DNA of 50,872 bases from a virus. The notes below the pieces were generated by a model. The model had not been told where the DNA came from, did no database searches, and saw only the letters and a list, made by a program, of their open reading frames with translations. The stretch lies in IMG/VR virus record IMGVR_UViG_3300048817_000011, positions 1-50,872 of that record; one strand, 5' to 3'. This document shows positions 1 through 50,872 of this stretch, in pieces (the stretch's first letter is position 1; the number at the start of each line of letters is the position of its first letter). The position numbers were made by a program, and so were the translations under genes.

Positions 1-200
1 ACCTCGCCGCCACCTCGTACACCGAAGCGGACATCGCCGCGATCCGCAGTAACGGCACACAGGCACCAGGCGAGGACGAGTCGAACCAACTGCGGTCCAA
101 CTGGTCCGTGGTGGTGCTCTGTCGGGACGAGGCGCAGCAGTTGGAACTCCTGCAAGAGTTCAACGAACGTGGCATGGAAGTCCGAGCACTAGTCAGTTGA
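1..200 (+). CDS. C-terminal fragment of an unidentified phage protein
   Basis: The frame starting at base 3 is open from the window edge to a TGA at 198-200, giving about 65 residues with no start. The end of the product (NWSVVVLCRDEAQQLELL, then a short tail ending RALVS) resembles the C-terminus of phage ParB-like nuclease-domain proteins that often sit beside terminase genes, but the diagnostic N-terminal domain lies outside the window, so this is only a guess. Its stop overlaps the TTG start of the next gene (TTGA), so the two are probably translationally coupled. Confidence 0.6.
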   Translation, partial: LAATSYTEADIAAIRSNGTQAPGEDESNQLRSNWSVVVLCRDEAQQLELLQEFNERGMEVRALVS

Positions 201-1390
201 CTATCACCCGGAGCGCCACGATTGAGCGCACGCCGCGCGTGCAGCAGGTCGAGGGGATGTTCGACATCCCGGTGGCCGACCGAGCCGACTTCACTATCAG
301 CGCCGATATGCCGCTTGGAGAACGGCCGTGGCAAATCGGATTGATCGTTGGGCCGAGTGGCAGCGGCAAGTCAACGATCCTTCGGGAGTTGTTCGGCTCG
401 CCGGCAGCACCACGGTGGCCGAAGGACAAGGCGATACTGGACGGCTTCAAGTCGCAGTACACCATCACGGAAATCACCGGCGCACTGTCGTCGGTCGGTT
501 TCTCTAGCCCGCCTTCTTGGCTGCGACCGTACGCGGTGCTGTCAAACGGTGAACAGTTCAGGGCAGACCTTTCGCGCATTCTCTTAGAGTCCGCAGAGTC
601 AGACGGCATTGCCGTCGTGGACGAGTTCACCTCGGTCGTTGACCGCACTGTCGCCAAGATTGCTAGCGCCGCCGTCGCCAAGCATGTGCGTCGCGGAGCG
701 AAGCAACTGGTGGCGGCGTCGTGTCACTACGACATCGTGGACTGGCTCACTCCGGATTGGGTGTTCGACACACTGACCGGAACGTTCCGATGGGAGTGCC
801 TTCAACGACCCTCAATCGAGGTCGAGGTCTATCGGACAACCCCAGCGACTTGGCCCACGTTCCATCGTCATCACTATTTGAGTGGTGAACTTAGCCGAAG
901 TGCTGCCTGCTTCGTGGCGTTGGTTGATGGGAGGCCGGCGGCGTTCGCCAGCGCCATCCACTTCCCTCATCCAAAGGTCCGCAATATTTGGCGTGAACAC
1001 CGCACTGTATGCCTGCCGGATTTCCAAGGCGTTGGCATCGGTAACGCACTGTCGGAGTTCATTGCGTCCTGTTACACCGCCGAGGGCCGGCGCTACCGAT
1101 CAGTCACCGGAAGTCCGGCGATGATTCGGCATCGCGCACGGAGCCCGAAGTGGCGCATGGACCGCAAGCCCGGTCGGGCACCGACTATTGGCCGCACGTC
1201 ATCCATTGGCGTGAGTACAGCGGATGACCGCTACACAGCCTCGTTTGAGTACGTCGGTCCTAACTCAACTGCGGAGCAATCAGCCGCCATGCTGCTTGCG
1301 GCGGCTCCCACAGCATCAGTTGTCCGGAACACTCGACGGGCCGGGCAAACATTTCGGGTTCCCGGAGCACCCAGTGCCAGAATCCGTTGA
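197..1390 (+). CDS. ABC-type ATPase fused to a GNAT acyltransferase domain
   Basis: This 397-residue protein has two parts. Residues about 45-200 form an ABC-like ATPase: Walker A GPSGSGKST (52-60), a signature-like LSNGEQ (115-120) and Walker B GIAVVDEF (137-144). Residues about 205-330 look like a GNAT domain: a HHYLSG segment near 225-230 and the acyl-CoA loop QGVGIGN (277-283). No membrane segments are visible, so it is not a transporter. ATPase-GNAT proteins near terminase genes in actinobacteriophages have been discussed as nucleic-acid modification enzymes by analogy with Mu Mom, a GNAT-fold DNA modifier; that role is inference here. The TTG start overlaps the previous stop. The last 131 bases run antisense through the ASCH gene. 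Confidence 0.8.
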   Translation: MTITRSATIERTPRVQQVEGMFDIPVADRADFTISADMPLGERPWQIGLIVGPSGSGKSTILRELFGSPAAPRWPKDKAILDGFKSQYTITEITGALSSVGFSSPPSWLRPYAVLSNGEQFRADLSRILLESAESDGIAVVDEFTSVVDRTVAKIASAAVAKHVRRGAKQLVAASCHYDIVDWLTPDWVFDTLTGTFRWECLQRPSIEVEVYRTTPATWPTFHRHHYLSGELSRSAACFVALVDGRPAAFASAIHFPHPKVRNIWREHRTVCLPDFQGVGIGNALSEFIASCYTAEGRRYRSVTGSPAMIRHRARSPKWRMDRKPGRAPTIGRTSSIGVSTADDRYTASFEYVGPNSTAEQSAAMLLAAAPTASVVRNTRRAGQTFRVPGAPSARIR

Positions 1391-1619
1391 GCGCCCAGTC
1401 CGATTCGTACCCTCGTACGCAATCCACCACGTTCACTACTCCGACAATGGCACCCCGTACAGTTGTTGGTCCAAGCGGGGCGTCGTGATCTACACGCGCC
1501 GAAGCACAGTGAATGAGAAGCGGCCCGCGGTGATGCGTTTGCCAAGTGCGATTCTCAACGTCTTTGCCGCCGAGCAGGATATGCCCAGCCCACGGGCTGC
1601 GAACAGTCACGGTTTTCAT
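1260..1619 (-). CDS. ASCH-domain protein
   Basis: This is the only convincing minus-strand gene (119 residues). It shows the ASCH pattern: a SPWAGHILLGGKDVENR segment near the N-terminus, then RGPLLIHCA, GAIVGVVNVVD, and a C-terminal WVLREPEMF...LMLWEPP pattern. ASCH domains have a PUA-like beta-barrel and are thought to bind RNA or modified nucleotides; some hydrolyse N4-acetylcytidine. It converges on the ATPase-GNAT gene and overlaps its 3' end by 131 bases. Its neighbour carries an acyltransferase-like domain, so a functional pairing is conceivable but unproven. No Shine-Dalgarno sequence is obvious; a TGATACACT extended -10 lies 6 bases before the ATG, so it may be leaderless. Confidence 0.78.
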   Translation of the reverse strand: MKTVTVRSPWAGHILLGGKDVENRTWQTHHRGPLLIHCASARVDHDAPLGPTTVRGAIVGVVNVVDCVRGYESDWALNGFWHWVLREPEMFARPVECSGQLMLWEPPQAAWRLIAPQLS

Positions 1620-1625
1620 GTGCAG

Positions 1626-1634
1626 AGTGTATCA
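1626..1634 (-). promoter_or_regulatory. Candidate extended -10 promoter for the ASCH gene
   Basis: On the minus strand TGA-TACACT ends 6 bases before the ATG at 1619, so transcription would begin at or next to the start codon. No good -35 is visible. The same hexamer stands before the gene at 50276. Confidence 0.4.
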
Positions 1635-1648
1635 GCCCAGGTGACGAC

Positions 1649-2245
1649 ATGACCGGAAAACGAGGACCGATTTCCGGTGCCAATGGCGCAGGGCGTCCGG
1701 GCGATCCGGCACGCCAAGTTCGTAACGGCACGGCGCGCGCCACAAGCACGGCTCTTGTACGAAACGCTCCTGTTGTCACACTTCAATCCGTGCCACCGAC
1801 ACCACCGGAGTCTGTGCTCGACGTTGAGTTGTGGAACACACTGTGGCACGCCATGCCTGAGGGAGTGCTGACTCCTCTCGACGTGACCAACGTTGTTCGG
1901 TTTATCGATATGACTGTGGAACGTGAGCGGTACAGCCGCATTGCAGCGGATGCGCCATTGCTTAGCAAGCCAATCCAGAATGCCCGCGGCGATAACCTCG
2001 GCACCGAGGTGTACGCCAACCCGTTGATTTCGGAAATGCGGAAACTGGATCGTGCGCTCGACTCACTGTCGGCACAACTTGGTTTGTCTCCGCAGTCCCG
2101 CGCACGGCTCGGCTGGATCGTGGCGGATGCGGTGAACAAGGAAGTACAAACGGAATCCATCCTTGAACGGTTGGCGCGCCGTGATGCGTACGGTCCTGAG
2201 GAGGGCAATGTCATTGACGCCGAGGTTTTCATTGCCGAAGACTGA
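1649..2245 (+). CDS. terS: Terminase small subunit (P27-like)
   Basis: The 198-residue protein has a basic N-terminus (MTGKRGPISGANGAGRPGD), a helical centre and the C-terminal LGLSPQSRARLG motif typical of P27-family small terminases. This subunit recognises phage DNA and loads the large subunit for packaging. Its position just before the large terminase supports the call. The C-terminus overlaps the start of a zinc-ribbon microprotein in another frame. Confidence 0.88.
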   Translation: MTGKRGPISGANGAGRPGDPARQVRNGTARATSTALVRNAPVVTLQSVPPTPPESVLDVELWNTLWHAMPEGVLTPLDVTNVVRFIDMTVERERYSRIAADAPLLSKPIQNARGDNLGTEVYANPLISEMRKLDRALDSLSAQLGLSPQSRARLGWIVADAVNKEVQTESILERLARRDAYGPEEGNVIDAEVFIAED

Positions 2246-2354
2246 GTGCAAAACCTGCCACGGAGTGCGGCGCATCGTGCCGCGAACCGGTGAGCCGCCG
2301 ACGCCGCAAGAGTTGGCAGAGTTTTGCACCATGCCATGTCCGGACTGCACATGA
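2208..2354 (+). CDS. Zinc-ribbon microprotein between the terminase genes
   Basis: A 48-residue ORF begins at an ATG 3 bases after a strong GAGGAGG sequence and overlaps the end of the small terminase. It has a Cys-x2-Cys pair (CKTCHG) near the start and another (CPDC) at the end, a likely structural zinc site. Its TGA overlaps the ATG of the large terminase (ATGA at 2351-2354), so it probably couples translation of the two. The function is unknown; a packaging accessory or HNH-like role cannot be judged from its size. Confidence 0.65.
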   Translation: MSLTPRFSLPKTECKTCHGVRRIVPRTGEPPTPQELAEFCTMPCPDCT

Positions 2355-3997
2355 CTGTTTCCGGTTGGCCTCCGCTTTACATCACCACGCCACCGGAGCA
2401 TGAGATACGGCGCGGTGACGGGCCGCAAGTAATCGAACGGTTGGAAGCACTCTGCACCATCAGCAAGGATTCGTTTGCCGGTCCCGCCGGCACACCGCTT
2501 ACCTTGCGCGAATGGCAAAAGCAAATGCTCCTTCGTCTGTTCGCCCGACGTGCGGATGGTCGCCGCCGTTACCGCGTCGGGTTGATCGGTATGCCACGGA
2601 AGAACGGCAAGTCCGCCGTTGGTTCCGGATTGGCGCTTGAAGGTTTGCTATTTGGCGGGATGGGTGCCGAGGTCTACAGCGCCGCCGCATCCAAAGACCA
2701 AGCGCGCATCGTGTTTGACGAAACCAAAAAGATGGTGCTCGCCAAGTCGGAACTCACCGATGTTCTCAAGCCCATGCGGTACATCATTGAAGCGCCGGAC
2801 ACCGGAAGTCTGTACCGAGTTCTAGCATCGGATGCTTACACCTCCGAAGGTCTGAACATTACTCGCGCACTCGTTGACGAGTTGCACGCTCATCCGAATC
2901 CGGAACTGTGGAACGTGTTGACACTCGCCAGCGCCGCCCGCATTGACCCACTCGTCCTTGCGATCACCACGGCCGGCGTGATGTCGGATAGTAGCGGCAA
3001 TGACTCAATCTGTTACAGCCTCTACAAGCACGGCGTGGATGTTGCTGGCGGCGTTGTGGATGATCCGTCTTTTTTCTTTTGCTGGTGGGGAGCGCCGGAT
3101 GGTGCTGACCACACTGACCCGGAAGTATGGGCGCAGGCGAATCCTGGATATGGCGATCTGATTGACCCGGAAGACTTTGAGTCCGCAGTGCGGCGCACAC
3201 AGGAAAATGAGTTCCGCACCAAGCGGCTCAACCAGTGGGTGTCGTCGGCATCGGCATGGTTGCCGGCCGGTCTGTGGGACACCCGAGCAATCAGCGGTCA
3301 TGTTGTCGCTAAGGATACGCGTATCGTAATCGGGTTTGACGGTTCATTGAGTCGAGATGCCACGGCGATTGTCGGCTGCACGATTGAGCCTAAGCCGCAT
3401 GTCTTCGTGATCGCAGCGTGGGAACGTCCCGCGGATGCACCGCAAGACTGGCAGGTTCCGCGTGACGATGTAATGTGGACGCTACGCGAAGCGTGCCTCC
3501 GTTGGGATGTTGCGGAGATAGCCGTTGACCCGGCGCTCTGGCGTACGGAGATGCAGGAGTTGGAAGGCGAGCGGATTCCGGTTGTGGTTTTTCCGCAATC
3601 GTCCGGACGTATGGCTCCCGCGACACAGCGGACATACGAGATGATCACCGAGGGTGACATCACACATGATGGCGACCCGCGCCTTGCACGACACATCCGC
3701 CATGCGGTGTTGAAACGCACCAATAACTCAGGTGCCGGCGGTGGTCATCTCTACAAGGATTCGCGTGGGTCACCACGAAAAATCGACCTTGCAGTGGCGA
3801 TGGTCATGGCCGTGGATGTTGCGATGACACTCGCAAACTTCGGTGCTCCGCAGGTGTGGGACTTGAATGATGTGATGGCTGACCTGCAAAAGCGGGCAGC
3901 CGAACAGGCATCCGGTCCGACCGAAGCTGAGGTGGTTGACGGTAACTCCATCATCCGTCCGCCGCAAGACCCACGCCGCGCAGTGACACGGTACTAA
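2351..3997 (+). CDS. terL: Terminase large subunit (ATPase and nuclease)
   Basis: This is the DNA-packaging motor. From the ATG at 2351 the protein is 548 residues. The ATPase half has a variant Walker A GMPRKNGKS (80-88) and Walker B ALVDEL (173-178). The C-terminal RNase H-like nuclease begins at IGFDGSLSRDATA, with a likely catalytic Asp near 330. Length and motifs fit HK97/P27-associated large terminases. An upstream in-frame ATG at 2324 exists, but 2351 is preferred because it makes the usual 4-base overlap with the preceding stop. A tRNA gene starts one base after the stop codon. Confidence 0.95.
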   Translation: MTVSGWPPLYITTPPEHEIRRGDGPQVIERLEALCTISKDSFAGPAGTPLTLREWQKQMLLRLFARRADGRRRYRVGLIGMPRKNGKSAVGSGLALEGLLFGGMGAEVYSAAASKDQARIVFDETKKMVLAKSELTDVLKPMRYIIEAPDTGSLYRVLASDAYTSEGLNITRALVDELHAHPNPELWNVLTLASAARIDPLVLAITTAGVMSDSSGNDSICYSLYKHGVDVAGGVVDDPSFFFCWWGAPDGADHTDPEVWAQANPGYGDLIDPEDFESAVRRTQENEFRTKRLNQWVSSASAWLPAGLWDTRAISGHVVAKDTRIVIGFDGSLSRDATAIVGCTIEPKPHVFVIAAWERPADAPQDWQVPRDDVMWTLREACLRWDVAEIAVDPALWRTEMQELEGERIPVVVFPQSSGRMAPATQRTYEMITEGDITHDGDPRLARHIRHAVLKRTNNSGAGGGHLYKDSRGSPRKIDLAVAMVMAVDVAMTLANFGAPQVWDLNDVMADLQKRAAEQASGPTEAEVVDGNSIIRPPQDPRRAVTRY

Positions 3998-3998
3998 A

Positions 3999-4074
3999 TC
4001 GGGATTAGCTCAACTGGCAGAGCGCGCGGTTCTGGACCGCGAGGTTCGTGGTTCGATCCCACGATCCCGAGCCA
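3999..4074 (+). tRNA. tRNA-Gln (anticodon CTG)
   Basis: A complete cloverleaf can be drawn: acceptor stem TCGGGAT/ATCCCGA (3999-4005 with 4064-4070), a D arm with GCTC/GAGC, anticodon stem CGCGG/CCGCG with loop TTCTGGA (4030-4036, anticodon CTG at 4032-4034), and a T arm containing GGTTCGATCCC. The discriminator G and an encoded CCA end follow. It reads CAG. It lies one base after the large-terminase stop and 18 bases before the next start, so it must be processed from the structural-gene transcript. Confidence 0.95.
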
Positions 4075-4092
4075 GTGTTCTGAGGAGGACGC

Positions 4093-4401
4093 TTGACAGT
4101 CGGTGAAATGTTGGAATGGTTCGGAGGTATTGCCGCAACGGTCGCCTCATTCATCTACGCCGGCTGGGCTTTGGCGCTCGCAGTAGCGGCGGTCTTCCTG
4201 GTGTATGAGGGTCAGTGTCTCGCCAATGTGGGGTTCCGTCCGACACCGGAAATGACTGACCAGGAGAAACTGGAATCGGGTCAGTACACAACGGTCATGG
4301 ATGAGTATGACTTGCCGAGAGTCGTTAGAGTCGCAGATGCCGAACGAGTGTCCGCCGATTTCGCCGCAAGGAAGTTTGCAAGAGGAAGGGTGAGCGGCTG
4401 A
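4093..4401 (+). CDS. Small membrane protein upstream of the portal gene
   Basis: This 102-residue ORF starts at TTG after a good GAGGAGG sequence. Residues about 12-42 are strongly hydrophobic (IAATVASFIYAGWALALAVA and following residues), giving one or two membrane spans; the rest is charged and soluble. I recognise no family. Its place between packaging and portal genes suggests late expression. Confidence 0.6.
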   Translation: MTVGEMLEWFGGIAATVASFIYAGWALALAVAAVFLVYEGQCLANVGFRPTPEMTDQEKLESGQYTTVMDEYDLPRVVRVADAERVSADFAARKFARGRVSG

Positions 4402-4402
4402 C

Positions 4403-5788
4403 ATGACCATTCGGAGGATGAGGGAGGGCGGCGCAGAAACGCGTGGCTCAATGATGGCCTCGTTCCCGAACGGGTGGGGTTGGAATGACCCAGCGGCGAT
4501 TCCGCCGCCAGGTCTTTACAACATGCAGCGAGCCGGCGTGCCGGTTACTGCTCACACTTCATTGCAGATCGACACCGTTTACACCGCACTCCGAGTGCTG
4601 TCAAACATGGTGATAAAGATGGGCAGTCCGCGCGCTTACACCGTTGGTGTGGATGATGCGAACCGTCACTATCGCAAATGGGAATACCCCAACGCACCAC
4701 TACTGGATGACACCTTCGGAAATATGTTCCAGTTCGACGGGATGGCCCGCACGGTCGTTAGCATGGGTCTGTTCGGTGAAGCGTTCTGGTACACACTGAT
4801 GCGCGATAACTCCGGGTATGCCTCGGCGTTGGAAGTCCTGCATCCGGCGTTCATTAAGATTGAAGTCGCCGGCCCGCAAGAGGTGCAGCAGTACGGTGTT
4901 CCACTCGGATCACCAATGTACTGGTACGGCAATGGCATCAATCGGAAAATGCTCGCGCTTGAAAACGTGACACACATTCCGTTCCTGTCCATGCCTGGTG
5001 CAATGCGCGGACTGAACTCGTTGGAGTATGCCGGTGTGGCTTATGCTCTTGCACTCGCCGCTATGGAATACGGACAGCGTTGGTTCTCACAGGGAGCCTC
5101 GCCATCGTTCCTGCTTTCGACAGACCAGAAACTTGGCCGTGAGGAAGTCGAGCGCATCGCTCAAAAGTTTTTAGTCGAGCACAGCGGTTTGCAGTCGGCA
5201 CATTTGCCATTGGTTGTTGACTCCGGACTGCAAGTGCAAAAGATGTCCTCCACACCCGATGAGGCTCAGTACCTCAACACATTGGAGTATGCCCGATCAT
5301 GTATCGCGGCGTGGTTCGGCCTTCCGGCTCACCTCGTTGGCGGCACGGATGACAAGGGCGGTGTGTGGGGCAAAACTGTAATGGAGCAGGGCATCCAACT
5401 GGTTGATTTCACCCTGTCCGGTTACATCGTGCGAATCGAGGAGGCATTTTCCTCGTTGCTGCCAAAGGGCGTGCGCGCAAAGTTGGACGAGTCGTCCATC
5501 GTTCGCTCGGACGGTCTGGTGCAGGCGCAACGGATTCTCGCACTTCGTACTGCCACGGTGTCCACGATCAATGACATTCGGGTCGAGGAGTTGAAGCTGC
5601 CTCCGATTGAAGGTGGCGACGACATCTCCGCTCCGCTTGCGAGCAATACCGCACCGGGTGCAACCACGCCAATAGCACAAGCGGAGAACGCCGGTGCTGC
5701 GATCGATACCGGTCCTGCACCGACACCGCCGCCCGCAGTCGGCCCAGCGCCGCCAACGGCCACGACAGGAGACACAAATGCTAACTGA
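4403..5788 (+). CDS. Portal protein (HK97 family)
   Basis: The 461-residue product matches the HK97-type portal pattern: an N-terminal region with DTVYTALRVLSNMV, a central beta-rich domain with GEAFWYTLMRD, the HIPFLSMPGAMRGLNSLEYA segment, and a proline- and alanine-rich tail. The portal is the dodecameric ring through which DNA enters and leaves the head. Its position between terminase and protease is canonical. The last 11 bases overlap the protease gene. Confidence 0.93.
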   Translation: MTIRRMREGGAETRGSMMASFPNGWGWNDPAAIPPPGLYNMQRAGVPVTAHTSLQIDTVYTALRVLSNMVIKMGSPRAYTVGVDDANRHYRKWEYPNAPLLDDTFGNMFQFDGMARTVVSMGLFGEAFWYTLMRDNSGYASALEVLHPAFIKIEVAGPQEVQQYGVPLGSPMYWYGNGINRKMLALENVTHIPFLSMPGAMRGLNSLEYAGVAYALALAAMEYGQRWFSQGASPSFLLSTDQKLGREEVERIAQKFLVEHSGLQSAHLPLVVDSGLQVQKMSSTPDEAQYLNTLEYARSCIAAWFGLPAHLVGGTDDKGGVWGKTVMEQGIQLVDFTLSGYIVRIEEAFSSLLPKGVRAKLDESSIVRSDGLVQAQRILALRTATVSTINDIRVEELKLPPIEGGDDISAPLASNTAPGATTPIAQAENAGAAIDTGPAPTPPPAVGPAPPTATTGDTNAN

Positions 5789-7316
5789 CGAGCAGAGGGC
5801 CGTCCTCGATGCCGCTGCGAAAGCGGCGCTGCCGAACTCGGCATTCGCGTACATCGACAGCAAGGGTGAGAAGCACTTGCCGGTTCACGATGCAGCGCAT
5901 GTGCAAGCGGCGTCAGCCCGGTTTGGTCAGACCGACTTTGAGTCTCCCGATGCCAAGGCGGCTGCGGCGAAAAAGATTCTGGCCGCTGCTGACAAGCACG
6001 GTGTAGCCATTGATCCGACGACTGATGTGGCGAAGGCTGCCCGTGATCAGGAGCCGGACACTGAGGTGCGCGGTGCTCGCGCTCAGCATCACTCTCCCAC
6101 CACGAAGGTCCGCAAGAAGCCTCGGCATCGCTCGCGCAGTCTCGGCATTGAAGTGCGGCACAACATGACCGAACTCCGCGCCGACGTTTCGTCTGATGGC
6201 AACACCATCACCCTTCGTGGTACGCCCATTGTCTACGGTGTCCCGTACTCGGTGCGCGACATCTTCGGTGAGTTTCAGGAAACCATGCAGCCCGGTGTGG
6301 CTACCTCACTGCTTGAGTCTGCCGACACGCGATTCCTTTTCAACCACGGTGGACTCCCTCTGGCTCGATCCACTTCCGGAACTCTCCGATTCATTGACAC
6401 GGCGAGTGGCTTGCAGATTGAAGCCGACCTGGATGCCCGTCAGTCGATTGCTACCGACCTCGCCGTCGCCATCGAGCGCGGGGATGTCAACCAGATGTCG
6501 TGTGGATTCATCGTTGCGCGTGACACCTGGAACGCTGACGAGACACAGCGATCCATTGAACTGTTCCAAGATTTGCTGGATGTTTCAGCCGTCACCTATC
6601 CGGCTTCACTCACCACGGACATCGCCGTGGCCCAGCGGATGATGATGGAGATGCCGGTCGAGTCTCGTGCCCGACTGGTGAAGTCAATCGGTCAAATGGA
6701 GAGTTTCGCCGTTGACCTCCGGGCTGGTAAGTCACTCTCCGGACCGAACGCTCAGCAACTCGCGGCCGGCGCGGCTCACGTAACACAGGCTCTACAGGCG
6801 CTCAACACCGTGTTGGCGCAGGCGGACCCCGCCGATCTACCTGGACAGGATGACGACACTGTGTCTGACGAGACTGACACTCCGGACGCCGACTCCGATC
6901 CGGATGGTTCGTCCGGCGGCGGCGCAAGTGACGCCTCTGTGTTCGTGCAGGACGGCACTGGAACTCGCACTGCGGAATCCATTGAGGAACTGCGGGTGTT
7001 CATTGAGTGGTTTGATGTTGAGGTTGACGAGGCCCGTTCACAGCCAACGGCTGCGGACCCCGCAATCATGGCCGCGATTATGACCGCAACCACCGCCGTG
7101 AATACGGCCGTGGCGGCACAGACGCAAGACCCCGACAACGACACCGATCCGGATGACGCAAAGGTCTTGACAAGTCTCAAGGCGGCGCAAGCCGACTTGA
7201 AAGCAGCACTCACCGCGCAGGCGGTGGATGGATCGGATGACACACAACGTCATGCGGTCTACATGGCGGAACGGCGTGCATGGCAAGCCCAGCGTGCCGC
7301 CCGTCTTCGGAAGTAA
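5778..7316 (+). CDS. Capsid maturation protease with N-terminal DUF6582-like domain
   Basis: From the ATG at 5778 the product is 512 residues. Residues about 1-80 resemble the DUF6582 module (HLPVHDAAHVQAASARFGQ). Residues about 130-300 are a Herpesvirus/HK97-type prohead protease with a likely catalytic His190 (FLFNHGG) and Ser241 (MSCGF). The C-terminal 200 residues are acidic and low-complexity and could act as scaffold. The enzyme should trim scaffold and capsid N-termini during maturation. This start is preferred over an in-frame codon at 5694 because it gives only a short overlap with the portal gene. Confidence 0.9.
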   Translation: MLTDEQRAVLDAAAKAALPNSAFAYIDSKGEKHLPVHDAAHVQAASARFGQTDFESPDAKAAAAKKILAAADKHGVAIDPTTDVAKAARDQEPDTEVRGARAQHHSPTTKVRKKPRHRSRSLGIEVRHNMTELRADVSSDGNTITLRGTPIVYGVPYSVRDIFGEFQETMQPGVATSLLESADTRFLFNHGGLPLARSTSGTLRFIDTASGLQIEADLDARQSIATDLAVAIERGDVNQMSCGFIVARDTWNADETQRSIELFQDLLDVSAVTYPASLTTDIAVAQRMMMEMPVESRARLVKSIGQMESFAVDLRAGKSLSGPNAQQLAAGAAHVTQALQALNTVLAQADPADLPGQDDDTVSDETDTPDADSDPDGSSGGGASDASVFVQDGTGTRTAESIEELRVFIEWFDVEVDEARSQPTAADPAIMAAIMTATTAVNTAVAAQTQDPDNDTDPDDAKVLTSLKAAQADLKAALTAQAVDGSDDTQRHAVYMAERRAWQAQRAARLRK

Positions 7317-7331
7317 ACCAGTACCACCGGC

Positions 7332-7360
7332 TTGAGCTAAGTAGCACTGCGAACCATATT
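7332..7360 (+). promoter_or_regulatory. Possible promoter ahead of MCP1
   Basis: The 123-base gap before the first capsid gene holds TTGAGC (7332-7337), a 17-base spacer and CATATT (7355-7360). Each hexamer matches four of six consensus positions. A dedicated promoter would fit the high demand for capsid protein, but the match is only moderate. Confidence 0.3.
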
Positions 7361-7439
7361 GGGGTGAGCAGAGTGGGAACGGCAACAGACGGAGTGGGAA
7401 GTAGCAGTACCAGTCCCTACTAAACCAAAAGGAAGTCCA

Positions 7440-8912
7440 ATGGACATCAAGGAAATGATCGAGGCGCGCGACGCTCTCGTCGCTGAACTTGACGCGCTGG
7501 AAGCCCCTTGGCTGGTCGAGGATGTCGAAGCCCGCTCCGTGCCTAGTGACGAAGATGTCACCAAGGCCGAGGAGTTGCGTGGACGCATCACCGAGTCAGA
7601 CGAGGCCATCCTTCGTGTTGACGCCGACATGCGCCGGCGTGCCGCTGTGGACGAGGCTCGCACTCGTCTGCTTGTCCCTGTTGGTGACGGCGTGGTTCGC
7701 AGTGAGGCCCGGACGTACAGTCCCGTCAATCCGCAGAACTCGTTTTTCGCTGACAAGTGCTGGGAGGCTCTGCCTTCCGACCCTCACTACCGTGACGCTC
7801 TGGCTCGCCTTGAGCAGCACGGCAAAGAGGTAGTCCGCGACTCCATCCACGACTCTGAGGAGCGCGCCCGCGTGGCTCGTTCGCTCAAGGAAGGTTACCG
7901 TAAGGACGAGTCTCGCGCTCGCATGGCGGCATCCGACTTGGAGTCCCGTTCGATGGAACTCCGCGCTGGCATGGACACGACTGCCGGTTCCGGTGGGTCG
8001 TTCGTGACGCCGCAGTATTTCGTTTCGGACTACGCGCCTTACCGCCAGTACGAGCGGGTGTTTGCCGACCTGACCAACAAGCAGGATTTGCCGGACTACG
8101 GCATGACGATCTTCCTGCCTCACGTCACCGGTCCCGCCGCTGTCGCCACTCAGGCCACGCAGAACCAGGGTGTCTCCGAGACTGACCCGACCGCCGGCTA
8201 CTTGTCGGCAAGCCTCGTCACCGAGGCCGGCCAGGTCACCATCTCGCAGCAGCTTCTGGACCGCGCCGGTCCTGGCATCCAGTTTGACAAGATTGTGTTT
8301 GACCAGTTGCAGCGGAACTACGCGCAGCAGATCGACGCGGCTGTCCTGGTTGCCGCTCTGGCTTCGGCCGGTGCTGTGACCAACTCCAACACGGGAGCCT
8401 CTGGAACCAACGTGGTCCAGTCTCTCATGTCGGACGTTGGCAAGGCCATTCAGGCGATAGAGACAACGCAGGGTACGGTGCTTGCACCCACTCACGTTTT
8501 CACCACGCCGACCGAGTGGGCTTTCCTTGAGACTCAGCTTGACTCGACCGGTCGCCCAATCGTGGCCGCGGGTTACCAGGGTCTTTACAACGCCGCGGCT
8601 GCGGCATCTGGCAAGGAGAACGTCGCCACTTCCGGTGACACCAACTTCCAGTTGCTTTCGCTGCCGGTGTTCAAGGATGCCAACATCCCCGTTTCCGGTG
8701 CGAACACTCAGGTGATCGTGGCGGACATGGCAGAGGTTTGGTTTTGGGAAGGCCCGCTGGTGCCTCGCACCATCCCGCAGACCTTCGCACAGAACCTCTC
8801 GGTCCTGTTGCAGCTTTACAGCTACAACGCCGTCATCGTGCGTTACCCCTCGGCCGTTCAGGCTGTGACGGGCGCTCGGTACCCCGCAACGCCTAGCTGG
8901 TTGCAGTCGTAA
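7440..8912 (+). CDS. Major capsid protein 1 (HK97 fold, full length)
   Basis: The 490-residue protein has an N-terminal helical, charged region (about 1-90) that looks like a scaffold or delta domain, then an HK97-type body starting at SGGSFVTPQYF near residue 185. Diagnostic segments include VSETDPTAGYLSASL, TISQQLLDR and PVSGANTQVIVA. It should form the capsid shell after cleavage by the upstream protease. A clear paralogue (10360-11502) aligns from NSFF at residue 100 onward. An AAAAGGAAG sequence lies just before the ATG. Confidence 0.93.
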   Translation: MDIKEMIEARDALVAELDALEAPWLVEDVEARSVPSDEDVTKAEELRGRITESDEAILRVDADMRRRAAVDEARTRLLVPVGDGVVRSEARTYSPVNPQNSFFADKCWEALPSDPHYRDALARLEQHGKEVVRDSIHDSEERARVARSLKEGYRKDESRARMAASDLESRSMELRAGMDTTAGSGGSFVTPQYFVSDYAPYRQYERVFADLTNKQDLPDYGMTIFLPHVTGPAAVATQATQNQGVSETDPTAGYLSASLVTEAGQVTISQQLLDRAGPGIQFDKIVFDQLQRNYAQQIDAAVLVAALASAGAVTNSNTGASGTNVVQSLMSDVGKAIQAIETTQGTVLAPTHVFTTPTEWAFLETQLDSTGRPIVAAGYQGLYNAAAAASGKENVATSGDTNFQLLSLPVFKDANIPVSGANTQVIVADMAEVWFWEGPLVPRTIPQTFAQNLSVLLQLYSYNAVIVRYPSAVQAVTGARYPATPSWLQS

Positions 8913-8927
8913 TCCACTTGATCTGGT

Positions 8928-8965
8928 CCGGTGTGGCAATAGCCTCCGGCTATCAGCTACACCGG
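8928..8965 (+). terminator. Stem-loop after MCP1
   Basis: CCGGTGT (8928-8934) pairs with ACACCGG (8959-8965), and inside it ATAGCC (8939-8944) pairs with GGCTAT (8948-8953). It sits between MCP1 and the next gene and lacks a T-run. It could be a leaky terminator or an mRNA 3'-end stabiliser that raises MCP1 over downstream genes. Confidence 0.5.
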
Positions 8966-8993
8966 GCTGGGCCTTCTCTGAAAGGAAACAGCA

Positions 8994-9416
8994 ATGCCTA
9001 GTTTTCCGCAGTACCCCAATGCTGTCCTGGTGGAGGCTGCGAACTATCGCCAGCTTACTCAGGGCACGCACGTCGCCGCTGGTGCTGTCGCAGTTGCGGC
9101 CAACGCCGGTGACATCATCAACAACGTGGTTGCCGCTGGTGATGCCAGCACTTATACCGTGACGCTGCCTCCGGCTGCGCTCGGTGGGCCTGTGTTGGTG
9201 AAGGTATCCGGTCAGTTCGGTTGTGTGTCGAACTCCGTCGTGATTATTCCGCAGGTTGCCGACACGGTGGCCGGGACGAAGATCGAAGGATTCGGTTCCA
9301 TCAAACTGATTCAGCCTCTGACCGCCGCCGGCACCGGGACTTCGGTTCTGCTTGCCAGTGATGGCACACAGTGGTGGATCATCAGCCGCGCCTTCAACAC
9401 CACGGACACTTGGTAA
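8994..9416 (+). CDS. Small beta-rich head protein, possible decoration protein
   Basis: This 140-residue ORF has an AAAGGAAA ribosome site. The sequence is rich in Val, Ala, Thr and Gly with alternating hydrophobic strands (for example GPVLVKVSGQFGCVSNSVVI) and has no membrane segment. It follows a capsid gene, where decoration proteins are often encoded, so a capsid-surface role is inferred. Confidence 0.65.
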   Translation: MPSFPQYPNAVLVEAANYRQLTQGTHVAAGAVAVAANAGDIINNVVAAGDASTYTVTLPPAALGGPVLVKVSGQFGCVSNSVVIIPQVADTVAGTKIEGFGSIKLIQPLTAAGTGTSVLLASDGTQWWIISRAFNTTDTW

Positions 9417-9420
9417 GCCG

Positions 9421-10122
9421 ATGAATGGGACCGAGGAGGGTTTCATTCACCACGCCGACGAAGATCAGTTGCTCATACCACCTGATCCGGTGATACTGCC
9501 GCCGGCTGTGTGCGATCCTCGCACGCCGCCGGTGGTAGCACCACGGCCGCATTACGAAATCGAAAGCATCAACACGAAAGTGTTGGTGGTTTCATCCTTC
9601 CTTCCCGGAAACAAGCCACTGGTAAGTGAGCGGTTCCCGGTGATGGGAGTGGAGTGTCAAGCGGAGTTTTCCTATTGGGCTGGATTGTCGAGTCAGTGGA
9701 ACTCCGAACGAACACTGATCAACGTCGAGCAGGACATGGAGTTCTCCGACGAACTGGTGGCTGAACTGGCGGACTGTCCGCACCCAGCGTGCGCGTATCC
9801 GTATCAGGTCTACCCTGGTGCGCTTGGCCGGTACATCTACTGCGCCACTCGTACAGAGCCGACGATTGATTCTCTCACCGGCAAGCCGTCAGACCCGGTG
9901 TGGATTTCCCCTGGTGATGAATGGGCCGTTTGGTCGTCCATCGGGTTCTGCAAACTTGCAGCGGAAGTCCGCGTGAAGCCACTGGATAAACTGTTCTGGC
10001 AGTGGCTTGAGCACGGCGTTAACCGCGTGGTCGGTAAGTACGCCGAGGTGCAGTGGCACATTCACTGGCCCGAGATACGACATCACCACGACTACGAAGC
10101 AATCCCGGATCATCTGTGGTGA
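9421..10122 (+). CDS. Glycosyltransferase-like protein between the capsid genes
   Basis: The 233-residue product contains LINVEQDMEF (near 99-108), an acidic E-x-D segment that could bind metal and nucleotide sugar, followed by a helix and CPHPACAYPY. This resembles GT-A-like proteins of actinobacteria and their phages (acidic motif, helix, then a Cys-Pro-x-x-Cys-x-x-Pro-Tyr pattern). A possible role is glycosylating capsid or tail proteins, known for some mycobacteriophages; that function is inferred. The ATG at 9421 follows the previous gene by two bases, making the longer in-frame start at 9352 unlikely. Confidence 0.5.
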   Translation: MNGTEEGFIHHADEDQLLIPPDPVILPPAVCDPRTPPVVAPRPHYEIESINTKVLVVSSFLPGNKPLVSERFPVMGVECQAEFSYWAGLSSQWNSERTLINVEQDMEFSDELVAELADCPHPACAYPYQVYPGALGRYIYCATRTEPTIDSLTGKPSDPVWISPGDEWAVWSSIGFCKLAAEVRVKPLDKLFWQWLEHGVNRVVGKYAEVQWHIHWPEIRHHHDYEAIPDHLW

Positions 10123-10130
10123 GGAGCAAG

Positions 10131-10373
10131 ATGAACACCATTCACAACCCAACACGCCGAGGCATTCACATTCCCGTTCTCAACGGAACGGTGTGGGCCG
10201 GGCAGACGGTTGAAGTAACCAGGGAGCAGGCGCTGGCGCTGGAGCATTCGTCTATCCTGGTCGTCCATGTCGATGAACCGCCGAAGCGGAAGTACACGCC
10301 GCGAGGCAGCAAGATTGCCGAAACGACTTCCGCGCCGGAAGTAGAAACCCGAAACGGAGATGCGGATGACTGA
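10131..10373 (+). CDS. Small protein upstream of MCP2
   Basis: An 80-residue ORF begins after GAGGAGCAAG. The first half is a short beta-like segment (IHIPVLNGTVWAGQTVEV), the second half is basic and then acidic and probably disordered. I recognise no family. Its last codons overlap the MCP2 start, so it may couple MCP2 translation. Confidence 0.6.
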   Translation: MNTIHNPTRRGIHIPVLNGTVWAGQTVEVTREQALALEHSSILVVHVDEPPKRKYTPRGSKIAETTSAPEVETRNGDADD

Positions 10374-11502
10374 CGTGCTGGTGACTAACGAGCCTCGGGT
10401 TTACGAGGAGCACAGTCCAAACTCTTTCTATCTTGACCAGGCGCGCGCAGCGATGCCGGGTCAGATGGGTCACCGTGACGCCGTTGAGCGGCTGTTCCGG
10501 TACTCTCAGGAACTTGAGTGGGAGATTGCCGTTCGGTCGAAGGAAGGTCAGCGCGCCGAGCGGTCAATCCGCCGGGGCATGGGCGAGAACCGTGCAGGAA
10601 TGTCCAGCATTGTGTCTACCTCTGGCGGATCGTTTGTTACGCCTCAGTGGCTTACGGAGTTGTATGCGCCATTCCGTTCGGCGGACCGGGCGTTTATCAA
10701 CCAGTGCCGAATGCTTCCGATTCCGGCGGTTGGAATGCAGTTCAACATTCCGTCCTTTGCTTCAACGGCCGCAGCGGGCGCACAGACGGACAACGATGGT
10801 GTATCAGACACCGACCCTACCGGGCTTGACCTTACGGTGACGCTCACCAATCAAGCCGGTGAGGTCAGCATATCGCAGCAGTTGTTTGACCAAGGTGGGG
10901 ACACTGGGGCGACCATTGACGCCATCGTCCAAGCGCAGATCAACTCGCAACTGAACGCTGCCATTGACGCCTATGCCATCACCGCGGCAATCGCCGCTGG
11001 CTCGGCGGTGACAGACGCCGCCGCCATCACCATCCCGCTGTGGTTCGCTGACCTCTCAGCGGCACGGGAGAAGCTGACAGACACCGCTGGTACTCGTCTT
11101 GCTGGTACGCACCTGTTCACCACGTCTGATCTTGCTGGCTACTTCACCAAGCAGGTGGACAACCAGAACCGGCCCATCTTCCTGCCCGACGCTGATGCTC
11201 TGATGGCGGCGAACGATAATCCGAAGTACGATGGATTCCTTGGCCTCGCACTTCCGGGTGGTTTGCTCTGGTACGCCGACGACAACATTCCGGCGAGTGG
11301 CGCAAACACTCAGCTAATCGTGGTTCGACCTTCGGAAATCCTGGCGTTTGAGTCTGACCCATTCGTGTTCGCATACCCGGAGACACAGGCGGAACACCTG
11401 TCTGTTGTGGTCGGTCTGCGGAAGTACGTTGCCGTTCTGCCTCGTTACGCCAAGGCCACTGCCACCATCGGTGGAGCATCGTACCCGCTCACGTTGGTCT
11501 GA
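10360..11502 (+). CDS. Major capsid protein 2 (HK97 fold, lacks N-terminal domain)
   Basis: This 380-residue protein is a clear paralogue of MCP1. Shared segments include PNSFY near residue 20 (MCP1 NSFF at 100), GGSFVTPQW, VSDTDPTGLDL, VSISQQLFDQ and PASGANTQLIVV. It lacks about the first 80 residues of MCP1, the presumed scaffold region. In T4, a separate vertex protein paralogous to the main capsid protein forms pentamers; a similar vertex or minor shell role is plausible. A second ATG at 10366 is an alternative start. Confidence 0.9.
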   Translation: MRMTDVLVTNEPRVYEEHSPNSFYLDQARAAMPGQMGHRDAVERLFRYSQELEWEIAVRSKEGQRAERSIRRGMGENRAGMSSIVSTSGGSFVTPQWLTELYAPFRSADRAFINQCRMLPIPAVGMQFNIPSFASTAAAGAQTDNDGVSDTDPTGLDLTVTLTNQAGEVSISQQLFDQGGDTGATIDAIVQAQINSQLNAAIDAYAITAAIAAGSAVTDAAAITIPLWFADLSAAREKLTDTAGTRLAGTHLFTTSDLAGYFTKQVDNQNRPIFLPDADALMAANDNPKYDGFLGLALPGGLLWYADDNIPASGANTQLIVVRPSEILAFESDPFVFAYPETQAEHLSVVVGLRKYVAVLPRYAKATATIGGASYPLTLV

Positions 11503-11505
11503 GCC

Positions 11506-12117
11506 GTGTCATTCAGCGCGGCGACAATCACACATACGTTCCAGAACGCGGACGGCACGTCCGCATCTGGTGCGGTGACGTTCACTCTCACGGACACCAT
11601 GACCAACGGGACGACCTCCCTAGTGCCGTCCGAAATCACCGCAACGTTGTCCGGTGGTGTGCTGTCACAGTCGCTCACAAGCAACGTGGACCCGGCGACG
11701 TGGACCATTGCGGTGACCGGATCACCTACGGGTGGCACGTTCTACCTCAACTGGAACGGACAGAACACCACGCCACTCGGCCCGACCGCTACGGCGGCGC
11801 AAGTGCAAGCGGCGCTGAACGCCATCCCGCAGTTGCAGAATGTGACATGCTCTGGTGGACCTCTGCCGGCTGCCGTCACCATCTCTAACTTCCCTGGTGC
11901 AACCACGCCAGTTGCCGTAGTGTCGTTCTCCGGGGGCACCTCTCCCGGTGTCACTGTTGCGAACGTCGCCACAGGCACATCACCAGGCGCTCCGCTCAGC
12001 ACACAGTGGCGTGTTGACCTCCGCATCCTTGGTGCGAAGCCGACAACGGAGTTCATCGTCGTGCCGGCTGGCGGCGGATCAATCGACCTTTACACCCTGC
12101 TTCCCTCGACTCAGTAA
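11506..12117 (+). CDS. Decoration-like head protein with an inserted repeat domain
   Basis: The 203-residue product starts at GTG. Its outer halves (about 1-65 and 165-203) form one beta-rich domain ending TEFIVVPAGGGSIDLYTLLP. Between them, about 66-160 match a repeat common in phage surface proteins: GSPTGGTFYLNWNGQ followed by TAAQVQAALNAI. The arrangement suggests a domain inserted into a head-decoration fold. It follows MCP2, so it probably sits on the capsid surface or neck. Confidence 0.65.
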   Translation: MSFSAATITHTFQNADGTSASGAVTFTLTDTMTNGTTSLVPSEITATLSGGVLSQSLTSNVDPATWTIAVTGSPTGGTFYLNWNGQNTTPLGPTATAAQVQAALNAIPQLQNVTCSGGPLPAAVTISNFPGATTPVAVVSFSGGTSPGVTVANVATGTSPGAPLSTQWRVDLRILGAKPTTEFIVVPAGGGSIDLYTLLPSTQ

Positions 12118-12126
12118 GGATCGCCA

Positions 12127-12804
12127 ATGTCGAACACGTACGGCACTTGGAATCAAAACTCCGAGTCAATGGTGTGGCTGGACTACGTGGACGTTCAACT
12201 GGATGTCAAACCGTGGATGCAGATTCCCACTGCCGAAACTACGTGGGACACTCAACTGGAACTCCTCACCAGCATGGCGTGCCAATGGGCACAGAGGAAG
12301 TTGGGACAGCCGATTGGACCAACACACTTCTCCCGTAAGTTCAACGGATGGACAGGGTGGAACGGCGCGTACATCATGCTGCCGTATTTCCCCGTTCTGG
12401 AAATCACCGAAGTGGTTGAGTGGTGGGGCATCTCTGGTCCGCACAACTTGCAGGAGTCAACGTTCACCAATCAGGTTGACGGGTTCCAGATAACGCGCCA
12501 CACTGGTCTACTCACTCGGGTGTTTCCAGGGCTTGTGCAGAAGCCCTGGTTCCCCGGCTCACTGAACATTCAGGTGGACTGGACAGCCGGTTGGAATCCG
12601 ATTCCAATGGATTGGAAAGTCGCCACGCTTGAGTTTATAGCGCACTGGTTTCGCAATGTGTTCCAGCAAACGTCCAACTCTCTTGGGAGCACGGGCACCG
12701 GTGATTCGTACGACCCTGAGGTGGTAGCAAACGGTCTGTGGCAAGGTGAGCCGTTGCGGATCGCAAGTCTGCTCAACACTGCCAATCAGATCGGGATGGG
12801 CTAA
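12127..12804 (+). CDS. Head-tail connector protein
   Basis: The 225-residue protein lies directly after the head genes and before a tail-terminator-like gene. Its largely helical, Trp-rich sequence (LELLTSMACQWAQRKLGQ; WKVATLEFIAHWF) resembles gp6/gp15-type adaptors that bind the portal base. The call rests mainly on position and general pattern. Its stop overlaps the next start. Confidence 0.65.
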   Translation: MSNTYGTWNQNSESMVWLDYVDVQLDVKPWMQIPTAETTWDTQLELLTSMACQWAQRKLGQPIGPTHFSRKFNGWTGWNGAYIMLPYFPVLEITEVVEWWGISGPHNLQESTFTNQVDGFQITRHTGLLTRVFPGLVQKPWFPGSLNIQVDWTAGWNPIPMDWKVATLEFIAHWFRNVFQQTSNSLGSTGTGDSYDPEVVANGLWQGEPLRIASLLNTANQIGMG

Positions 12805-13307
12805 TGCCGCTGACACTCTCCACTACGGTCACGCCGGCCATTGCTCAACTGTTCACTTACATGCAAGCGGTTGCGACTGCTAACGCTGGGTTTCCTGGTG
12901 GCGAAGTGATGACCAGTATTGGTCCTCCGATTGGCCGGCCGTCAAACAACTACATGATGGTTGGCGACTGGCAGACCGGACAACTGTTCACCAACTACCA
13001 GCAGACCTTCGCCAGTTTGCCAGCGATTGCGAACCGCAAGTTTGAGACTTACGAGATTCCTTGCACCGTGCGAGTGTGGAATGGTGACACCAATCCGACA
13101 ACTCGGCTCTCCGAAATCACCGCATTGATTGATGGTGTGATGGGAGAACTTGCGAACGATCCGAACGGTAGTGGTTCAATCTCGCCATCCGGAACTTGGG
13201 AAGTTCGGTCATGGGAGATTGCATCCACTGGCCCGTTTGAGGGCAAGGGCTGGGGCATACTCGCCACGTTTCTCGTCGCCGTATTCAACGTACAGATTGC
13301 CAACTGA
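12804..13307 (+). CDS. Probable tail terminator / neck protein
   Basis: A 167-residue alpha-beta protein with ITALIDGVMGELANDP helices and a C-terminal strand pattern ending GWGILATFLVAVFNVQI. Proteins of this size and pattern between the head-tail adaptor and tail tube gene usually cap the tail tube. The assignment is by gene order rather than a unique motif. Confidence 0.6.
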   Translation: MPLTLSTTVTPAIAQLFTYMQAVATANAGFPGGEVMTSIGPPIGRPSNNYMMVGDWQTGQLFTNYQQTFASLPAIANRKFETYEIPCTVRVWNGDTNPTTRLSEITALIDGVMGELANDPNGSGSISPSGTWEVRSWEIASTGPFEGKGWGILATFLVAVFNVQIAN

Positions 13308-13317
13308 GGAGCACTCA

Positions 13318-13485
13318 ATGCGCTTGCAGAACACCTCCGGTTTTACCGTTACCGACTACCTCACACAGCAGCAGGCCGAGCCTGATGCCGTGATTGAAGT
13401 GGACGACGACCTCCGCGAGAACTACGAAAACCATCCGGTGTGGGCTGAACTGCCCGCGCTGCCACCCACAGGAGATAACGCATGA
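13318..13485 (+). CDS. Small acidic protein upstream of the tail tube gene
   Basis: A 55-residue ORF starts after GAGGAGCACTCA. It is acidic (DAVIEVDDDLRENYENHP) with no recognised domain. Its stop overlaps the tail tube ATG by 4 bases, which supports a real gene coupled to it. Confidence 0.55.
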   Translation: MRLQNTSGFTVTDYLTQQQAEPDAVIEVDDDLRENYENHPVWAELPALPPTGDNA

Positions 13486-14525
13486 CGACCGGCATAGCTT
13501 CGGGCCTTGGTGCAACAACCGGACTGGCGCTTGAGGCGACGGTCGGAACGTTCATCACGCCGACCACCTGGATACCTTTCAACAAGGCTGATTTCCAGTT
13601 GAAAAAGACGCCAGTGGTTTCGCAGGCGTTGCGCGGTTCGCGCTTCCTTGAGGTGACGCGGCGTAACGTGGTTGAGTACGGCGTGGATGGTTCACTGGCG
13701 TTTGACGTTGCCATGAATCAGTTTGGAAAACTGTTCACCGCTTGTATGGGTGGAACTAGCCCCACATACACCGCGCTGGCCTCACCAGCATTTCTCGGCA
13801 CATGGACACCCGGTATCCTTGAAGGCGTGGCGCTGTCCGTGCAGAAGGGTATTCCGGAACTTCCGAGCGGGACGATTCAGGCGTTCAGTTACGCCGGCTG
13901 CAAGATTACGGAGTGGACACTCTCACTGCAACGCGGTGGTCTGCTTACTCTGGACTTGACGCTCGACGGTTGGTCCGCCAACACCTCGACCTCATACACC
14001 GCTGCCACGTACCTCACTGGTGCCTCAGCGCCCGGTATCTTCTCCTTCAACATGGGTGCATTGAAGACCGGTGGGTCGCTTACGCTCAACCCCACCACGC
14101 TCTCGACCTCAACGGGTTCTGCACCTACTGCGGTCGTGTCCGGGTTTTCCATCAAGGGGTCCAACAAGTTCAAGACGGACCGTTACCCGCTTGGATCGCA
14201 GACCAAGGTGGAGCAGATTTCCAACGCCTTTACGGAAATCACTGGTGAGATTGACATTGAGTTTGCCAACCTGACCGACTACTACACACCATTCGTGGCT
14301 GACACCACCGAGCCGTTGCTGTTCACGGTGACCGGCCTGACTCCCATCGTCAGTGCCGTTTACCCGCTGGTTCAGGTTGCGGTTTCGGCGGCTAAGTTTG
14401 ACGAGGCGGACGTATCTGAATCCGGTCCGGATGTCATTGTTGCCAAGGTTCCTTTCACCGCCTACGATGACGGAAACGGAAACACGATGCAGATTCAGTA
14501 CATCACAACGGACACCGCTCCGTGA
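13482..14525 (+). CDS. Major tail (tube) protein
   Basis: The 347-residue product fits phage major tail proteins: an N-terminal GLALEATVGTFITPTTWIPF, the FDVAMNQFGKLFTACMGG region, a long beta-rich middle and EITGEIDIEFANLTDYY. It polymerises as rings to form the tail tube. Position before the assembly chaperone and tape measure supports the call. Confidence 0.88.
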   Translation: MTTGIASGLGATTGLALEATVGTFITPTTWIPFNKADFQLKKTPVVSQALRGSRFLEVTRRNVVEYGVDGSLAFDVAMNQFGKLFTACMGGTSPTYTALASPAFLGTWTPGILEGVALSVQKGIPELPSGTIQAFSYAGCKITEWTLSLQRGGLLTLDLTLDGWSANTSTSYTAATYLTGASAPGIFSFNMGALKTGGSLTLNPTTLSTSTGSAPTAVVSGFSIKGSNKFKTDRYPLGSQTKVEQISNAFTEITGEIDIEFANLTDYYTPFVADTTEPLLFTVTGLTPIVSAVYPLVQVAVSAAKFDEADVSESGPDVIVAKVPFTAYDDGNGNTMQIQYITTDTAP

Positions 14526-14530
14526 TCGAA

Positions 14531-14546
14531 GACGGCCAGCGCCGTC
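14531..14546 (+). terminator. Stem-loop after the major tail gene
   Basis: GACGGC (14531-14536) and GCCGTC (14541-14546) form a perfect 6-bp stem with loop CAGC. There is no T-run, so it may only slow transcription or stabilise the abundant upstream mRNA. Confidence 0.35.
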
Positions 14547-14584
14547 CGGATACACCAACAACCGAATATCCCTGAGGAGGAAAT

Positions 14585-14869
14585 GTGAAACTGACTGTTA
14601 AAGGAATCGAGTACGAGTTCAGCGAGGATTCGCTGACCAACCGTGAGGCAATGGACATTGAAAAGGTGACTGGCGGATCATTTGGTCAGTTCACCGAGGC
14701 GTTGAAGGATGGCTCAACTCTCGCCCTTACGGCGATGGTGTGGACCGTGCAGAAGCGCGACAATCCAAGTCTGCGGTTTGGCGATGTGGAGTTCACGTTC
14801 GGTGAGTTGGAAGTTGTGAGTGATGAACCGGAGGCCGACGCGCCTGCGGTCCCCAGCGCGCCGGTCTGA
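14585..14869 (+). CDS. Tail assembly chaperone, short form
   Basis: The 94-residue protein begins with GTG after TGAGGAGGAAAT and contains the KLTVKGIEYEF...SLTNREAMDIEKVTG pattern of siphovirus assembly chaperones. It should coat the tape measure protein during tail assembly. An open -1 frame runs on from its end and encodes a typical chaperone extension, so a frameshifted long form is expected. Confidence 0.8.
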   Translation: MKLTVKGIEYEFSEDSLTNREAMDIEKVTGGSFGQFTEALKDGSTLALTAMVWTVQKRDNPSLRFGDVEFTFGELEVVSDEPEADAPAVPSAPV

Positions 14870-15036
14870 AACCACCCGAACTGGTTACAGACCGGCGTTT
14901 GCGTTACATCGGAGTGTTTGCCGAACTGTTCGGTATCCGACCGTGGGAGTATGACCGGCTTACGGTAATAGAAACACGGTTGCTGGAACAGTACGTCAAC
15001 AAACGCATCCAGTCAATGAAGTCAAAGGATGAGTAA
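14827..15036 (+). CDS. Tail assembly chaperone C-terminal extension (-1 frame)
   Basis: This frame opens after a TGA at 14824 and closes at TAA 15034-15036. From about 14896 it encodes RRLRYIGVFAELFGIRPWEY and then a DRLTVIETRLLEQY stretch, typical of the long form of chaperones. It has no credible start of its own and lies in the -1 frame relative to the short form. Slippage must fall between 14827 and 14869. No canonical heptamer is present; the best candidate is GGTCCCC at 14848-14854. The fusion would be about 150 residues. Confidence 0.65.
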   Translation, partial: TGGRRACGPQRAGLKPPELVTDRRLRYIGVFAELFGIRPWEYDRLTVIETRLLEQYVNKRIQSMKSKDE

Positions 15037-15485
15037 TGGCAAAAACTCAAGCCAGTGTGTCGGCTTTCATCGACGTTACGGACTTGAAAAAACTTGCCGT
15101 TGACTTGAAGGCTGCCGACCCTGAGGCAGCGAAGCAGTTGCGTCTTGGTCTTCGTGCCGCTGCCGATGTAGTTGCAGCGGCGGCGAAGATTGAGGCCAGT
15201 TGGTCGAGCACCATTCCGGACTCGATCAAAACATCCGCAGCCGGCGCACTGTCGGCAAAGGTGAAAGCAGGTGGTGCGAAGGCACCGTCCGGTGCTCCAT
15301 TTGAGAACCACGGCCAGCCGGGAACATTTCGACACCCGGTGTTTGGCAACAAGTCAAACTGGGTGGATCAGCCAGCGCGTCCATTCCTTGCGCCTGCTGC
15401 CGATGACAAGTCGGCCACAGTGGAAGACATGGTGCTTGACGCCATACAGACCGGATTCACCGCCTTGGGATTGGACGTACTCTGA
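15036..15485 (+). CDS. HK97 gp10-like tail completion protein
   Basis: The 149-residue protein has a helical N-terminus and a C-terminal pattern GTFRHPVFGNKSNWVDQPAR followed by PFL, characteristic of HK97 gp10-type proteins that join heads and tails or complete tails. It usually lies before the tail tube gene; here it lies between the chaperone extension and tape measure, sharing single-base or short overlaps with both. Confidence 0.7.
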   Translation: MAKTQASVSAFIDVTDLKKLAVDLKAADPEAAKQLRLGLRAAADVVAAAAKIEASWSSTIPDSIKTSAAGALSAKVKAGGAKAPSGAPFENHGQPGTFRHPVFGNKSNWVDQPARPFLAPAADDKSATVEDMVLDAIQTGFTALGLDVL

Positions 15486-17437
15486 TGGCCGTTCGCACAG
15501 TTACCATTGCGCTGACCGGTTCATCGGCGCAGTTGCAAGCTGCACTCCGTGACGCCGGCCTCACAGCCGACACCACTGCGGAGGATATGTCCACTTCGTT
15601 CTCCGTTGCCAATGACAAGATGGCGGCATCGTCTGGCAAGTTGTCGGGCATATTCGCCGGTCTGTTCGGTGCAGGCAACCCAATCTCCAAGGGACTCGAC
15701 GCCATCTCGTCCAAGTTCAAGGGCGCAGACGGCGCAGCCACCACGTTTGGCTCCAAGTTGCAGGGAGTCGGTGCGATTGCAACGGTCGGACTCGGTGTGG
15801 CTGTTGTCGGAGTTGGTGTCGCCGCTGTTAAAATGGCCTCTCAGTTTGATGACGCACAGGCGCAAGTAAAGGTTGCCGTTGACAACGCTGGCGCATCGTG
15901 GGGCAAAAACAAAACGGCGATTGACAATGCGGAGAACTCCCTCGCCAAATACGGATTCAACTCCACGCAGGTCGCACAGGTATTGCCTGGATTGATTATG
16001 TCCACGGGCAAGGTGAGCACGGCGACCAAGGATTTGTCCGTCGCTGCCGACCTTGCGCGTGCGAAAAACATCAGTCTCACCACAGCATCGGCCGACTTGC
16101 AGAAGGTGTACGCCGGTTCAAGCCGAGTGCTTACCTCATTGGGTCTGAACCTTGATGTCGGAACCGGAAAGTTGAAGACGATCCAGTCGGCAACACAGAG
16201 CCTTGCCGGTGCGAATATCACCCTGAAAAACACACAGGAAAAAATCGCAGACGGAACTCTCAAAGGGGTTGCTGCCAATCAGGCGCTCGCCGGCGCACAG
16301 CGCACGGTATCTCTCGACTCTCAGAAGTTGCACCAGGATCAGTCTGCCGTTGGCGACATCCTTACCGCAGTCACCAAGAAAACACAGGGCGCTGCCGGCG
16401 CATTTGGTAACACGCTGTCTGGTCAAGTTGACAAGGCGAAGGCGTCGTTTCACAACATCTTTACCGAGCTTGGCGAAAAGCTGATCCCGATTGTGACGCG
16501 TATGTCCGGAATACTTGCTGACTTCGTTACGTGGTTGACTAATCACCAGACCGTTTTTCTGGCGCTTGCGGCCGTGATCGGAACGGTATTAGTTGTGGCG
16601 ATTGGTGCGTTTGTTGCCGGTATGGTAACGGCAGCCGCAGCGTCCGCCGCCACCGCCGCCACCGCTGTGATTGCCTTCGGCAGCATGGTTGTTGCCGCCG
16701 CTCCGATTCTCTTGCCGATTGCCGCTATCGTGGCCGCACTGGTTGCGGTTGGTGTTGGCATTGACTTGCTGGTCACGCACTGGTCAACAGTGTGGGGCGC
16801 AATCCAGAACGCCGTGCAGGTTGTCGTTTCGGCAATCACCGGAATGTGGAACACCTTGTGGAGTGACATCACCGGTCTGGTTGATTCGGCAGTCGGTTTC
16901 ATTACTTCGCACTGGCAGACCATCCTGCAAATCTTGCTCGGACCAATCGGTGCGGCATGGGCTGGATGGCAAAAGTTTGGTGGAGACATCACCTCATTTT
17001 TCTCTGCGATTCCCGGTGCAATCGGTAAGGTTTTCTCCGGTCTTGGCGAGGTCATCTCTGCGCCGTTCAAGGCGGGATGGCAAACCTTGAAGGGGATTCT
17101 GAATGACATCATTAACGGCATCAACTCATTGATCAATGGCTACAACAATATCCCGTTCCTTCCGAATGTTCCGGACCTGCCACACCTTGCGGTTGGTACT
17201 AAGGACTTCAAGGGTGGACTGGCAATGGTTGGTGAGCGGGGACCGGAGTTGGTGTACCTTCCCGGTCACTCGCAAGTCGTTCCCAATAACCAGTTGGGTG
17301 AACATCTCGGAACAGGCAGTTCGCCGGTTGCAGCGCCCGGCGGAAGTAGCGGTCATCAGATCACCGTGATTGCTAACTCCAACGCAAGTCCGCATGACAT
17401 TGCTAGTGAGATTGGTTGGAAGTTGAGGGTATCGTAA
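15485..17437 (+). CDS. Tape measure protein
   Basis: The 650-residue product sets tail length and is ejected with DNA. It has an N-terminal helical region, low-complexity Ala/Gly/Thr segments, several hydrophobic stretches about 350-430 (AAVIGTVLVVAIGAFVAG and others) and the C-terminal GGLAMVGERGPELVYLP signature of tape measure proteins. Length suggests a tail of roughly 100 nm, using the rule of about 1.5 angstrom per residue. It begins on the previous stop codon and ends on the next start. Confidence 0.93.
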   Translation: MAVRTVTIALTGSSAQLQAALRDAGLTADTTAEDMSTSFSVANDKMAASSGKLSGIFAGLFGAGNPISKGLDAISSKFKGADGAATTFGSKLQGVGAIATVGLGVAVVGVGVAAVKMASQFDDAQAQVKVAVDNAGASWGKNKTAIDNAENSLAKYGFNSTQVAQVLPGLIMSTGKVSTATKDLSVAADLARAKNISLTTASADLQKVYAGSSRVLTSLGLNLDVGTGKLKTIQSATQSLAGANITLKNTQEKIADGTLKGVAANQALAGAQRTVSLDSQKLHQDQSAVGDILTAVTKKTQGAAGAFGNTLSGQVDKAKASFHNIFTELGEKLIPIVTRMSGILADFVTWLTNHQTVFLALAAVIGTVLVVAIGAFVAGMVTAAAASAATAATAVIAFGSMVVAAAPILLPIAAIVAALVAVGVGIDLLVTHWSTVWGAIQNAVQVVVSAITGMWNTLWSDITGLVDSAVGFITSHWQTILQILLGPIGAAWAGWQKFGGDITSFFSAIPGAIGKVFSGLGEVISAPFKAGWQTLKGILNDIINGINSLINGYNNIPFLPNVPDLPHLAVGTKDFKGGLAMVGERGPELVYLPGHSQVVPNNQLGEHLGTGSSPVAAPGGSSGHQITVIANSNASPHDIASEIGWKLRVS

Positions 17438-18318
17438 TGGCGTTTCCGCAGACTACAGCGCCGACACTAAACAACTGGCAGGCGCAGTTTAACGGCTTGA
17501 CCATCGGTGCGGGAACGCCATACGACCTCAACGGTATTGAAGGTCTGGACCTTCCAGCTATTCGATCTGGTGACACGTCCCGTCCGCGCAGTCACGGCGA
17601 GTGGATGGGCCTTGACTTACTGGCTGGCCGAGAGATAACCATTGTCGGTGACTTCGTGTCTGACGGCACAAGTTTGCAGCACGCCGCCGAAGCCCTCGGT
17701 ACGGCGTTTGCGCCCGGCGCATTGACAGAACTTCCGTTCTGGATTCAGATGCCAAACCTTCCCATTCTTGGCATGATGGTACGAACGCGCAAGCGTAACG
17801 TCCCGGTTGACCTTGGATATTCCGTGTCAGCACTGGCACAGATGACCATTCAACTTCATGCCACCGATCCGCGACTCTACGCTGCGGCGCAGTCCTCCTC
17901 CTGCGTCACAGCGTTGAGTCCGGCTACTACCGACCTTACCGTCAACAATGCCGGTAACTACGAAACTCGACCGCTGCTTACACTTGCCGGCCCGCTTCAC
18001 GGACCAACGGTGTTTCAGTCGTCGGCTGGTCCGGGTTTCTGGTTCATTCAACTGATCAATCCTGCCGGTGGAATAGACATAGCGTCGGGTGACACTGTGG
18101 TCATTGACACGGACACGCACGCTGTGACCTATTACGTTGGTGGAACCGGAAACGGAACACCGATTAAAAACTGGGTGCAGCCAGGAAACCTTTGGCCCAA
18201 TACGGCCATCGGAACACCCGGACTGATTCCGGGTAACAATGTCTTCACGTTTAACAGTACAAGTGGAAGCGACACCGGCACTCTCACCGTTACGTGGGCA
18301 AGCGCCTACCTCATCTAA
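17437..18318 (+). CDS. Distal tail (Dit-like) protein
   Basis: From the ATG that overlaps the tape measure stop, the product is 293 residues. The early GLDLPAIRSGDTSRPRSHGE and the REITIVGDF region are typical of siphovirus Dit/tail-component proteins; a C-terminal beta-sandwich follows. Dit forms the hub at the tail tip on which receptor-binding parts assemble. Position immediately after the tape measure is canonical. Confidence 0.82.
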   Translation: MAFPQTTAPTLNNWQAQFNGLTIGAGTPYDLNGIEGLDLPAIRSGDTSRPRSHGEWMGLDLLAGREITIVGDFVSDGTSLQHAAEALGTAFAPGALTELPFWIQMPNLPILGMMVRTRKRNVPVDLGYSVSALAQMTIQLHATDPRLYAAAQSSSCVTALSPATTDLTVNNAGNYETRPLLTLAGPLHGPTVFQSSAGPGFWFIQLINPAGGIDIASGDTVVIDTDTHAVTYYVGGTGNGTPIKNWVQPGNLWPNTAIGTPGLIPGNNVFTFNSTSGSDTGTLTVTWASAYLI

Positions 18319-18326
18319 GGAGAATC

Positions 18327-18686
18327 ATGGCCCGAGCATCAGCCACCTGCGAGGACAACGCGCTTACCGGCGCTGTCACCGCTGCTAGTTTTTTCGGCCT
18401 CAATACCGCAGACCCAGGCACGACTGGTGCGAGTGAAGTCAGTGGCGGATCGTACGCGCGCGTGGCGATCTCATGGGGCACGGCGTCGGCCGGGTCGATT
18501 GCGAACATCACGTCCGCATTGACCAACAACGTTCCCGCTTCAACCACGGTCAGTTTCTTTTCCACTTGGAGTCTAGTGTCGTCTGGTGTTTACCAGATTG
18601 GCGGGGCACTCAGCGCCACAATCACATTCGTCACAGCCGGCACGTTGACTGTTGCAGTCGGCGGCCTCACGCTCACCGCTTCCTGA
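18327..18686 (+). CDS. Phage tail fibre-like structural protein
   Basis: A 119-residue ORF after an AAGGAGAATC site. It contains FFGLNTADPGTTGASEVSG and SYARVAISWG, a conserved pattern of small phage tail-associated beta-sandwich proteins with L-x-T-x-x-P-G-x-x-G-x-x-E-x-x-G-G-x-Y-x-R. I place it in the tail tip by context. Confidence 0.7.
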   Translation: MARASATCEDNALTGAVTAASFFGLNTADPGTTGASEVSGGSYARVAISWGTASAGSIANITSALTNNVPASTTVSFFSTWSLVSSGVYQIGGALSATITFVTAGTLTVAVGGLTLTAS

Positions 18687-18696
18687 GGAGAACATC

Positions 18697-19026
18697 ATGG
18701 CACTTGTTAAAACACGCATCGGCAACAACGAAGATGGAACCGCAAAATGGCATTATGAGTACAGCGGGCCTGAGGGTGGCGGCGTTATCAAAACTGGCCC
18801 GGTATCCGGGACAGTAACGCTTGCGGACGGCACGGTTTACAACGTGACGGACGAGTTCATCGAGCACGCGCCTGGGCACGGCAACGCCATTGCGTTTCAC
18901 ATTGCCAAGATGCACGAATCCAGCGGCCGTCTTGGGCAACTTGTCCACGGCAACTTGTACGCCGGTCCACCTGTGATGGTGGTTGGCGACGAATCAAACT
19001 TCACCATTGAGACAGGGGCAGCGTAA
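18697..19026 (+). CDS. Hypothetical tail-region protein
   Basis: This 109-residue ORF begins after TGAGGAGAACATC. The sequence has an alternating beta-type pattern (SGTVTLADGTVYNVTDEFIE) and no recognised motif. Its stop overlaps the next start, so it belongs to the tail operon. Confidence 0.6.
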   Translation: MALVKTRIGNNEDGTAKWHYEYSGPEGGGVIKTGPVSGTVTLADGTVYNVTDEFIEHAPGHGNAIAFHIAKMHESSGRLGQLVHGNLYAGPPVMVVGDESNFTIETGAA

Positions 19027-19880
19027 TGGCCGAGCGTACATTTTCAATCTTCAATGCGCCGCAGTATGGATACAACTCCACAACTGCGCCAGCGAAGGTT
19101 GCCACCGGTGCTACCCGCCGCACGATGTTGCAGATTCAGGCAAGCCCTCTCGGGCCTCCGGTTCGGATCATTGAGTGGGGAGTCGGCTTCGACTCGTCCT
19201 CACTGGTCGCTCCCGGTCTGATTGAACTGGTTGAGACTGGCAACGTTGGCGCAAGTGGTACGAACTGGGTTGGCGCAAAGATGCCGTACTCCACACTGGG
19301 CACCGCCATTTCGTCCGGCGCTACCACCACGTTTGCGCTCGCCTCTGGCGGTGGCGTCCTTTTCGTTCCGCAGTACGGTGGAACTTCGCAAACCATGCTC
19401 AATGCGCCAGCTATTGTTGCTCCGATTGCCACCGCTGGTGGAGTTTCGGGTGTGCTGTCCGGTGCGTCGGAGATGGTGCTTATCACCGCCCGTGCCACCG
19501 ACTCACTGACTGTGACACGCAACATTGACGGCCGTGGCGCTCTCGCCTCGATTCCGGTTGGCTCTCCGTTGCTTGCGTTGGACGGTCAGTTGCAGCAGGA
19601 CATTGTGGGTGACAACAGCGGACAGATGTATCCGCCCTCGTCCGTCATCTGGCAGAACTGTGGATGGAACAATGGTGGAGGTGCCGCCAGCACCGACCTT
19701 GGTGGCGTACTCGTCAACCGTTTCCTTGCACCTCCTCAACTGCTTGAGCCGATTGGTGGACCACTGATTCAGCTTCCGCTGGGTCGTGAGCCACAAGTCG
19801 AACCCGGTAACTTCGCGCGTGTTGTGATGACATTTCCGTCAACGGTCAACGCTACGTGTTGGATCAAGTGGGCTGAGTAA
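19026..19880 (+). CDS. Minor tail / surface structural protein
   Basis: The 284-residue product is beta-rich, with PVRIIEWGVGFDSSS near the start and an embedded module about 118-182 (MVLITARATDSLTVTRNIDG). The C-terminal LGREPQVEPGNFARVVMTF and NATCWIKW segments look like a beta-sandwich edge. Proteins of this type are common in tail clusters of actinobacteriophages; no specific function can be assigned. Confidence 0.65.
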   Translation: MAERTFSIFNAPQYGYNSTTAPAKVATGATRRTMLQIQASPLGPPVRIIEWGVGFDSSSLVAPGLIELVETGNVGASGTNWVGAKMPYSTLGTAISSGATTTFALASGGGVLFVPQYGGTSQTMLNAPAIVAPIATAGGVSGVLSGASEMVLITARATDSLTVTRNIDGRGALASIPVGSPLLALDGQLQQDIVGDNSGQMYPPSSVIWQNCGWNNGGGAASTDLGGVLVNRFLAPPQLLEPIGGPLIQLPLGREPQVEPGNFARVVMTFPSTVNATCWIKWAE

Positions 19881-19882
19881 GC

Positions 19883-20638
19883 GTGGCGCTCGCACTAGTG
19901 CAGCAAGGAGACTCGGGGAACGTAGCGATCGGTCTAGGTTCGGCTTCACAAGTTCTTCCCGTAAATGCCACTGCTGGCAACGCTGTGTGTGTCGCTGTGG
20001 TTGACAACAGTGGAAGTATCTCAGCTGGCATGACTCTCACCAGTTCAATGGGAACTTTCACAAGAGTGAACGCCGTAGAGCAACTGTCGGGATTTCCACT
20101 TTCTTGGTGGGTGTGCCTCAGCGTCACGGCAGGAGACACCGTGACGTTCAACGACGGCGGCGGATCACTGTACATAGCGTATGGGTATGAGTACTCTGGC
20201 GGCTTCGGTCCGACTGCGAGTAGTGGTGGAAACTTTACGGGTGTTACCACGTCGCCCAGTCTCACAATAGCGTGCGCAATCGGTGATGCTGTACTCGCTT
20301 TAGCAGTCGCGCGTCCCGCTCCTGGAACATTTACAACTGTTCCGCTGTCTCCGTGGGTAAACTCTACTCAATATCAACTCATAAATGCAAACCTGTGTGA
20401 GCAGGCGACAGAGCAGATAGCGGGTGGCATCAGCGAAACTGCGTCATGGATCGCGTCAGCTAACAGCAACACAGCTGTCTGTGGTCTTGTGCTGACTCCC
20501 GGAACGCCGCCATATGCGCCCCTGGGCCGCAGCATCTACTCACAAGCAGTCAATCGAGGAGCGAACTTCATGCGACGCGCTAACGGTCTGCTTACTCCCC
20601 GGGAGGGTCTTGTTCTTCCCCGTCTCGCACTGAGGTAG
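19883..20638 (+). CDS. Minor tail structural protein, function unknown
   Basis: The 251-residue protein starts at GTG and is rich in Ser, Gly, Val and Thr, with strand-like repeats such as TAGDTVTFNDGGGSLYIAYG. The C-terminus turns basic (ANFMRRANGLLTPREGL). No catalytic motif is visible. The position suggests a tail-tip or fibre-related component. Confidence 0.6.
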   Translation: MALALVQQGDSGNVAIGLGSASQVLPVNATAGNAVCVAVVDNSGSISAGMTLTSSMGTFTRVNAVEQLSGFPLSWWVCLSVTAGDTVTFNDGGGSLYIAYGYEYSGGFGPTASSGGNFTGVTTSPSLTIACAIGDAVLALAVARPAPGTFTTVPLSPWVNSTQYQLINANLCEQATEQIAGGISETASWIASANSNTAVCGLVLTPGTPPYAPLGRSIYSQAVNRGANFMRRANGLLTPREGLVLPRLALR

Positions 20639-20642
20639 GTTC

Positions 20643-22304
20643 GTGGCCAGATTTGGTCGTGTATTTCCGTTTCCGCGTAGGCGGAGACTATACGAGTATG
20701 AGGAAGGTCCTACTCTTGCGAGCGGGTCCCTAACTCTTACTGCATCCGTAACGGATTCTGTTCCGCTTACAGCGGCAGCGTCAATCACACTCTCTGCCGT
20801 TGCGGTCGATCTGACCGGAACAGGGAGTATCACGCTTGGCGCATCTGCCACTGATGCACCGCACGCTACCGCTACTGGTTCTATTGTCCTTACCGGGACT
20901 GGAATCAATGGACCGCGTTCGTCGCCATCCGGTTCGGTCACGCTTACGGCGCCCAGCACCGTTGCAAGTTTCGCTCTGATCTACCCGATACACAACCCGG
21001 CTCCGGTTGGTCGGATCACGTACTTTTTCTATGACTTGGTGACGCTTGATCTAATCACCGAGTTGCCAATGCAGAACGTGACATTTGGACAGCGCCTTAA
21101 TGCCGCTGGATCATTCTCGGGTGACCTTAACTTGCGTGACCCGAAAGTGCAGCAACTCAATCCACTGGTGGGAACGCGGCCTGGTCGTACCATGCTCTGT
21201 ATCGACATCGACGGAACGCTTGAGTGGTGCGGCATTGTCTGGACTCGCCGCTACACATCTAGTACCGGTCTTATGACCATCAGTGGGCAGGAAGTTTGGT
21301 CATACTTCAACTATCGTTTGCAGGCGAAGGACTACACCGCCGGCATCCTTGGCAGCACATACCCCGGCTACAGTTGGTGGGGTGGTGGAGCGTCACCAAT
21401 GGACGTTCAGTTCGCCTCGGCTGCCATTGTGGCTGACGCACTCACGCAAGTGGGCAACGTATGGACCAATGCCGGCTCGTATGGTGTAGCGGCGTTCAAC
21501 CCGAGTCTGGTGACGGCGCAGCTCGGTACGGCTCTTTCGTCACTCAAGATTTTGGTTGCGACCAACATTCCTTCCGGTGATTGGAGCATTGCGTCCTATC
21601 CGCTTAGTCAGCGGCAAACCATCTCGCAGATCATCACCACGTTGTCTAGCACCGGTTATGGTGTCGGGTATGACTTCGGCATTGATGTTGCTTGGTCTGG
21701 TCTGTCCGGATCGACGCCAGAAATGCAGCTTACGTTTAGCTGGCCTACGCGCGGGCGCGACGTGAGCGTTACTGGAAATGTCATCGACATTGGACAGGAC
21801 ACGGACTATGAATGGGATGAGGATGCTACGTCATCGCTCAACAACATTTTTGCTACGGCATCTGGTGCTGGCGCATCCGCTGGTCTTACGGGTGGTGGTT
21901 CGGCTGTCGGTACTCCGATTCAAGCGAACGACTCGACCCCTCTAGTTGACGGCTACCCTCTGATGGAGGGAACGCAGGGTTACACACAGGTCAACACACA
22001 GGCAGAACTTGAAGCGTGCGCGCTCGGAGACTTGGGGCAGTTGGAGTGGCCTATAACCACACCGGGCTTAACCTTGCCGATGTTTAGTCCAGCCGGCGTG
22101 CAGCCTAGTATTGGACAGTTCATCATGGGTGACAACATCAGAATAATCATGGCGGCGGATGACCGGTTCCCGGCGTCGTTCGACACCACGATGCGCGTTG
22201 TTGCCGTTGACTACACCGTGCCGGATCAGGGAGCGCCGACAATGAAACTCACATTCAACATGCCGCTTACCGGCGGCGCACCAGTCGCACAGGCACCTCT
22301 GTAA
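20643..22304 (+). CDS. Tail tip / baseplate hub-like protein with N-terminal repeats
   Basis: The 553-residue product starts at GTG. Residues about 28-105 hold imperfect repeats around SxxLTxxxxDxxPxTxxGS. The remainder (from about YPIHNPAPVGRITYFFYDL) resembles siphovirus tail-associated proteins that attach below Dit, with LNAAGSFSGDLNL and GTLEWCGIVWTRRY, a pattern seen in hub domains. It probably links the tail tip to fibres; the call is moderate. Confidence 0.7.
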   Translation: MARFGRVFPFPRRRRLYEYEEGPTLASGSLTLTASVTDSVPLTAAASITLSAVAVDLTGTGSITLGASATDAPHATATGSIVLTGTGINGPRSSPSGSVTLTAPSTVASFALIYPIHNPAPVGRITYFFYDLVTLDLITELPMQNVTFGQRLNAAGSFSGDLNLRDPKVQQLNPLVGTRPGRTMLCIDIDGTLEWCGIVWTRRYTSSTGLMTISGQEVWSYFNYRLQAKDYTAGILGSTYPGYSWWGGGASPMDVQFASAAIVADALTQVGNVWTNAGSYGVAAFNPSLVTAQLGTALSSLKILVATNIPSGDWSIASYPLSQRQTISQIITTLSSTGYGVGYDFGIDVAWSGLSGSTPEMQLTFSWPTRGRDVSVTGNVIDIGQDTDYEWDEDATSSLNNIFATASGAGASAGLTGGGSAVGTPIQANDSTPLVDGYPLMEGTQGYTQVNTQAELEACALGDLGQLEWPITTPGLTLPMFSPAGVQPSIGQFIMGDNIRIIMAADDRFPASFDTTMRVVAVDYTVPDQGAPTMKLTFNMPLTGGAPVAQAPL

Positions 22305-22921
22305 TGCCTCCGGTAAACATTCCGTCCAGCGATTATCTGATACAGCAAATCAACCTGATGCAGCAACAGATTCAGGCGTTGCAGACTCAGCAACAGTACG
22401 TGATGGTGGACAAAAACGGGATTCTGCGTCTGCAACTTGGACTTTTGCAGAATGGCGATTACGGCATCCTCATGCAGGACGTTTCTGGTAATAAACAAGA
22501 GCTACTCCCAGCAGTGTCATCATACAAAGCTTCAGCATTGACACTTACTGGCTTCGGTCCTTCTGCTCTTACTGATGCGCCATCTGTAACATGTAACATC
22601 GGTGCCAGTGGTAACGCAAAGATCACGTTGTCATCGCAGATTGCTTTGCCAAACAGTAGTGGCAGTATCTCTGCCTTTGTTCTTTTGCAGATTGATAGTG
22701 GTGCCACGTTTTATGGCGCAACGGGTCTAAACATAAATCAATCAGCTTCGGTGCAGTTAGGCGGAAGTGTATGTTCTGTGTTCACAATCTTAGACGTCAC
22801 TGGTGGTTCTCCACTAGCTGAAGGATCGCACACGTTTTCTCTGATATTTGAAGCTGCTAGCAGCAGTAGCAGCAACAACACATTCTTTTCAGAGACGTTT
22901 CTCGAAGTACAGCCAATCTAG
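22304..22921 (+). CDS. Tail fibre-like protein with N-terminal coiled coil
   Basis: The 205-residue protein begins with a Gln-rich helix (LIQQINLMQQQIQALQTQQQ), a likely trimeric coiled coil, followed by a short strand (GILRLQLGLLQNGDYGI) and a beta-rich C-terminal domain. This layout fits a small trimeric tail fibre or collar. The ATG overlaps the preceding stop. Confidence 0.65.
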   Translation: MPPVNIPSSDYLIQQINLMQQQIQALQTQQQYVMVDKNGILRLQLGLLQNGDYGILMQDVSGNKQELLPAVSSYKASALTLTGFGPSALTDAPSVTCNIGASGNAKITLSSQIALPNSSGSISAFVLLQIDSGATFYGATGLNINQSASVQLGGSVCSVFTILDVTGGSPLAEGSHTFSLIFEAASSSSSNNTFFSETFLEVQPI

Positions 22922-22932
22922 AGGAGAGTTCC

Positions 22933-23892
22933 ATGACCACCGGAAACAACTTCACTGCCGCCGATTTGGCGCAGCTTCAAACCAACCAAGTAGCGGTGGA
23001 TGCCGCTGCCGCCGGTCTTGCCATTGCAGACGTTGCCAGCTTGGAATCGGCACAGGCCACGCTGGACGCAGCAATAAAAACGCAGGACGATTTCATCGAC
23101 ACGCTGGTGGTCGATCCGGTTACACCGCCGCCGGTTGTCGTGACGCCGCCTCCTGTTGTCGTGACTCCTCCTCCTGTTGTAGTCACGCCGCCGCCTGTTG
23201 TGACGCCGCTGGTCCCTTACCTTGTGGCCGGTCAAGTCCTTGAAGTCCCAACCAATGTGGAGTTCAATGACGGATTCACCGGTCACTTGGACACAAGCAT
23301 TTGGACACCGACGTGGTTCGGCAACAAGCAAAAGCAGAATGCCACCACACTGCTCGCATCCAATGTGTCCGTCACCGATAGTGGGCTGACACTTGCACTC
23401 GCCGCTGGCGGGACAGGTGCGCTGGTGTCATCCAACCCCGGAGATGGAATAGCCGGACACACTGGATTCCAAATCGCCCCGACGGCGACCAAGCCGGTGT
23501 ACTTTGAATGCCAGGCGACCTTCCCGGCAGCGGCGAACGGGCAGGTTGCGAACTGGCCCGCCATTTGGTTTGACGGACAGGTCTGGCCCGAAGATGGGGA
23601 GATTGACTTTGGTGAGGGTCTGTCCGGCGACTTGGCTTACCACATCCACTACGGCACCGGCCAGTCTCAGGGTTCGGGGTCGAAGCTGACAGCCGGTGAG
23701 CACATCATCGGAGGTCTGTGGACGGTGACCGGAGTTACGTTTGTATATGACGGTGTGATTCAGGGAACGGACACCGCTGTAATGACTGCTCCGCAGTACA
23801 CCATCCTTGAAAACTCGCTTCCTATCACGGCCGGCGTGGACCTGCTTGAGCCTGCCGTGCTGACCATTCGGCGCGTCACGTACTGGCAGTAA
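22933..23892 (+). CDS. Tail-associated GH16-type glycoside hydrolase
   Basis: The 319-residue protein has an N-terminal helical attachment region (about 1-58), a Pro/Val/Thr linker of PPPVVVT repeats, and a C-terminal beta-jelly-roll enzyme domain from about residue 105. Its GEIDFGEGL near 222-230 matches the GH16 active-site pattern E-x-D-x-x-E. GH16 enzymes cleave beta-glucans, galactans and related polymers, so this is a candidate depolymerase that clears host surface polysaccharide. The PAIWFDG segment also fits. No signal peptide is present, consistent with delivery on the virion. Confidence 0.8.
   Translation: MTTGNNFTAADLAQLQTNQVAVDAAAAGLAIADVASLESAQATLDAAIKTQDDFIDTLVVDPVTPPPVVVTPPPVVVTPPPVVVTPPPVVTPLVPYLVAGQVLEVPTNVEFNDGFTGHLDTSIWTPTWFGNKQKQNATTLLASNVSVTDSGLTLALAAGGTGALVSSNPGDGIAGHTGFQIAPTATKPVYFECQATFPAAANGQVANWPAIWFDGQVWPEDGEIDFGEGLSGDLAYHIHYGTGQSQGSGSKLTAGEHIIGGLWTVTGVTFVYDGVIQGTDTAVMTAPQYTILENSLPITAGVDLLEPAVLTIRRVTYWQ
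23122..23208 (+). repeat. PPPVVVT linker repeats
   Basis: About four to five imperfect tandem copies of an 18-21 base unit encode PPPVVVT in the glycosidase linker. Copies differ mostly at third codon positions, so the repeat is maintained at the protein level. Confidence 0.8.
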
Positions 23893-23904
23893 TCGTTCCA
23901 CGTC

Positions 23905-23913
23905 TGGTACAAT
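23905..23913 (+). promoter_or_regulatory. Extended -10 promoter before the Pup gene
   Basis: The gap between the tail and lysis genes contains TGG-TACAAT (-10 at 23908-23913). No strong -35 is present (TGGCAG lies 18 bases upstream). Predicted transcription starts about 20 bases before the Pup ATG, leaving room for the AGGAG ribosome site. Confidence 0.5.
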
Positions 23914-23938
23914 AGAAGACCCCAACTTAGGAGTGGCG

Positions 23939-24145
23939 ATGCCTCAGCAAGTGCAGAAGGAGCAGACCGGTCAGTCCCGTTCGACTTCGCAGACAGCGCC
24001 CGTAAAGGGACTGTCTGAGGAGCGACAGGCCGAGGTTGATTCCGCAAAGGCGGACACGGACGATCTGTTGGATGACATTGACGAACTGTTGGAGTCGGTC
24101 GGAGAAGACCTGGCAACTCAGTACAAGCAGGAGGGTGGACAGTGA
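23939..24145 (+). CDS. pup: Prokaryotic ubiquitin-like protein (Pup) homologue
   Basis: The 68-residue protein is a clear Pup: a disordered Gln/Ser/Thr-rich N-terminal half, then TDDLLDDIDELLES (40-53), EDL and QYKQEGGQ at the very end. Mycobacterial Pup has TDDLLDEIDDVLEE, ED and YVQKGGQ at equivalent places. Host Dop deamidates the final Gln to Glu, PafA ligates it to substrate lysines, and the coiled-coil region binds the proteasomal ATPase. The C-terminus keeps GGQ. The ATG at 23939 is preferred over GTG 23933 because AGGAG lies suitably upstream. Its TGA overlaps the GTG of the lysin gene (GTGA), so it is coupled to lysis functions. Confidence 0.93.
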   Translation: MPQQVQKEQTGQSRSTSQTAPVKGLSEERQAEVDSAKADTDDLLDDIDELLESVGEDLATQYKQEGGQ

Positions 24146-25029
24146 AGTCCTTTTACGACGCCGCATATCCGCCGGCCGATCCACCGGTGACCGATGGCGT
24201 GCTCATTTACGCAGGTGGGGACACTCCTCACGTTTGGACGACGGAGGAAATCGCCGCACTTGTGGCGCGCTTCCGTCTGCCAACATGGGTCCGGTCGAAT
24301 CCCACATCGTTTTCGCCAGTCACCGACGCCCAAGCGTTTCTCACCTGGCTGTCCGCACATGGCGCTCCTGCTGGATCAACCACGGTGCTCGATCTGGAAA
24401 CCGCCGTCGATGCGCCGTATGTCACCACGTTCGGCTACATACTCAACCACGCCGGGTTTTACGTGCTGCCATACGGATCATCCAGCACGCTGTTCCGCAA
24501 TCCGGTGCTCAATGGCTATTTCGTGGCCGAGCCTGGCGAAACCGTTATTCCCGCCAACTGTGTCGCTGTGCAGTGCGGGCAGGGCGGCGGCGGCAAATGG
24601 GACTTGGACGAACTCAGTGATTCCATCCCACTGTGGGACACTCATCCCGCGCCCGTTCCAGCCCCTACGCCGTCACCTGCCCCTGCACCGACGCCCGAAC
24701 CCGCACCTCAACCAATACCTACGCCTGCGCCTGCGCCTGCGACCGAAACGGAGAACGGAAACATGGAGACTGTTGACCCGGTAACACACGGCACTTGGAT
24801 CGTTGACCCGACCGATGGGCACGTTGAAACACTGTACGGTGCGCCATATCTCGGCGGACTCAATAACCCGCATCCGGACGTTGATGACTGGCAGGCTGTC
24901 GGCAAAATCACCGGCATCACGTCGGTCCAGATCAATGGTCAGTATGGGTACGCCATCATTGTTCGTCATAACGTGGCGCTTGCGGACGGTTCCTGGTACT
25001 CCGGGTACACTTTCCCGAGGACGGCATGA
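24142..25029 (+). CDS. Lysin-like protein with GH25/DUF1906-like fold
   Basis: The 295-residue product has an N-terminal domain (about 1-170) with FYDAAYPP, GVLIYAGGD, TTVLDLETAVDA and YVLPYGSSST, a pattern seen in glycoside hydrolase-like TIM barrel proteins of actinobacteria and phages. A Pro/Ala linker (about 172-202) follows, then a C-terminal domain that could bind the wall. Its place beside small membrane proteins supports an endolysin role, but the catalytic residues cannot be identified with certainty. GTG start overlaps the Pup stop. Confidence 0.6.
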   Translation: MKSFYDAAYPPADPPVTDGVLIYAGGDTPHVWTTEEIAALVARFRLPTWVRSNPTSFSPVTDAQAFLTWLSAHGAPAGSTTVLDLETAVDAPYVTTFGYILNHAGFYVLPYGSSSTLFRNPVLNGYFVAEPGETVIPANCVAVQCGQGGGGKWDLDELSDSIPLWDTHPAPVPAPTPSPAPAPTPEPAPQPIPTPAPAPATETENGNMETVDPVTHGTWIVDPTDGHVETLYGAPYLGGLNNPHPDVDDWQAVGKITGITSVQINGQYGYAIIVRHNVALADGSWYSGYTFPRTA

Positions 25030-25030
25030 A

Positions 25031-25387
25031 ATGGATTCGGAAGTAGTAACGGATGCACATGCCGTTGTTGGCATTGCACAGACCGTCAAGGATGAAGTGG
25101 CGATCGCGCTACACCGGCTTGTACGGTTGGCAGTTGTGCTCGGGTTGGTCGCTGTGCTCATGCTCGCCGCTGGGCTTGCGGCCAACATCGGGGCGCTGGT
25201 TCAGAACCACGAAGGCCAGGTAAACGGACACAAAACTTCACTGGCAATCCAGCGGACCGTGGATGGTCATAACGTCCTGCTCACTGAGACACTAGGTGCG
25301 GCCTGTGTGTTGATTCAATCGTCACCTACGCTTACTCTGCCACCGGCATGTGTGCCACTACTGAAAAAGTTGGCGGTGCAGAAATGA
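25031..25387 (+). CDS. Small membrane protein, holin-like
   Basis: From ATG 25031 the 118-residue protein has a short amphipathic N-terminus, one strong membrane span (VLGLVAVLMLAAGLAANIGA) and a soluble C-terminal tail with two Cys. It starts one base after the lysin stop and overlaps the next gene (ATGA), so it is part of the lysis set. Holin or anti-holin is plausible. Confidence 0.6.
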   Translation: MDSEVVTDAHAVVGIAQTVKDEVAIALHRLVRLAVVLGLVAVLMLAAGLAANIGALVQNHEGQVNGHKTSLAIQRTVDGHNVLLTETLGAACVLIQSSPTLTLPPACVPLLKKLAVQK

Positions 25388-25743
25388 TCGCAGAAGTGTC
25401 CGGATCACTGATCATTACGTTTGCGTTGGCGGCAATCACCATCATTGGTGCCATTGTCCTTATCTACCTATACACCATCTCCAAAGTCAGACAAGGGACG
25501 GCAGCGTTGCAGGAGCAGGCCGGTGTGGCACAAAGCCAGATCATTGAAGCACTCCAAGCAACACAAGAGAAGCAAGCGGCGGAAATCAAACTGCTACGCT
25601 CTGAAAATAACCATCTAACGCATGATGTAAACCGGTTAGAGGCGCTGGTCACGCAGGCGGCGAAGGTGGACGCACTGCGAGACACCGTGGAAGGTGGATT
25701 CAGCGTGATTGTTGGTAAGTTGGATGCGGCTCTGGCGCGATGA
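25384..25743 (+). CDS. Membrane-anchored coiled-coil protein (lysis cassette)
   Basis: From the ATG at 25384 the product is 119 residues. A membrane anchor (IITFALAAITIIGAIVLIYL) is followed by a long charged helix with heptad features (QIIEALQATQEKQAAEIKLL). The topology resembles spanin-like or holin accessory proteins. Overlaps both neighbours by ATGA. Confidence 0.6.
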   Translation: MIAEVSGSLIITFALAAITIIGAIVLIYLYTISKVRQGTAALQEQAGVAQSQIIEALQATQEKQAAEIKLLRSENNHLTHDVNRLEALVTQAAKVDALRDTVEGGFSVIVGKLDAALAR

Positions 25744-26144
25744 AACGCCTGCTAGGGTTTCTAATGTCACTATCTGCGGGTGCCACGATTCTCGCCGCCG
25801 CCATTGGTCTGTTCGTGCTTACGCTCGGACTGGATCGCTTGAAGCTGGATTTTTGGCCGTTAGACTCAAGCCGGGTTGGTCCGAATCTTGTGGCGTCACT
25901 CGTCATGGTGGTGTTGTTGGTTGCACACAACGAATATGTGGTGGAGCGCCGTGCCGCTAGTCGGCATGAGACTCACAAGCAACTGATGCACGACATTCTG
26001 GCCGAAGTGTGTCACCCGACTGACGAGATTGAGGCGGATATTGCCGCCGAAGTTGAGGAACAGTGGAAGGCCAATGTGATTGACCGGCTTGATCCAACGA
26101 CACCCGGAGGCATCACTGCCATAGCTGATCTACTGAAAAAGTGA
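25740..26144 (+). CDS. Two-span membrane protein, holin candidate
   Basis: The 134-residue protein shows two hydrophobic segments (about 7-30, and VASLVMVVLLVAHNEYVV near 51-68) followed by a charged tail with DEIEADIAAEVEEQW. Two spans, small size and position after the lysin fit a class II holin. Three coupled membrane proteins leave the division of roles open. Confidence 0.6.
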   Translation: MKRLLGFLMSLSAGATILAAAIGLFVLTLGLDRLKLDFWPLDSSRVGPNLVASLVMVVLLVAHNEYVVERRAASRHETHKQLMHDILAEVCHPTDEIEADIAAEVEEQWKANVIDRLDPTTPGGITAIADLLKK

Positions 26145-26183
26145 CGAAACGCCCCTTATAGGGTGGATGTTGAAGTACCGAGC

Positions 26184-26223
26184 GCCCCGCCCACTGGACA
26201 AGTCGGCGGGGCACTGGTATCAT
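26184..26223 (+). promoter_or_regulatory. Promoter with embedded inverted repeat before the replication genes
   Basis: TGGACA (26195-26200), a 17-base spacer and TATCAT (26218-26223) with an extended TGG form a good sigma-70-type promoter. GCCCCGCC (26184-26191) and GGCGGGGC (26205-26212) form a perfect inverted repeat around the -35. It may act as an operator or as a hairpin ending the lysis transcript; there is no T-run. Confidence 0.6.
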
Positions 26224-26244
26224 TGGACACTAATGAGGAGGAAC

Positions 26245-27069
26245 ATGAGCAACGGCGCAGTCCACATCGTGATTCCAGACACGCAGGTCAAGCCAGGCGT
26301 GCCCCTGAATCACCTCACCTGGATCGGCCGCTACATCGTTGACCGTTGGGCAAACAAGCCGAACGTGAAGATCATCCATCTCGGGGACCATTGGGATATG
26401 CCAAGTTTGTCCAGCTACGACCGCAAGGGTGGCACGAAAATGGAGGGTCGAAGGGTGGCGTATGACATCGCCGCCGGCATCGACGGATTTGGAATGCTGA
26501 ATGAACCGTTTGAAGTGCTGAACAGTCGGCACCGCAAACGCTGGCGTCCGGATCGAGTGTTTCTGCTTGGTAACCATGAGAACCGAATCTCCCGAGCCAT
26601 TGAAAACGACGCTCAAATGGACGGTCTGCTCGACCTTAACATGCTGGACACCGGCGGATGGGAAACGTATCCGTTCCTGCAACCGGTCTTCCTCGACGGT
26701 GTTGGGTACAGCCACTACTGGTACAATCCGATGTCCGGAAATCCGTATGCCGGAATGATCGAAACGAGACTGAAAAATGTCGGACACACGTTCACTATGG
26801 GTCACCAGCAAACGCTCATGTACGGTGTTCGGTTCGTCGCTGGTCGGTCGCAGCACGGTCTGGTTGCCGGTGCGTGCTATCTCCATGAGGAGGATTACAA
26901 AGGGCCGCAAGGCAACGCACATTGGCGCGGCATCATTGTCAAGCACGAAGTCCGGGGTGGCAGCTACGATCCGATGTTCGTGAGTCTCGATTATCTGTGC
27001 AGGCGGTACGAAGGCGTTTCATTACATGAGTTTCTGAGGAGGAACGGATATGACGACAGTTCTGGTTGA
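26245..27069 (+). CDS. Calcineurin-like metallophosphoesterase
   Basis: From ATG 26245, after a strong GAGGAGGAAC site, the product is 274 residues. It has the family motifs: Asp12 in IPDTQ, GDHWD (47-51), GNHEN (109-113) and a later MGHQQ. These coordinate two metals for phosphodiester or phosphomonoester cleavage. Phage members often sit next to replication genes, and the target may be nucleotides or nucleic acid ends. The final 20 bases overlap the next gene, which has a complementary phosphatase-like domain. Confidence 0.85.
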   Translation: MSNGAVHIVIPDTQVKPGVPLNHLTWIGRYIVDRWANKPNVKIIHLGDHWDMPSLSSYDRKGGTKMEGRRVAYDIAAGIDGFGMLNEPFEVLNSRHRKRWRPDRVFLLGNHENRISRAIENDAQMDGLLDLNMLDTGGWETYPFLQPVFLDGVGYSHYWYNPMSGNPYAGMIETRLKNVGHTFTMGHQQTLMYGVRFVAGRSQHGLVAGACYLHEEDYKGPQGNAHWRGIIVKHEVRGGSYDPMFVSLDYLCRRYEGVSLHEFLRRNGYDDSSG

Positions 27070-27847
27070 CCTGGACGGCACGCTTGCCGACACCGCACAT
27101 CGAGCACACCTGCTCAACAAAAAGCCGAGAGATTGGTCGGCGTATTCCAAGGCGTGTGGCGACGATTCACCGATTGATGCGGTTATCTCCGCGGTAAAAG
27201 GTCTCCATGAGGAGGACTGGCGTGTGGTGATAGTCACTGGACGGACTCAGGATTCAATGGCTGAAACTGAACATTGGTTGAAATACCACGGAGTGCCGTT
27301 TGACAACATTTTCATGCGTCCGTCAGGCGACACCAGGAAAAATCCTGACTTCAAGCGTTCAGTAGCGGAGAAGCTGTTGAAAGATGGCTTCACCATTGGG
27401 CTTGCCATCGAGGACCACCCCGGCGTGGCTGCGGTGTACGCCGAACTCGGGATTCCCACGCTGGTGGTGGCACGACCCGGTGCTGACCAGGGCATTCTCA
27501 CCGAGTTGTCCGAGGCGGCGGCGAGCCAGGGTGTCGCAAGCAACTTGCCTGCTCCGATTGCGGAGGCGCTGTCTCTCGCGCGTGACACGTTCGCTCGGAA
27601 GAACGCTGACTATGCCCAGGATTCGTCCTGGCGCTCTAACTTCGACGCCATTGGTAACCAGATGGGGTTTGATGCAATGACGGCCTGCGATGCCCTGATC
27701 GCTGTGAAACAGGCACGGTTACAGTCGCTCGCCATAAACGGCCGTGACCCGGCGAATGAGTCACTGTTTGACACGATCCTGGATCGAATGGTGTACTCCA
27801 TCATTTCGGTCGGACTCGCACTGGACGAACTGGAAAAATCCAGCTAA
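27050..27847 (+). CDS. HAD phosphatase fused to DUF1599-like (Nmad1) domain
   Basis: The 265-residue protein joins two domains. Residues 1-150 form a HAD phosphatase like the 3'-phosphatase of polynucleotide kinases: VDLDGTLADT with Asp7 and Asp9, and VTGRT (62-66). Residues about 180-265 contain FARKNADYAQDSSW, NFDAIGNQMG and an IAVKQARLQSL helix, matching the DUF1599/Nmad1 nucleotide-modification-associated pattern. The fusion suggests phosphate removal from a nucleotide or nucleic acid end and nucleotide recognition in one protein; substrate is unknown. Confidence 0.72.
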   Translation: MTTVLVDLDGTLADTAHRAHLLNKKPRDWSAYSKACGDDSPIDAVISAVKGLHEEDWRVVIVTGRTQDSMAETEHWLKYHGVPFDNIFMRPSGDTRKNPDFKRSVAEKLLKDGFTIGLAIEDHPGVAAVYAELGIPTLVVARPGADQGILTELSEAAASQGVASNLPAPIAEALSLARDTFARKNADYAQDSSWRSNFDAIGNQMGFDAMTACDALIAVKQARLQSLAINGRDPANESLFDTILDRMVYSIISVGLALDELEKSS

Positions 27848-27885
27848 ACTGTTACCCAAACACTTCACAACGAAAGGACACGCCT

Positions 27886-28224
27886 ATGACTGACGTTTCA
27901 GCCGTTCCCGTTTCATCCGAGCCACTTCCGACCACCGCACCTGTTGCGGCTGCGTCCGTTGCGGTTCCTGTGCCAACTTCGGTCGTGAAGCCCAAGTCGG
28001 TGGTTGTCAGCGCCGTCAGTCTGCCCGTTGAACTCGGCATTGCTGGCTTCGGTGGCATTATCGCCGGTCTTGGTTCTTTCACCGGTGCATTGACGGTCGC
28101 TGGGGCGAGTGATCTAAACTCCCTCAAGGCTGCCGGCATCGGCGGCGGATTCACTGCGTTGGTGTTCTTCACCAACTCAATCCGCAACTGGTACGGCCAG
28201 AAGTACGGCACACCTGTGGCGTAA
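27886..28224 (+). CDS. Membrane protein with Pro/Val-rich N-terminus
   Basis: The 112-residue product has an AAAGGA site. Its first 45 residues are Ser/Thr/Pro/Val-rich and probably disordered; residues about 46-98 contain two hydrophobic segments (IAGFGGIIAGLGSFTGAL and AGIGGGFTALVFFTNSI). It could be a second holin or an envelope protein. It is followed by a hairpin-rich gap. Confidence 0.6.
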   Translation: MTDVSAVPVSSEPLPTTAPVAAASVAVPVPTSVVKPKSVVVSAVSLPVELGIAGFGGIIAGLGSFTGALTVAGASDLNSLKAAGIGGGFTALVFFTNSIRNWYGQKYGTPVA

Positions 28225-28272
28225 GGAGGCAGACCTGAAAATCCTGGCGGCGACTAGCTGCCACCAAGTCGT

Positions 28273-28301
28273 CCACCGGTACGGGTCGTCTGTGCCGGTG
28301 G
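28273..28301 (+). terminator. Stem-loop in the 28225-28326 gap
   Basis: CCACCGG (28273-28279) pairs with CCGGTGG (28295-28301). A second hairpin, TGGCGGC with GCTGCCA, lies about 30 bases upstream. No T-run follows. The pair may attenuate transcription or shield the next ribosome site. Confidence 0.4.
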
Positions 28302-28326
28302 GCGCACCATCTTTGAAGGGAAGCAA

Positions 28327-28572
28327 ATGCGGTTGAAAAAGTGGACGCCAGTTGAAGTCATCTGGACGGATGCCCACGGTGGTGATGCCGGTTGGGAAGT
28401 AGAAGGCAGTCCGCACAAGCCACGCCTCATCCGCAGTGTTGGCATGTTGGTCCGCAATAACCGTGCCGGCGTAACGCTGGTGTTATCGCGTGACAAGGCA
28501 TCTGACACCGTTGGCGCATACGTGTTTATCCCGGCCGCAAACGTGGTCGGAGAAATCAGGGAGCTGTCGTGA
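28327..28572 (+). CDS. Hypothetical 81-residue protein
   Basis: The ORF follows a GAAGGGAAG site. It has a beta-type pattern with WTPVEVIWTDAHGGDAGWEV and no catalytic motif. Similar small proteins with an early W-x-D-A segment are common in actinobacteriophage genomes, function unknown. The final 4 bases overlap the next gene (GTGA). Confidence 0.6.
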   Translation: MRLKKWTPVEVIWTDAHGGDAGWEVEGSPHKPRLIRSVGMLVRNNRAGVTLVLSRDKASDTVGAYVFIPAANVVGEIRELS

Positions 28573-29084
28573 CCATTCAAGCAGGTGACCTAGTATTTTG
28601 TCACTCAAAGGGGCTGGTAGGTAAGGGTATTCGCCTTGCCGAGTGGCTTCGGTTCCGCAAGGGTGACAAGTGGAATCACGTCGCCATTATCGACCGTCCG
28701 GTGGTCGATGGGCGACCGGATTACGACTGGTATGTGATCCAGGCCGAGGCCCACGGCGTCACCAACACCGGCAAGCTGTCCACAATCGCACCCGGTGGCG
28801 ACTACATCGTTCTGCCGTTGCCGAGAGCCGCCGATGCTGCTAAGGTCATCGAGTTTGCCACGGCACAAGTCGGCCGGCGGTATGGTTTCGTGACCATCGT
28901 CAGCATACTTGTCACGTTACTGTCGCCAAAGTTTTTCAACGTGATGCTGCCGAACACCTGGATTTGTAGCGCCGTTGCCGCTGAATCCTTGCGGTACGCC
29001 GGGTGGTATCATTCATGGGATGACGTTTATCAAGTCAACCCATCCGAGTTTTGGGAGTCCGTCTGGACAGGAGCGCATGCTTAA
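28569..29084 (+). CDS. YiiX/NlpC-like permuted papain-fold peptidase
   Basis: The 171-residue protein starts with GTG. MTIQAGDLVFCHSKG places a Cys early, KWNHVAIIDR supplies a His, and WICSAVAAESLRYAG a second Cys near 138. The order (G-D-L, H-V-A, then C-S...E) matches YiiX-like circularly permuted NlpC/P60 relatives that cleave peptide or acyl bonds. A wall or lipid target is possible. It follows the membrane protein gene, so lysis accessory is one option. Confidence 0.65.
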   Translation: MTIQAGDLVFCHSKGLVGKGIRLAEWLRFRKGDKWNHVAIIDRPVVDGRPDYDWYVIQAEAHGVTNTGKLSTIAPGGDYIVLPLPRAADAAKVIEFATAQVGRRYGFVTIVSILVTLLSPKFFNVMLPNTWICSAVAAESLRYAGWYHSWDDVYQVNPSEFWESVWTGAHA

Positions 29085-29170
29085 TGACAACTGAAACCAC
29101 CGAGGAGGGTGTGCAGCCGGGGCCTTCGGACCCCGGCTTCGTCGCGCAGTTTTCGGAGTGCTCGATATGA
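29084..29170 (+). CDS. 28-residue microprotein before the polymerase
   Basis: An ATG within the previous TAATG starts an ORF of 28 codons ending in a TGA that overlaps the polymerase ATG. The product is acidic (TTETTEEGVQPGPSDPG). No family is recognisable; overlapping stop and start codons on both sides are the only support, and it contains a stable hairpin. Confidence 0.35.
   Translation: MTTETTEEGVQPGPSDPGFVAQFSECSI
29116..29137 (+). other. TTCG-capped stem-loop before the polymerase
   Basis: GCCGGGG (29116-29122) pairs with CCCCGGC (29131-29137); the apex is a C-TTCG-G tetraloop. It ends 29 bases before the polymerase start and may be a weak terminator or translational control element. 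Confidence 0.5.
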
Positions 29171-30909
29171 TGGAGGGCGTGTCACTCAACATGGTGGACA
29201 CTTGGGAGGAAGCGGAGTCCTTTATGACTTGGCTGTCCGAACGTCGGCCGTTCATGGCGTGCGACACCGAAACTGGCGGCTTCGATTGGTGGCGGGACGA
29301 GTTGCGGATGGTGCAGTTTGGCGACTGCTTCACCGGCTGGTCGATTCCGTTTGAACGTGGCGGCTGGGGTGGATTGGTTAAGGATGTCCTGCGCCGTTAC
29401 AGTGGCGACCTCGTTTTTCACAACATGAAGTTTGATTTGAAGTACCTGGAAACGAACGGATGCACCGTTGCACACGACCGGCTACAGGACACACGCTCAA
29501 TGGCGCACATTCTGTACCCGAACAAGCGGACCGGCTTGAAGGAACTGGCGGCGCAGTACGTGGACGGCGGTGCGGAGAACGGACAGACCGACCTTAAACG
29601 AGGCATGACGGTCAACAAGTGGTCGTGGGCAACCGTGCCGGTTGACTTCGGACCGTACTGGATTTATGCGGCGCTGGACCCGGTACTGACGGCTCGACTG
29701 TACGAGCGTTTCAACCACCAGATCACCGGCGACCTTCGCAACGTGTATGAACTGGAAATCGCTTGTCAAATCATTCTGGACGAGATGGAACGGCGCGGTG
29801 CGCGCATTGACGTACCCTATTGTGCTGAGAAGCAGTCAGAACTCATCCAGGCAGCGGATGCGATTACTCAGTGGTGTGTTGACTCTTACGGGTTCGGACC
29901 CGGCTCAAACGCACAGGTAGCGTCCCAACTGGTGCATGACGGCATCATCCTGCAAAAGCGAACGGCTGGCGGTGCGTGGTCGGTGGATGAGGATGTGCTG
30001 GAAGGGATTGGCATTACTCACCCGCTGGCAAAAGCGGTGCTGGATGTCCGCAAGGCCCGGAAGATGGCGAACTCCTACTTCGGCAACTACATCGAATATG
30101 CGGACGGCGACATGCTGCACTGTGACGTTAATCCGCTGGGTGCCACGACCGGTCGGATGTCGGTGTCTCGACCGGCGTTGCAACAGATTCCGCGTACCAA
30201 ACTGCTACGCGATCCGTTCATTCCGCGTGAAGGAAACAAGCTGGTATCCGTTGACTTCGACCAGATGGAAATGCGGTTGCTCACTCACTTTTCCGGTGAC
30301 CTTGGCCTGCTCAACGCATTCAAGCAGGACGGCGACTTTTTCACAAACACCGCACGGCTGATATACGGCGATCCGACTATTGAGAAGTCAGACTTCCGCC
30401 GGCAACTGACGAAAAACGCCAGTTATGCCAAGGCGTATGGGTCCGGTGTGGAAAAGTTCGCACTGACAGCTGGTATTCCGGTTGATCAGGCACAACCGTT
30501 TATCGCCACTTATGACGCAACGTTTCCCGGTGTGCGAGGACTCCAGCAGTCGGTGGACATGCTCGCGCGCAACGCGCACGCCAGCGAGGGTGTTGCATAC
30601 GTGACCACGCCTCTTGGACGGCGTGAAGTGGTGGACTACACCGATTGGACATACAAACTGACCAACTATCTGATCCAGGGCACAGCGGCTGACATTTTCA
30701 AGCAGACACTGGTAGACCTAGACCGTGCTGGCCTAGCTGATCGGTTGATCCTCCCGGTGCATGACGAAGCGTTGTTTGACGTGCCGGCCGAAGATGCGGA
30801 AGAGTTCGCCACGGAAGCCGTGAAAGTGTTTCAAGCCCGTGGAGATTGGGCCGTGGAGTTAACATCCGGATCGGATATTCTCGATAGATGGGGTGAAAAA
30901 TATGCGTGA
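29167..30909 (+). CDS. polA: Family A DNA polymerase (phage Pol I type)
   Basis: The product is about 580 residues. The N-terminal 3'-5' exonuclease has CDTETGG with Asp and Glu near 33-35. The polymerase has motif A SVDFDQMEMRL (about 360), motif B RRQLTKNASYAKAYG (about 411-425) and motif C VHDEA (about 531). There is no 5' nuclease domain, as usual for phage enzymes. The residue matching E. coli Phe762 is Tyr, as in T7. It should replicate the phage genome with the primase-helicase downstream. Starts at 29167 and 29170 are both possible, just after a GGAG site. Confidence 0.95.
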   Translation: MMEGVSLNMVDTWEEAESFMTWLSERRPFMACDTETGGFDWWRDELRMVQFGDCFTGWSIPFERGGWGGLVKDVLRRYSGDLVFHNMKFDLKYLETNGCTVAHDRLQDTRSMAHILYPNKRTGLKELAAQYVDGGAENGQTDLKRGMTVNKWSWATVPVDFGPYWIYAALDPVLTARLYERFNHQITGDLRNVYELEIACQIILDEMERRGARIDVPYCAEKQSELIQAADAITQWCVDSYGFGPGSNAQVASQLVHDGIILQKRTAGGAWSVDEDVLEGIGITHPLAKAVLDVRKARKMANSYFGNYIEYADGDMLHCDVNPLGATTGRMSVSRPALQQIPRTKLLRDPFIPREGNKLVSVDFDQMEMRLLTHFSGDLGLLNAFKQDGDFFTNTARLIYGDPTIEKSDFRRQLTKNASYAKAYGSGVEKFALTAGIPVDQAQPFIATYDATFPGVRGLQQSVDMLARNAHASEGVAYVTTPLGRREVVDYTDWTYKLTNYLIQGTAADIFKQTLVDLDRAGLADRLILPVHDEALFDVPAEDAEEFATEAVKVFQARGDWAVELTSGSDILDRWGEKYA

Positions 30910-31376
30910 CTTATTACTTTCACGTTCACACGCAAAAAGGCGGTGAAAGTGTGATCATCGCACTGGACCCAGGTGGCACGACTGGATACGTTTACTGGTG
31001 GCCGGACGGCACATACATTGGCGGACAAGGTGACTTTGACTACATGGCAGAACTAGCGGACGCATGGTTCAACATGGACATTGACGCCATAGTGTGTGAA
31101 CGGTACACCATCACTGCCGAGACATTGCGGAAAAGTCGCCAGACCACCGCTCTGGAAATGATTGGTGTGGCGCACTTCGTAGCGTTGCGAAAGCACGCCG
31201 ATTTCGTACTGCAATCACCGGCGGACGCCAAAAGATTCTCTACCGATGACCGCCTCGACGTGGTAAAGTGGAGGGAACCCGGACAGGACCATTTCAATGA
31301 TGCTTGCCGGCATCTGATGTTGTACCTGTGCAAAAACAAGCTGATGGAGGTGCCGCGTGCTGGTAGTGACGATTGA
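30906..31376 (+). CDS. RuvC-like Holliday junction resolvase
   Basis: The RNase H-fold pattern is clear: IIALDPGGTTGYVYW near the start with the first Asp, VCERYTIT with a Glu, and HFNDACRHLMLYL with the last Asp near the end. Such nucleases cut branched DNA before packaging or in recombination. The GTG at 30906 overlaps the polymerase stop; an alternative GTG at about 30951 starts directly before IIALDP, which is the more usual N-terminus. Confidence 0.82.
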   Translation: MTYYFHVHTQKGGESVIIALDPGGTTGYVYWWPDGTYIGGQGDFDYMAELADAWFNMDIDAIVCERYTITAETLRKSRQTTALEMIGVAHFVALRKHADFVLQSPADAKRFSTDDRLDVVKWREPGQDHFNDACRHLMLYLCKNKLMEVPRAGSDD

Positions 31377-31581
31377 AGTTTGGCCTGGTGGGAGTCCGCT
31401 GGACAAGCGGAACATTGGCTCAATGACGCTTGCCAACGTGTCCGGGTTAGCCGAGTGCTCGGATTACGAAGGATTCCTTCGGCAAGCTGACGGCACCGCC
31501 GAGCACATTACGGTTCAGGGTCACTTCCGCAATCGCGGAGCATGGGAGTTGGTGCGTAAGGCGTTGAATAAGTATGTTTGA
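31357..31581 (+). CDS. Hypothetical 74-residue protein
   Basis: Begins with GTG after ATGGAGGTG. It has a beta-type N-terminus (LVVTIEVWPGGSPLDKRNIG) and a C-terminal helix (GAWELVRKALNKYV). No family recognised. It overlaps both neighbours. Confidence 0.55.
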   Translation: MLVVTIEVWPGGSPLDKRNIGSMTLANVSGLAECSDYEGFLRQADGTAEHITVQGHFRNRGAWELVRKALNKYV

Positions 31582-31681
31582 CCGGCTACGATGTTGGTGG
31601 TTCCGGAAACGGATTGAAGCGTTCATGCAAAAGCAGGAGCGGGAGTACCGACGAATGGTGGACGAACATGCCAATAGCTGA
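31574..31681 (+). CDS. 35-residue basic microprotein
   Basis: ATG 31574 overlaps the preceding stop and the ORF ends at 31681 inside the next start region. The product is basic and Trp-rich (MFDRLRCWWFRKRIEAFMQK), probably one amphipathic helix. Coding status rests on overlap architecture only. Confidence 0.4.
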   Translation: MFDRLRCWWFRKRIEAFMQKQEREYRRMVDEHANS

Positions 31682-31994
31682 GTTGGTGGACGGGCGGATT
31701 GTCCTGTCTGACACGGCGTACCGTGACCGTGATTCCATCCATTCCATCTCCGGTGCCCGCTTTCGGGACGACCAATGGTCCATGCCGGTCACTTGGACAG
31801 GTATTCGGCACTTGTCAGCCGCATTTGGCGCTCGCCTGTCCATCGGACAGGACTTGAAAGATTGGGCGTGGCGAGTCTACGCGGAACGGGTTGAGCCGAC
31901 CTTACAGGCCCGTACAGCGGCTATGGACCCCGATCAGGACGTATCACCCGAGTTTGCGGCCATTTTGGATAGGATTGAACAATGCCACGCGTGA
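31668..31994 (+). CDS. Stand-alone accessory domain of the SNF2 helicase
   Basis: The 108-residue protein contains YRDRDSIHSISGARF, then W, P-V-T-W and GIRHLSAAFGARLSIG, matching the short module usually fused N-terminal to phage SNF2-type helicases. Here it is a separate gene a few dozen bases before the helicase, split by a tiny zinc-finger ORF. It probably works with the helicase in DNA remodelling. Confidence 0.65.
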   Translation: MPIAELVDGRIVLSDTAYRDRDSIHSISGARFRDDQWSMPVTWTGIRHLSAAFGARLSIGQDLKDWAWRVYAERVEPTLQARTAAMDPDQDVSPEFAAILDRIEQCHA

Positions 31995-32071
31995 AATCAA
32001 TCACCATTTGTGAAAAATGTGCTTCTCAAGCCGAACACGCGCGTTATCACATGGAGAAACGATATGCCTAG
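31982..32071 (+). CDS. 29-residue zinc-finger microprotein
   Basis: The ORF MPRVKSITICEKCASQAEHA is followed by RYHMEKRYA. Cys-x2-Cys-x5-His-x3-His gives a compact zinc-binding pattern. It overlaps the preceding gene by 13 bases and the helicase start by 8. GGAGAAACG inside it is the helicase ribosome site. Confidence 0.45.
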   Translation: MPRVKSITICEKCASQAEHARYHMEKRYA

Positions 32072-33470
32072 TCTGTATCCATATCAGCGGACCGGTGTTG
32101 AGTTTCTTTTTCGCTCACAAAGTGCCTTACTCAGTGATGAACCTGGACTCGGAAAGACGGCTCAGATTATTCACACTCTTGAGGTGGGAGAGATGTATCC
32201 TGCACTGGTGGTTGCTCCAAAGACGGCCAAGGCGGTATGGACACATGAGTTTACAAAATGGGCACCACATCGGGCAGTGACGGTGGTGGATGGAAGCGCC
32301 ACGAAACGCCGTCAGCAGTTAGAGGCCGAATCGGATGTGTTCGTGGTCAACTGGGAGGCGTTGCGGATTCACAGTCGCATTGCCGCCTACGGCTCAACCC
32401 GGCTTGGTCCTGGTGAGAACACGCCGAAGGAACTCAACCGGCCCTGGCGGGCGGTGGTGGCCGACGAGGCACATCGGGCGATCAATCCCAAGGCGAAGCA
32501 GACCAGGGCGCTGTGGGCGATCCGGGACACAGCGGATTTTGCGTTTCCTCTGACTGGCACACCGATTGCGGACACTCCGGACGATTTTTGGGCGTTGCTC
32601 CACTTCATCAATCCGGCCGAGTGGCCGAGCCGACCCAAGTTCATTGACCGGTACTGTGAGACAACGTGGAACGCGTTTGGCGGCGTCGATGTTGTCGGCT
32701 TGAAGGCGACGAACCGGCAGGAGTTCTACGATCTGACTAATCCACGTATGCTGCGGCGTCCGAAGGCGCTGGTACTGCCCTGGTTGCCAGAAAAGGTGTA
32801 TGAGCCACGCATGGTGGAGATGCCACCGAAGCAGGCGCGCGCATACAAGCAGTTCAAGGACGAAATGGTGGCCGACTTGGACGGTGGACTCGGCACCGCT
32901 TTCGACAACCTGTCCGTGCTGACCAGATTGAGCCAGCTTGCATCGGCCAGCTTGGAAATCAATGAGGACGGTAACATCCGCATGGTTGCGCCGTCGAGCA
33001 AGGTGGATGCACTGATCGAGTTGCTGGAAGACATGGGCAATGCGCCACTGGTGGTGTTCGCACAAAGTCGGCAACTGATTGACCTTGCCGCCGAGCGTTT
33101 GGAGCGGGAGAACGTCACGTTTTCCAAGGTGGTTGGTGGACAGTCCACATTGGTACGTGACATGGCGGTGGAGCAGTTCATGGCTGGACAAGTACGGGTC
33201 ATCCTGTGTACGATGGGAGCCGGTTCGGAATCCATCACGTTGACCCGAGCCGATACCGTGTGCTTTATGAACCGGAGTTGGTCATTGATCGAGAACCGCC
33301 AAGCCGAGGATCGGATTCACCGGGTCGGTCAGGACTCCAACAAGTGCGTGATCGTTGACTTGATTGCACCGAACACCGTGGACGAGGCGCAACACGCCGC
33401 CGTCGCCGCAAAGTCTGACCGGCTTGAGGAAATCGTGCGTGACCGTGAAGCATTGAGGAGGATGTTATGA
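32064..33470 (+). CDS. SNF2-family DNA helicase/ATPase
   Basis: From ATG 32064 the product is 468 residues. Motif I is DEPGLGKT (25-32), motif II ADEAH (about 132-136), motif III LTGTPI, and motif VI QAEDRIHRVGQ (about 413-423). SNF2 enzymes translocate on duplex DNA and remodel protein-DNA complexes; phage versions are linked to replication and recombination. The in-frame GTG at 32010 would lengthen it, but 32064 has a GGAG site and starts directly before the conserved YPYQ motif. Confidence 0.92.
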   Translation: MPSLYPYQRTGVEFLFRSQSALLSDEPGLGKTAQIIHTLEVGEMYPALVVAPKTAKAVWTHEFTKWAPHRAVTVVDGSATKRRQQLEAESDVFVVNWEALRIHSRIAAYGSTRLGPGENTPKELNRPWRAVVADEAHRAINPKAKQTRALWAIRDTADFAFPLTGTPIADTPDDFWALLHFINPAEWPSRPKFIDRYCETTWNAFGGVDVVGLKATNRQEFYDLTNPRMLRRPKALVLPWLPEKVYEPRMVEMPPKQARAYKQFKDEMVADLDGGLGTAFDNLSVLTRLSQLASASLEINEDGNIRMVAPSSKVDALIELLEDMGNAPLVVFAQSRQLIDLAAERLERENVTFSKVVGGQSTLVRDMAVEQFMAGQVRVILCTMGAGSESITLTRADTVCFMNRSWSLIENRQAEDRIHRVGQDSNKCVIVDLIAPNTVDEAQHAAVAAKSDRLEEIVRDREALRRML

Positions 33471-33736
33471 GTCAGATAGTGGTGACAACCGAGCACGGAA
33501 CCAAACACTTCATAGACACCGAAGCGAAGACACTGATTCGTAAGCCGGTGGAAGGACATGGATGGGGACCGGACGGAATCGGCTTCGGACCAGTCACACC
33601 GGACGGCGAAGTGTTCGCGTATGACAATGATCCGGAAATCGTGATCGGGGAACGCGTGTACTTTGAAAACATGCGGGAGTGGCGTCAGACTTCTCGGGTT
33701 ACGGAAATCCTAATCCCATCGGACCTGACGATATGA
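33467..33736 (+). CDS. Hypothetical 89-residue protein
   Basis: Linked to the helicase and to the next ORF by ATGA overlaps. The sequence is acidic and beta-like (GFGPVTPDGEVFAYDNDPE), without a recognised motif. Operon position suggests a replication accessory. Confidence 0.55.
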   Translation: MSQIVVTTEHGTKHFIDTEAKTLIRKPVEGHGWGPDGIGFGPVTPDGEVFAYDNDPEIVIGERVYFENMREWRQTSRVTEILIPSDLTI

Positions 33737-33810
33737 GGCGCTTCAACTGCTGGCTGTTTCTGGCATCCGTGCTACTAGGCATGGTTATTGGAGGGATAGT
33801 ACACGCATGA
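33733..33810 (+). CDS. 25-residue membrane microprotein
   Basis: The ORF encodes MRRFNCWLFLASVLLGMVI and a short tail. It has a basic start and one hydrophobic span. It overlaps both neighbours by exactly ATGA, which strongly suggests it is translated. Its position between DNA-processing genes is unusual. Confidence 0.55.
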   Translation: MRRFNCWLFLASVLLGMVIGGIVHA

Positions 33811-34760
33811 AAGTTTCCAACTCGGAAATCCAGACGTTCAAGCGGTGTAAAAGGAAATGGTGGTTCGCCTACTACCGGTCACTGGCACCACGCCGTGAGG
33901 AAACGGCCGGCCCTCGCGCGCTAGGAACACGAGTTCACGCGTGCGTGGCCGAGTATTACAATCCGGCTGTGGTCGGATTTGAAACGGCCCGACGTGCGAA
34001 CTCTCTGGCGTTGCACGAACGCCTCATTGCCGAAGACGTTGAGCGGTGTGGCGACGACCAACTCCGAGCCGCCGAAGTGGTCAAGGAATCCGATTTGAGC
34101 CGTGCCATGTTGGAGGGATACTTCGACTGGTTGGAGGAGTCCGGTGCCGACGAGGGCATGACGGTCGTGGCACCCGAGCAAAGTGTTACGCATGACCTGG
34201 ACGTGTTTGGCACTCCGGTTACGGTGATGGGGAAACTCGACCTGCGAGTACGCCGGCTTGGCGCTGGTGACGAGGAAGATATGTTCCTTGACCACAAAAC
34301 AGTGATGGAGTTCACCACGCCGACTCGCACTCTACACCTGGACGAGCAAATGAAGATGTACGACTGGCTCTGTGCGAAGACAACCGGCCATGCACCGTCC
34401 GGTGCCATCTACAACATGATCCGCAAGGTCAAGCGCACCGGCAACGCCAAGCCACCGTTCTACGCACGATTTGAGGTCAAGCACAGTCAATCCGAAATGA
34501 AGTCGTTTGAAGTCCGACTGCGTGGTGTGATTGGTGACATGATCCAAACACGGATGATGTTGGACAACGGCGCAGACCCGAACGGTGTTGCGTATCCCAC
34601 GCCAAACCGGAACTGCTCATGGGACTGCGACTTTTTCCCGGTGTGCCCGCTGGTGGACCGTGCGGATGTCGGCGGTGGTGAGAGTCTGATTGAAACGCTG
34701 TACGCCGTGCAGGATCAGTACGCACGTTACGAGGAGAGGGAACTGGACGGCGAAGTCTGA
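33807..34760 (+). CDS. Cas4/RecB-like PD-(D/E)XK nuclease with Fe-S cysteines
   Basis: The 317-residue protein has SEIQTFKRCKRKWWF with Cys14, a His near 44 (GTRVHACV), GKLDLR (about 142) and DHKT (about 162), and a C-terminal Cys cluster NCSWDCDFFPVC. This is the arrangement of Cas4/AddB-type exonucleases: one early Cys and three late Cys bind a 4Fe-4S cluster and the middle motifs hold metal. In phages it processes DNA ends for recombination. Confidence 0.88.
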   Translation: MKVSNSEIQTFKRCKRKWWFAYYRSLAPRREETAGPRALGTRVHACVAEYYNPAVVGFETARRANSLALHERLIAEDVERCGDDQLRAAEVVKESDLSRAMLEGYFDWLEESGADEGMTVVAPEQSVTHDLDVFGTPVTVMGKLDLRVRRLGAGDEEDMFLDHKTVMEFTTPTRTLHLDEQMKMYDWLCAKTTGHAPSGAIYNMIRKVKRTGNAKPPFYARFEVKHSQSEMKSFEVRLRGVIGDMIQTRMMLDNGADPNGVAYPTPNRNCSWDCDFFPVCPLVDRADVGGGESLIETLYAVQDQYARYEERELDGEV

Positions 34761-34772
34761 GTCAGGTAGACT
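34744..34772 (+). promoter_or_regulatory. Promoter for the recombination/primase genes
   Basis: TGGACG (34744-34749), a 17-base spacer and TAGACT (34767-34772) lie across the end of the nuclease gene. The same TGGAC and TAGACT at the same spacing occur at 46457, which supports a phage-specific promoter form. Confidence 0.5.
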
Positions 34773-34788
34773 TAGGTAGAAATGGAGG

Positions 34789-35532
34789 ATGATGGAAAAC
34801 ATTTGCATGTTGGTGCATGGTGAAGGTGGAGTGGGCAAGTCCTGGTTAGGGCAGACCACACCGTCGCCGCGCCTAGTGCTTGACGCCGAGGGAGGATCAC
34901 GGTCGCCTAAAAGGATGCGACCGGACGGCACCGTTGAACGTCAACGGGTCGTGCTGTGGAATCCCACCACAGAACCGCCACCACAAGATGACGGAACATG
35001 GGACACATGCCGAGTATCCGTGCTTGACTTCAATACCGTGTTGAAGGCGTACGAATGGCTGAACGCCGGCTCCCATCAGTTCAAGTCGGTTGTGCTGGAT
35101 TCACTCACGGAAATCCAGAAGCGGTGCAAGGATGCAATCAGCGGCGTTGACACGCCGTCCGAACGGGATTGGGGACTGTTACTGATCCGGATGGAGCATT
35201 TGATCCGGCAAATCCGTGACCTCGTTTCACATCCCACGAATCCGCTGGACGCAGTGTTGGTCTTGGCGTTGTCAGTGGAAAAGAATGGAAAACGGCGTCC
35301 TGCCGTGCAAGGTGCGCTCGGTGTATCATTGCCGGGGTACGTGGATGTTGAAGGGTATATGTACGTTCAAGTCACCGAAGGTGGCGAGGAAGTACGGCAA
35401 CTCCTCATCAGTCCGCGAGAGGGGTACGAGGCAAAAGATCGTACACACACGCTGTCCGTCGAGTACGGCCCAGCGATTGCATCACCTGACGTTGAGCAAA
35501 TGCTGACGTTACTGAACCGAGAGGAAAACTGA
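34789..35532 (+). CDS. Sak4-like RecA-fold ATPase
   Basis: The 247-residue protein has Walker A GEGGVGKS (11-18), a VVLDSLTEI Walker B near residue 102, and DAVLVLALSVEKNGKRRPAV, a pattern of phage Sak4-type RecA-like ATPases. These promote single-strand annealing with a phage SSB, fitting the DUF669-like gene next door. Two adjacent ATGs (34789, 34792) follow GGAGG; the second has a more normal spacing. Confidence 0.82.
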   Translation: MMENICMLVHGEGGVGKSWLGQTTPSPRLVLDAEGGSRSPKRMRPDGTVERQRVVLWNPTTEPPPQDDGTWDTCRVSVLDFNTVLKAYEWLNAGSHQFKSVVLDSLTEIQKRCKDAISGVDTPSERDWGLLLIRMEHLIRQIRDLVSHPTNPLDAVLVLALSVEKNGKRRPAVQGALGVSLPGYVDVEGYMYVQVTEGGEEVRQLLISPREGYEAKDRTHTLSVEYGPAIASPDVEQMLTLLNREEN

Positions 35533-35535
35533 CCT

Positions 35536-36060
35536 ATGCCATCTATCGACTATGCCGCACTGGCACGCGACGCCGCCAAGGGTGGTGAACCGGTCCCGGC
35601 AGCCGAGTATGACGCCGAAGTGACAAGCGCCACGTATAAGGTTGCCTCATCGGGCAACGGCATGTATAACGTCGGCTTCACCATTTCCAGCGGTGCGTAT
35701 CGTGGCCGCAAGGTGTGGACGAATCTGGTGTTGAAGCTGGACAGTCCCGGATCGGTCAGTTTTTTCTTTGGGAAGATGACAGCACTCGGTCTGGACGCCG
35801 CGTACTTTGCCACTCCCGAAGGTCACGACACCGACAATGTGTGCGCCGCTCTGCTTGGTCGGGTCGCACGGATCAAAGTCAAGCTGGGTGAGCCGTACCA
35901 GGGCCGTGTCCGCAATGAGGTGGACAACATTTCGGCACTCGGTGTAGCTGCTAACACGCCGGACGTGCAGACCATCACGACCGGTGACGTTGCAACGCTT
36001 CCGGCAGAGGCGATTGCATCTCCTCCAGCGGCTCCCGGTCTTCCGCCGGGACTCAGCTAG
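35536..36060 (+). CDS. DUF669-like single-stranded DNA-binding protein
   Basis: The 174-residue product has PVPAAEYDAEVTSATYKVAS, SGNGMYNVGFTI and GRKVWTNLVL, the OB-fold pattern of DUF669 phage SSBs. The C-terminus is Pro-rich. Phage SSBs protect replication intermediates and partner with Sak4-like recombinases. Confidence 0.75.
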   Translation: MPSIDYAALARDAAKGGEPVPAAEYDAEVTSATYKVASSGNGMYNVGFTISSGAYRGRKVWTNLVLKLDSPGSVSFFFGKMTALGLDAAYFATPEGHDTDNVCAALLGRVARIKVKLGEPYQGRVRNEVDNISALGVAANTPDVQTITTGDVATLPAEAIASPPAAPGLPPGLS

Positions 36061-36068
36061 ATCGACAA

Positions 36069-36113
36069 GGGCGGGGTTGCCCGTAGGCTCAGCTTACACA
36101 GGTGACCCCGCCC
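36069..36113 (+). other. Inverted repeat in the primase leader
   Basis: GGGCGGGGT (36069-36077) and ACCCCGCCC (36105-36113) form a perfect 9-bp stem around 27 bases. The repeat lies between the SSB and primase genes with no T-run. It may terminate partly, or control primase translation; its G+C-rich arms resemble those at 26184. Confidence 0.45.
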
Positions 36114-36155
36114 AGCGTCGAAAATCCACGTTTTACTGAGCAAAAGGACGCATTT

Positions 36156-38426
36156 GTGCCATCTGTAAACTCGGAAGATTATGAACCGGAATCCTACACG
36201 CGCGCAGGTACGCCGGCGCGTGATAGTGACGATCCGGCAATCCTGATCGGCCTGGATGATGTCACGCGTACAGCAACCGGCTGGCAGGCAAAATGTCCCG
36301 CACACGACGACAACCTAGCCTCACTCTCCGTGGGAACCGGTACAGACGGACGGACATTATTGTACTGCCACGCCGGATGCGAAGTCTCCGACATTGTGGA
36401 AGCGGCGGGCGTTACCATGTCCGATCTGTTTCCGCCAACACCTGAGCCAACCGCCTACGTTTACACAGACGAAAACGGTGTGGCCTTGTACTCCAACGTT
36501 CGGTTTTACGATGCGGCAGGTGGCAAACACTTTACGCATCAGTTATGGGACGAGGAAACGCAATCGTTCATACCCGGAAGCATCGGCACCGTGCGACGAG
36601 TGCCGTATCGTTTGCCAGAACTATTGAGTCGTAACGGCACACTGTTTCTGGTCGAAGGCGAAAAGGATGCCGACCGATTATGGAGTCTTGGCATTGCGGC
36701 CACGAATCTCAAGGATTGGAAATCTGATTGGACTGATGCCGTGCGGCAGTACGCCACGGTTGTAGTTGTGCCCGACAATGATCCGGCCGGTCGGTGGTTC
36801 GCTGGTCGTGCGGCTGCATTGCTCCCTAACGCTGACGTGCGACTGTTGGAGCTACCCGTGCCCGATAAGGGCGACATATCCGACTGGTTGGACGCTGGCG
36901 GGACGCTGGGTGAACTGAGTGACCTATTGGCGGCGGCTGGACCGGCCGCACGGGAACTGGTTGAGGATGAACCAGAACCAATCTTGCTGCACCGACAAGC
37001 GCATGACTTCACCGACGTTGGAAACGCACGCCGGCTTGTGGATTTGCATGGGCAAAACATGCGGTGGGTGGTCGAGTGGAAGCAATGGATCGTTTGGGAC
37101 GGAAACAAGTGGGTGCTAGATGAGTCCGCACCGATTGAACTGGCGAAGGACACAACGCTGCGGATTTACGACCAGGCGGACATGATGCGTAGCACAGGTG
37201 ACACGGATCAGGCGGACGCGCTTTACAAGTGGGCGAAGCAAAGCCGGTCCGACCGTGCAATCACCGCCATGATCCGGCTGGCCCGCGCCGTGCCCGGTGT
37301 GCCGGTGTCGGCATCCGCACTCGACGCCGATCCGTGGCTGATGGTGTTCACGAATGGCACGGTGGACTTGCGGAACGGCAACTGCCGCGAGAGTCGGCAG
37401 GAGGATTTGCTGACACGATCTACCGGATTTCCGTACAATCCGAAGGCGGAATGTTCGTCCATTGACGCGTTCATGTCATGGGCGACGGTGAACCGACCGG
37501 AACTGCTGGCGGAACTGCGCCGTTTGCTCGGCTACACCATGATTGGCACCACGTCCGAGCGAATCATGTTGGTGCTACATGGCGGCGGGTCAAATGGCAA
37601 GTCAACTTTGCTCAAGCTGGTACGGACGGCACTCGGCAACTACGCCAAGTCACTGCCGGTTGCCACGTTGGAGTCACAGAAGTTTTCCAAGGGTGGCAGC
37701 GGCGCATCGCCGGAAATCGCACGACTGAAAGGCGCTCGATTCGTTTCCAGCATGGAATCCGAGGAAGGTATGCCTCTGTCCGCCGCCAAGGTTAAGGAAC
37801 TGTGCTCGGATGAAGACATAATCGCACGCCAGTTGTACCAGAACGTCGTGGAGTTCACACCACAGCACACCTTGTGGCTTGCCACGAACCACAAGCCGAA
37901 TGTACCGGCCGAGGACCAGGCGGTGTGGAATCGGCTACGGCTGATCCCGTTTGATGCCACGGTGTCACATGACGACATGGACTTGTCACTCGGTGACAAG
38001 TTGGAGCGTGAGATTCCCGGATTGTTGGCAATGATGGTCCGAGAGGCGGTGCAGTGGTCACAGCACGGTTTGCTTCGATCACGCGCAACGCTGACAGCAA
38101 CACGGGAGTGGAGGGAGGAGAATGACACGTTCGGTGCGTGGCTGAATGAGTTGTCCGACATCGTAGAACTGGCTCAAAGTCATGGCGTCGAGGAAAACAT
38201 TGACTATCGGTCCGGGCCGATGCGTGAGCAGTACAACGCACGCGCCAGACATGAGCCGGACTGGCCCAATCTGAGTAAAGCGGCGTTCAAGACGGCGATG
38301 CTCAACCATCGGTTTACACAAGTACGGTCCAACTTCGGAATGATTTGGCAGTGGCCGGCGCATGTACCGGTGGATTACGCACAGGTCTACCGTGATGCCG
38401 TCGAGTCTGGTATCATTGACACATGA
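36156..38426 (+). CDS. Primase-helicase (CHC2 zinc, TOPRIM, SF3 helicase)
   Basis: From GTG 36156 the product is 756 residues. A zinc site uses Cys47, His50, Cys71 and Cys75 (CPAH...CHAGC). TOPRIM motifs are EGEKDAD (167-173) and DNDPAG (207-212). A D5-type N-terminal helicase region follows, then an SF3 ATPase with GGGSNGKST (about 475-484) and ATNHKP. It makes primers and unwinds the fork. AAAGGA with a 7-base spacer favours GTG 36156; a longer in-frame GTG at 36102 lies in the inverted repeat. Confidence 0.92.
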   Translation: MPSVNSEDYEPESYTRAGTPARDSDDPAILIGLDDVTRTATGWQAKCPAHDDNLASLSVGTGTDGRTLLYCHAGCEVSDIVEAAGVTMSDLFPPTPEPTAYVYTDENGVALYSNVRFYDAAGGKHFTHQLWDEETQSFIPGSIGTVRRVPYRLPELLSRNGTLFLVEGEKDADRLWSLGIAATNLKDWKSDWTDAVRQYATVVVVPDNDPAGRWFAGRAAALLPNADVRLLELPVPDKGDISDWLDAGGTLGELSDLLAAAGPAARELVEDEPEPILLHRQAHDFTDVGNARRLVDLHGQNMRWVVEWKQWIVWDGNKWVLDESAPIELAKDTTLRIYDQADMMRSTGDTDQADALYKWAKQSRSDRAITAMIRLARAVPGVPVSASALDADPWLMVFTNGTVDLRNGNCRESRQEDLLTRSTGFPYNPKAECSSIDAFMSWATVNRPELLAELRRLLGYTMIGTTSERIMLVLHGGGSNGKSTLLKLVRTALGNYAKSLPVATLESQKFSKGGSGASPEIARLKGARFVSSMESEEGMPLSAAKVKELCSDEDIIARQLYQNVVEFTPQHTLWLATNHKPNVPAEDQAVWNRLRLIPFDATVSHDDMDLSLGDKLEREIPGLLAMMVREAVQWSQHGLLRSRATLTATREWREENDTFGAWLNELSDIVELAQSHGVEENIDYRSGPMREQYNARARHEPDWPNLSKAAFKTAMLNHRFTQVRSNFGMIWQWPAHVPVDYAQVYRDAVESGIIDT
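38408..38416 (+). promoter_or_regulatory. Extended -10 of a probable leaderless promoter
   Basis: TGG-TATCAT ends 6 bases before the ATG at 38423, so the transcript would start at or next to the start codon. No strong -35 is visible. The same nine bases occur in the promoter at 26215. Confidence 0.5.
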
Positions 38427-38665
38427 CGGACGAACCGAAACGGCGCGGCCGACCTCCCAAATCCGCATCGGTGCTGACCGGTCAGTGCCAAGTGGAGAGA
38501 AATCTGCGGGAAGGGCGCGTGACAAGTGACACCGTGCCAGAGGAGTTTCACATGCGCTGTCCAGGGCAGATCGACCGGCCAACTACACCGACAGGCATAG
38601 AGCAGCCGCCGTTCATTTGCAGTTGTCCGCATCACCGAGAGGAGAAAAATGTTTCAGTTGGTTGA
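38423..38665 (+). CDS. AT-hook and zinc-binding small protein
   Basis: The 80-residue product has KRRGRPPK near the start, an AT-hook that binds the minor groove of AT-rich DNA, and a late Cys/His group (ICSCPHH). It likely binds DNA as a small regulator or architectural protein. It may be expressed from a leaderless promoter. The last 17 bases overlap the next gene. Confidence 0.65.
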   Translation: MTDEPKRRGRPPKSASVLTGQCQVERNLREGRVTSDTVPEEFHMRCPGQIDRPTTPTGIEQPPFICSCPHHREEKNVSVG

Positions 38666-39179
38666 CCAGAAAAACGGTTCGCAATACATCGCTCTGGTGG
38701 ACGAGGCCGACATTGATCACACCGTTGAACTGTCTTCCACGGTTCTGATTGATGTTGACCCGAGTGGAGAGCCGATTGGTGTGGAAATCAAGCCACAGGC
38801 AGCGGTCAACGTTGAGGCACGCTTGGCGTTGCTGCAATACATGGAGATTGAGCGGTTCCGTGCGAAGCGTGCGACCACCAGCCCACAAGAGGCAGCCGTG
38901 ATTGATCAGGTGCAGGAATCATTCAAGCAACTGGTAAAGGACTGCGAAGGTGACACGGCATGTGCGTTCATGGCAACGCTTGTCTTTTTGGAAAACCGGA
39001 TGAAGACGCTACTCGGATCGGATGCGGTCGGTCGAAACGTTGCTCTGGTGCTGTTTTCCGCCACCGAGGAGTTGAAGATGGCGATTTCCGGCATGATTCC
39101 CGTTCCGGAAGTTGTCGAAACGGTTCCGGACTTGCCAACGGTGTATGACCTCTCACACGAAACACTGACCGACCAGTGA
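38649..39179 (+). CDS. Hypothetical protein with DUF2283-like N-terminus
   Basis: The 176-residue protein has a GAGAGGAGAAAA site. The N-terminal VELSSTVLIDVDPSGEPIGV segment resembles DUF2283-type small beta domains (t-x-x-l-x-D-x-D-x-x-G-x-x-x-G-x-E). A long helical C-terminal part follows (LVKDCEGDTACAFMATLVFL). Function unknown. Confidence 0.6.
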   Translation: MFQLVDQKNGSQYIALVDEADIDHTVELSSTVLIDVDPSGEPIGVEIKPQAAVNVEARLALLQYMEIERFRAKRATTSPQEAAVIDQVQESFKQLVKDCEGDTACAFMATLVFLENRMKTLLGSDAVGRNVALVLFSATEELKMAISGMIPVPEVVETVPDLPTVYDLSHETLTDQ

Positions 39180-39391
39180 CCGAGCAGCCCGAAAAGACGA
39201 AAATCAGTCGTGGACGCTGCCCGAACTGTCGGCATGTCAGTCTGGTTGCGTACACCTGGTTGTTTTGGCGCTACGTGAGTCGGCATAGCGATTTCCTTGT
39301 GTGTTTCATGTGTGAAGCGCGCTACGTTCCCGGTCGGGCGCAGTGGTGGATGCCGGACCGAGGTTTCATTGGAGAGGCGGACATGCAATGA
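39176..39391 (+). CDS. Zinc-ribbon small protein
   Basis: A 71-residue ORF starting at GTG (overlap GTGA). CPNC near residue 15 and CFMC near 43-46 form a four-Cys zinc ribbon; the C-terminus is Trp-rich. It precedes a DNA methyltransferase and overlaps its start, so a role in DNA binding is possible. Confidence 0.6.
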   Translation: MTEQPEKTKISRGRCPNCRHVSLVAYTWLFWRYVSRHSDFLVCFMCEARYVPGRAQWWMPDRGFIGEADMQ

Positions 39392-39999
39392 CGGTGATGG
39401 CGCGCGGCAACTGGAACACTAACGCTGAAATGTTAGTGGACGTGGCGAAACTCGGCTACTTGCCTGCTGCGGATGACGACACAAAGCTGGTGTTGGACCC
39501 GACGTACGGATTAGGGCGCTGGTGGACGTATTACCGTCCAAAGAATCTGGCGTACTCCGACGCCAACCCGGATCGGTCGCACATGCGGGATGCCGCCGAC
39601 TTCCGTCAACTGCCGTGGCCGGATTGCACCTTCGACACCGTGGCGTTTGATCCACCGTATAAGTTGAACGGCACGCCAACCGAGGGCGGAATGGATTGGG
39701 CATACGGCGTGGACACCCAATCCAAGTGGCAGGACCAGCACAAGCTGATCCGTGAGGGCATCACCGAGTGTTTGCGAGTCACAAAGGTGCATGGTTACCT
39801 ACTGGTGAAGTGCCAGGATCAGGTGTGCAGTGGTCAAGTCCGGTGGCAGACAATCGAGTTCACAAACCACGCTGGCGAACATGGTGCGAAGCTGGTAGAC
39901 TCGTTTCTGTTTCCCGGCTATCGGGAGCAGCCGCCAGGACGGCGGCAAGTTCACGCACGGCGCAACTACTCAACACTTCTGGTCTTTCGGAAAGGATGA
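39388..39999 (+). CDS. DNA adenine/cytosine-N4 methyltransferase-like enzyme
   Basis: From the ATG at 39388 the product is 203 residues. The SAM-binding motif I is LDPTYGLGRWW (36-46), and the catalytic DPPY is in FDPPYKL (87-93). This suits amino-methyltransferases that modify adenine N6 or cytosine N4, often used by phages to evade restriction. An HARRNYSTLLVF motif closes the fold. No target-recognition domain is seen, so the specificity is unknown. Confidence 0.82.
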   Translation: MTVMARGNWNTNAEMLVDVAKLGYLPAADDDTKLVLDPTYGLGRWWTYYRPKNLAYSDANPDRSHMRDAADFRQLPWPDCTFDTVAFDPPYKLNGTPTEGGMDWAYGVDTQSKWQDQHKLIREGITECLRVTKVHGYLLVKCQDQVCSGQVRWQTIEFTNHAGEHGAKLVDSFLFPGYREQPPGRRQVHARRNYSTLLVFRKG

Positions 40000-40000
40000 C

Positions 40001-40345
40001 ATGGGGATGATCGAACAGGAACCGATTTTGCAGGAGGCGGATCGCATCGTTGAAAACGACCGGCGTGAGGCGCACGGTCATCCGCTTACCGAGTTCACGG
40101 CGCTGGGCCGCATGTGGGGCGCACTACTGGGCATTCCCGACATTGATCCTCGACTGGTCGGACTCATGCTGATTGATTTGAAGCAGGCACGTGAAGCACA
40201 CGGACACCGGCGTGACAACCTCGTTGACATCGCCGGATATGCCAAAACCATCGACATTCTGGAAGCGGCACGTTCGTTCAACATCCCGCGTGACAACTTC
40301 CTGCGTCGGCCTGATGATGTGGTCAGTCGCGATTGGGACAAATGA
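40001..40345 (+). CDS. DUF6378-like phage protein
   Basis: A 114-residue ORF after GGAAAGGATGAC. It contains ILQEADRIVENDRREAHGHP, typical of DUF6378-type proteins found near phage nucleotide metabolism genes. DNA or nucleotide binding has been suggested for this group by context only. Confidence 0.65.
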   Translation: MGMIEQEPILQEADRIVENDRREAHGHPLTEFTALGRMWGALLGIPDIDPRLVGLMLIDLKQAREAHGHRRDNLVDIAGYAKTIDILEAARSFNIPRDNFLRRPDDVVSRDWDK

Positions 40346-40590
40346 CTGCACTGGCCGAGCAGGATAAAGAACGGCACGCCCGAGCCGTGTTGGCTGTGTG
40401 CGAATGGGGCAGGCAGAATGACGTTTACGTGACTGTAGATGATGCTGTCAACATCGTCACGCGCGTGATGGACGCATGGAAGCCCATCGATGCTGGCGAG
40501 GCTGAGTTTGATTTGACACGGGCGCGTTACAACATGCGGCTACGTGGAAGTGTGATAGGATGGCAACCAGGGGAAGCGCCGTCTCAATGA
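40342..40590 (+). CDS. Hypothetical 82-residue protein
   Basis: From ATG 40342 (ATGA overlap). A helical pattern (ARAVLAVCEWGRQNDVYVTV) but no recognised family. It ends with an ATGA overlap on the next gene. Confidence 0.55.
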   Translation: MTALAEQDKERHARAVLAVCEWGRQNDVYVTVDDAVNIVTRVMDAWKPIDAGEAEFDLTRARYNMRLRGSVIGWQPGEAPSQ

Positions 40591-40847
40591 CGATGTGGGG
40601 AATGGCGTACCCGGTGCAGACCGTCATTCCTCGACGTTGCGAGCAGTGCCGGTACGATCTGATTAAAGGGTGGTGCAGTGCTTGTGACGCCGCCCAGCAG
40701 GTGCAGGCAAGAGATGAGGAGAAGACATGCCAATACTGCAAAGGTGGTATATGTGGCGGACCCGGCGGCTACTACGGGCCATTGGGCGACGAGATTTGTC
40801 CGTCCGGACTATCTCCAACGACTTTTCACGAACCAGTAAGCCTATGA
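40587..40847 (+). CDS. Multi-Cys zinc-binding small protein
   Basis: From ATG 40587 the 86-residue protein has three Cys-x2-Cys-type groups (CEQC, CSAC, CQYC) plus CGG. This suggests two zinc sites. It is tightly coupled on both sides. Role unknown; nucleic-acid binding is likely. Confidence 0.6.
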   Translation: MTMWGMAYPVQTVIPRRCEQCRYDLIKGWCSACDAAQQVQARDEEKTCQYCKGGICGGPGGYYGPLGDEICPSGLSPTTFHEPVSL

Positions 40848-40918
40848 GCGCCGAGGATCAACTTCGGAACGCACTCGTCATTGCGGAGTTTCGCCGTGAT
40901 TGGGACGTGCCAGCATGA
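40844..40918 (+). CDS. 24-residue microprotein
   Basis: ORF encoding MSAEDQLRNALVIAEFRRDW plus four residues, probably one helix. ATGA overlaps on both sides are the main support. Confidence 0.4.
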   Translation: MSAEDQLRNALVIAEFRRDWDVPA

Positions 40919-41046
40919 GACGCACCCGGCAGTGGGTGTTTGCGAATGTTGTTATAACTGCTGACCCTGATACATGTGGATCTAGTGGCGCCTGTGGCTA
41001 TGATGCAGAGGGCAGATCGTGGATTCATTGTTCGGAGGACGAATGA
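40915..41046 (+). CDS. 43-residue Cys-containing microprotein
   Basis: MRRTRQWVFANVVITADPDT is followed by CGSSGACGYDAEGRSWIHC. The three Cys and one His could bind metal or form disulfides. ATGA overlaps link it to both neighbours. Confidence 0.45.
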   Translation: MRRTRQWVFANVVITADPDTCGSSGACGYDAEGRSWIHCSEDE

Positions 41047-41285
41047 AGTGGTTGAAGCGCCGCCGCAAGACTGGCTATCGCAAACTCTGGTATCTCCATT
41101 ATGGCGGATATCATGAGGGCGACAAGGGTTGCAAGCGAGAGTATGACTTCCTATTGGAGGTCATGGGCGGATGGAAGGATGCATTCGAGAGTGAACGTTC
41201 GCTGCGTCTTGAGGCGGAGGGGTTGTTAACTGCTAACGGTATTGAACCACCAACGGAAAAGCGGTGGCGAGAAGCTTTCGGATGA
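41043..41285 (+). CDS. Hypothetical basic 80-residue protein
   Basis: From ATG 41043 after CGGAGGACGA. Starts MKWLKRRRKTGYRKLWYLHY, strongly basic, followed by a charged helix (ESERSLRLEAEGLL). May bind nucleic acid; no family recognised. Confidence 0.55.
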   Translation: MKWLKRRRKTGYRKLWYLHYGGYHEGDKGCKREYDFLLEVMGGWKDAFESERSLRLEAEGLLTANGIEPPTEKRWREAFG

Positions 41286-41545
41286 ACATTCCGGTTTGGG
41301 TGTCGGTACTCGGCTGGTCGGCGGACATCGGCGTGCTGATGTTCTACGCCACCGGTCATGTGCGCGCGTACGCGTGGGCGAATCTCGGGCTGTGCGTGCC
41401 AGTCGCACTTCCGGCTATTCTGTCCGGTGCGTACTCGACGGCGGCACTCTCGTTCGCTTTCGGTGGAGTCGGGGCGTCGATTCTGTGGCGTACTCGACCG
41501 AGCGGGGCGGTATCAACTCGTCACCCTCCCAGCGAAAACGTGTAG
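41282..41545 (+). CDS. Small multi-span membrane protein
   Basis: From ATG 41282 the 87-residue product has two to three hydrophobic segments (VSVLGWSADIGVLMFYATG; LGLCVPVALPAILSG; AALSFAFGGVGASIL) and a charged tail. Membrane role unknown. A strong terminator follows, so it ends the replication-region transcript. Confidence 0.6.
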   Translation: MNIPVWVSVLGWSADIGVLMFYATGHVRAYAWANLGLCVPVALPAILSGAYSTAALSFAFGGVGASILWRTRPSGAVSTRHPPSENV

Positions 41546-41556
41546 ATATTTCTACT

Positions 41557-41580
41557 AGCCGCCCTTCGGGGCGGCTTTTT
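41557..41580 (+). terminator. Strong intrinsic terminator
   Basis: AGCCGCCC, loop TTCG and GGGCGGCT followed by TTTT. It directly follows the membrane protein gene. A GTGTAGATATTTCTAC palindromic segment lies just upstream (41540-41555). Confidence 0.9.
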
Positions 41581-41585
41581 CGTGT

Positions 41586-41609
41586 CAAAAGCGCAGACCA
41601 GAGCGTTAT
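41586..41609 (+). repeat. Leader element copy 1
   Basis: CAAAAGCGCAG...AGCGTTAT matches 20 of 24 positions of a second copy at 43378-43401. Both copies lie after a hairpin and before a TACGAT promoter that starts at or near an ATG, suggesting a shared regulatory leader. Confidence 0.6.
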
Positions 41610-41654
41610 GGGTTGCGGAAAGGGTGCGGGTTGGGTGCGGCGAGCGTTTACCCA

Positions 41655-41682
41655 TTGACACCGTGGCAATCTCCATTACGAT
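41655..41682 (+). promoter_or_regulatory. Consensus -35 promoter, probable leaderless start
   Basis: TTGACA (41655-41660), a 16-base spacer and TACGAT (41677-41682). The ATG of the next gene is 7 bases later, so the message would begin at or beside the start codon. No ribosome site precedes that ATG. Confidence 0.65.
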
Positions 41683-41689
41683 GTTGCCT

Positions 41690-41836
41690 ATGCGAAGCAC
41701 CCGAGACAGCAACGAATCCAAGCTGACGGAAGTTTACGCCCGTTACGCTTGCCGCAACATGATTGAAGATCGAGCACAGCGCATGGCAGATCAGTACGCC
41801 GCGTGGGAGTTGCTCCAAGCTGTGTGTGCGATATGA
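41690..41836 (+). CDS. 48-residue helical protein, probably leaderless
   Basis: The product (MRSTRDSNESKLTEVYARYA and 28 more residues) is a charged helical protein with two Cys. The strong promoter just upstream and lack of a ribosome site fit leaderless translation, common in Actinobacteria. An in-frame longer start at 41582 would lie before the promoter. It overlaps the next gene by ATGA. Confidence 0.55.
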   Translation: MRSTRDSNESKLTEVYARYACRNMIEDRAQRMADQYAAWELLQAVCAI

Positions 41837-42483
41837 TTGCCGCCACTCCACCCGTCGCAGTCGTGGCACCCGCATCTGTTGCAGTAGCCGGCGGGGGCCA
41901 GGCGTACATTGACTATTCAGTTAGCGCCCACACTCAATCGCTTACAGTCGTTGAGTCATTTCCGAGTACGCCCGGACCACAGACGTTTTTCCAAGCGTTT
42001 GACGGGCATATTGGTGGCGTCGAGCAGTATTTCGGATTGCAGACTGATCCGACTGACGGCGGCAGCGTTGCCGTTGTGTGGTCACGATTCAGCGCCGCGG
42101 GCGTTGCATACGCTGGCAACGACAACACGAAAATGATTCAGTCCACCGAGTTAGGAGCCGCTTACACTTCACTCGTTGACAGGGCAGTGACAGCGCCAAC
42201 GGCGAAAAGCTGGTACGTGTTCACGCTCACGCACACTGGAAATATGTTTAAGTTGCAAGTCAACGGACGACTGGTGGGCGTTATGCACTTTCCGGGCACG
42301 ACAATCAGCAACGGCGGAAGCTGGGTCGAATACTGGCCGCAGAATGGCGTGGCCGCTCGGATGCCCGTTCCCGAATCTCACGTTTCATTTGTCATGTTTG
42401 GGGCGAAAGTGATTGGGCGCATTGCAGCCCAGCCCGGCGCAAGTGTTGTACTCGACACCGTGAACGTCGGGAATCCGTCGTGA
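41833..42483 (+). CDS. Beta-rich lectin-like protein (tentative DUF3472-like)
   Basis: From ATG 41833 the 216-residue product shows a beta-sandwich pattern: FFQAFDGHIGGVEQYFGLQT, VAVVWSRF and KSWYVFTLTHTGNMFKLQVN. This resembles DUF3472/concanavalin-like domains that bind carbohydrate, but the match is loose. No signal peptide is obvious. Translation is coupled to both neighbours. Confidence 0.5.
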   Translation: MIAATPPVAVVAPASVAVAGGGQAYIDYSVSAHTQSLTVVESFPSTPGPQTFFQAFDGHIGGVEQYFGLQTDPTDGGSVAVVWSRFSAAGVAYAGNDNTKMIQSTELGAAYTSLVDRAVTAPTAKSWYVFTLTHTGNMFKLQVNGRLVGVMHFPGTTISNGGSWVEYWPQNGVAARMPVPESHVSFVMFGAKVIGRIAAQPGASVVLDTVNVGNPS

Positions 42484-43280
42484 TCATCCGAGTCACCAAT
42501 CCGAAGCAAAAGATTATGCGTGGCGGTAAAGTGTTCATCTGTTCCGTGTGCAACAATAAGTGGGACACATGGGACAAAGGCGTGGCATGTGCAGTCAAGG
42601 ATTACAAGCGAAAGGACGAAGCAGTGACCAGAACGACCAAGCGGCGCTCAAACCGTAAAGCAGAGTCGGCAGCGCCCGAGCAGTCTGCCAAGGATTTGAT
42701 GAAGTCGTTGCGACTTCCGCCACTTCCCAAGCCCAAATACATACCGCCCAAGCGATTCACGTCCACGACGGTCTACACAACGCCAACAGTGCCGCCAGCT
42801 TCGACCATCATGGCGCAGTTGGCAGCACAAGGATTCCAAACGCTTCCGGCTCTGACAACGGGAACGAGCACAAGCAACGTGATTGATGCCGTCGAGCAGT
42901 TTCAACGGACGCAGTGGAATCCAATGATGACTCAGCCGTGGATGGCACAGGACGGACGCTGGAACTGCTCTCGATGCGGACAACGGTACGCACAGTTTGC
43001 TGACGCACTGCAATGTGCGGAGTTCGATCTGGAAACTCAGGTGAAAGCTGGCAAAGTCAAGCACGACTGCCAGTTCTGTGGCACGTCTGCCGTCGATTGC
43101 GCTCCGCAATCAAACGGATGCTGCCCGGAGTGCCATGAGGAAGATTCACACGGGCTGGACATCAATGAGTGGTGGGCCATCATTCACTCGATCCCCAACT
43201 ACGAAACTCGGGACTCGGACTACTTGTTTGGCACTGTCGAAATCGAGACAGACGCAGAACTGTCAGCGTTTGATCGGTAA
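42480..43280 (+). CDS. Multi-zinc-finger protein
   Basis: The 266-residue product starts at GTG. It has an N-terminal FICSVCNNKWDTW, a Pro/Thr-rich basic linker (about 50-120), then WNCSRCGQRYAQFADALQC and CQFCGTSAVDC with CCPEC. These suggest two or three zinc sites. It may bind nucleic acid or host regulators. No known family. A short intergenic region with direct repeats follows. Confidence 0.6.
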   Translation: MIIRVTNPKQKIMRGGKVFICSVCNNKWDTWDKGVACAVKDYKRKDEAVTRTTKRRSNRKAESAAPEQSAKDLMKSLRLPPLPKPKYIPPKRFTSTTVYTTPTVPPASTIMAQLAAQGFQTLPALTTGTSTSNVIDAVEQFQRTQWNPMMTQPWMAQDGRWNCSRCGQRYAQFADALQCAEFDLETQVKAGKVKHDCQFCGTSAVDCAPQSNGCCPECHEEDSHGLDINEWWAIIHSIPNYETRDSDYLFGTVEIETDAELSAFDR

Positions 43281-43312
43281 TGCGGATCGTAGCTGGTCCC
43301 ACGATTTTCGGG

Positions 43313-43334
43313 TGCGGGAAAGTTGCGGGAAAGT
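43313..43334 (+). repeat. Tandem 11-bp repeat
   Basis: TGCGGGAAAGT occurs twice in tandem just before the second leader element, in the 177-base gap ahead of the secreted peptidase-like gene. It could be a pair of operator half-sites. Confidence 0.55.
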
Positions 43335-43377
43335 TGCTACCTGCGCTTTTGTGCTCGCGTAGCTCCTCTTTTGGGGA

Positions 43378-43401
43378 CAAAAGTGCAGTTCACAGCGTTA
43401 T
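43378..43401 (+). repeat. Leader element copy 2
   Basis: CAAAAGTGCAG...AGCGTTAT is 20/24 identical to the element at 41586-41609. It shares bases with a small CTTTTG/CAAAAG hairpin (43368-43383) and lies 45 bases before TACGAT. Confidence 0.6.
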
Positions 43402-43445
43402 TTGCCAAACGGCGAGAAAAACCCGCACAACGTGCCACGGTCCTA

Positions 43446-43451
43446 TACGAT
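43446..43451 (+). promoter_or_regulatory. -10 element of probable leaderless promoter
   Basis: TACGAT lies 6 bases before the ATG at 43458, mirroring the arrangement at 41677. A convincing -35 is not visible. Confidence 0.4.
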
Positions 43452-43457
43452 GACTAC

Positions 43458-44108
43458 ATGACCAACTCACTGAAAACACTCATCGGAACGGTAGTAATCA
43501 TTTTCGCCGCCCTCGTTGCTTTCGCTCTCCCAGCAGGAGCCGCGAACAGCGGCATCCGCATCCAGACGCCTTGGCGCACTCTCGCAGTCGTCAGTCCCGC
43601 AGGCCTCTGGCAGACGTATGGCAACAACAGCGAGGGCGACTGTGTTCTCGCAGCCGTCGGCAACCTCGCCACCGAGTGGAGCCCAGCGGTTGGCAACATC
43701 GCCAACACGGCAGCGACCGTCCAGCAGTGGTGGCAAGCCATGAACGAGCCAGTCTACGGCCTCAACCCTGAGTACGTGCTCTATTACTGGGAGACACACC
43801 CCATCAACGGCTTCACCATCGCCGGGTTCCTCCAGCAGACACCGAACCAAGCGAACGTCGAGCAGGACGTCCTCCACTCGCAAGGCGCTTTCCTCACGGT
43901 CTACCTCGGAGACGAGCTCTACTACCACGAGCAGCCCAACTGGAGCACCTCCAACGACAGCGCGCCAGACCCCAATCTCAGCCACGAGGTGCTGGTCACC
44001 GGCTTCAATGCCTTCGGAGTCACGCTGGTCTCATGGGGTCAAACGTACACCGCCACTTGGAGCTGGGTCGCCGCTCACTCAGTCGACCTCGACGAAGTCA
44101 CCCGCTGA
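43458..44108 (+). CDS. Secreted papain/C39-like cysteine peptidase candidate
   Basis: The 216-residue protein has a clear signal peptide: a basic start, a hydrophobic core (IGTVVIIFAALVAFALP) and a cleavage-type AGAAN near 27-30. The mature part has GDCVLAAVGN with a likely nucleophile Cys62 and SHEVLVTGFNAFGVTLVSWG with His near 176, matching the C39/papain-like order. It could act outside the membrane on peptides or wall. Its codon use (many CTC, ACC and GAG) looks different from its neighbours, suggesting recent acquisition. It lies next to the amidoligase module. Confidence 0.6.
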   Translation: MTNSLKTLIGTVVIIFAALVAFALPAGAANSGIRIQTPWRTLAVVSPAGLWQTYGNNSEGDCVLAAVGNLATEWSPAVGNIANTAATVQQWWQAMNEPVYGLNPEYVLYYWETHPINGFTIAGFLQQTPNQANVEQDVLHSQGAFLTVYLGDELYYHEQPNWSTSNDSAPDPNLSHEVLVTGFNAFGVTLVSWGQTYTATWSWVAAHSVDLDEVTR

Positions 44109-44226
44109 TCGCGCAACACAAACGAAAGGCCTGGCCGGCATCGCAACCGCTCACGCGGTGGGGGAGGAGGTCGGTTGTGCAGATTGTTGTTGCAAGCAGT
44201 TCCGCCAAGCAAGAGGAGATGAGAAA

Positions 44227-45192
44227 ATGCCAAGCACGATCGAGCAGGGAATGCGAGTTTGCAACCGCTGCCACGAATCCCTGCCCGCCACCGATGTTCA
44301 CTTCTACCGCCGTGTTTCCGGCACGCAAGCTGGGCAACTTATGCTCACCTGCCGGGGATGCCGCCGCCGTGCCGCCGCTGGACGTACAAGCAGCCGCCGC
44401 ACCACTTCGCCCCGCAGCCGCCGTTTCGGTTTTGAGATGGAGTTCATTGGCTCGATGTCAGCCGTTGCCCGTGCGTTGCAGCTTGAAGGAATCGACGCCC
44501 GTGCGACTGGCTACACTCACCGTGTGACACGCACATGGAAGATTGTCCCCGATGCCAGCGTTCGCGGCGGCGGCGAGCTTGTTTCTCCTCCGATTCGCAT
44601 GGAGCAGGCAGCCGAACTGATGCCCAAAGTACAGCGTGCGATGGCAGCCGCCGGCGCAACTGTGAATCGCTCCACCGGGCTTCACGTTCACCACGAAGTC
44701 ACCGACTTGGATGTGCGTGCGTTCGGTCGCATGTTCCGGTTCTGGTACAACTGCCAAGACGCGCTGAACACGCTTGTCAGCCCCAGCCGCAACTCCAATG
44801 GATTCTGCCACCCGCTTGACCGCTTAATCGTTGAGCAGTGCGAGACACTTTCCGCCCTCGATCGTGAGACAACCCGCCGGGCGTTCAGTTACACCAGTCG
44901 GTACATGACTCTGAACGTTTGCAGCTTTCCCAGGTACGGCACGATTGAAGTCCGCCAGCATCAGGGCACGCTCAACGCTGAGAAGATCATTAACTGGACG
45001 AAGTTGACTCAGGCGATGCTCACATTCGCCAAGGGCACCGAGTCCATGATCCGAGAGTCATCGTCACTCACCAACATGCTTGACACTCTCGTTGAGCACG
45101 GTGGGCTTGACAGCGAAGTTGCAAGCTACTGGCACAGTCGGGCCGTCGAGTTGGAGGACAACAGCCGCAACAATGTGGAGGTGTTCGCATGA
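44227..45192 (+). CDS. Amidoligase (GCS/GS-like) with N-terminal zinc ribbon
   Basis: The 321-residue protein starts after GAGGAGATGAGAAA. Residues 10-46 form a zinc ribbon (Cys12, 15, 42, 45). The rest matches phage/bacterial amidoligases: RRFGFEMEFIG (66-75, the G-x-E-x-E signature), WKIVPDASV (104-112), GGELVSPP (115-122), GLHVHHE (151-157) and GTIEVRQHQGT (238-248). These enzymes couple carboxylates and amines with ATP in the same broad superfamily as glutamine synthetase and Pup ligase PafA. The substrate is unknown. It is coupled to the next gene and sits in one operon with the glutamine amidotransferase. Confidence 0.85.
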   Translation: MPSTIEQGMRVCNRCHESLPATDVHFYRRVSGTQAGQLMLTCRGCRRRAAAGRTSSRRTTSPRSRRFGFEMEFIGSMSAVARALQLEGIDARATGYTHRVTRTWKIVPDASVRGGGELVSPPIRMEQAAELMPKVQRAMAAAGATVNRSTGLHVHHEVTDLDVRAFGRMFRFWYNCQDALNTLVSPSRNSNGFCHPLDRLIVEQCETLSALDRETTRRAFSYTSRYMTLNVCSFPRYGTIEVRQHQGTLNAEKIINWTKLTQAMLTFAKGTESMIRESSSLTNMLDTLVEHGGLDSEVASYWHSRAVELEDNSRNNVEVFA

Positions 45193-45455
45193 CAATAACC
45201 GCCATCTGGCACAATGGGACGATCACCACAGGCGAAACGTGGCGGGAGTTGGAAGACAATATCCGCCGGGCGCAGTGGACTAGCTTCAAGTCCCGACAGG
45301 AGTTCCGGGAGGAGATGCGACTGCGGGCGAAGACTTGGAGCGGGCTAAAGCCCCAGCCCATGTACCCGCAAACGTCGCAAGGATTCCTACGCAGTCTCGA
45401 AACATCAGGCATGTTCCTAATCACAGTCGAAACAGAATCAGGAGAAATGAAATGA
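45189..45455 (+). CDS. Hypothetical protein between amidoligase and amidotransferase
   Basis: An 88-residue protein with N-terminal strands (ITAIWHNGTITTGETWREL) and charged helices. It overlaps both neighbours by ATGA, so it is probably made in equal amounts with them and may be a partner or peptide substrate carrier. No family recognised. Confidence 0.6.
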   Translation: MTITAIWHNGTITTGETWRELEDNIRRAQWTSFKSRQEFREEMRLRAKTWSGLKPQPMYPQTSQGFLRSLETSGMFLITVETESGEMK

Positions 45456-46375
45456 CCACCGCTACAGCCAAGCCCCGCATCCTCGTACTTGAGGCACTGT
45501 CGGGAAGTTCTGCCGCAATCACGGCAGCGGGCGGGATAGCCGTCAAAGTTTCGCCCAGCGCATCGGACCAAGTGTGCGAGTTGCTGGACAATGCGGTCAT
45601 CAATGGCGTACTGCTCACAGGGGGCGGCGACGTTGACCCACGACTGTACGGGCGACGCGCTCATAAAAAGGTGTATGGCGTGTCCGAGACGCGTGACCTC
45701 GTTGAGCGGGTCGTGTTGGAAATCGCCAAGCGTCGCAACTGGCCCGTGTTCGGCATCTGCCGGGGCATCCAGATAATGAACGTGCAAGCGGGCGGAACAC
45801 TGACTCAGCACATCGGCGGTCACAGCGGCACCGAGCACCCTGTCACTATCACTGGTCCCACGATGTTGGGGGCGGTAGGCGCAAGCACAGCGCACGTCAT
45901 CAGCTTGCACCATCAGTGCGTGCGTGACGTTGCCGATGGGTTCGTAGTCGCCTCCCGAGCGGGTGACGGCACGCCCGAGGCAATCGAGTCACTGGACGGT
46001 CGTTGCTTGGCTGTGCAGTTTCATCCCGAGATGGATGCTCAGGCAGATTACGCCCGAGGAATGTTCCGCTGGCTCGTTGAGGAAGCGGCGCACCGAGCAG
46101 GCGCACACGTTGAAGCCGGGCCGCAGGCTGAGAAGCACGCCAACGTCTACGTGAAGTCTCTCGGGAAGACTTACTACGGTAAGTCTGCCAAGGGTGCCGC
46201 ACGCAGCCAGCGGAAGTCGGACTCAGCCAAGTCCGGACCGGTCAGCACGTACTTTTTCTGCGGAGGATGTGGCATCACGTTTGACGAGAAGGAGGACTAC
46301 GCGGACCACATGCAAGTGCTCCACAACGTCGAGACAAACGTGGATGTTGTCACCGGATCGGGTGCAGTCAAATGA
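45452..46375 (+). CDS. Class I glutamine amidotransferase (C26/PuuD-like) with C-terminal zinc finger
   Basis: The 307-residue product has the C26 pattern GVLLTGGGDVDPRLYG (52-67), nucleophile Cys103 in FGICRGIQIMN, and His191/Glu193 in VQFHPE, so the triad is intact. Such enzymes hydrolyse gamma-glutamyl bonds. An extra C-terminal region carries a C2H2 zinc finger (Cys270, Cys273, His286, His291), unusual for this family. Pairing with an amidoligase suggests a make-and-break system for glutamyl/peptide bonds. Confidence 0.9.
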   Translation: MTTATAKPRILVLEALSGSSAAITAAGGIAVKVSPSASDQVCELLDNAVINGVLLTGGGDVDPRLYGRRAHKKVYGVSETRDLVERVVLEIAKRRNWPVFGICRGIQIMNVQAGGTLTQHIGGHSGTEHPVTITGPTMLGAVGASTAHVISLHHQCVRDVADGFVVASRAGDGTPEAIESLDGRCLAVQFHPEMDAQADYARGMFRWLVEEAAHRAGAHVEAGPQAEKHANVYVKSLGKTYYGKSAKGAARSQRKSDSAKSGPVSTYFFCGGCGITFDEKEDYADHMQVLHNVETNVDVVTGSGAVK

Positions 46376-46473
46376 GTTGCCCACAATGCACGGAGGGAAT
46401 CATGCACACTCACACTCGCCGGACTGATTGGCGTGCCACGCACGTAAAAGTTTCACTGGACAAGTGCAAGTGA
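46372..46473 (+). CDS. 33-residue Cys/His microprotein
   Basis: MSCPQCTEGIMHTHTRRTDW and 13 more residues. Cys-x2-Cys and three His could bind zinc. It overlaps the amidotransferase stop by ATGA and contains a promoter near its end. Confidence 0.45.
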   Translation: MSCPQCTEGIMHTHTRRTDWRATHVKVSLDKCK

Positions 46474-46485
46474 CACTGTTAGACT
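46457..46485 (+). promoter_or_regulatory. Promoter for the AlpA-like regulator gene
   Basis: TGGACA (46457-46462), a 17-base spacer and TAGACT (46480-46485). Transcription would start near 46492 and make a leader of about 124 bases with a possible pseudoknot. Confidence 0.55.
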
Positions 46486-46503
46486 TGCGCTTGTAACACC
46501 ATT

Positions 46504-46556
46504 TCGTATCGTGCAACCCGTGGCACCGGGGGATACGAGGTCCGTGGCAGGTTGCA
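46504..46556 (+). other. Possible H-type pseudoknot in a 5' leader
   Basis: TCGTATC (46504-46510) can pair with GATACGA (46532-46538), and TGCAACC (46512-46518) with GGTTGCA (46550-46556). The four arms alternate as a, b, a', b', a pseudoknot order. It sits in the leader between the promoter at 46457 and the start at 46616. Confidence 0.4.
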
Positions 46557-46615
46557 TATCCGCACTTCGATTGCGCGGCACGGAACTGGCAACAATCAAT
46601 GAAAGGAACGGCAAC

Positions 46616-46993
46616 ATGCGAAGCACCTACGGATTCACCGGAGCAGACGTACTCGCCACGAAGTTGAAGCCCACCGATCTGGTGGGCTTGCGAGAGGTCG
46701 CCAAGATGATCGGGCGCAGCTATCCAGTTGCGTACAGCCGTGCCACAACGGACGTGACGTTTCCAGCGCCCGCTCTGATCATTCACATGGGCACGAGAGT
46801 CGTCCGACAGTACAGGCGAGCAGACATTGAGCGGTGGGGCATCGCCCATGCTCTGATTCGTGTTCCGGAAGCGTCCCAAACGCTGCCTACCGCTCCCAAA
46901 GTGCTTTCAAGCACAGACAGACTCACTGCCGTCGCTGAACTGCTAGGCGTAGGCACAGCCAAGCTGGAAGCAGCAATGGCGTTGCTGTCATGA
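46616..46993 (+). CDS. AlpA/excisionase-like DNA-binding protein
   Basis: From ATG 46616 (AAAGGAA upstream) the 125-residue product has LVGLREVAKMIGRS followed by FPAPALI and RVVRQYRRADIERWG, the winged-helix pattern of AlpA, MerR-like and excisionase proteins. A longer in-frame start at 46511 is unlikely because it lies in the structured leader. Probably a transcription regulator; no integrase was found. Confidence 0.65.
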   Translation: MRSTYGFTGADVLATKLKPTDLVGLREVAKMIGRSYPVAYSRATTDVTFPAPALIIHMGTRVVRQYRRADIERWGIAHALIRVPEASQTLPTAPKVLSSTDRLTAVAELLGVGTAKLEAAMALLS

Positions 46994-47211
46994 GTGACCG
47001 GGAGGAGGCAGCGGTGTTGCGTGCTCTGTTGAGTCGTGGCGCTCAGATGCAACGGGTGACAGTGCGTCATCCGTTCCAGCCGGCAGTGCGCGGATATGAG
47101 TTGTACTTGAACCAGCTTGCCTTGCCTGTGGTGCTCGACGGAAAACACGCCGATGCCATCAGCAGTCTTGCCGGCGTCACCAGCATTTCGGAGAGAGAGG
47201 ACAATCTGTAA
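46990..47211 (+). CDS. Hypothetical 73-residue protein
   Basis: ATGA overlap with the regulator. A helical start (REEAAVLRALLSRGAQMQRV) and beta-type middle. No family recognised. Confidence 0.5.
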   Translation: MSDREEAAVLRALLSRGAQMQRVTVRHPFQPAVRGYELYLNQLALPVVLDGKHADAISSLAGVTSISEREDNL

Positions 47212-47351
47212 TGAAGCGGTGCAACGGAAGTAACCGTCTGATAGCAGGCGATGCCGAGAAGTGCAACTGTCCGAACTGTGGCGCGGAGGTCACAGTACGA
47301 AACACAAGCCCGCATTTTGGACGGGTCGTTATTCATGGGGTGGAGAAATGA
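47211..47351 (+). CDS. 46-residue zinc-ribbon microprotein
   Basis: The TAATG junction and the ATGA at its end link it to both neighbours. One CNCPNCG group plus an earlier Cys could hold zinc. Function unknown. Confidence 0.45.
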   Translation: MKRCNGSNRLIAGDAEKCNCPNCGAEVTVRNTSPHFGRVVIHGVEK

Positions 47352-47566
47352 AAGTTGAAGTGGAGTCCCGTTACGGTGTAACGCACACCATCACGCCACA
47401 TCCGGCAGCACCCATTCTGTCCGCTTTCATTCGTGACCCCGGTTTGGTGTCCGTGACATACGCATACCAAAACGGTGATTCCATCGTTCACACAATCATC
47501 CGAGAGGAGGAAAATGCCGACCCTGATGCGCCAAGCAATGATTGCCTTGTCATTGGACCCGAATAA
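47348..47566 (+). CDS. Hypothetical 72-residue protein
   Basis: From ATG 47348 the product is beta-like (VEVESRYGVTHTITPHPAAP) with an acidic end. It overlaps the next gene by 53 bases. No recognised family. Confidence 0.5.
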   Translation: MKVEVESRYGVTHTITPHPAAPILSAFIRDPGLVSVTYAYQNGDSIVHTIIREEENADPDAPSNDCLVIGPE

Positions 47567-48236
47567 GACGCCAACGCAAGTCGCCGCCGAAGTCGGTTGT
47601 TCACGCACACTCGCCACGAAAGCGTGGAAGGCACTTGGTCTTGACCGTGACCACCCACGCCGCCGTCCTGGCTACCATACATTCCGTGCGCAGATTTGGG
47701 ATGAGCCACTGGATGCACCGGTTGCAGCGATTGCCGAGGAGATTGGATGCTCAGTCTCGTACGTGCGTCGTATTCAAGCGCGCCGTGTTGCGGAAGCCCG
47801 ACGCCGCCAGCAGCGGCAGGAATCAATGCGGGAGCGGGAGATGCGTGCCACCGAGCGGGATCGAATCCGCCGGCGTGGTATACAAGCGCCACAACCGGAT
47901 TGGATTTGCAGTGACACGCAGGGCTGTCAGAATCAGGAATGTATGCACTGGTTCGATCCGCCACGCAATCTGTTGGACTGCGACTGCCGAACGTGCATGT
48001 ACTTGCGGACAGCGTATGAGGAGGATGCCGAGGAATCATTGCCACGACGAGGCGGATCATTCGTTCCGCCGCAGTACATGGTGGATGACTATGTGGCAGC
48101 AGGTCATTGGGACGCTGTGGAGCAGTCGTTACGAGATGTACCGGACGGACAGGTCCGTGTTACACTGCCGTCATTGGCAACACGCAACCAAATGCGGGAG
48201 ACACTTGATCTCGCGCCAATCGAGGAGGGAACATGA
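47514..48236 (+). CDS. Protein with two helix-turn-helix motifs and a Cys cluster
   Basis: From ATG 47514 after GAGGAGGAAA the product is 240 residues. Residues about 20-45 (TPTQVAAEVGCSRTLATKAW) and 68-90 (PVAAIAEEIGCSVSYVRRIQ) are helix-turn-helix motifs. An Arg/Glu-rich helix follows, then a Cys-rich region (CSDTQGC, CDCRTC), a probable zinc site. It is likely a DNA-binding regulator. The overlap with the previous gene is large but the ribosome site is strong. Confidence 0.65.
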   Translation: MPTLMRQAMIALSLDPNKTPTQVAAEVGCSRTLATKAWKALGLDRDHPRRRPGYHTFRAQIWDEPLDAPVAAIAEEIGCSVSYVRRIQARRVAEARRRQQRQESMREREMRATERDRIRRRGIQAPQPDWICSDTQGCQNQECMHWFDPPRNLLDCDCRTCMYLRTAYEEDAEESLPRRGGSFVPPQYMVDDYVAAGHWDAVEQSLRDVPDGQVRVTLPSLATRNQMRETLDLAPIEEGT

Positions 48237-48424
48237 CACAGCCACATGCCGTAAGAGGATTCGGGCAGGAGCCGCAGTTGCGGAAGTCCATTTCCGCCAT
48301 CCTGTTTCTGCTTGTGACATCACCGCTCTGGATCGGACTGTTGCTCTGGAACGATGCCAAGCGGATCAGTCGTCGGCTTGTACGGATCGACATGGAGACA
48401 AGGCAGAGTGGCTACGAATGGTGA
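48233..48424 (+). CDS. Single-span membrane protein
   Basis: A 63-residue ORF with one hydrophobic segment (SAILFLLVTSPLWIGLLLW) between charged ends. ATGA overlap upstream and a 7-base overlap with the GGCT-like gene downstream. Function unknown. Confidence 0.55.
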   Translation: MTQPHAVRGFGQEPQLRKSISAILFLLVTSPLWIGLLLWNDAKRISRRLVRIDMETRQSGYEW

Positions 48425-48831
48425 AACTCTTTGCCTATGGCACATTGCGGCCAGGCGGTTCGTTGAAGCGCAGTCTGCTGAGTGCGTACCTTGAGCCAGC
48501 CGAGCACGCAATGGCGCATGGACATCTGTTCCATCATGCTGGTAGCACAGACTTGAATCCGTCTTACCCGGTTGCGGACTTTTCCATCATGGACGGTTCG
48601 GTGATCCACGGCGATGTGTTGACGGTGGACGTTGACAACTTCCAAGTCCAACGCACCACCGACATGGAAGTTCGTGCCGGATACCAGACAATCGAAACGG
48701 AGGTAACGCTGGACAGTGGCGAGAAGATCAAAGCCATTGCGTTTCACTACCCGTACAAGGAACGGGGTGCCCGAATCATTGACGGCGATTGGATGCCGTT
48801 TGAGTTAGTCGAAAGCAGGTGGTTCCGTTGA
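48418..48831 (+). CDS. Gamma-glutamylcyclotransferase-like (AIG2 fold) protein
   Basis: The 137-residue protein begins MVKLFAYGTLRPGGSLK, the hallmark Y-G-S/T-L loop of GGCT/AIG2-like enzymes. VIHGDVLTV and DMEVRAGY supply the domain core and the expected catalytic Glu84. These enzymes cyclise gamma-glutamyl groups to release 5-oxoproline. It lies about 2 kb downstream of the amidoligase and amidotransferase and completes a set seen together with amidoligases elsewhere. Confidence 0.85.
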   Translation: MVKLFAYGTLRPGGSLKRSLLSAYLEPAEHAMAHGHLFHHAGSTDLNPSYPVADFSIMDGSVIHGDVLTVDVDNFQVQRTTDMEVRAGYQTIETEVTLDSGEKIKAIAFHYPYKERGARIIDGDWMPFELVESRWFR

Positions 48832-49160
48832 GGAAGCGCACAGAGACACGCCGCGCGATACGCGCCATGAACAAGGCATTCGGCAGCAACGTGACGCCGA
48901 GAGACACACGCCACCATCACCAGTTGTCGCCACTGTGGCAGCCGGTACAGATCACCAGTTGGCCTCCGCTTGAATGGCACGTCCGTTACAATCTCGCCGG
49001 CTGGGAATGCGCCGTGCCAGGATGTACGGAACTGTTCACGCCCAACGGCAACGTGTCCACGGCACATACCGCTCGGAGTGGCACGTCCCGGTTCGATCTG
49101 CCGCGGTTCTCGCACAACCACAACGCCCGGCGACTGTTGGCGGGTGCCGATGCCCGGTGA
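48828..49160 (+). CDS. Hypothetical 110-residue protein
   Basis: A TTG start overlaps the previous stop (TTGA); ATG 48867 is an alternative. The product is basic and rich in His and Arg, with a CAVPGC pair that could bind metal. No recognised family. Confidence 0.5.
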   Translation: MRKRTETRRAIRAMNKAFGSNVTPRDTRHHHQLSPLWQPVQITSWPPLEWHVRYNLAGWECAVPGCTELFTPNGNVSTAHTARSGTSRFDLPRFSHNHNARRLLAGADAR

Positions 49161-49377
49161 CTTCGCAGCGGAACGTGCCGAATGGGTCGATCCACCACGG
49201 ACGATCTTCAAAGTCGTGGCCGATGAAAACACAGTGGTTCAGTTGCCACGACAGACGTCACCGGGCACGGTGTACTCGGTTTTGAACTTGGGGCCTGGTG
49301 AAGTGACGATAATCGCTCACCAGCGCCCGCCCTTGACCCGCTGGCAGCATTTCCGAGCGGCCTTGCGTCGGAAGTGA
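49150..49377 (+). CDS. Hypothetical 75-residue protein
   Basis: From ATG 49150, overlapping the previous gene by 11 bases. Beta-type pattern (GTVYSVLNLGPGEVTIIAHQ) with a basic end. No family recognised. Confidence 0.5.
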   Translation: MPGDFAAERAEWVDPPRTIFKVVADENTVVQLPRQTSPGTVYSVLNLGPGEVTIIAHQRPPLTRWQHFRAALRRK

Positions 49378-49408
49378 CTCAAACGATCAAAACGAAGGGA
49401 GGCGAAAG

Positions 49409-49750
49409 ATGACACGGGCAAGATTGCATGGTGGTCCGAGGGATGGTGAGGAAATCATGTTGTCAGATACAGGCACGTTCTATTTCCTGCAAGCGGACAC
49501 CGTTCCAGTGTTCGACCGACTCAACCCCGACGACATGCCAATGATGTCGACACGGGAAGGACGGTACGAAGCAGCGCGCAACACTTCCGGCTGGCTGATT
49601 TTCGACCAATACACACTTGGAGACTTCATCGTGGCATATCACTGGAAAGGGTGGACCGGCCGCGGTGCGTACGTTGAGCAGACAGTGACGTCACGAATCC
49701 GCGCCAACACCGAATATTTTGAGGAGGATGCAGATCGCCAGTACATTTGA
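49409..49750 (+). CDS. Hypothetical phage protein with LHGGPRDGE motif
   Basis: The 113-residue product has an early GGPRDGE motif common to short actinobacteriophage proteins of unknown role. GGGAGGCGAAAG precedes the ATG. No catalytic residues are evident. Confidence 0.6.
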   Translation: MTRARLHGGPRDGEEIMLSDTGTFYFLQADTVPVFDRLNPDDMPMMSTREGRYEAARNTSGWLIFDQYTLGDFIVAYHWKGWTGRGAYVEQTVTSRIRANTEYFEEDADRQYI

Positions 49751-49800
49751 TGTGCCTCGGAATCTAGTTGGTTCCTCATTGATGACCGGGAGGAGAAGGG

Positions 49801-49965
49801 ATGTTTGACGAGAAACGAGGCCAGGAGATTTTGGAACGGTGGTTTCTGCGGATGATGACCGCCGGCACACCTCCCTCTGCGGCCGACCTTTTCACCGAGT
49901 TGGAGACATGCGTGCCGCCGTACACCGGCAAAGACCGACGAAAACGGCACCGGTTCGGGTGGTAG
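49801..49965 (+). CDS. 54-residue helical protein
   Basis: The ORF is preceded by a strong GGGAGGAGAAGGG site. The product is helical at the start (EKRGQEILERWFLRMMTAG) and basic at the end (GKDRRKRHRF). Function unknown. A strong terminator follows. Confidence 0.6.
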   Translation: MFDEKRGQEILERWFLRMMTAGTPPSAADLFTELETCVPPYTGKDRRKRHRFGW

Positions 49966-49994
49966 CAGTGTAGATACTTTTTCGTCAGCACTGG

Positions 49995-50032
49995 AAAATG
50001 CCGTCGTTCCCGTTTGGGAGCGGCGGCATTTT
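49995..50032 (+). terminator. Strong hairpin terminator
   Basis: A 17-bp stem (49995-50011 with 50016-50032, two G.U pairs) with loop GTTT, A-rich on one side and TTTT on the other, so it could stop transcription from both sides. Confidence 0.9.
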
Positions 50033-50050
50033 AAGTCTCTGACCTGGACA

Positions 50051-50227
50051 AGTGTAGTTAGTGCTGATGAAAGTAGTAAAGTGGTATTTTCTTTTTAGTG
50101 TAGATGGTGTAGATCCCACACCTAACTCTCTATATATATTTTTCCTAGAAAAGTTATATATTGGCTCTACACTATCTACACTGTTACAGTATGATGACTT
50201 TCCAAAATCATCAGCACTAACTACACT
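50051..50227. repeat. Nested dyad of AT-rich DNA (origin or partition-like)
   Basis: A 20-bp perfect inverted repeat (50051-50070 with 50208-50227) surrounds a 17-bp near-perfect one (50097-50113 with 50166-50182). Both are centred near 50139. The core holds TATATATAT, TTTTCCTAGAAAA and TATATAT. Repeats of AGTGTAGAT or GTGTAGTT occur in the arms and one more lies at 49967. No gene is supported between 49966 and 50275. Origin, partition site or operator array are all possible. Confidence 0.75.
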
Positions 50228-50241
50228 CGGGCCGAGTTCGG

Positions 50242-50270
50242 TTGCCGTCGTGCCAACTGCCTGGTACACT
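50242..50270 (+). promoter_or_regulatory. Promoter next to the dyad, leaderless start
   Basis: TTGCCG (50242-50247), a 17-base spacer and TACACT (50265-50270) with extended TGG. The ATG at 50276 follows after 5 bases, so the mRNA likely begins at or near it. Confidence 0.55.
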
Positions 50271-50275
50271 GGTGC

Positions 50276-50626
50276 ATGACCGAAAACCTGCTTGCCAATC
50301 CAAATCAGGATTTGGCCGAGGCTCAGGCGCAAGCTGCCAAGTTCCTCGACCAGATCGACAACGACGACACCGGGATTCCGCCGCTTCCACTGGAACCGCT
50401 CCTGACCGTGTGGTCGATCACTGACGCCAATGTGGGCGACGAACCGGCGATGATCCTGACGTTTGCCAACTCGGCGCTTCCGATGGGCATACCGGTGATC
50501 CTCGTCCGTGACCGGGCCTTGAAGTTGGCGAGTCAAATCCGCCGACATGCCCAAGGTGGTGGAGTTCCGGTGATCGCCACCCCGCCGAATGCCGGAAAGC
50601 TGATCATTCCTGGACGGCAGCCATGA
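50276..50626 (+). CDS. Hypothetical protein, probably leaderless
   Basis: The 116-residue product has a helical acidic start (NQDLAEAQAQAAKFLDQI), a beta-type middle (PAMILTFANSALPMGIPVIL) and a basic end. No family recognised. It is the first gene after the dyad and has no ribosome site. Confidence 0.6.
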   Translation: MTENLLANPNQDLAEAQAQAAKFLDQIDNDDTGIPPLPLEPLLTVWSITDANVGDEPAMILTFANSALPMGIPVILVRDRALKLASQIRRHAQGGGVPVIATPPNAGKLIIPGRQP

Positions 50627-50847
50627 TGCCGTGGGAGCCGAACGGCGCTGATCTTCCGCAGGAAATCACTGTCCCGGTGCCGCCGAGTCGGATGCAAGTG
50701 GTGATCTGCGCCGCCGGTCACGTCCATCTGACGATTTCCACGGATGCGTTGCCGGTGAGCCTGGATTTTGAACTGAACACTCAACAGGCCGAAACGCTCG
50801 GTGAGGGGCTGCGCCGTGCCGCCTACACCAACAAGGGCTGGGTATGA
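50623..50847 (+). CDS. Hypothetical 74-residue protein
   Basis: ATGA overlap upstream. The product has MQVVICAAGHVHLTISTDAL and a short helical end. No family recognised; coupled to the next ORF by ATGA. Confidence 0.5.
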   Translation: MMPWEPNGADLPQEITVPVPPSRMQVVICAAGHVHLTISTDALPVSLDFELNTQQAETLGEGLRRAAYTNKGWV

Positions 50848-50872
50848 ACGGCCGGCAGGAACGGCAAGCCCT
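50844..50872 (+). CDS. Start of a further gene, cut by the window
   Basis: ATG 50844 overlaps the previous stop and the frame stays open to the window end, giving MNGRQERQA. Nothing more can be said. Confidence 0.4.

Follow-up and report, generated by a model that had tools for sequence, protein, structure and literature searches.

Phage amidoligase gene sets described to date

Amidoligase_2, GGCT and glutamine-amidotransferase-like genes grouped in one phage region have been published as a putative peptidoglycan-modification module in podoviruses (PSA-HP1/RIO-1, LUZ24-like, PA11), and peptidoglycan is named as its substrate as a hypothesis in the publications on the module (PMC5498523, PMC11945000, PMC3890496). 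A GGCT-amidoligase-GATase set was also reported in Arthrobacter phages Kovu, Ottawa and Laroye (PMC5513430). Amidoligase cassettes are found widely in phages that infect Actinobacteria, Firmicutes, Bacteroidota or Proteobacteria, and the publications examined report no tested substrate.

The window analysed here, a viral DNA stretch of 50,872 nucleotides (IMG/VR record IMGVR_UViG_3300048817_000011), carries a reduced variant of this published module. The three gene types named above are found together in the window, and a C26-type protein such as the one encoded here is also found in CW02 and T2S1. Unlike the published module, the window lacks a PF14395-type COOH-NH2 ligase, an ATP-grasp gene and a class-II GATase; with profiles derived from CW02 and T2S1, neither a second COOH-NH2 ligase nor an ATP-grasp ligase was detected in it. 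Its additions are an 88-aa protein and two zinc elements, a module carried by the ligase and a finger carried by the C26 protein. A phage gene set of this kind was already known, and the 88-aa partner protein is new.

The three Arthrobacter phages are the nearest named phage relatives, with 36–37% identity in the ligase and 28–31% in GGCT. In Arthrobacter phages, GGCT is located immediately before the ligase and a class-II GATase_6 immediately after it. The GATase is of the PF13522 type and takes the place of C26, and the N-terminus of the ligase looks like an HTH rather than a zinc module. These phages also carry the small protein; it follows the GATase instead of the ligase and has no annotation beyond 'hypothetical' or a feature spanning the record ends.

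Enzymes of the locus

The first-pass annotation had placed an amidoligase, a glutamine amidotransferase, a GGCT-like enzyme and a secreted peptidase-like gene in one region, 43458–48831, and these outer coordinates are the start of the first gene and the end of the last. The ligase, amidotransferase-like and GGCT genes, which encode the three cytoplasmic enzymes, stand, each having cleared its Pfam cut-off, whereas the membership of the secreted peptidase-like gene does not. The annotation overlooked the 88-aa gene, two zinc elements (four cysteines at the ligase N-terminus and a C2H2 finger at the C-terminus of C26) and the interval of about 2 kb between C26 and GGCT. All features described below are on the plus strand.

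The amidoligase, a GS-fold carboxylate-amine ligase of 321 aa (44227–45192), starts at the ATG at 44227, with GAGGAG 5' of the start, and matches PF12224 (E 4.7e-30, 105.7 bits, cut-off 22). Structure prediction, which the first-pass annotation had suggested as a check, gave an AF2 model (pLDDT 88.7) with the predicted fold of the GS superfamily. Its best PDB fold match is YbdK (Z 13.8, rmsd 3.8, 225 residues), although identity is only 16% and a PDB sequence search with the ligase retrieved no relative. Glutamine synthetases are next at Z ~13, and GmaS, PafA and Dop are also among the structure matches. The ligase shares with YbdK and the glutamine synthetase superfamily a conserved catalytic Glu/His/Arg pattern, in which ExE, Glu, HxH and ExR correspond to E70/E72, E117, H153/H155 and E241/R243. 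These residues, together with D109 and N230, are invariant in an alignment of 47 ligase sequences. A viral-contig scan using the window ligase alone gave no match.

The N-terminal zinc module of the ligase (C12, C15, C42 and C45; 44260–44361) and its counterparts in three other ligases match PHROG endonuclease VII family 1035. A similar module is present in every C26-linked ligase with a readable N-terminus, namely those of the window and of loci L006, L007, L008, L009 and L011–L014, that of L007 being a Cys/His variant.

The next enzyme is a class-I amidotransferase-like predicted hydrolase of 307 aa (45452–46375), which matches Peptidase_C26 (PF07722; E 1.8e-42, 146 bits, cut-off 20.5). Its putative triad, C103-H191-E193, is invariant in 10 relatives. 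The nearest solved structures are Lin1909, three chains labelled 'probable glutamine amidotransferase' and PuuD (E 3.7e-17), and the protein also matches the gamma-glutamyl-GABA hydrolase model. By sequence it is closer to C26-type hydrolases, including PuuD, than to glutaminases of the GMP-synthase type. A C-terminal C2H2-type zinc finger (C270, C273, H286 and H291; 46259–46324) matches PF00096 at E 0.0045, below the curated cut-off, and its pattern is mostly conserved at the same position in relatives.

After an interval of ~2 kb containing other genes, two of them HTH-like, is a predicted gamma-glutamyl(amine) cyclotransferase of the GGCT/AIG2 type (137 aa, 48418–48831). It matches GGACT (PF06094; E 5.7e-11, 43.5 bits, cut-off 22.8) and carries the YGTL motif at Y7, G8, T9 and L10. 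The canonical GGCT catalytic Glu directly precedes a conserved Gly. The window shares its candidate catalytic residue, E84, with L002, L003 and L106; this residue is shifted from that register, being located four residues before the conserved Gly. GGCT matched 13 phage records, all of them Arthrobacter phages already on the ligase match list.

The product of the neighbouring gene, a putative secreted papain/C39-like protein (216 aa, 43458–44108), is hydrophobic at its N-terminus and contains a Cys62...His176 pair. It had no match in Pfam, NCBIfam or PDB sequences and none that was convincing in PHROG; one phage 'cysteine protease' matched at 24% identity and E 0.01. No homologue was found in about 125 related loci or in viral contigs. 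The gene was left out of the cassette because it has no database family match and no homologue beside any other ligase found.

Recurrence of the set and its small protein

In the window and in seven other viral contigs, the amidoligase gene is followed by the small-protein gene and then by a C26 gene whose product ends in a C-terminal zinc finger. A ligase is located within ~8 kb in 21 of the 26 viral loci retrieved by C26 alone, compared with 0 of 13 controls (Fisher p 1e-6), the controls being loci from the same scan that do not belong to the group; 11 of the 13 are GMP-synthase-like. GGCT is as recurrent as the small protein, being found in 19 of 38 locus groups, and phage C75C1 has a class-II-GATase-like/GGCT fusion downstream of the ligase. 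Many ligase loci are without one or more partners. Clustering of the neighbouring genes yielded ordinary phage genes and no additional conserved partner, and the ligase loci from the genome collection, mostly MAG contigs of mixed phyla, added no functional context.

In agreement with published reports (PMC3890496, PMC5513430), the gene-set search in other phages shows the ligase, GATase-like and GGCT genes recurring together as a set. The first-pass annotation had named two results that would speak against its reading, homologues consistently occurring alone and loss of ligase active-site residues. Neither occurred, since the partners recur and the active-site residues are intact.

The gene for the 88-aa protein (45189–45455) is tied to the ligase gene and to the C26 gene by 4-nt ATGA stop/start overlaps (45189–45192 and 45452–45455 respectively), the first of which is identical in L006. 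Its family was found in about 55 loci, in which the gene is on the same strand and usually 0–120 nt past the ligase or past GATase_6. Among 50,697 phage records, all 30 in which the family was found have an amidoligase beside it; these are Arthrobacter, Bacillus, Porphyromonas and faecal phages. Judged from these sequences, the small protein is a true component of the cassette that was missed earlier, and the four-gene set was to that extent incomplete. Pfam has no model for the family. A tblastn search of annotated phages with the window protein found no match, and scans with two single small proteins retrieved only themselves.

The AF2 model of the small protein (pLDDT 91.9) has the topology strand-strand-helix-helix-helix-strand. 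No PDB fold matched convincingly (Foldseek best E 1.2, VIA-align Z ≤4.9), and its structure matches in BFVD are uncharacterised phage proteins only. A ubiquitin/TGS-like beta-grasp, hinted at by the N-terminal sequence, was rejected on AF2 topology, Foldseek and VIA-align. Pup is a disordered small protein with a conserved C-terminal Gly-Gly-Gln/Glu. The locus resembles Pup-PafA-Dop in encoding a GS-fold ligase with a small protein, and PafA and Dop are matched in structure as noted above. In contrast to Pup, the small protein is predicted to be folded and its C-termini are not conserved (29 sequences), and the putative erasers are C26 and GGCT rather than a Dop paralogue; a Pup-like tag was rejected. 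The small protein would be a dedicated ligase partner. With its predicted fold and variable C-terminus, it is more likely an adaptor or regulatory subunit than a tag. In the records tested this conserved partner, for which Pfam has no model, was never found apart from the ligase. It offers a concrete explanation should lone ligases seem inactive, and also a handle toward finding the acceptor.

Proposed chemistry and competing explanations

The best explanation, which is favoured with some confidence, is a writer/eraser cassette of the phage that acts on gamma-glutamyl-type amide bonds, probably attaching and then removing a glutamate-type link. The GS-fold amidoligase would couple a carboxylate to an acceptor amine at the expense of ATP, the carboxylate being most likely that at the gamma position of glutamate, and the small protein and zinc modules would recruit the acceptor. 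The ligase module and the C26 finger may direct both enzymes to one target. Judged by its family and triad, the C26 protein would act like PuuD and hydrolyse the gamma-glutamyl amide, and GGCT would free the gamma-glutamyl group as 5-oxoproline, so that the mark would be reversible or remodelled. Because C26, class-II GATase and GGCT are swapped beside one ligase, the likely chemistry is narrowed to gamma-glutamyl or glutamine amides. The target may be a cell-wall peptide, a protein, an amine metabolite or a nucleic-acid-bound entity. Of these, the wall peptide of the host, as proposed in the literature, has the highest probability, though clearly less than an even chance. The 2-kb distance of GGCT from the other genes, the lack of a GGCT found beside the set in some relatives (e.g. 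L009, L013 and L014) and the shifted position of its candidate catalytic Glu count against the cassette reading.

Glutamine hydrolysis is the classical reaction common to C26-class and GATase_6 enzymes. In other phages a class-II GATase stands in place of the C26 protein, which could therefore be a glutaminase that supplies the ligase with ammonia; this counts against its role as an eraser. Such an arrangement would resemble MurT/GatD, a known ligase and class-I GATase pair for wall amidation (PMC3267633). C26, or GATase_6 elsewhere, would free ammonia from glutamine, the ligase would amidate a carboxylate such as that of a wall peptide, and GGCT would be a separate salvage enzyme. The alternation of class-I and class-II enzymes beside the same ligase fits this scheme, but the scheme is unlikely: the sequence grouping of C26 with PF07722, Lin1909 and PuuD, the frequency in these sets of GGCT, which makes no ammonia, and the lack of any Mur ligase or wall gene among the window genes scanned all argue against it. 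Gamma-glutamylation of a polyamine or other amine, altering host amine pools, is likewise doubtful. A GS-fold ligase with a C26 protein matching PuuD and the gamma-glutamyl-GABA hydrolase model recalls PuuA/PuuD, in which such a ligase is paired with a C26 hydrolase of gamma-glutamyl amides. However, the genes scanned included neither an oxidase nor an aldehyde dehydrogenase of the Puu route, and zinc or HTH modules and a dedicated small partner are unusual in a metabolite enzyme.

The exchangeable ligase modules, endonuclease-VII-like zinc or HTH, are of nucleic-acid-binding type, and the C26 protein carries a C2H2-type finger. In the relative L007, genes for a TET/JBP oxygenase and for a P-loop nucleotide kinase are located just upstream of the cassette. 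With their zinc, HTH or small-protein parts as guides, the ligase and hydrolase might have a modified base or a nucleic-acid-bound protein as substrate. This is improbable, since TET/JBP, the PF18751 kinase and a C5 methylase exceed cut-offs in 1/50, 1/37 and 5/37 of the records searched; none was found in the window, and DNA hypermodification in its phage was rejected on that ground. It is a long shot that the small protein and modules steer the ligase to nucleic acid or a bound protein, and that phages across bacterial phyla write and erase gamma-glutamyl amides there; if so, this would be a targeted modification system distinct from both Pup and known base hypermodification. Finally, the genes could be loose morons that adjoin through phage mosaicism and act separately, as the unrelated genes before GGCT and the many incomplete ligase loci would allow. 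This is very unlikely given the recurrent order, the 4-nt overlaps and the constant pairing of small protein and ligase, an association that is the same in phages of Actinobacteria, Firmicutes and Bacteroidota.

Layout and recurrence of the gene set

The window, a viral record of 50,872 bases, belongs to a tailed phage, with genes for terminase, portal, capsid, tape-measure, DNA polymerase A and a D5-type primase-helicase. The terminase is closest to that of Pontimonas phage phiPsal1 (45.6%) and next to those of Streptomyces phages, and the DNA polymerase is closest to those of Micrococcus, Microbacterium and Arthrobacter phages; from these relatives, an actinobacterial host is likely. Two separate genes (7440-8912 and 10366-11502) match the major-head-protein PHROG 2263, and a single tRNA-Gln (CUG) gene (3999-4074) lies between the terminase and portal genes.

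The cassette is located close to the right end, on the + strand. An amidoligase gene (44227-45192) is followed by a gene for an 88-aa small protein (45189-45455) and a Peptidase_C26 gene (45452-46375). ATGA overlaps at both joints point to translational coupling of the three genes. The GGCT-like gene (48418-48831) follows after a gap of approximately 2 kb containing other genes, two of them HTH-like. The first-pass annotation correctly listed the amidoligase, glutamine amidotransferase and GGCT-like genes but omitted the 88-aa gene. Across 42000-46000, the skew of G over C falls from about +0.1 to near zero, with a rise in that of A over T, which may mark later insertion of the ligase-bearing block.

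The ligase, small protein, C26 and GGCT genes form a recurrent set, which bears out the proposed grouping of amidoligase, GATase-like and GGCT genes. When IMG/VR was scanned with a C26 protein alignment containing no amidoligase sequence, an amidoligase was found within approximately 8 kb in 21 of 26 C26-type loci and in none of the 13 others (11 GMP-synthase-like, two C26-like on short contigs; Fisher p 1e-6). In the most window-like contigs (L006, L007, L008, L009, L012, L013 and L014), the ligase gene is followed by the small-protein gene and then by a C26 gene whose product has a C-terminal zinc finger, with GGCT inserted within this order in L008; in L010 and L011 C26 follows the ligase and the small protein was not recognized. 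GGCT is near the cassette in L006, L007 and L008. Because the comparison loci are mostly metagenomic contigs, several near-identical, groups were counted where relevant: among 38 ligase-locus groups fetched with ligase sequence, 19 contain GGCT, 19 the small protein and eight GATase_6.

In Arthrobacter phages, GGCT, ligase and class-II GATase genes occur in succession. Phage C75C1 encodes a class-II-GATase-like region and GGCT in one protein (L152:4693-5589) downstream of the amidoligase (E 1.7e-7 with a local GATase_6 profile; E 9e-5, slightly short of the cut-off, with Pfam GATase_4; E 2.7e-21 with GGACT); this fusion is annotated as a cyclotransferase only. Two GGCT domains per open frame, forming a tandem cyclotransferase, were observed in the IMG/VR records behind L072, L099 and L107. 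Six locus groups, on L094, L124 and similar contigs, have PAPS-reductase/ATP-pyrophosphatase-like genes (SGGKDS motif) within 6 kb of the amidoligase.

The secreted peptidase-like gene that had been counted in the set (papain-like, 43458-44108, +) did not hold its place. Its 216-aa secreted product has a plausible Cys/His pair, matched no family and was not conserved as a ligase neighbour; it is perhaps a secreted phage protein with no relation to the cassette. Elsewhere in the window, the permuted papain-like amidase encoded at 28569-29084 resembles Peptidase_C92/YiiX (E 1.4e-5, narrowly missing the curated cut-off).

The small protein

With the window copy of the small protein as the starting point, homologues were first found in L006 and L007 (approximately 40% identity). 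The resulting profile covers approximately 55 loci, always on the same strand as the ligase and mostly 0-120 nt 3' of it or directly after GATase_6. No Pfam family covers the protein, and three of 29 members match PHROG_16392, a family of unknown function. Since the local profiles count loci on which they were themselves iterated, the small-protein profile was run independently against annotated phages outside the profile-building set. In Arthrobacter phage Kovu it matched an open frame that spans the ends of the record (E 1e-21), in Porphyromonas phage018a a ligase-overlapping gene (E 1e-13), and in Bacillus phage 035JT001 the gene gp42 (E 5e-6); the Ottawa copy had been found before this test. 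With three small proteins from annotated phages, tblastn matched 30 of 50,697 phage records, representing about three phage lineages rather than 30 independent events. Twenty-nine of these are also among the 136 records matched by the ligase search, and the 30th is a short contig in which a ligase C-terminus adjoins the small gene. The AlphaFold2 model (pLDDT 91.9) is strand-strand-three helices-strand; Foldseek found no PDB match, and the similar folds in BFVD are uncharacterized phage proteins.

Enzymes and probable function

Every functional statement here rests on families, folds and co-occurrence. The ligase matches PF12224 with 105.7 bits (cut-off 22). Its AlphaFold2 model, built on 47 relatives (pLDDT 88.7), is most similar to YbdK (Z 13.8, rmsd 3.8, 225 residues) and next to glutamine synthetases; GmaS, PafA and Dop were matched as well. 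E70, E72, E117, H153, H155, E241 and R243 are invariant among relatives, and the active-site loss that would have spoken against the first-pass annotation is thus not seen. By order and spacing style, and not by superposition, these residues presumably correspond to the ExE, Glu, HxH and ExR metal/ATP residues of glutamine synthetase. The Cys-His-Glu triad of the C26 protein is kept in 10 relatives; its nearest solved relatives are Lin1909, PuuD and three 'probable glutamine amidotransferase' chains, which we take to be the gamma-glutamylpolyamine hydrolase SpuA. The GGCT protein contains the YGTL motif, and the position of its catalytic Glu is uncertain.

An intact-residue ligase and its dedicated partner, along with two enzymes of gamma-glutamyl-amide hydrolysing or cyclising families, suggest a reversible gamma-glutamyl mark that would be placed on an amine-bearing acceptor, with the cassette probably acting as its writer and remover. 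In the main chemical rival, the C26 protein would supply ammonia to the ligase. A larger podovirus version, with a second COOH-NH2 ligase and an ATP-grasp enzyme, has been proposed to modify host peptidoglycan, either to counter superinfection or in preparation for lysis (PMC5498523, PMC11945000); no test of this idea was found. Because the window set is without two ligases of that module, it is classed by gene content not as a member but as a set of the same style.

Attached modules

Wherever the N-terminus of a C26-linked ligase could be read (window, L006-L009 and L011-L014), it carries a 4-Cys module, in one case a Cys/His variant. Four such modules, from the window, L012, L009 and the GGCT-linked L077, were searched against PHROG, and all match its endonuclease VII family. 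In GATase_6-clade ligases the N-terminus is HTH-like in place of this module (Pfam matches under cut-off), and other ligases have a GHDAK-type Cys-rich N-terminal segment. The C26 protein has a separate C-terminal zinc finger. Zinc and HTH-type modules often bind nucleic acid. They also bind proteins, and nucleic-acid binding by the ligase and C26 modules is therefore put forward as a lead only. Actinophage-type amidoligases at L046, L048, L050, L057, L002 and L003 have an HTH-like N-terminus, in contrast to the 4-Cys zinc module of the window's ligase. Directly upstream of the ligase cassette of L007 (2311-3773) are a TET/JBP oxygenase (PF12851, E 1.4e-19) and a P-loop nucleotide kinase (PF18751), the only over-cut-off case of this pair among the records searched (50 for TET, 37 for the kinase).
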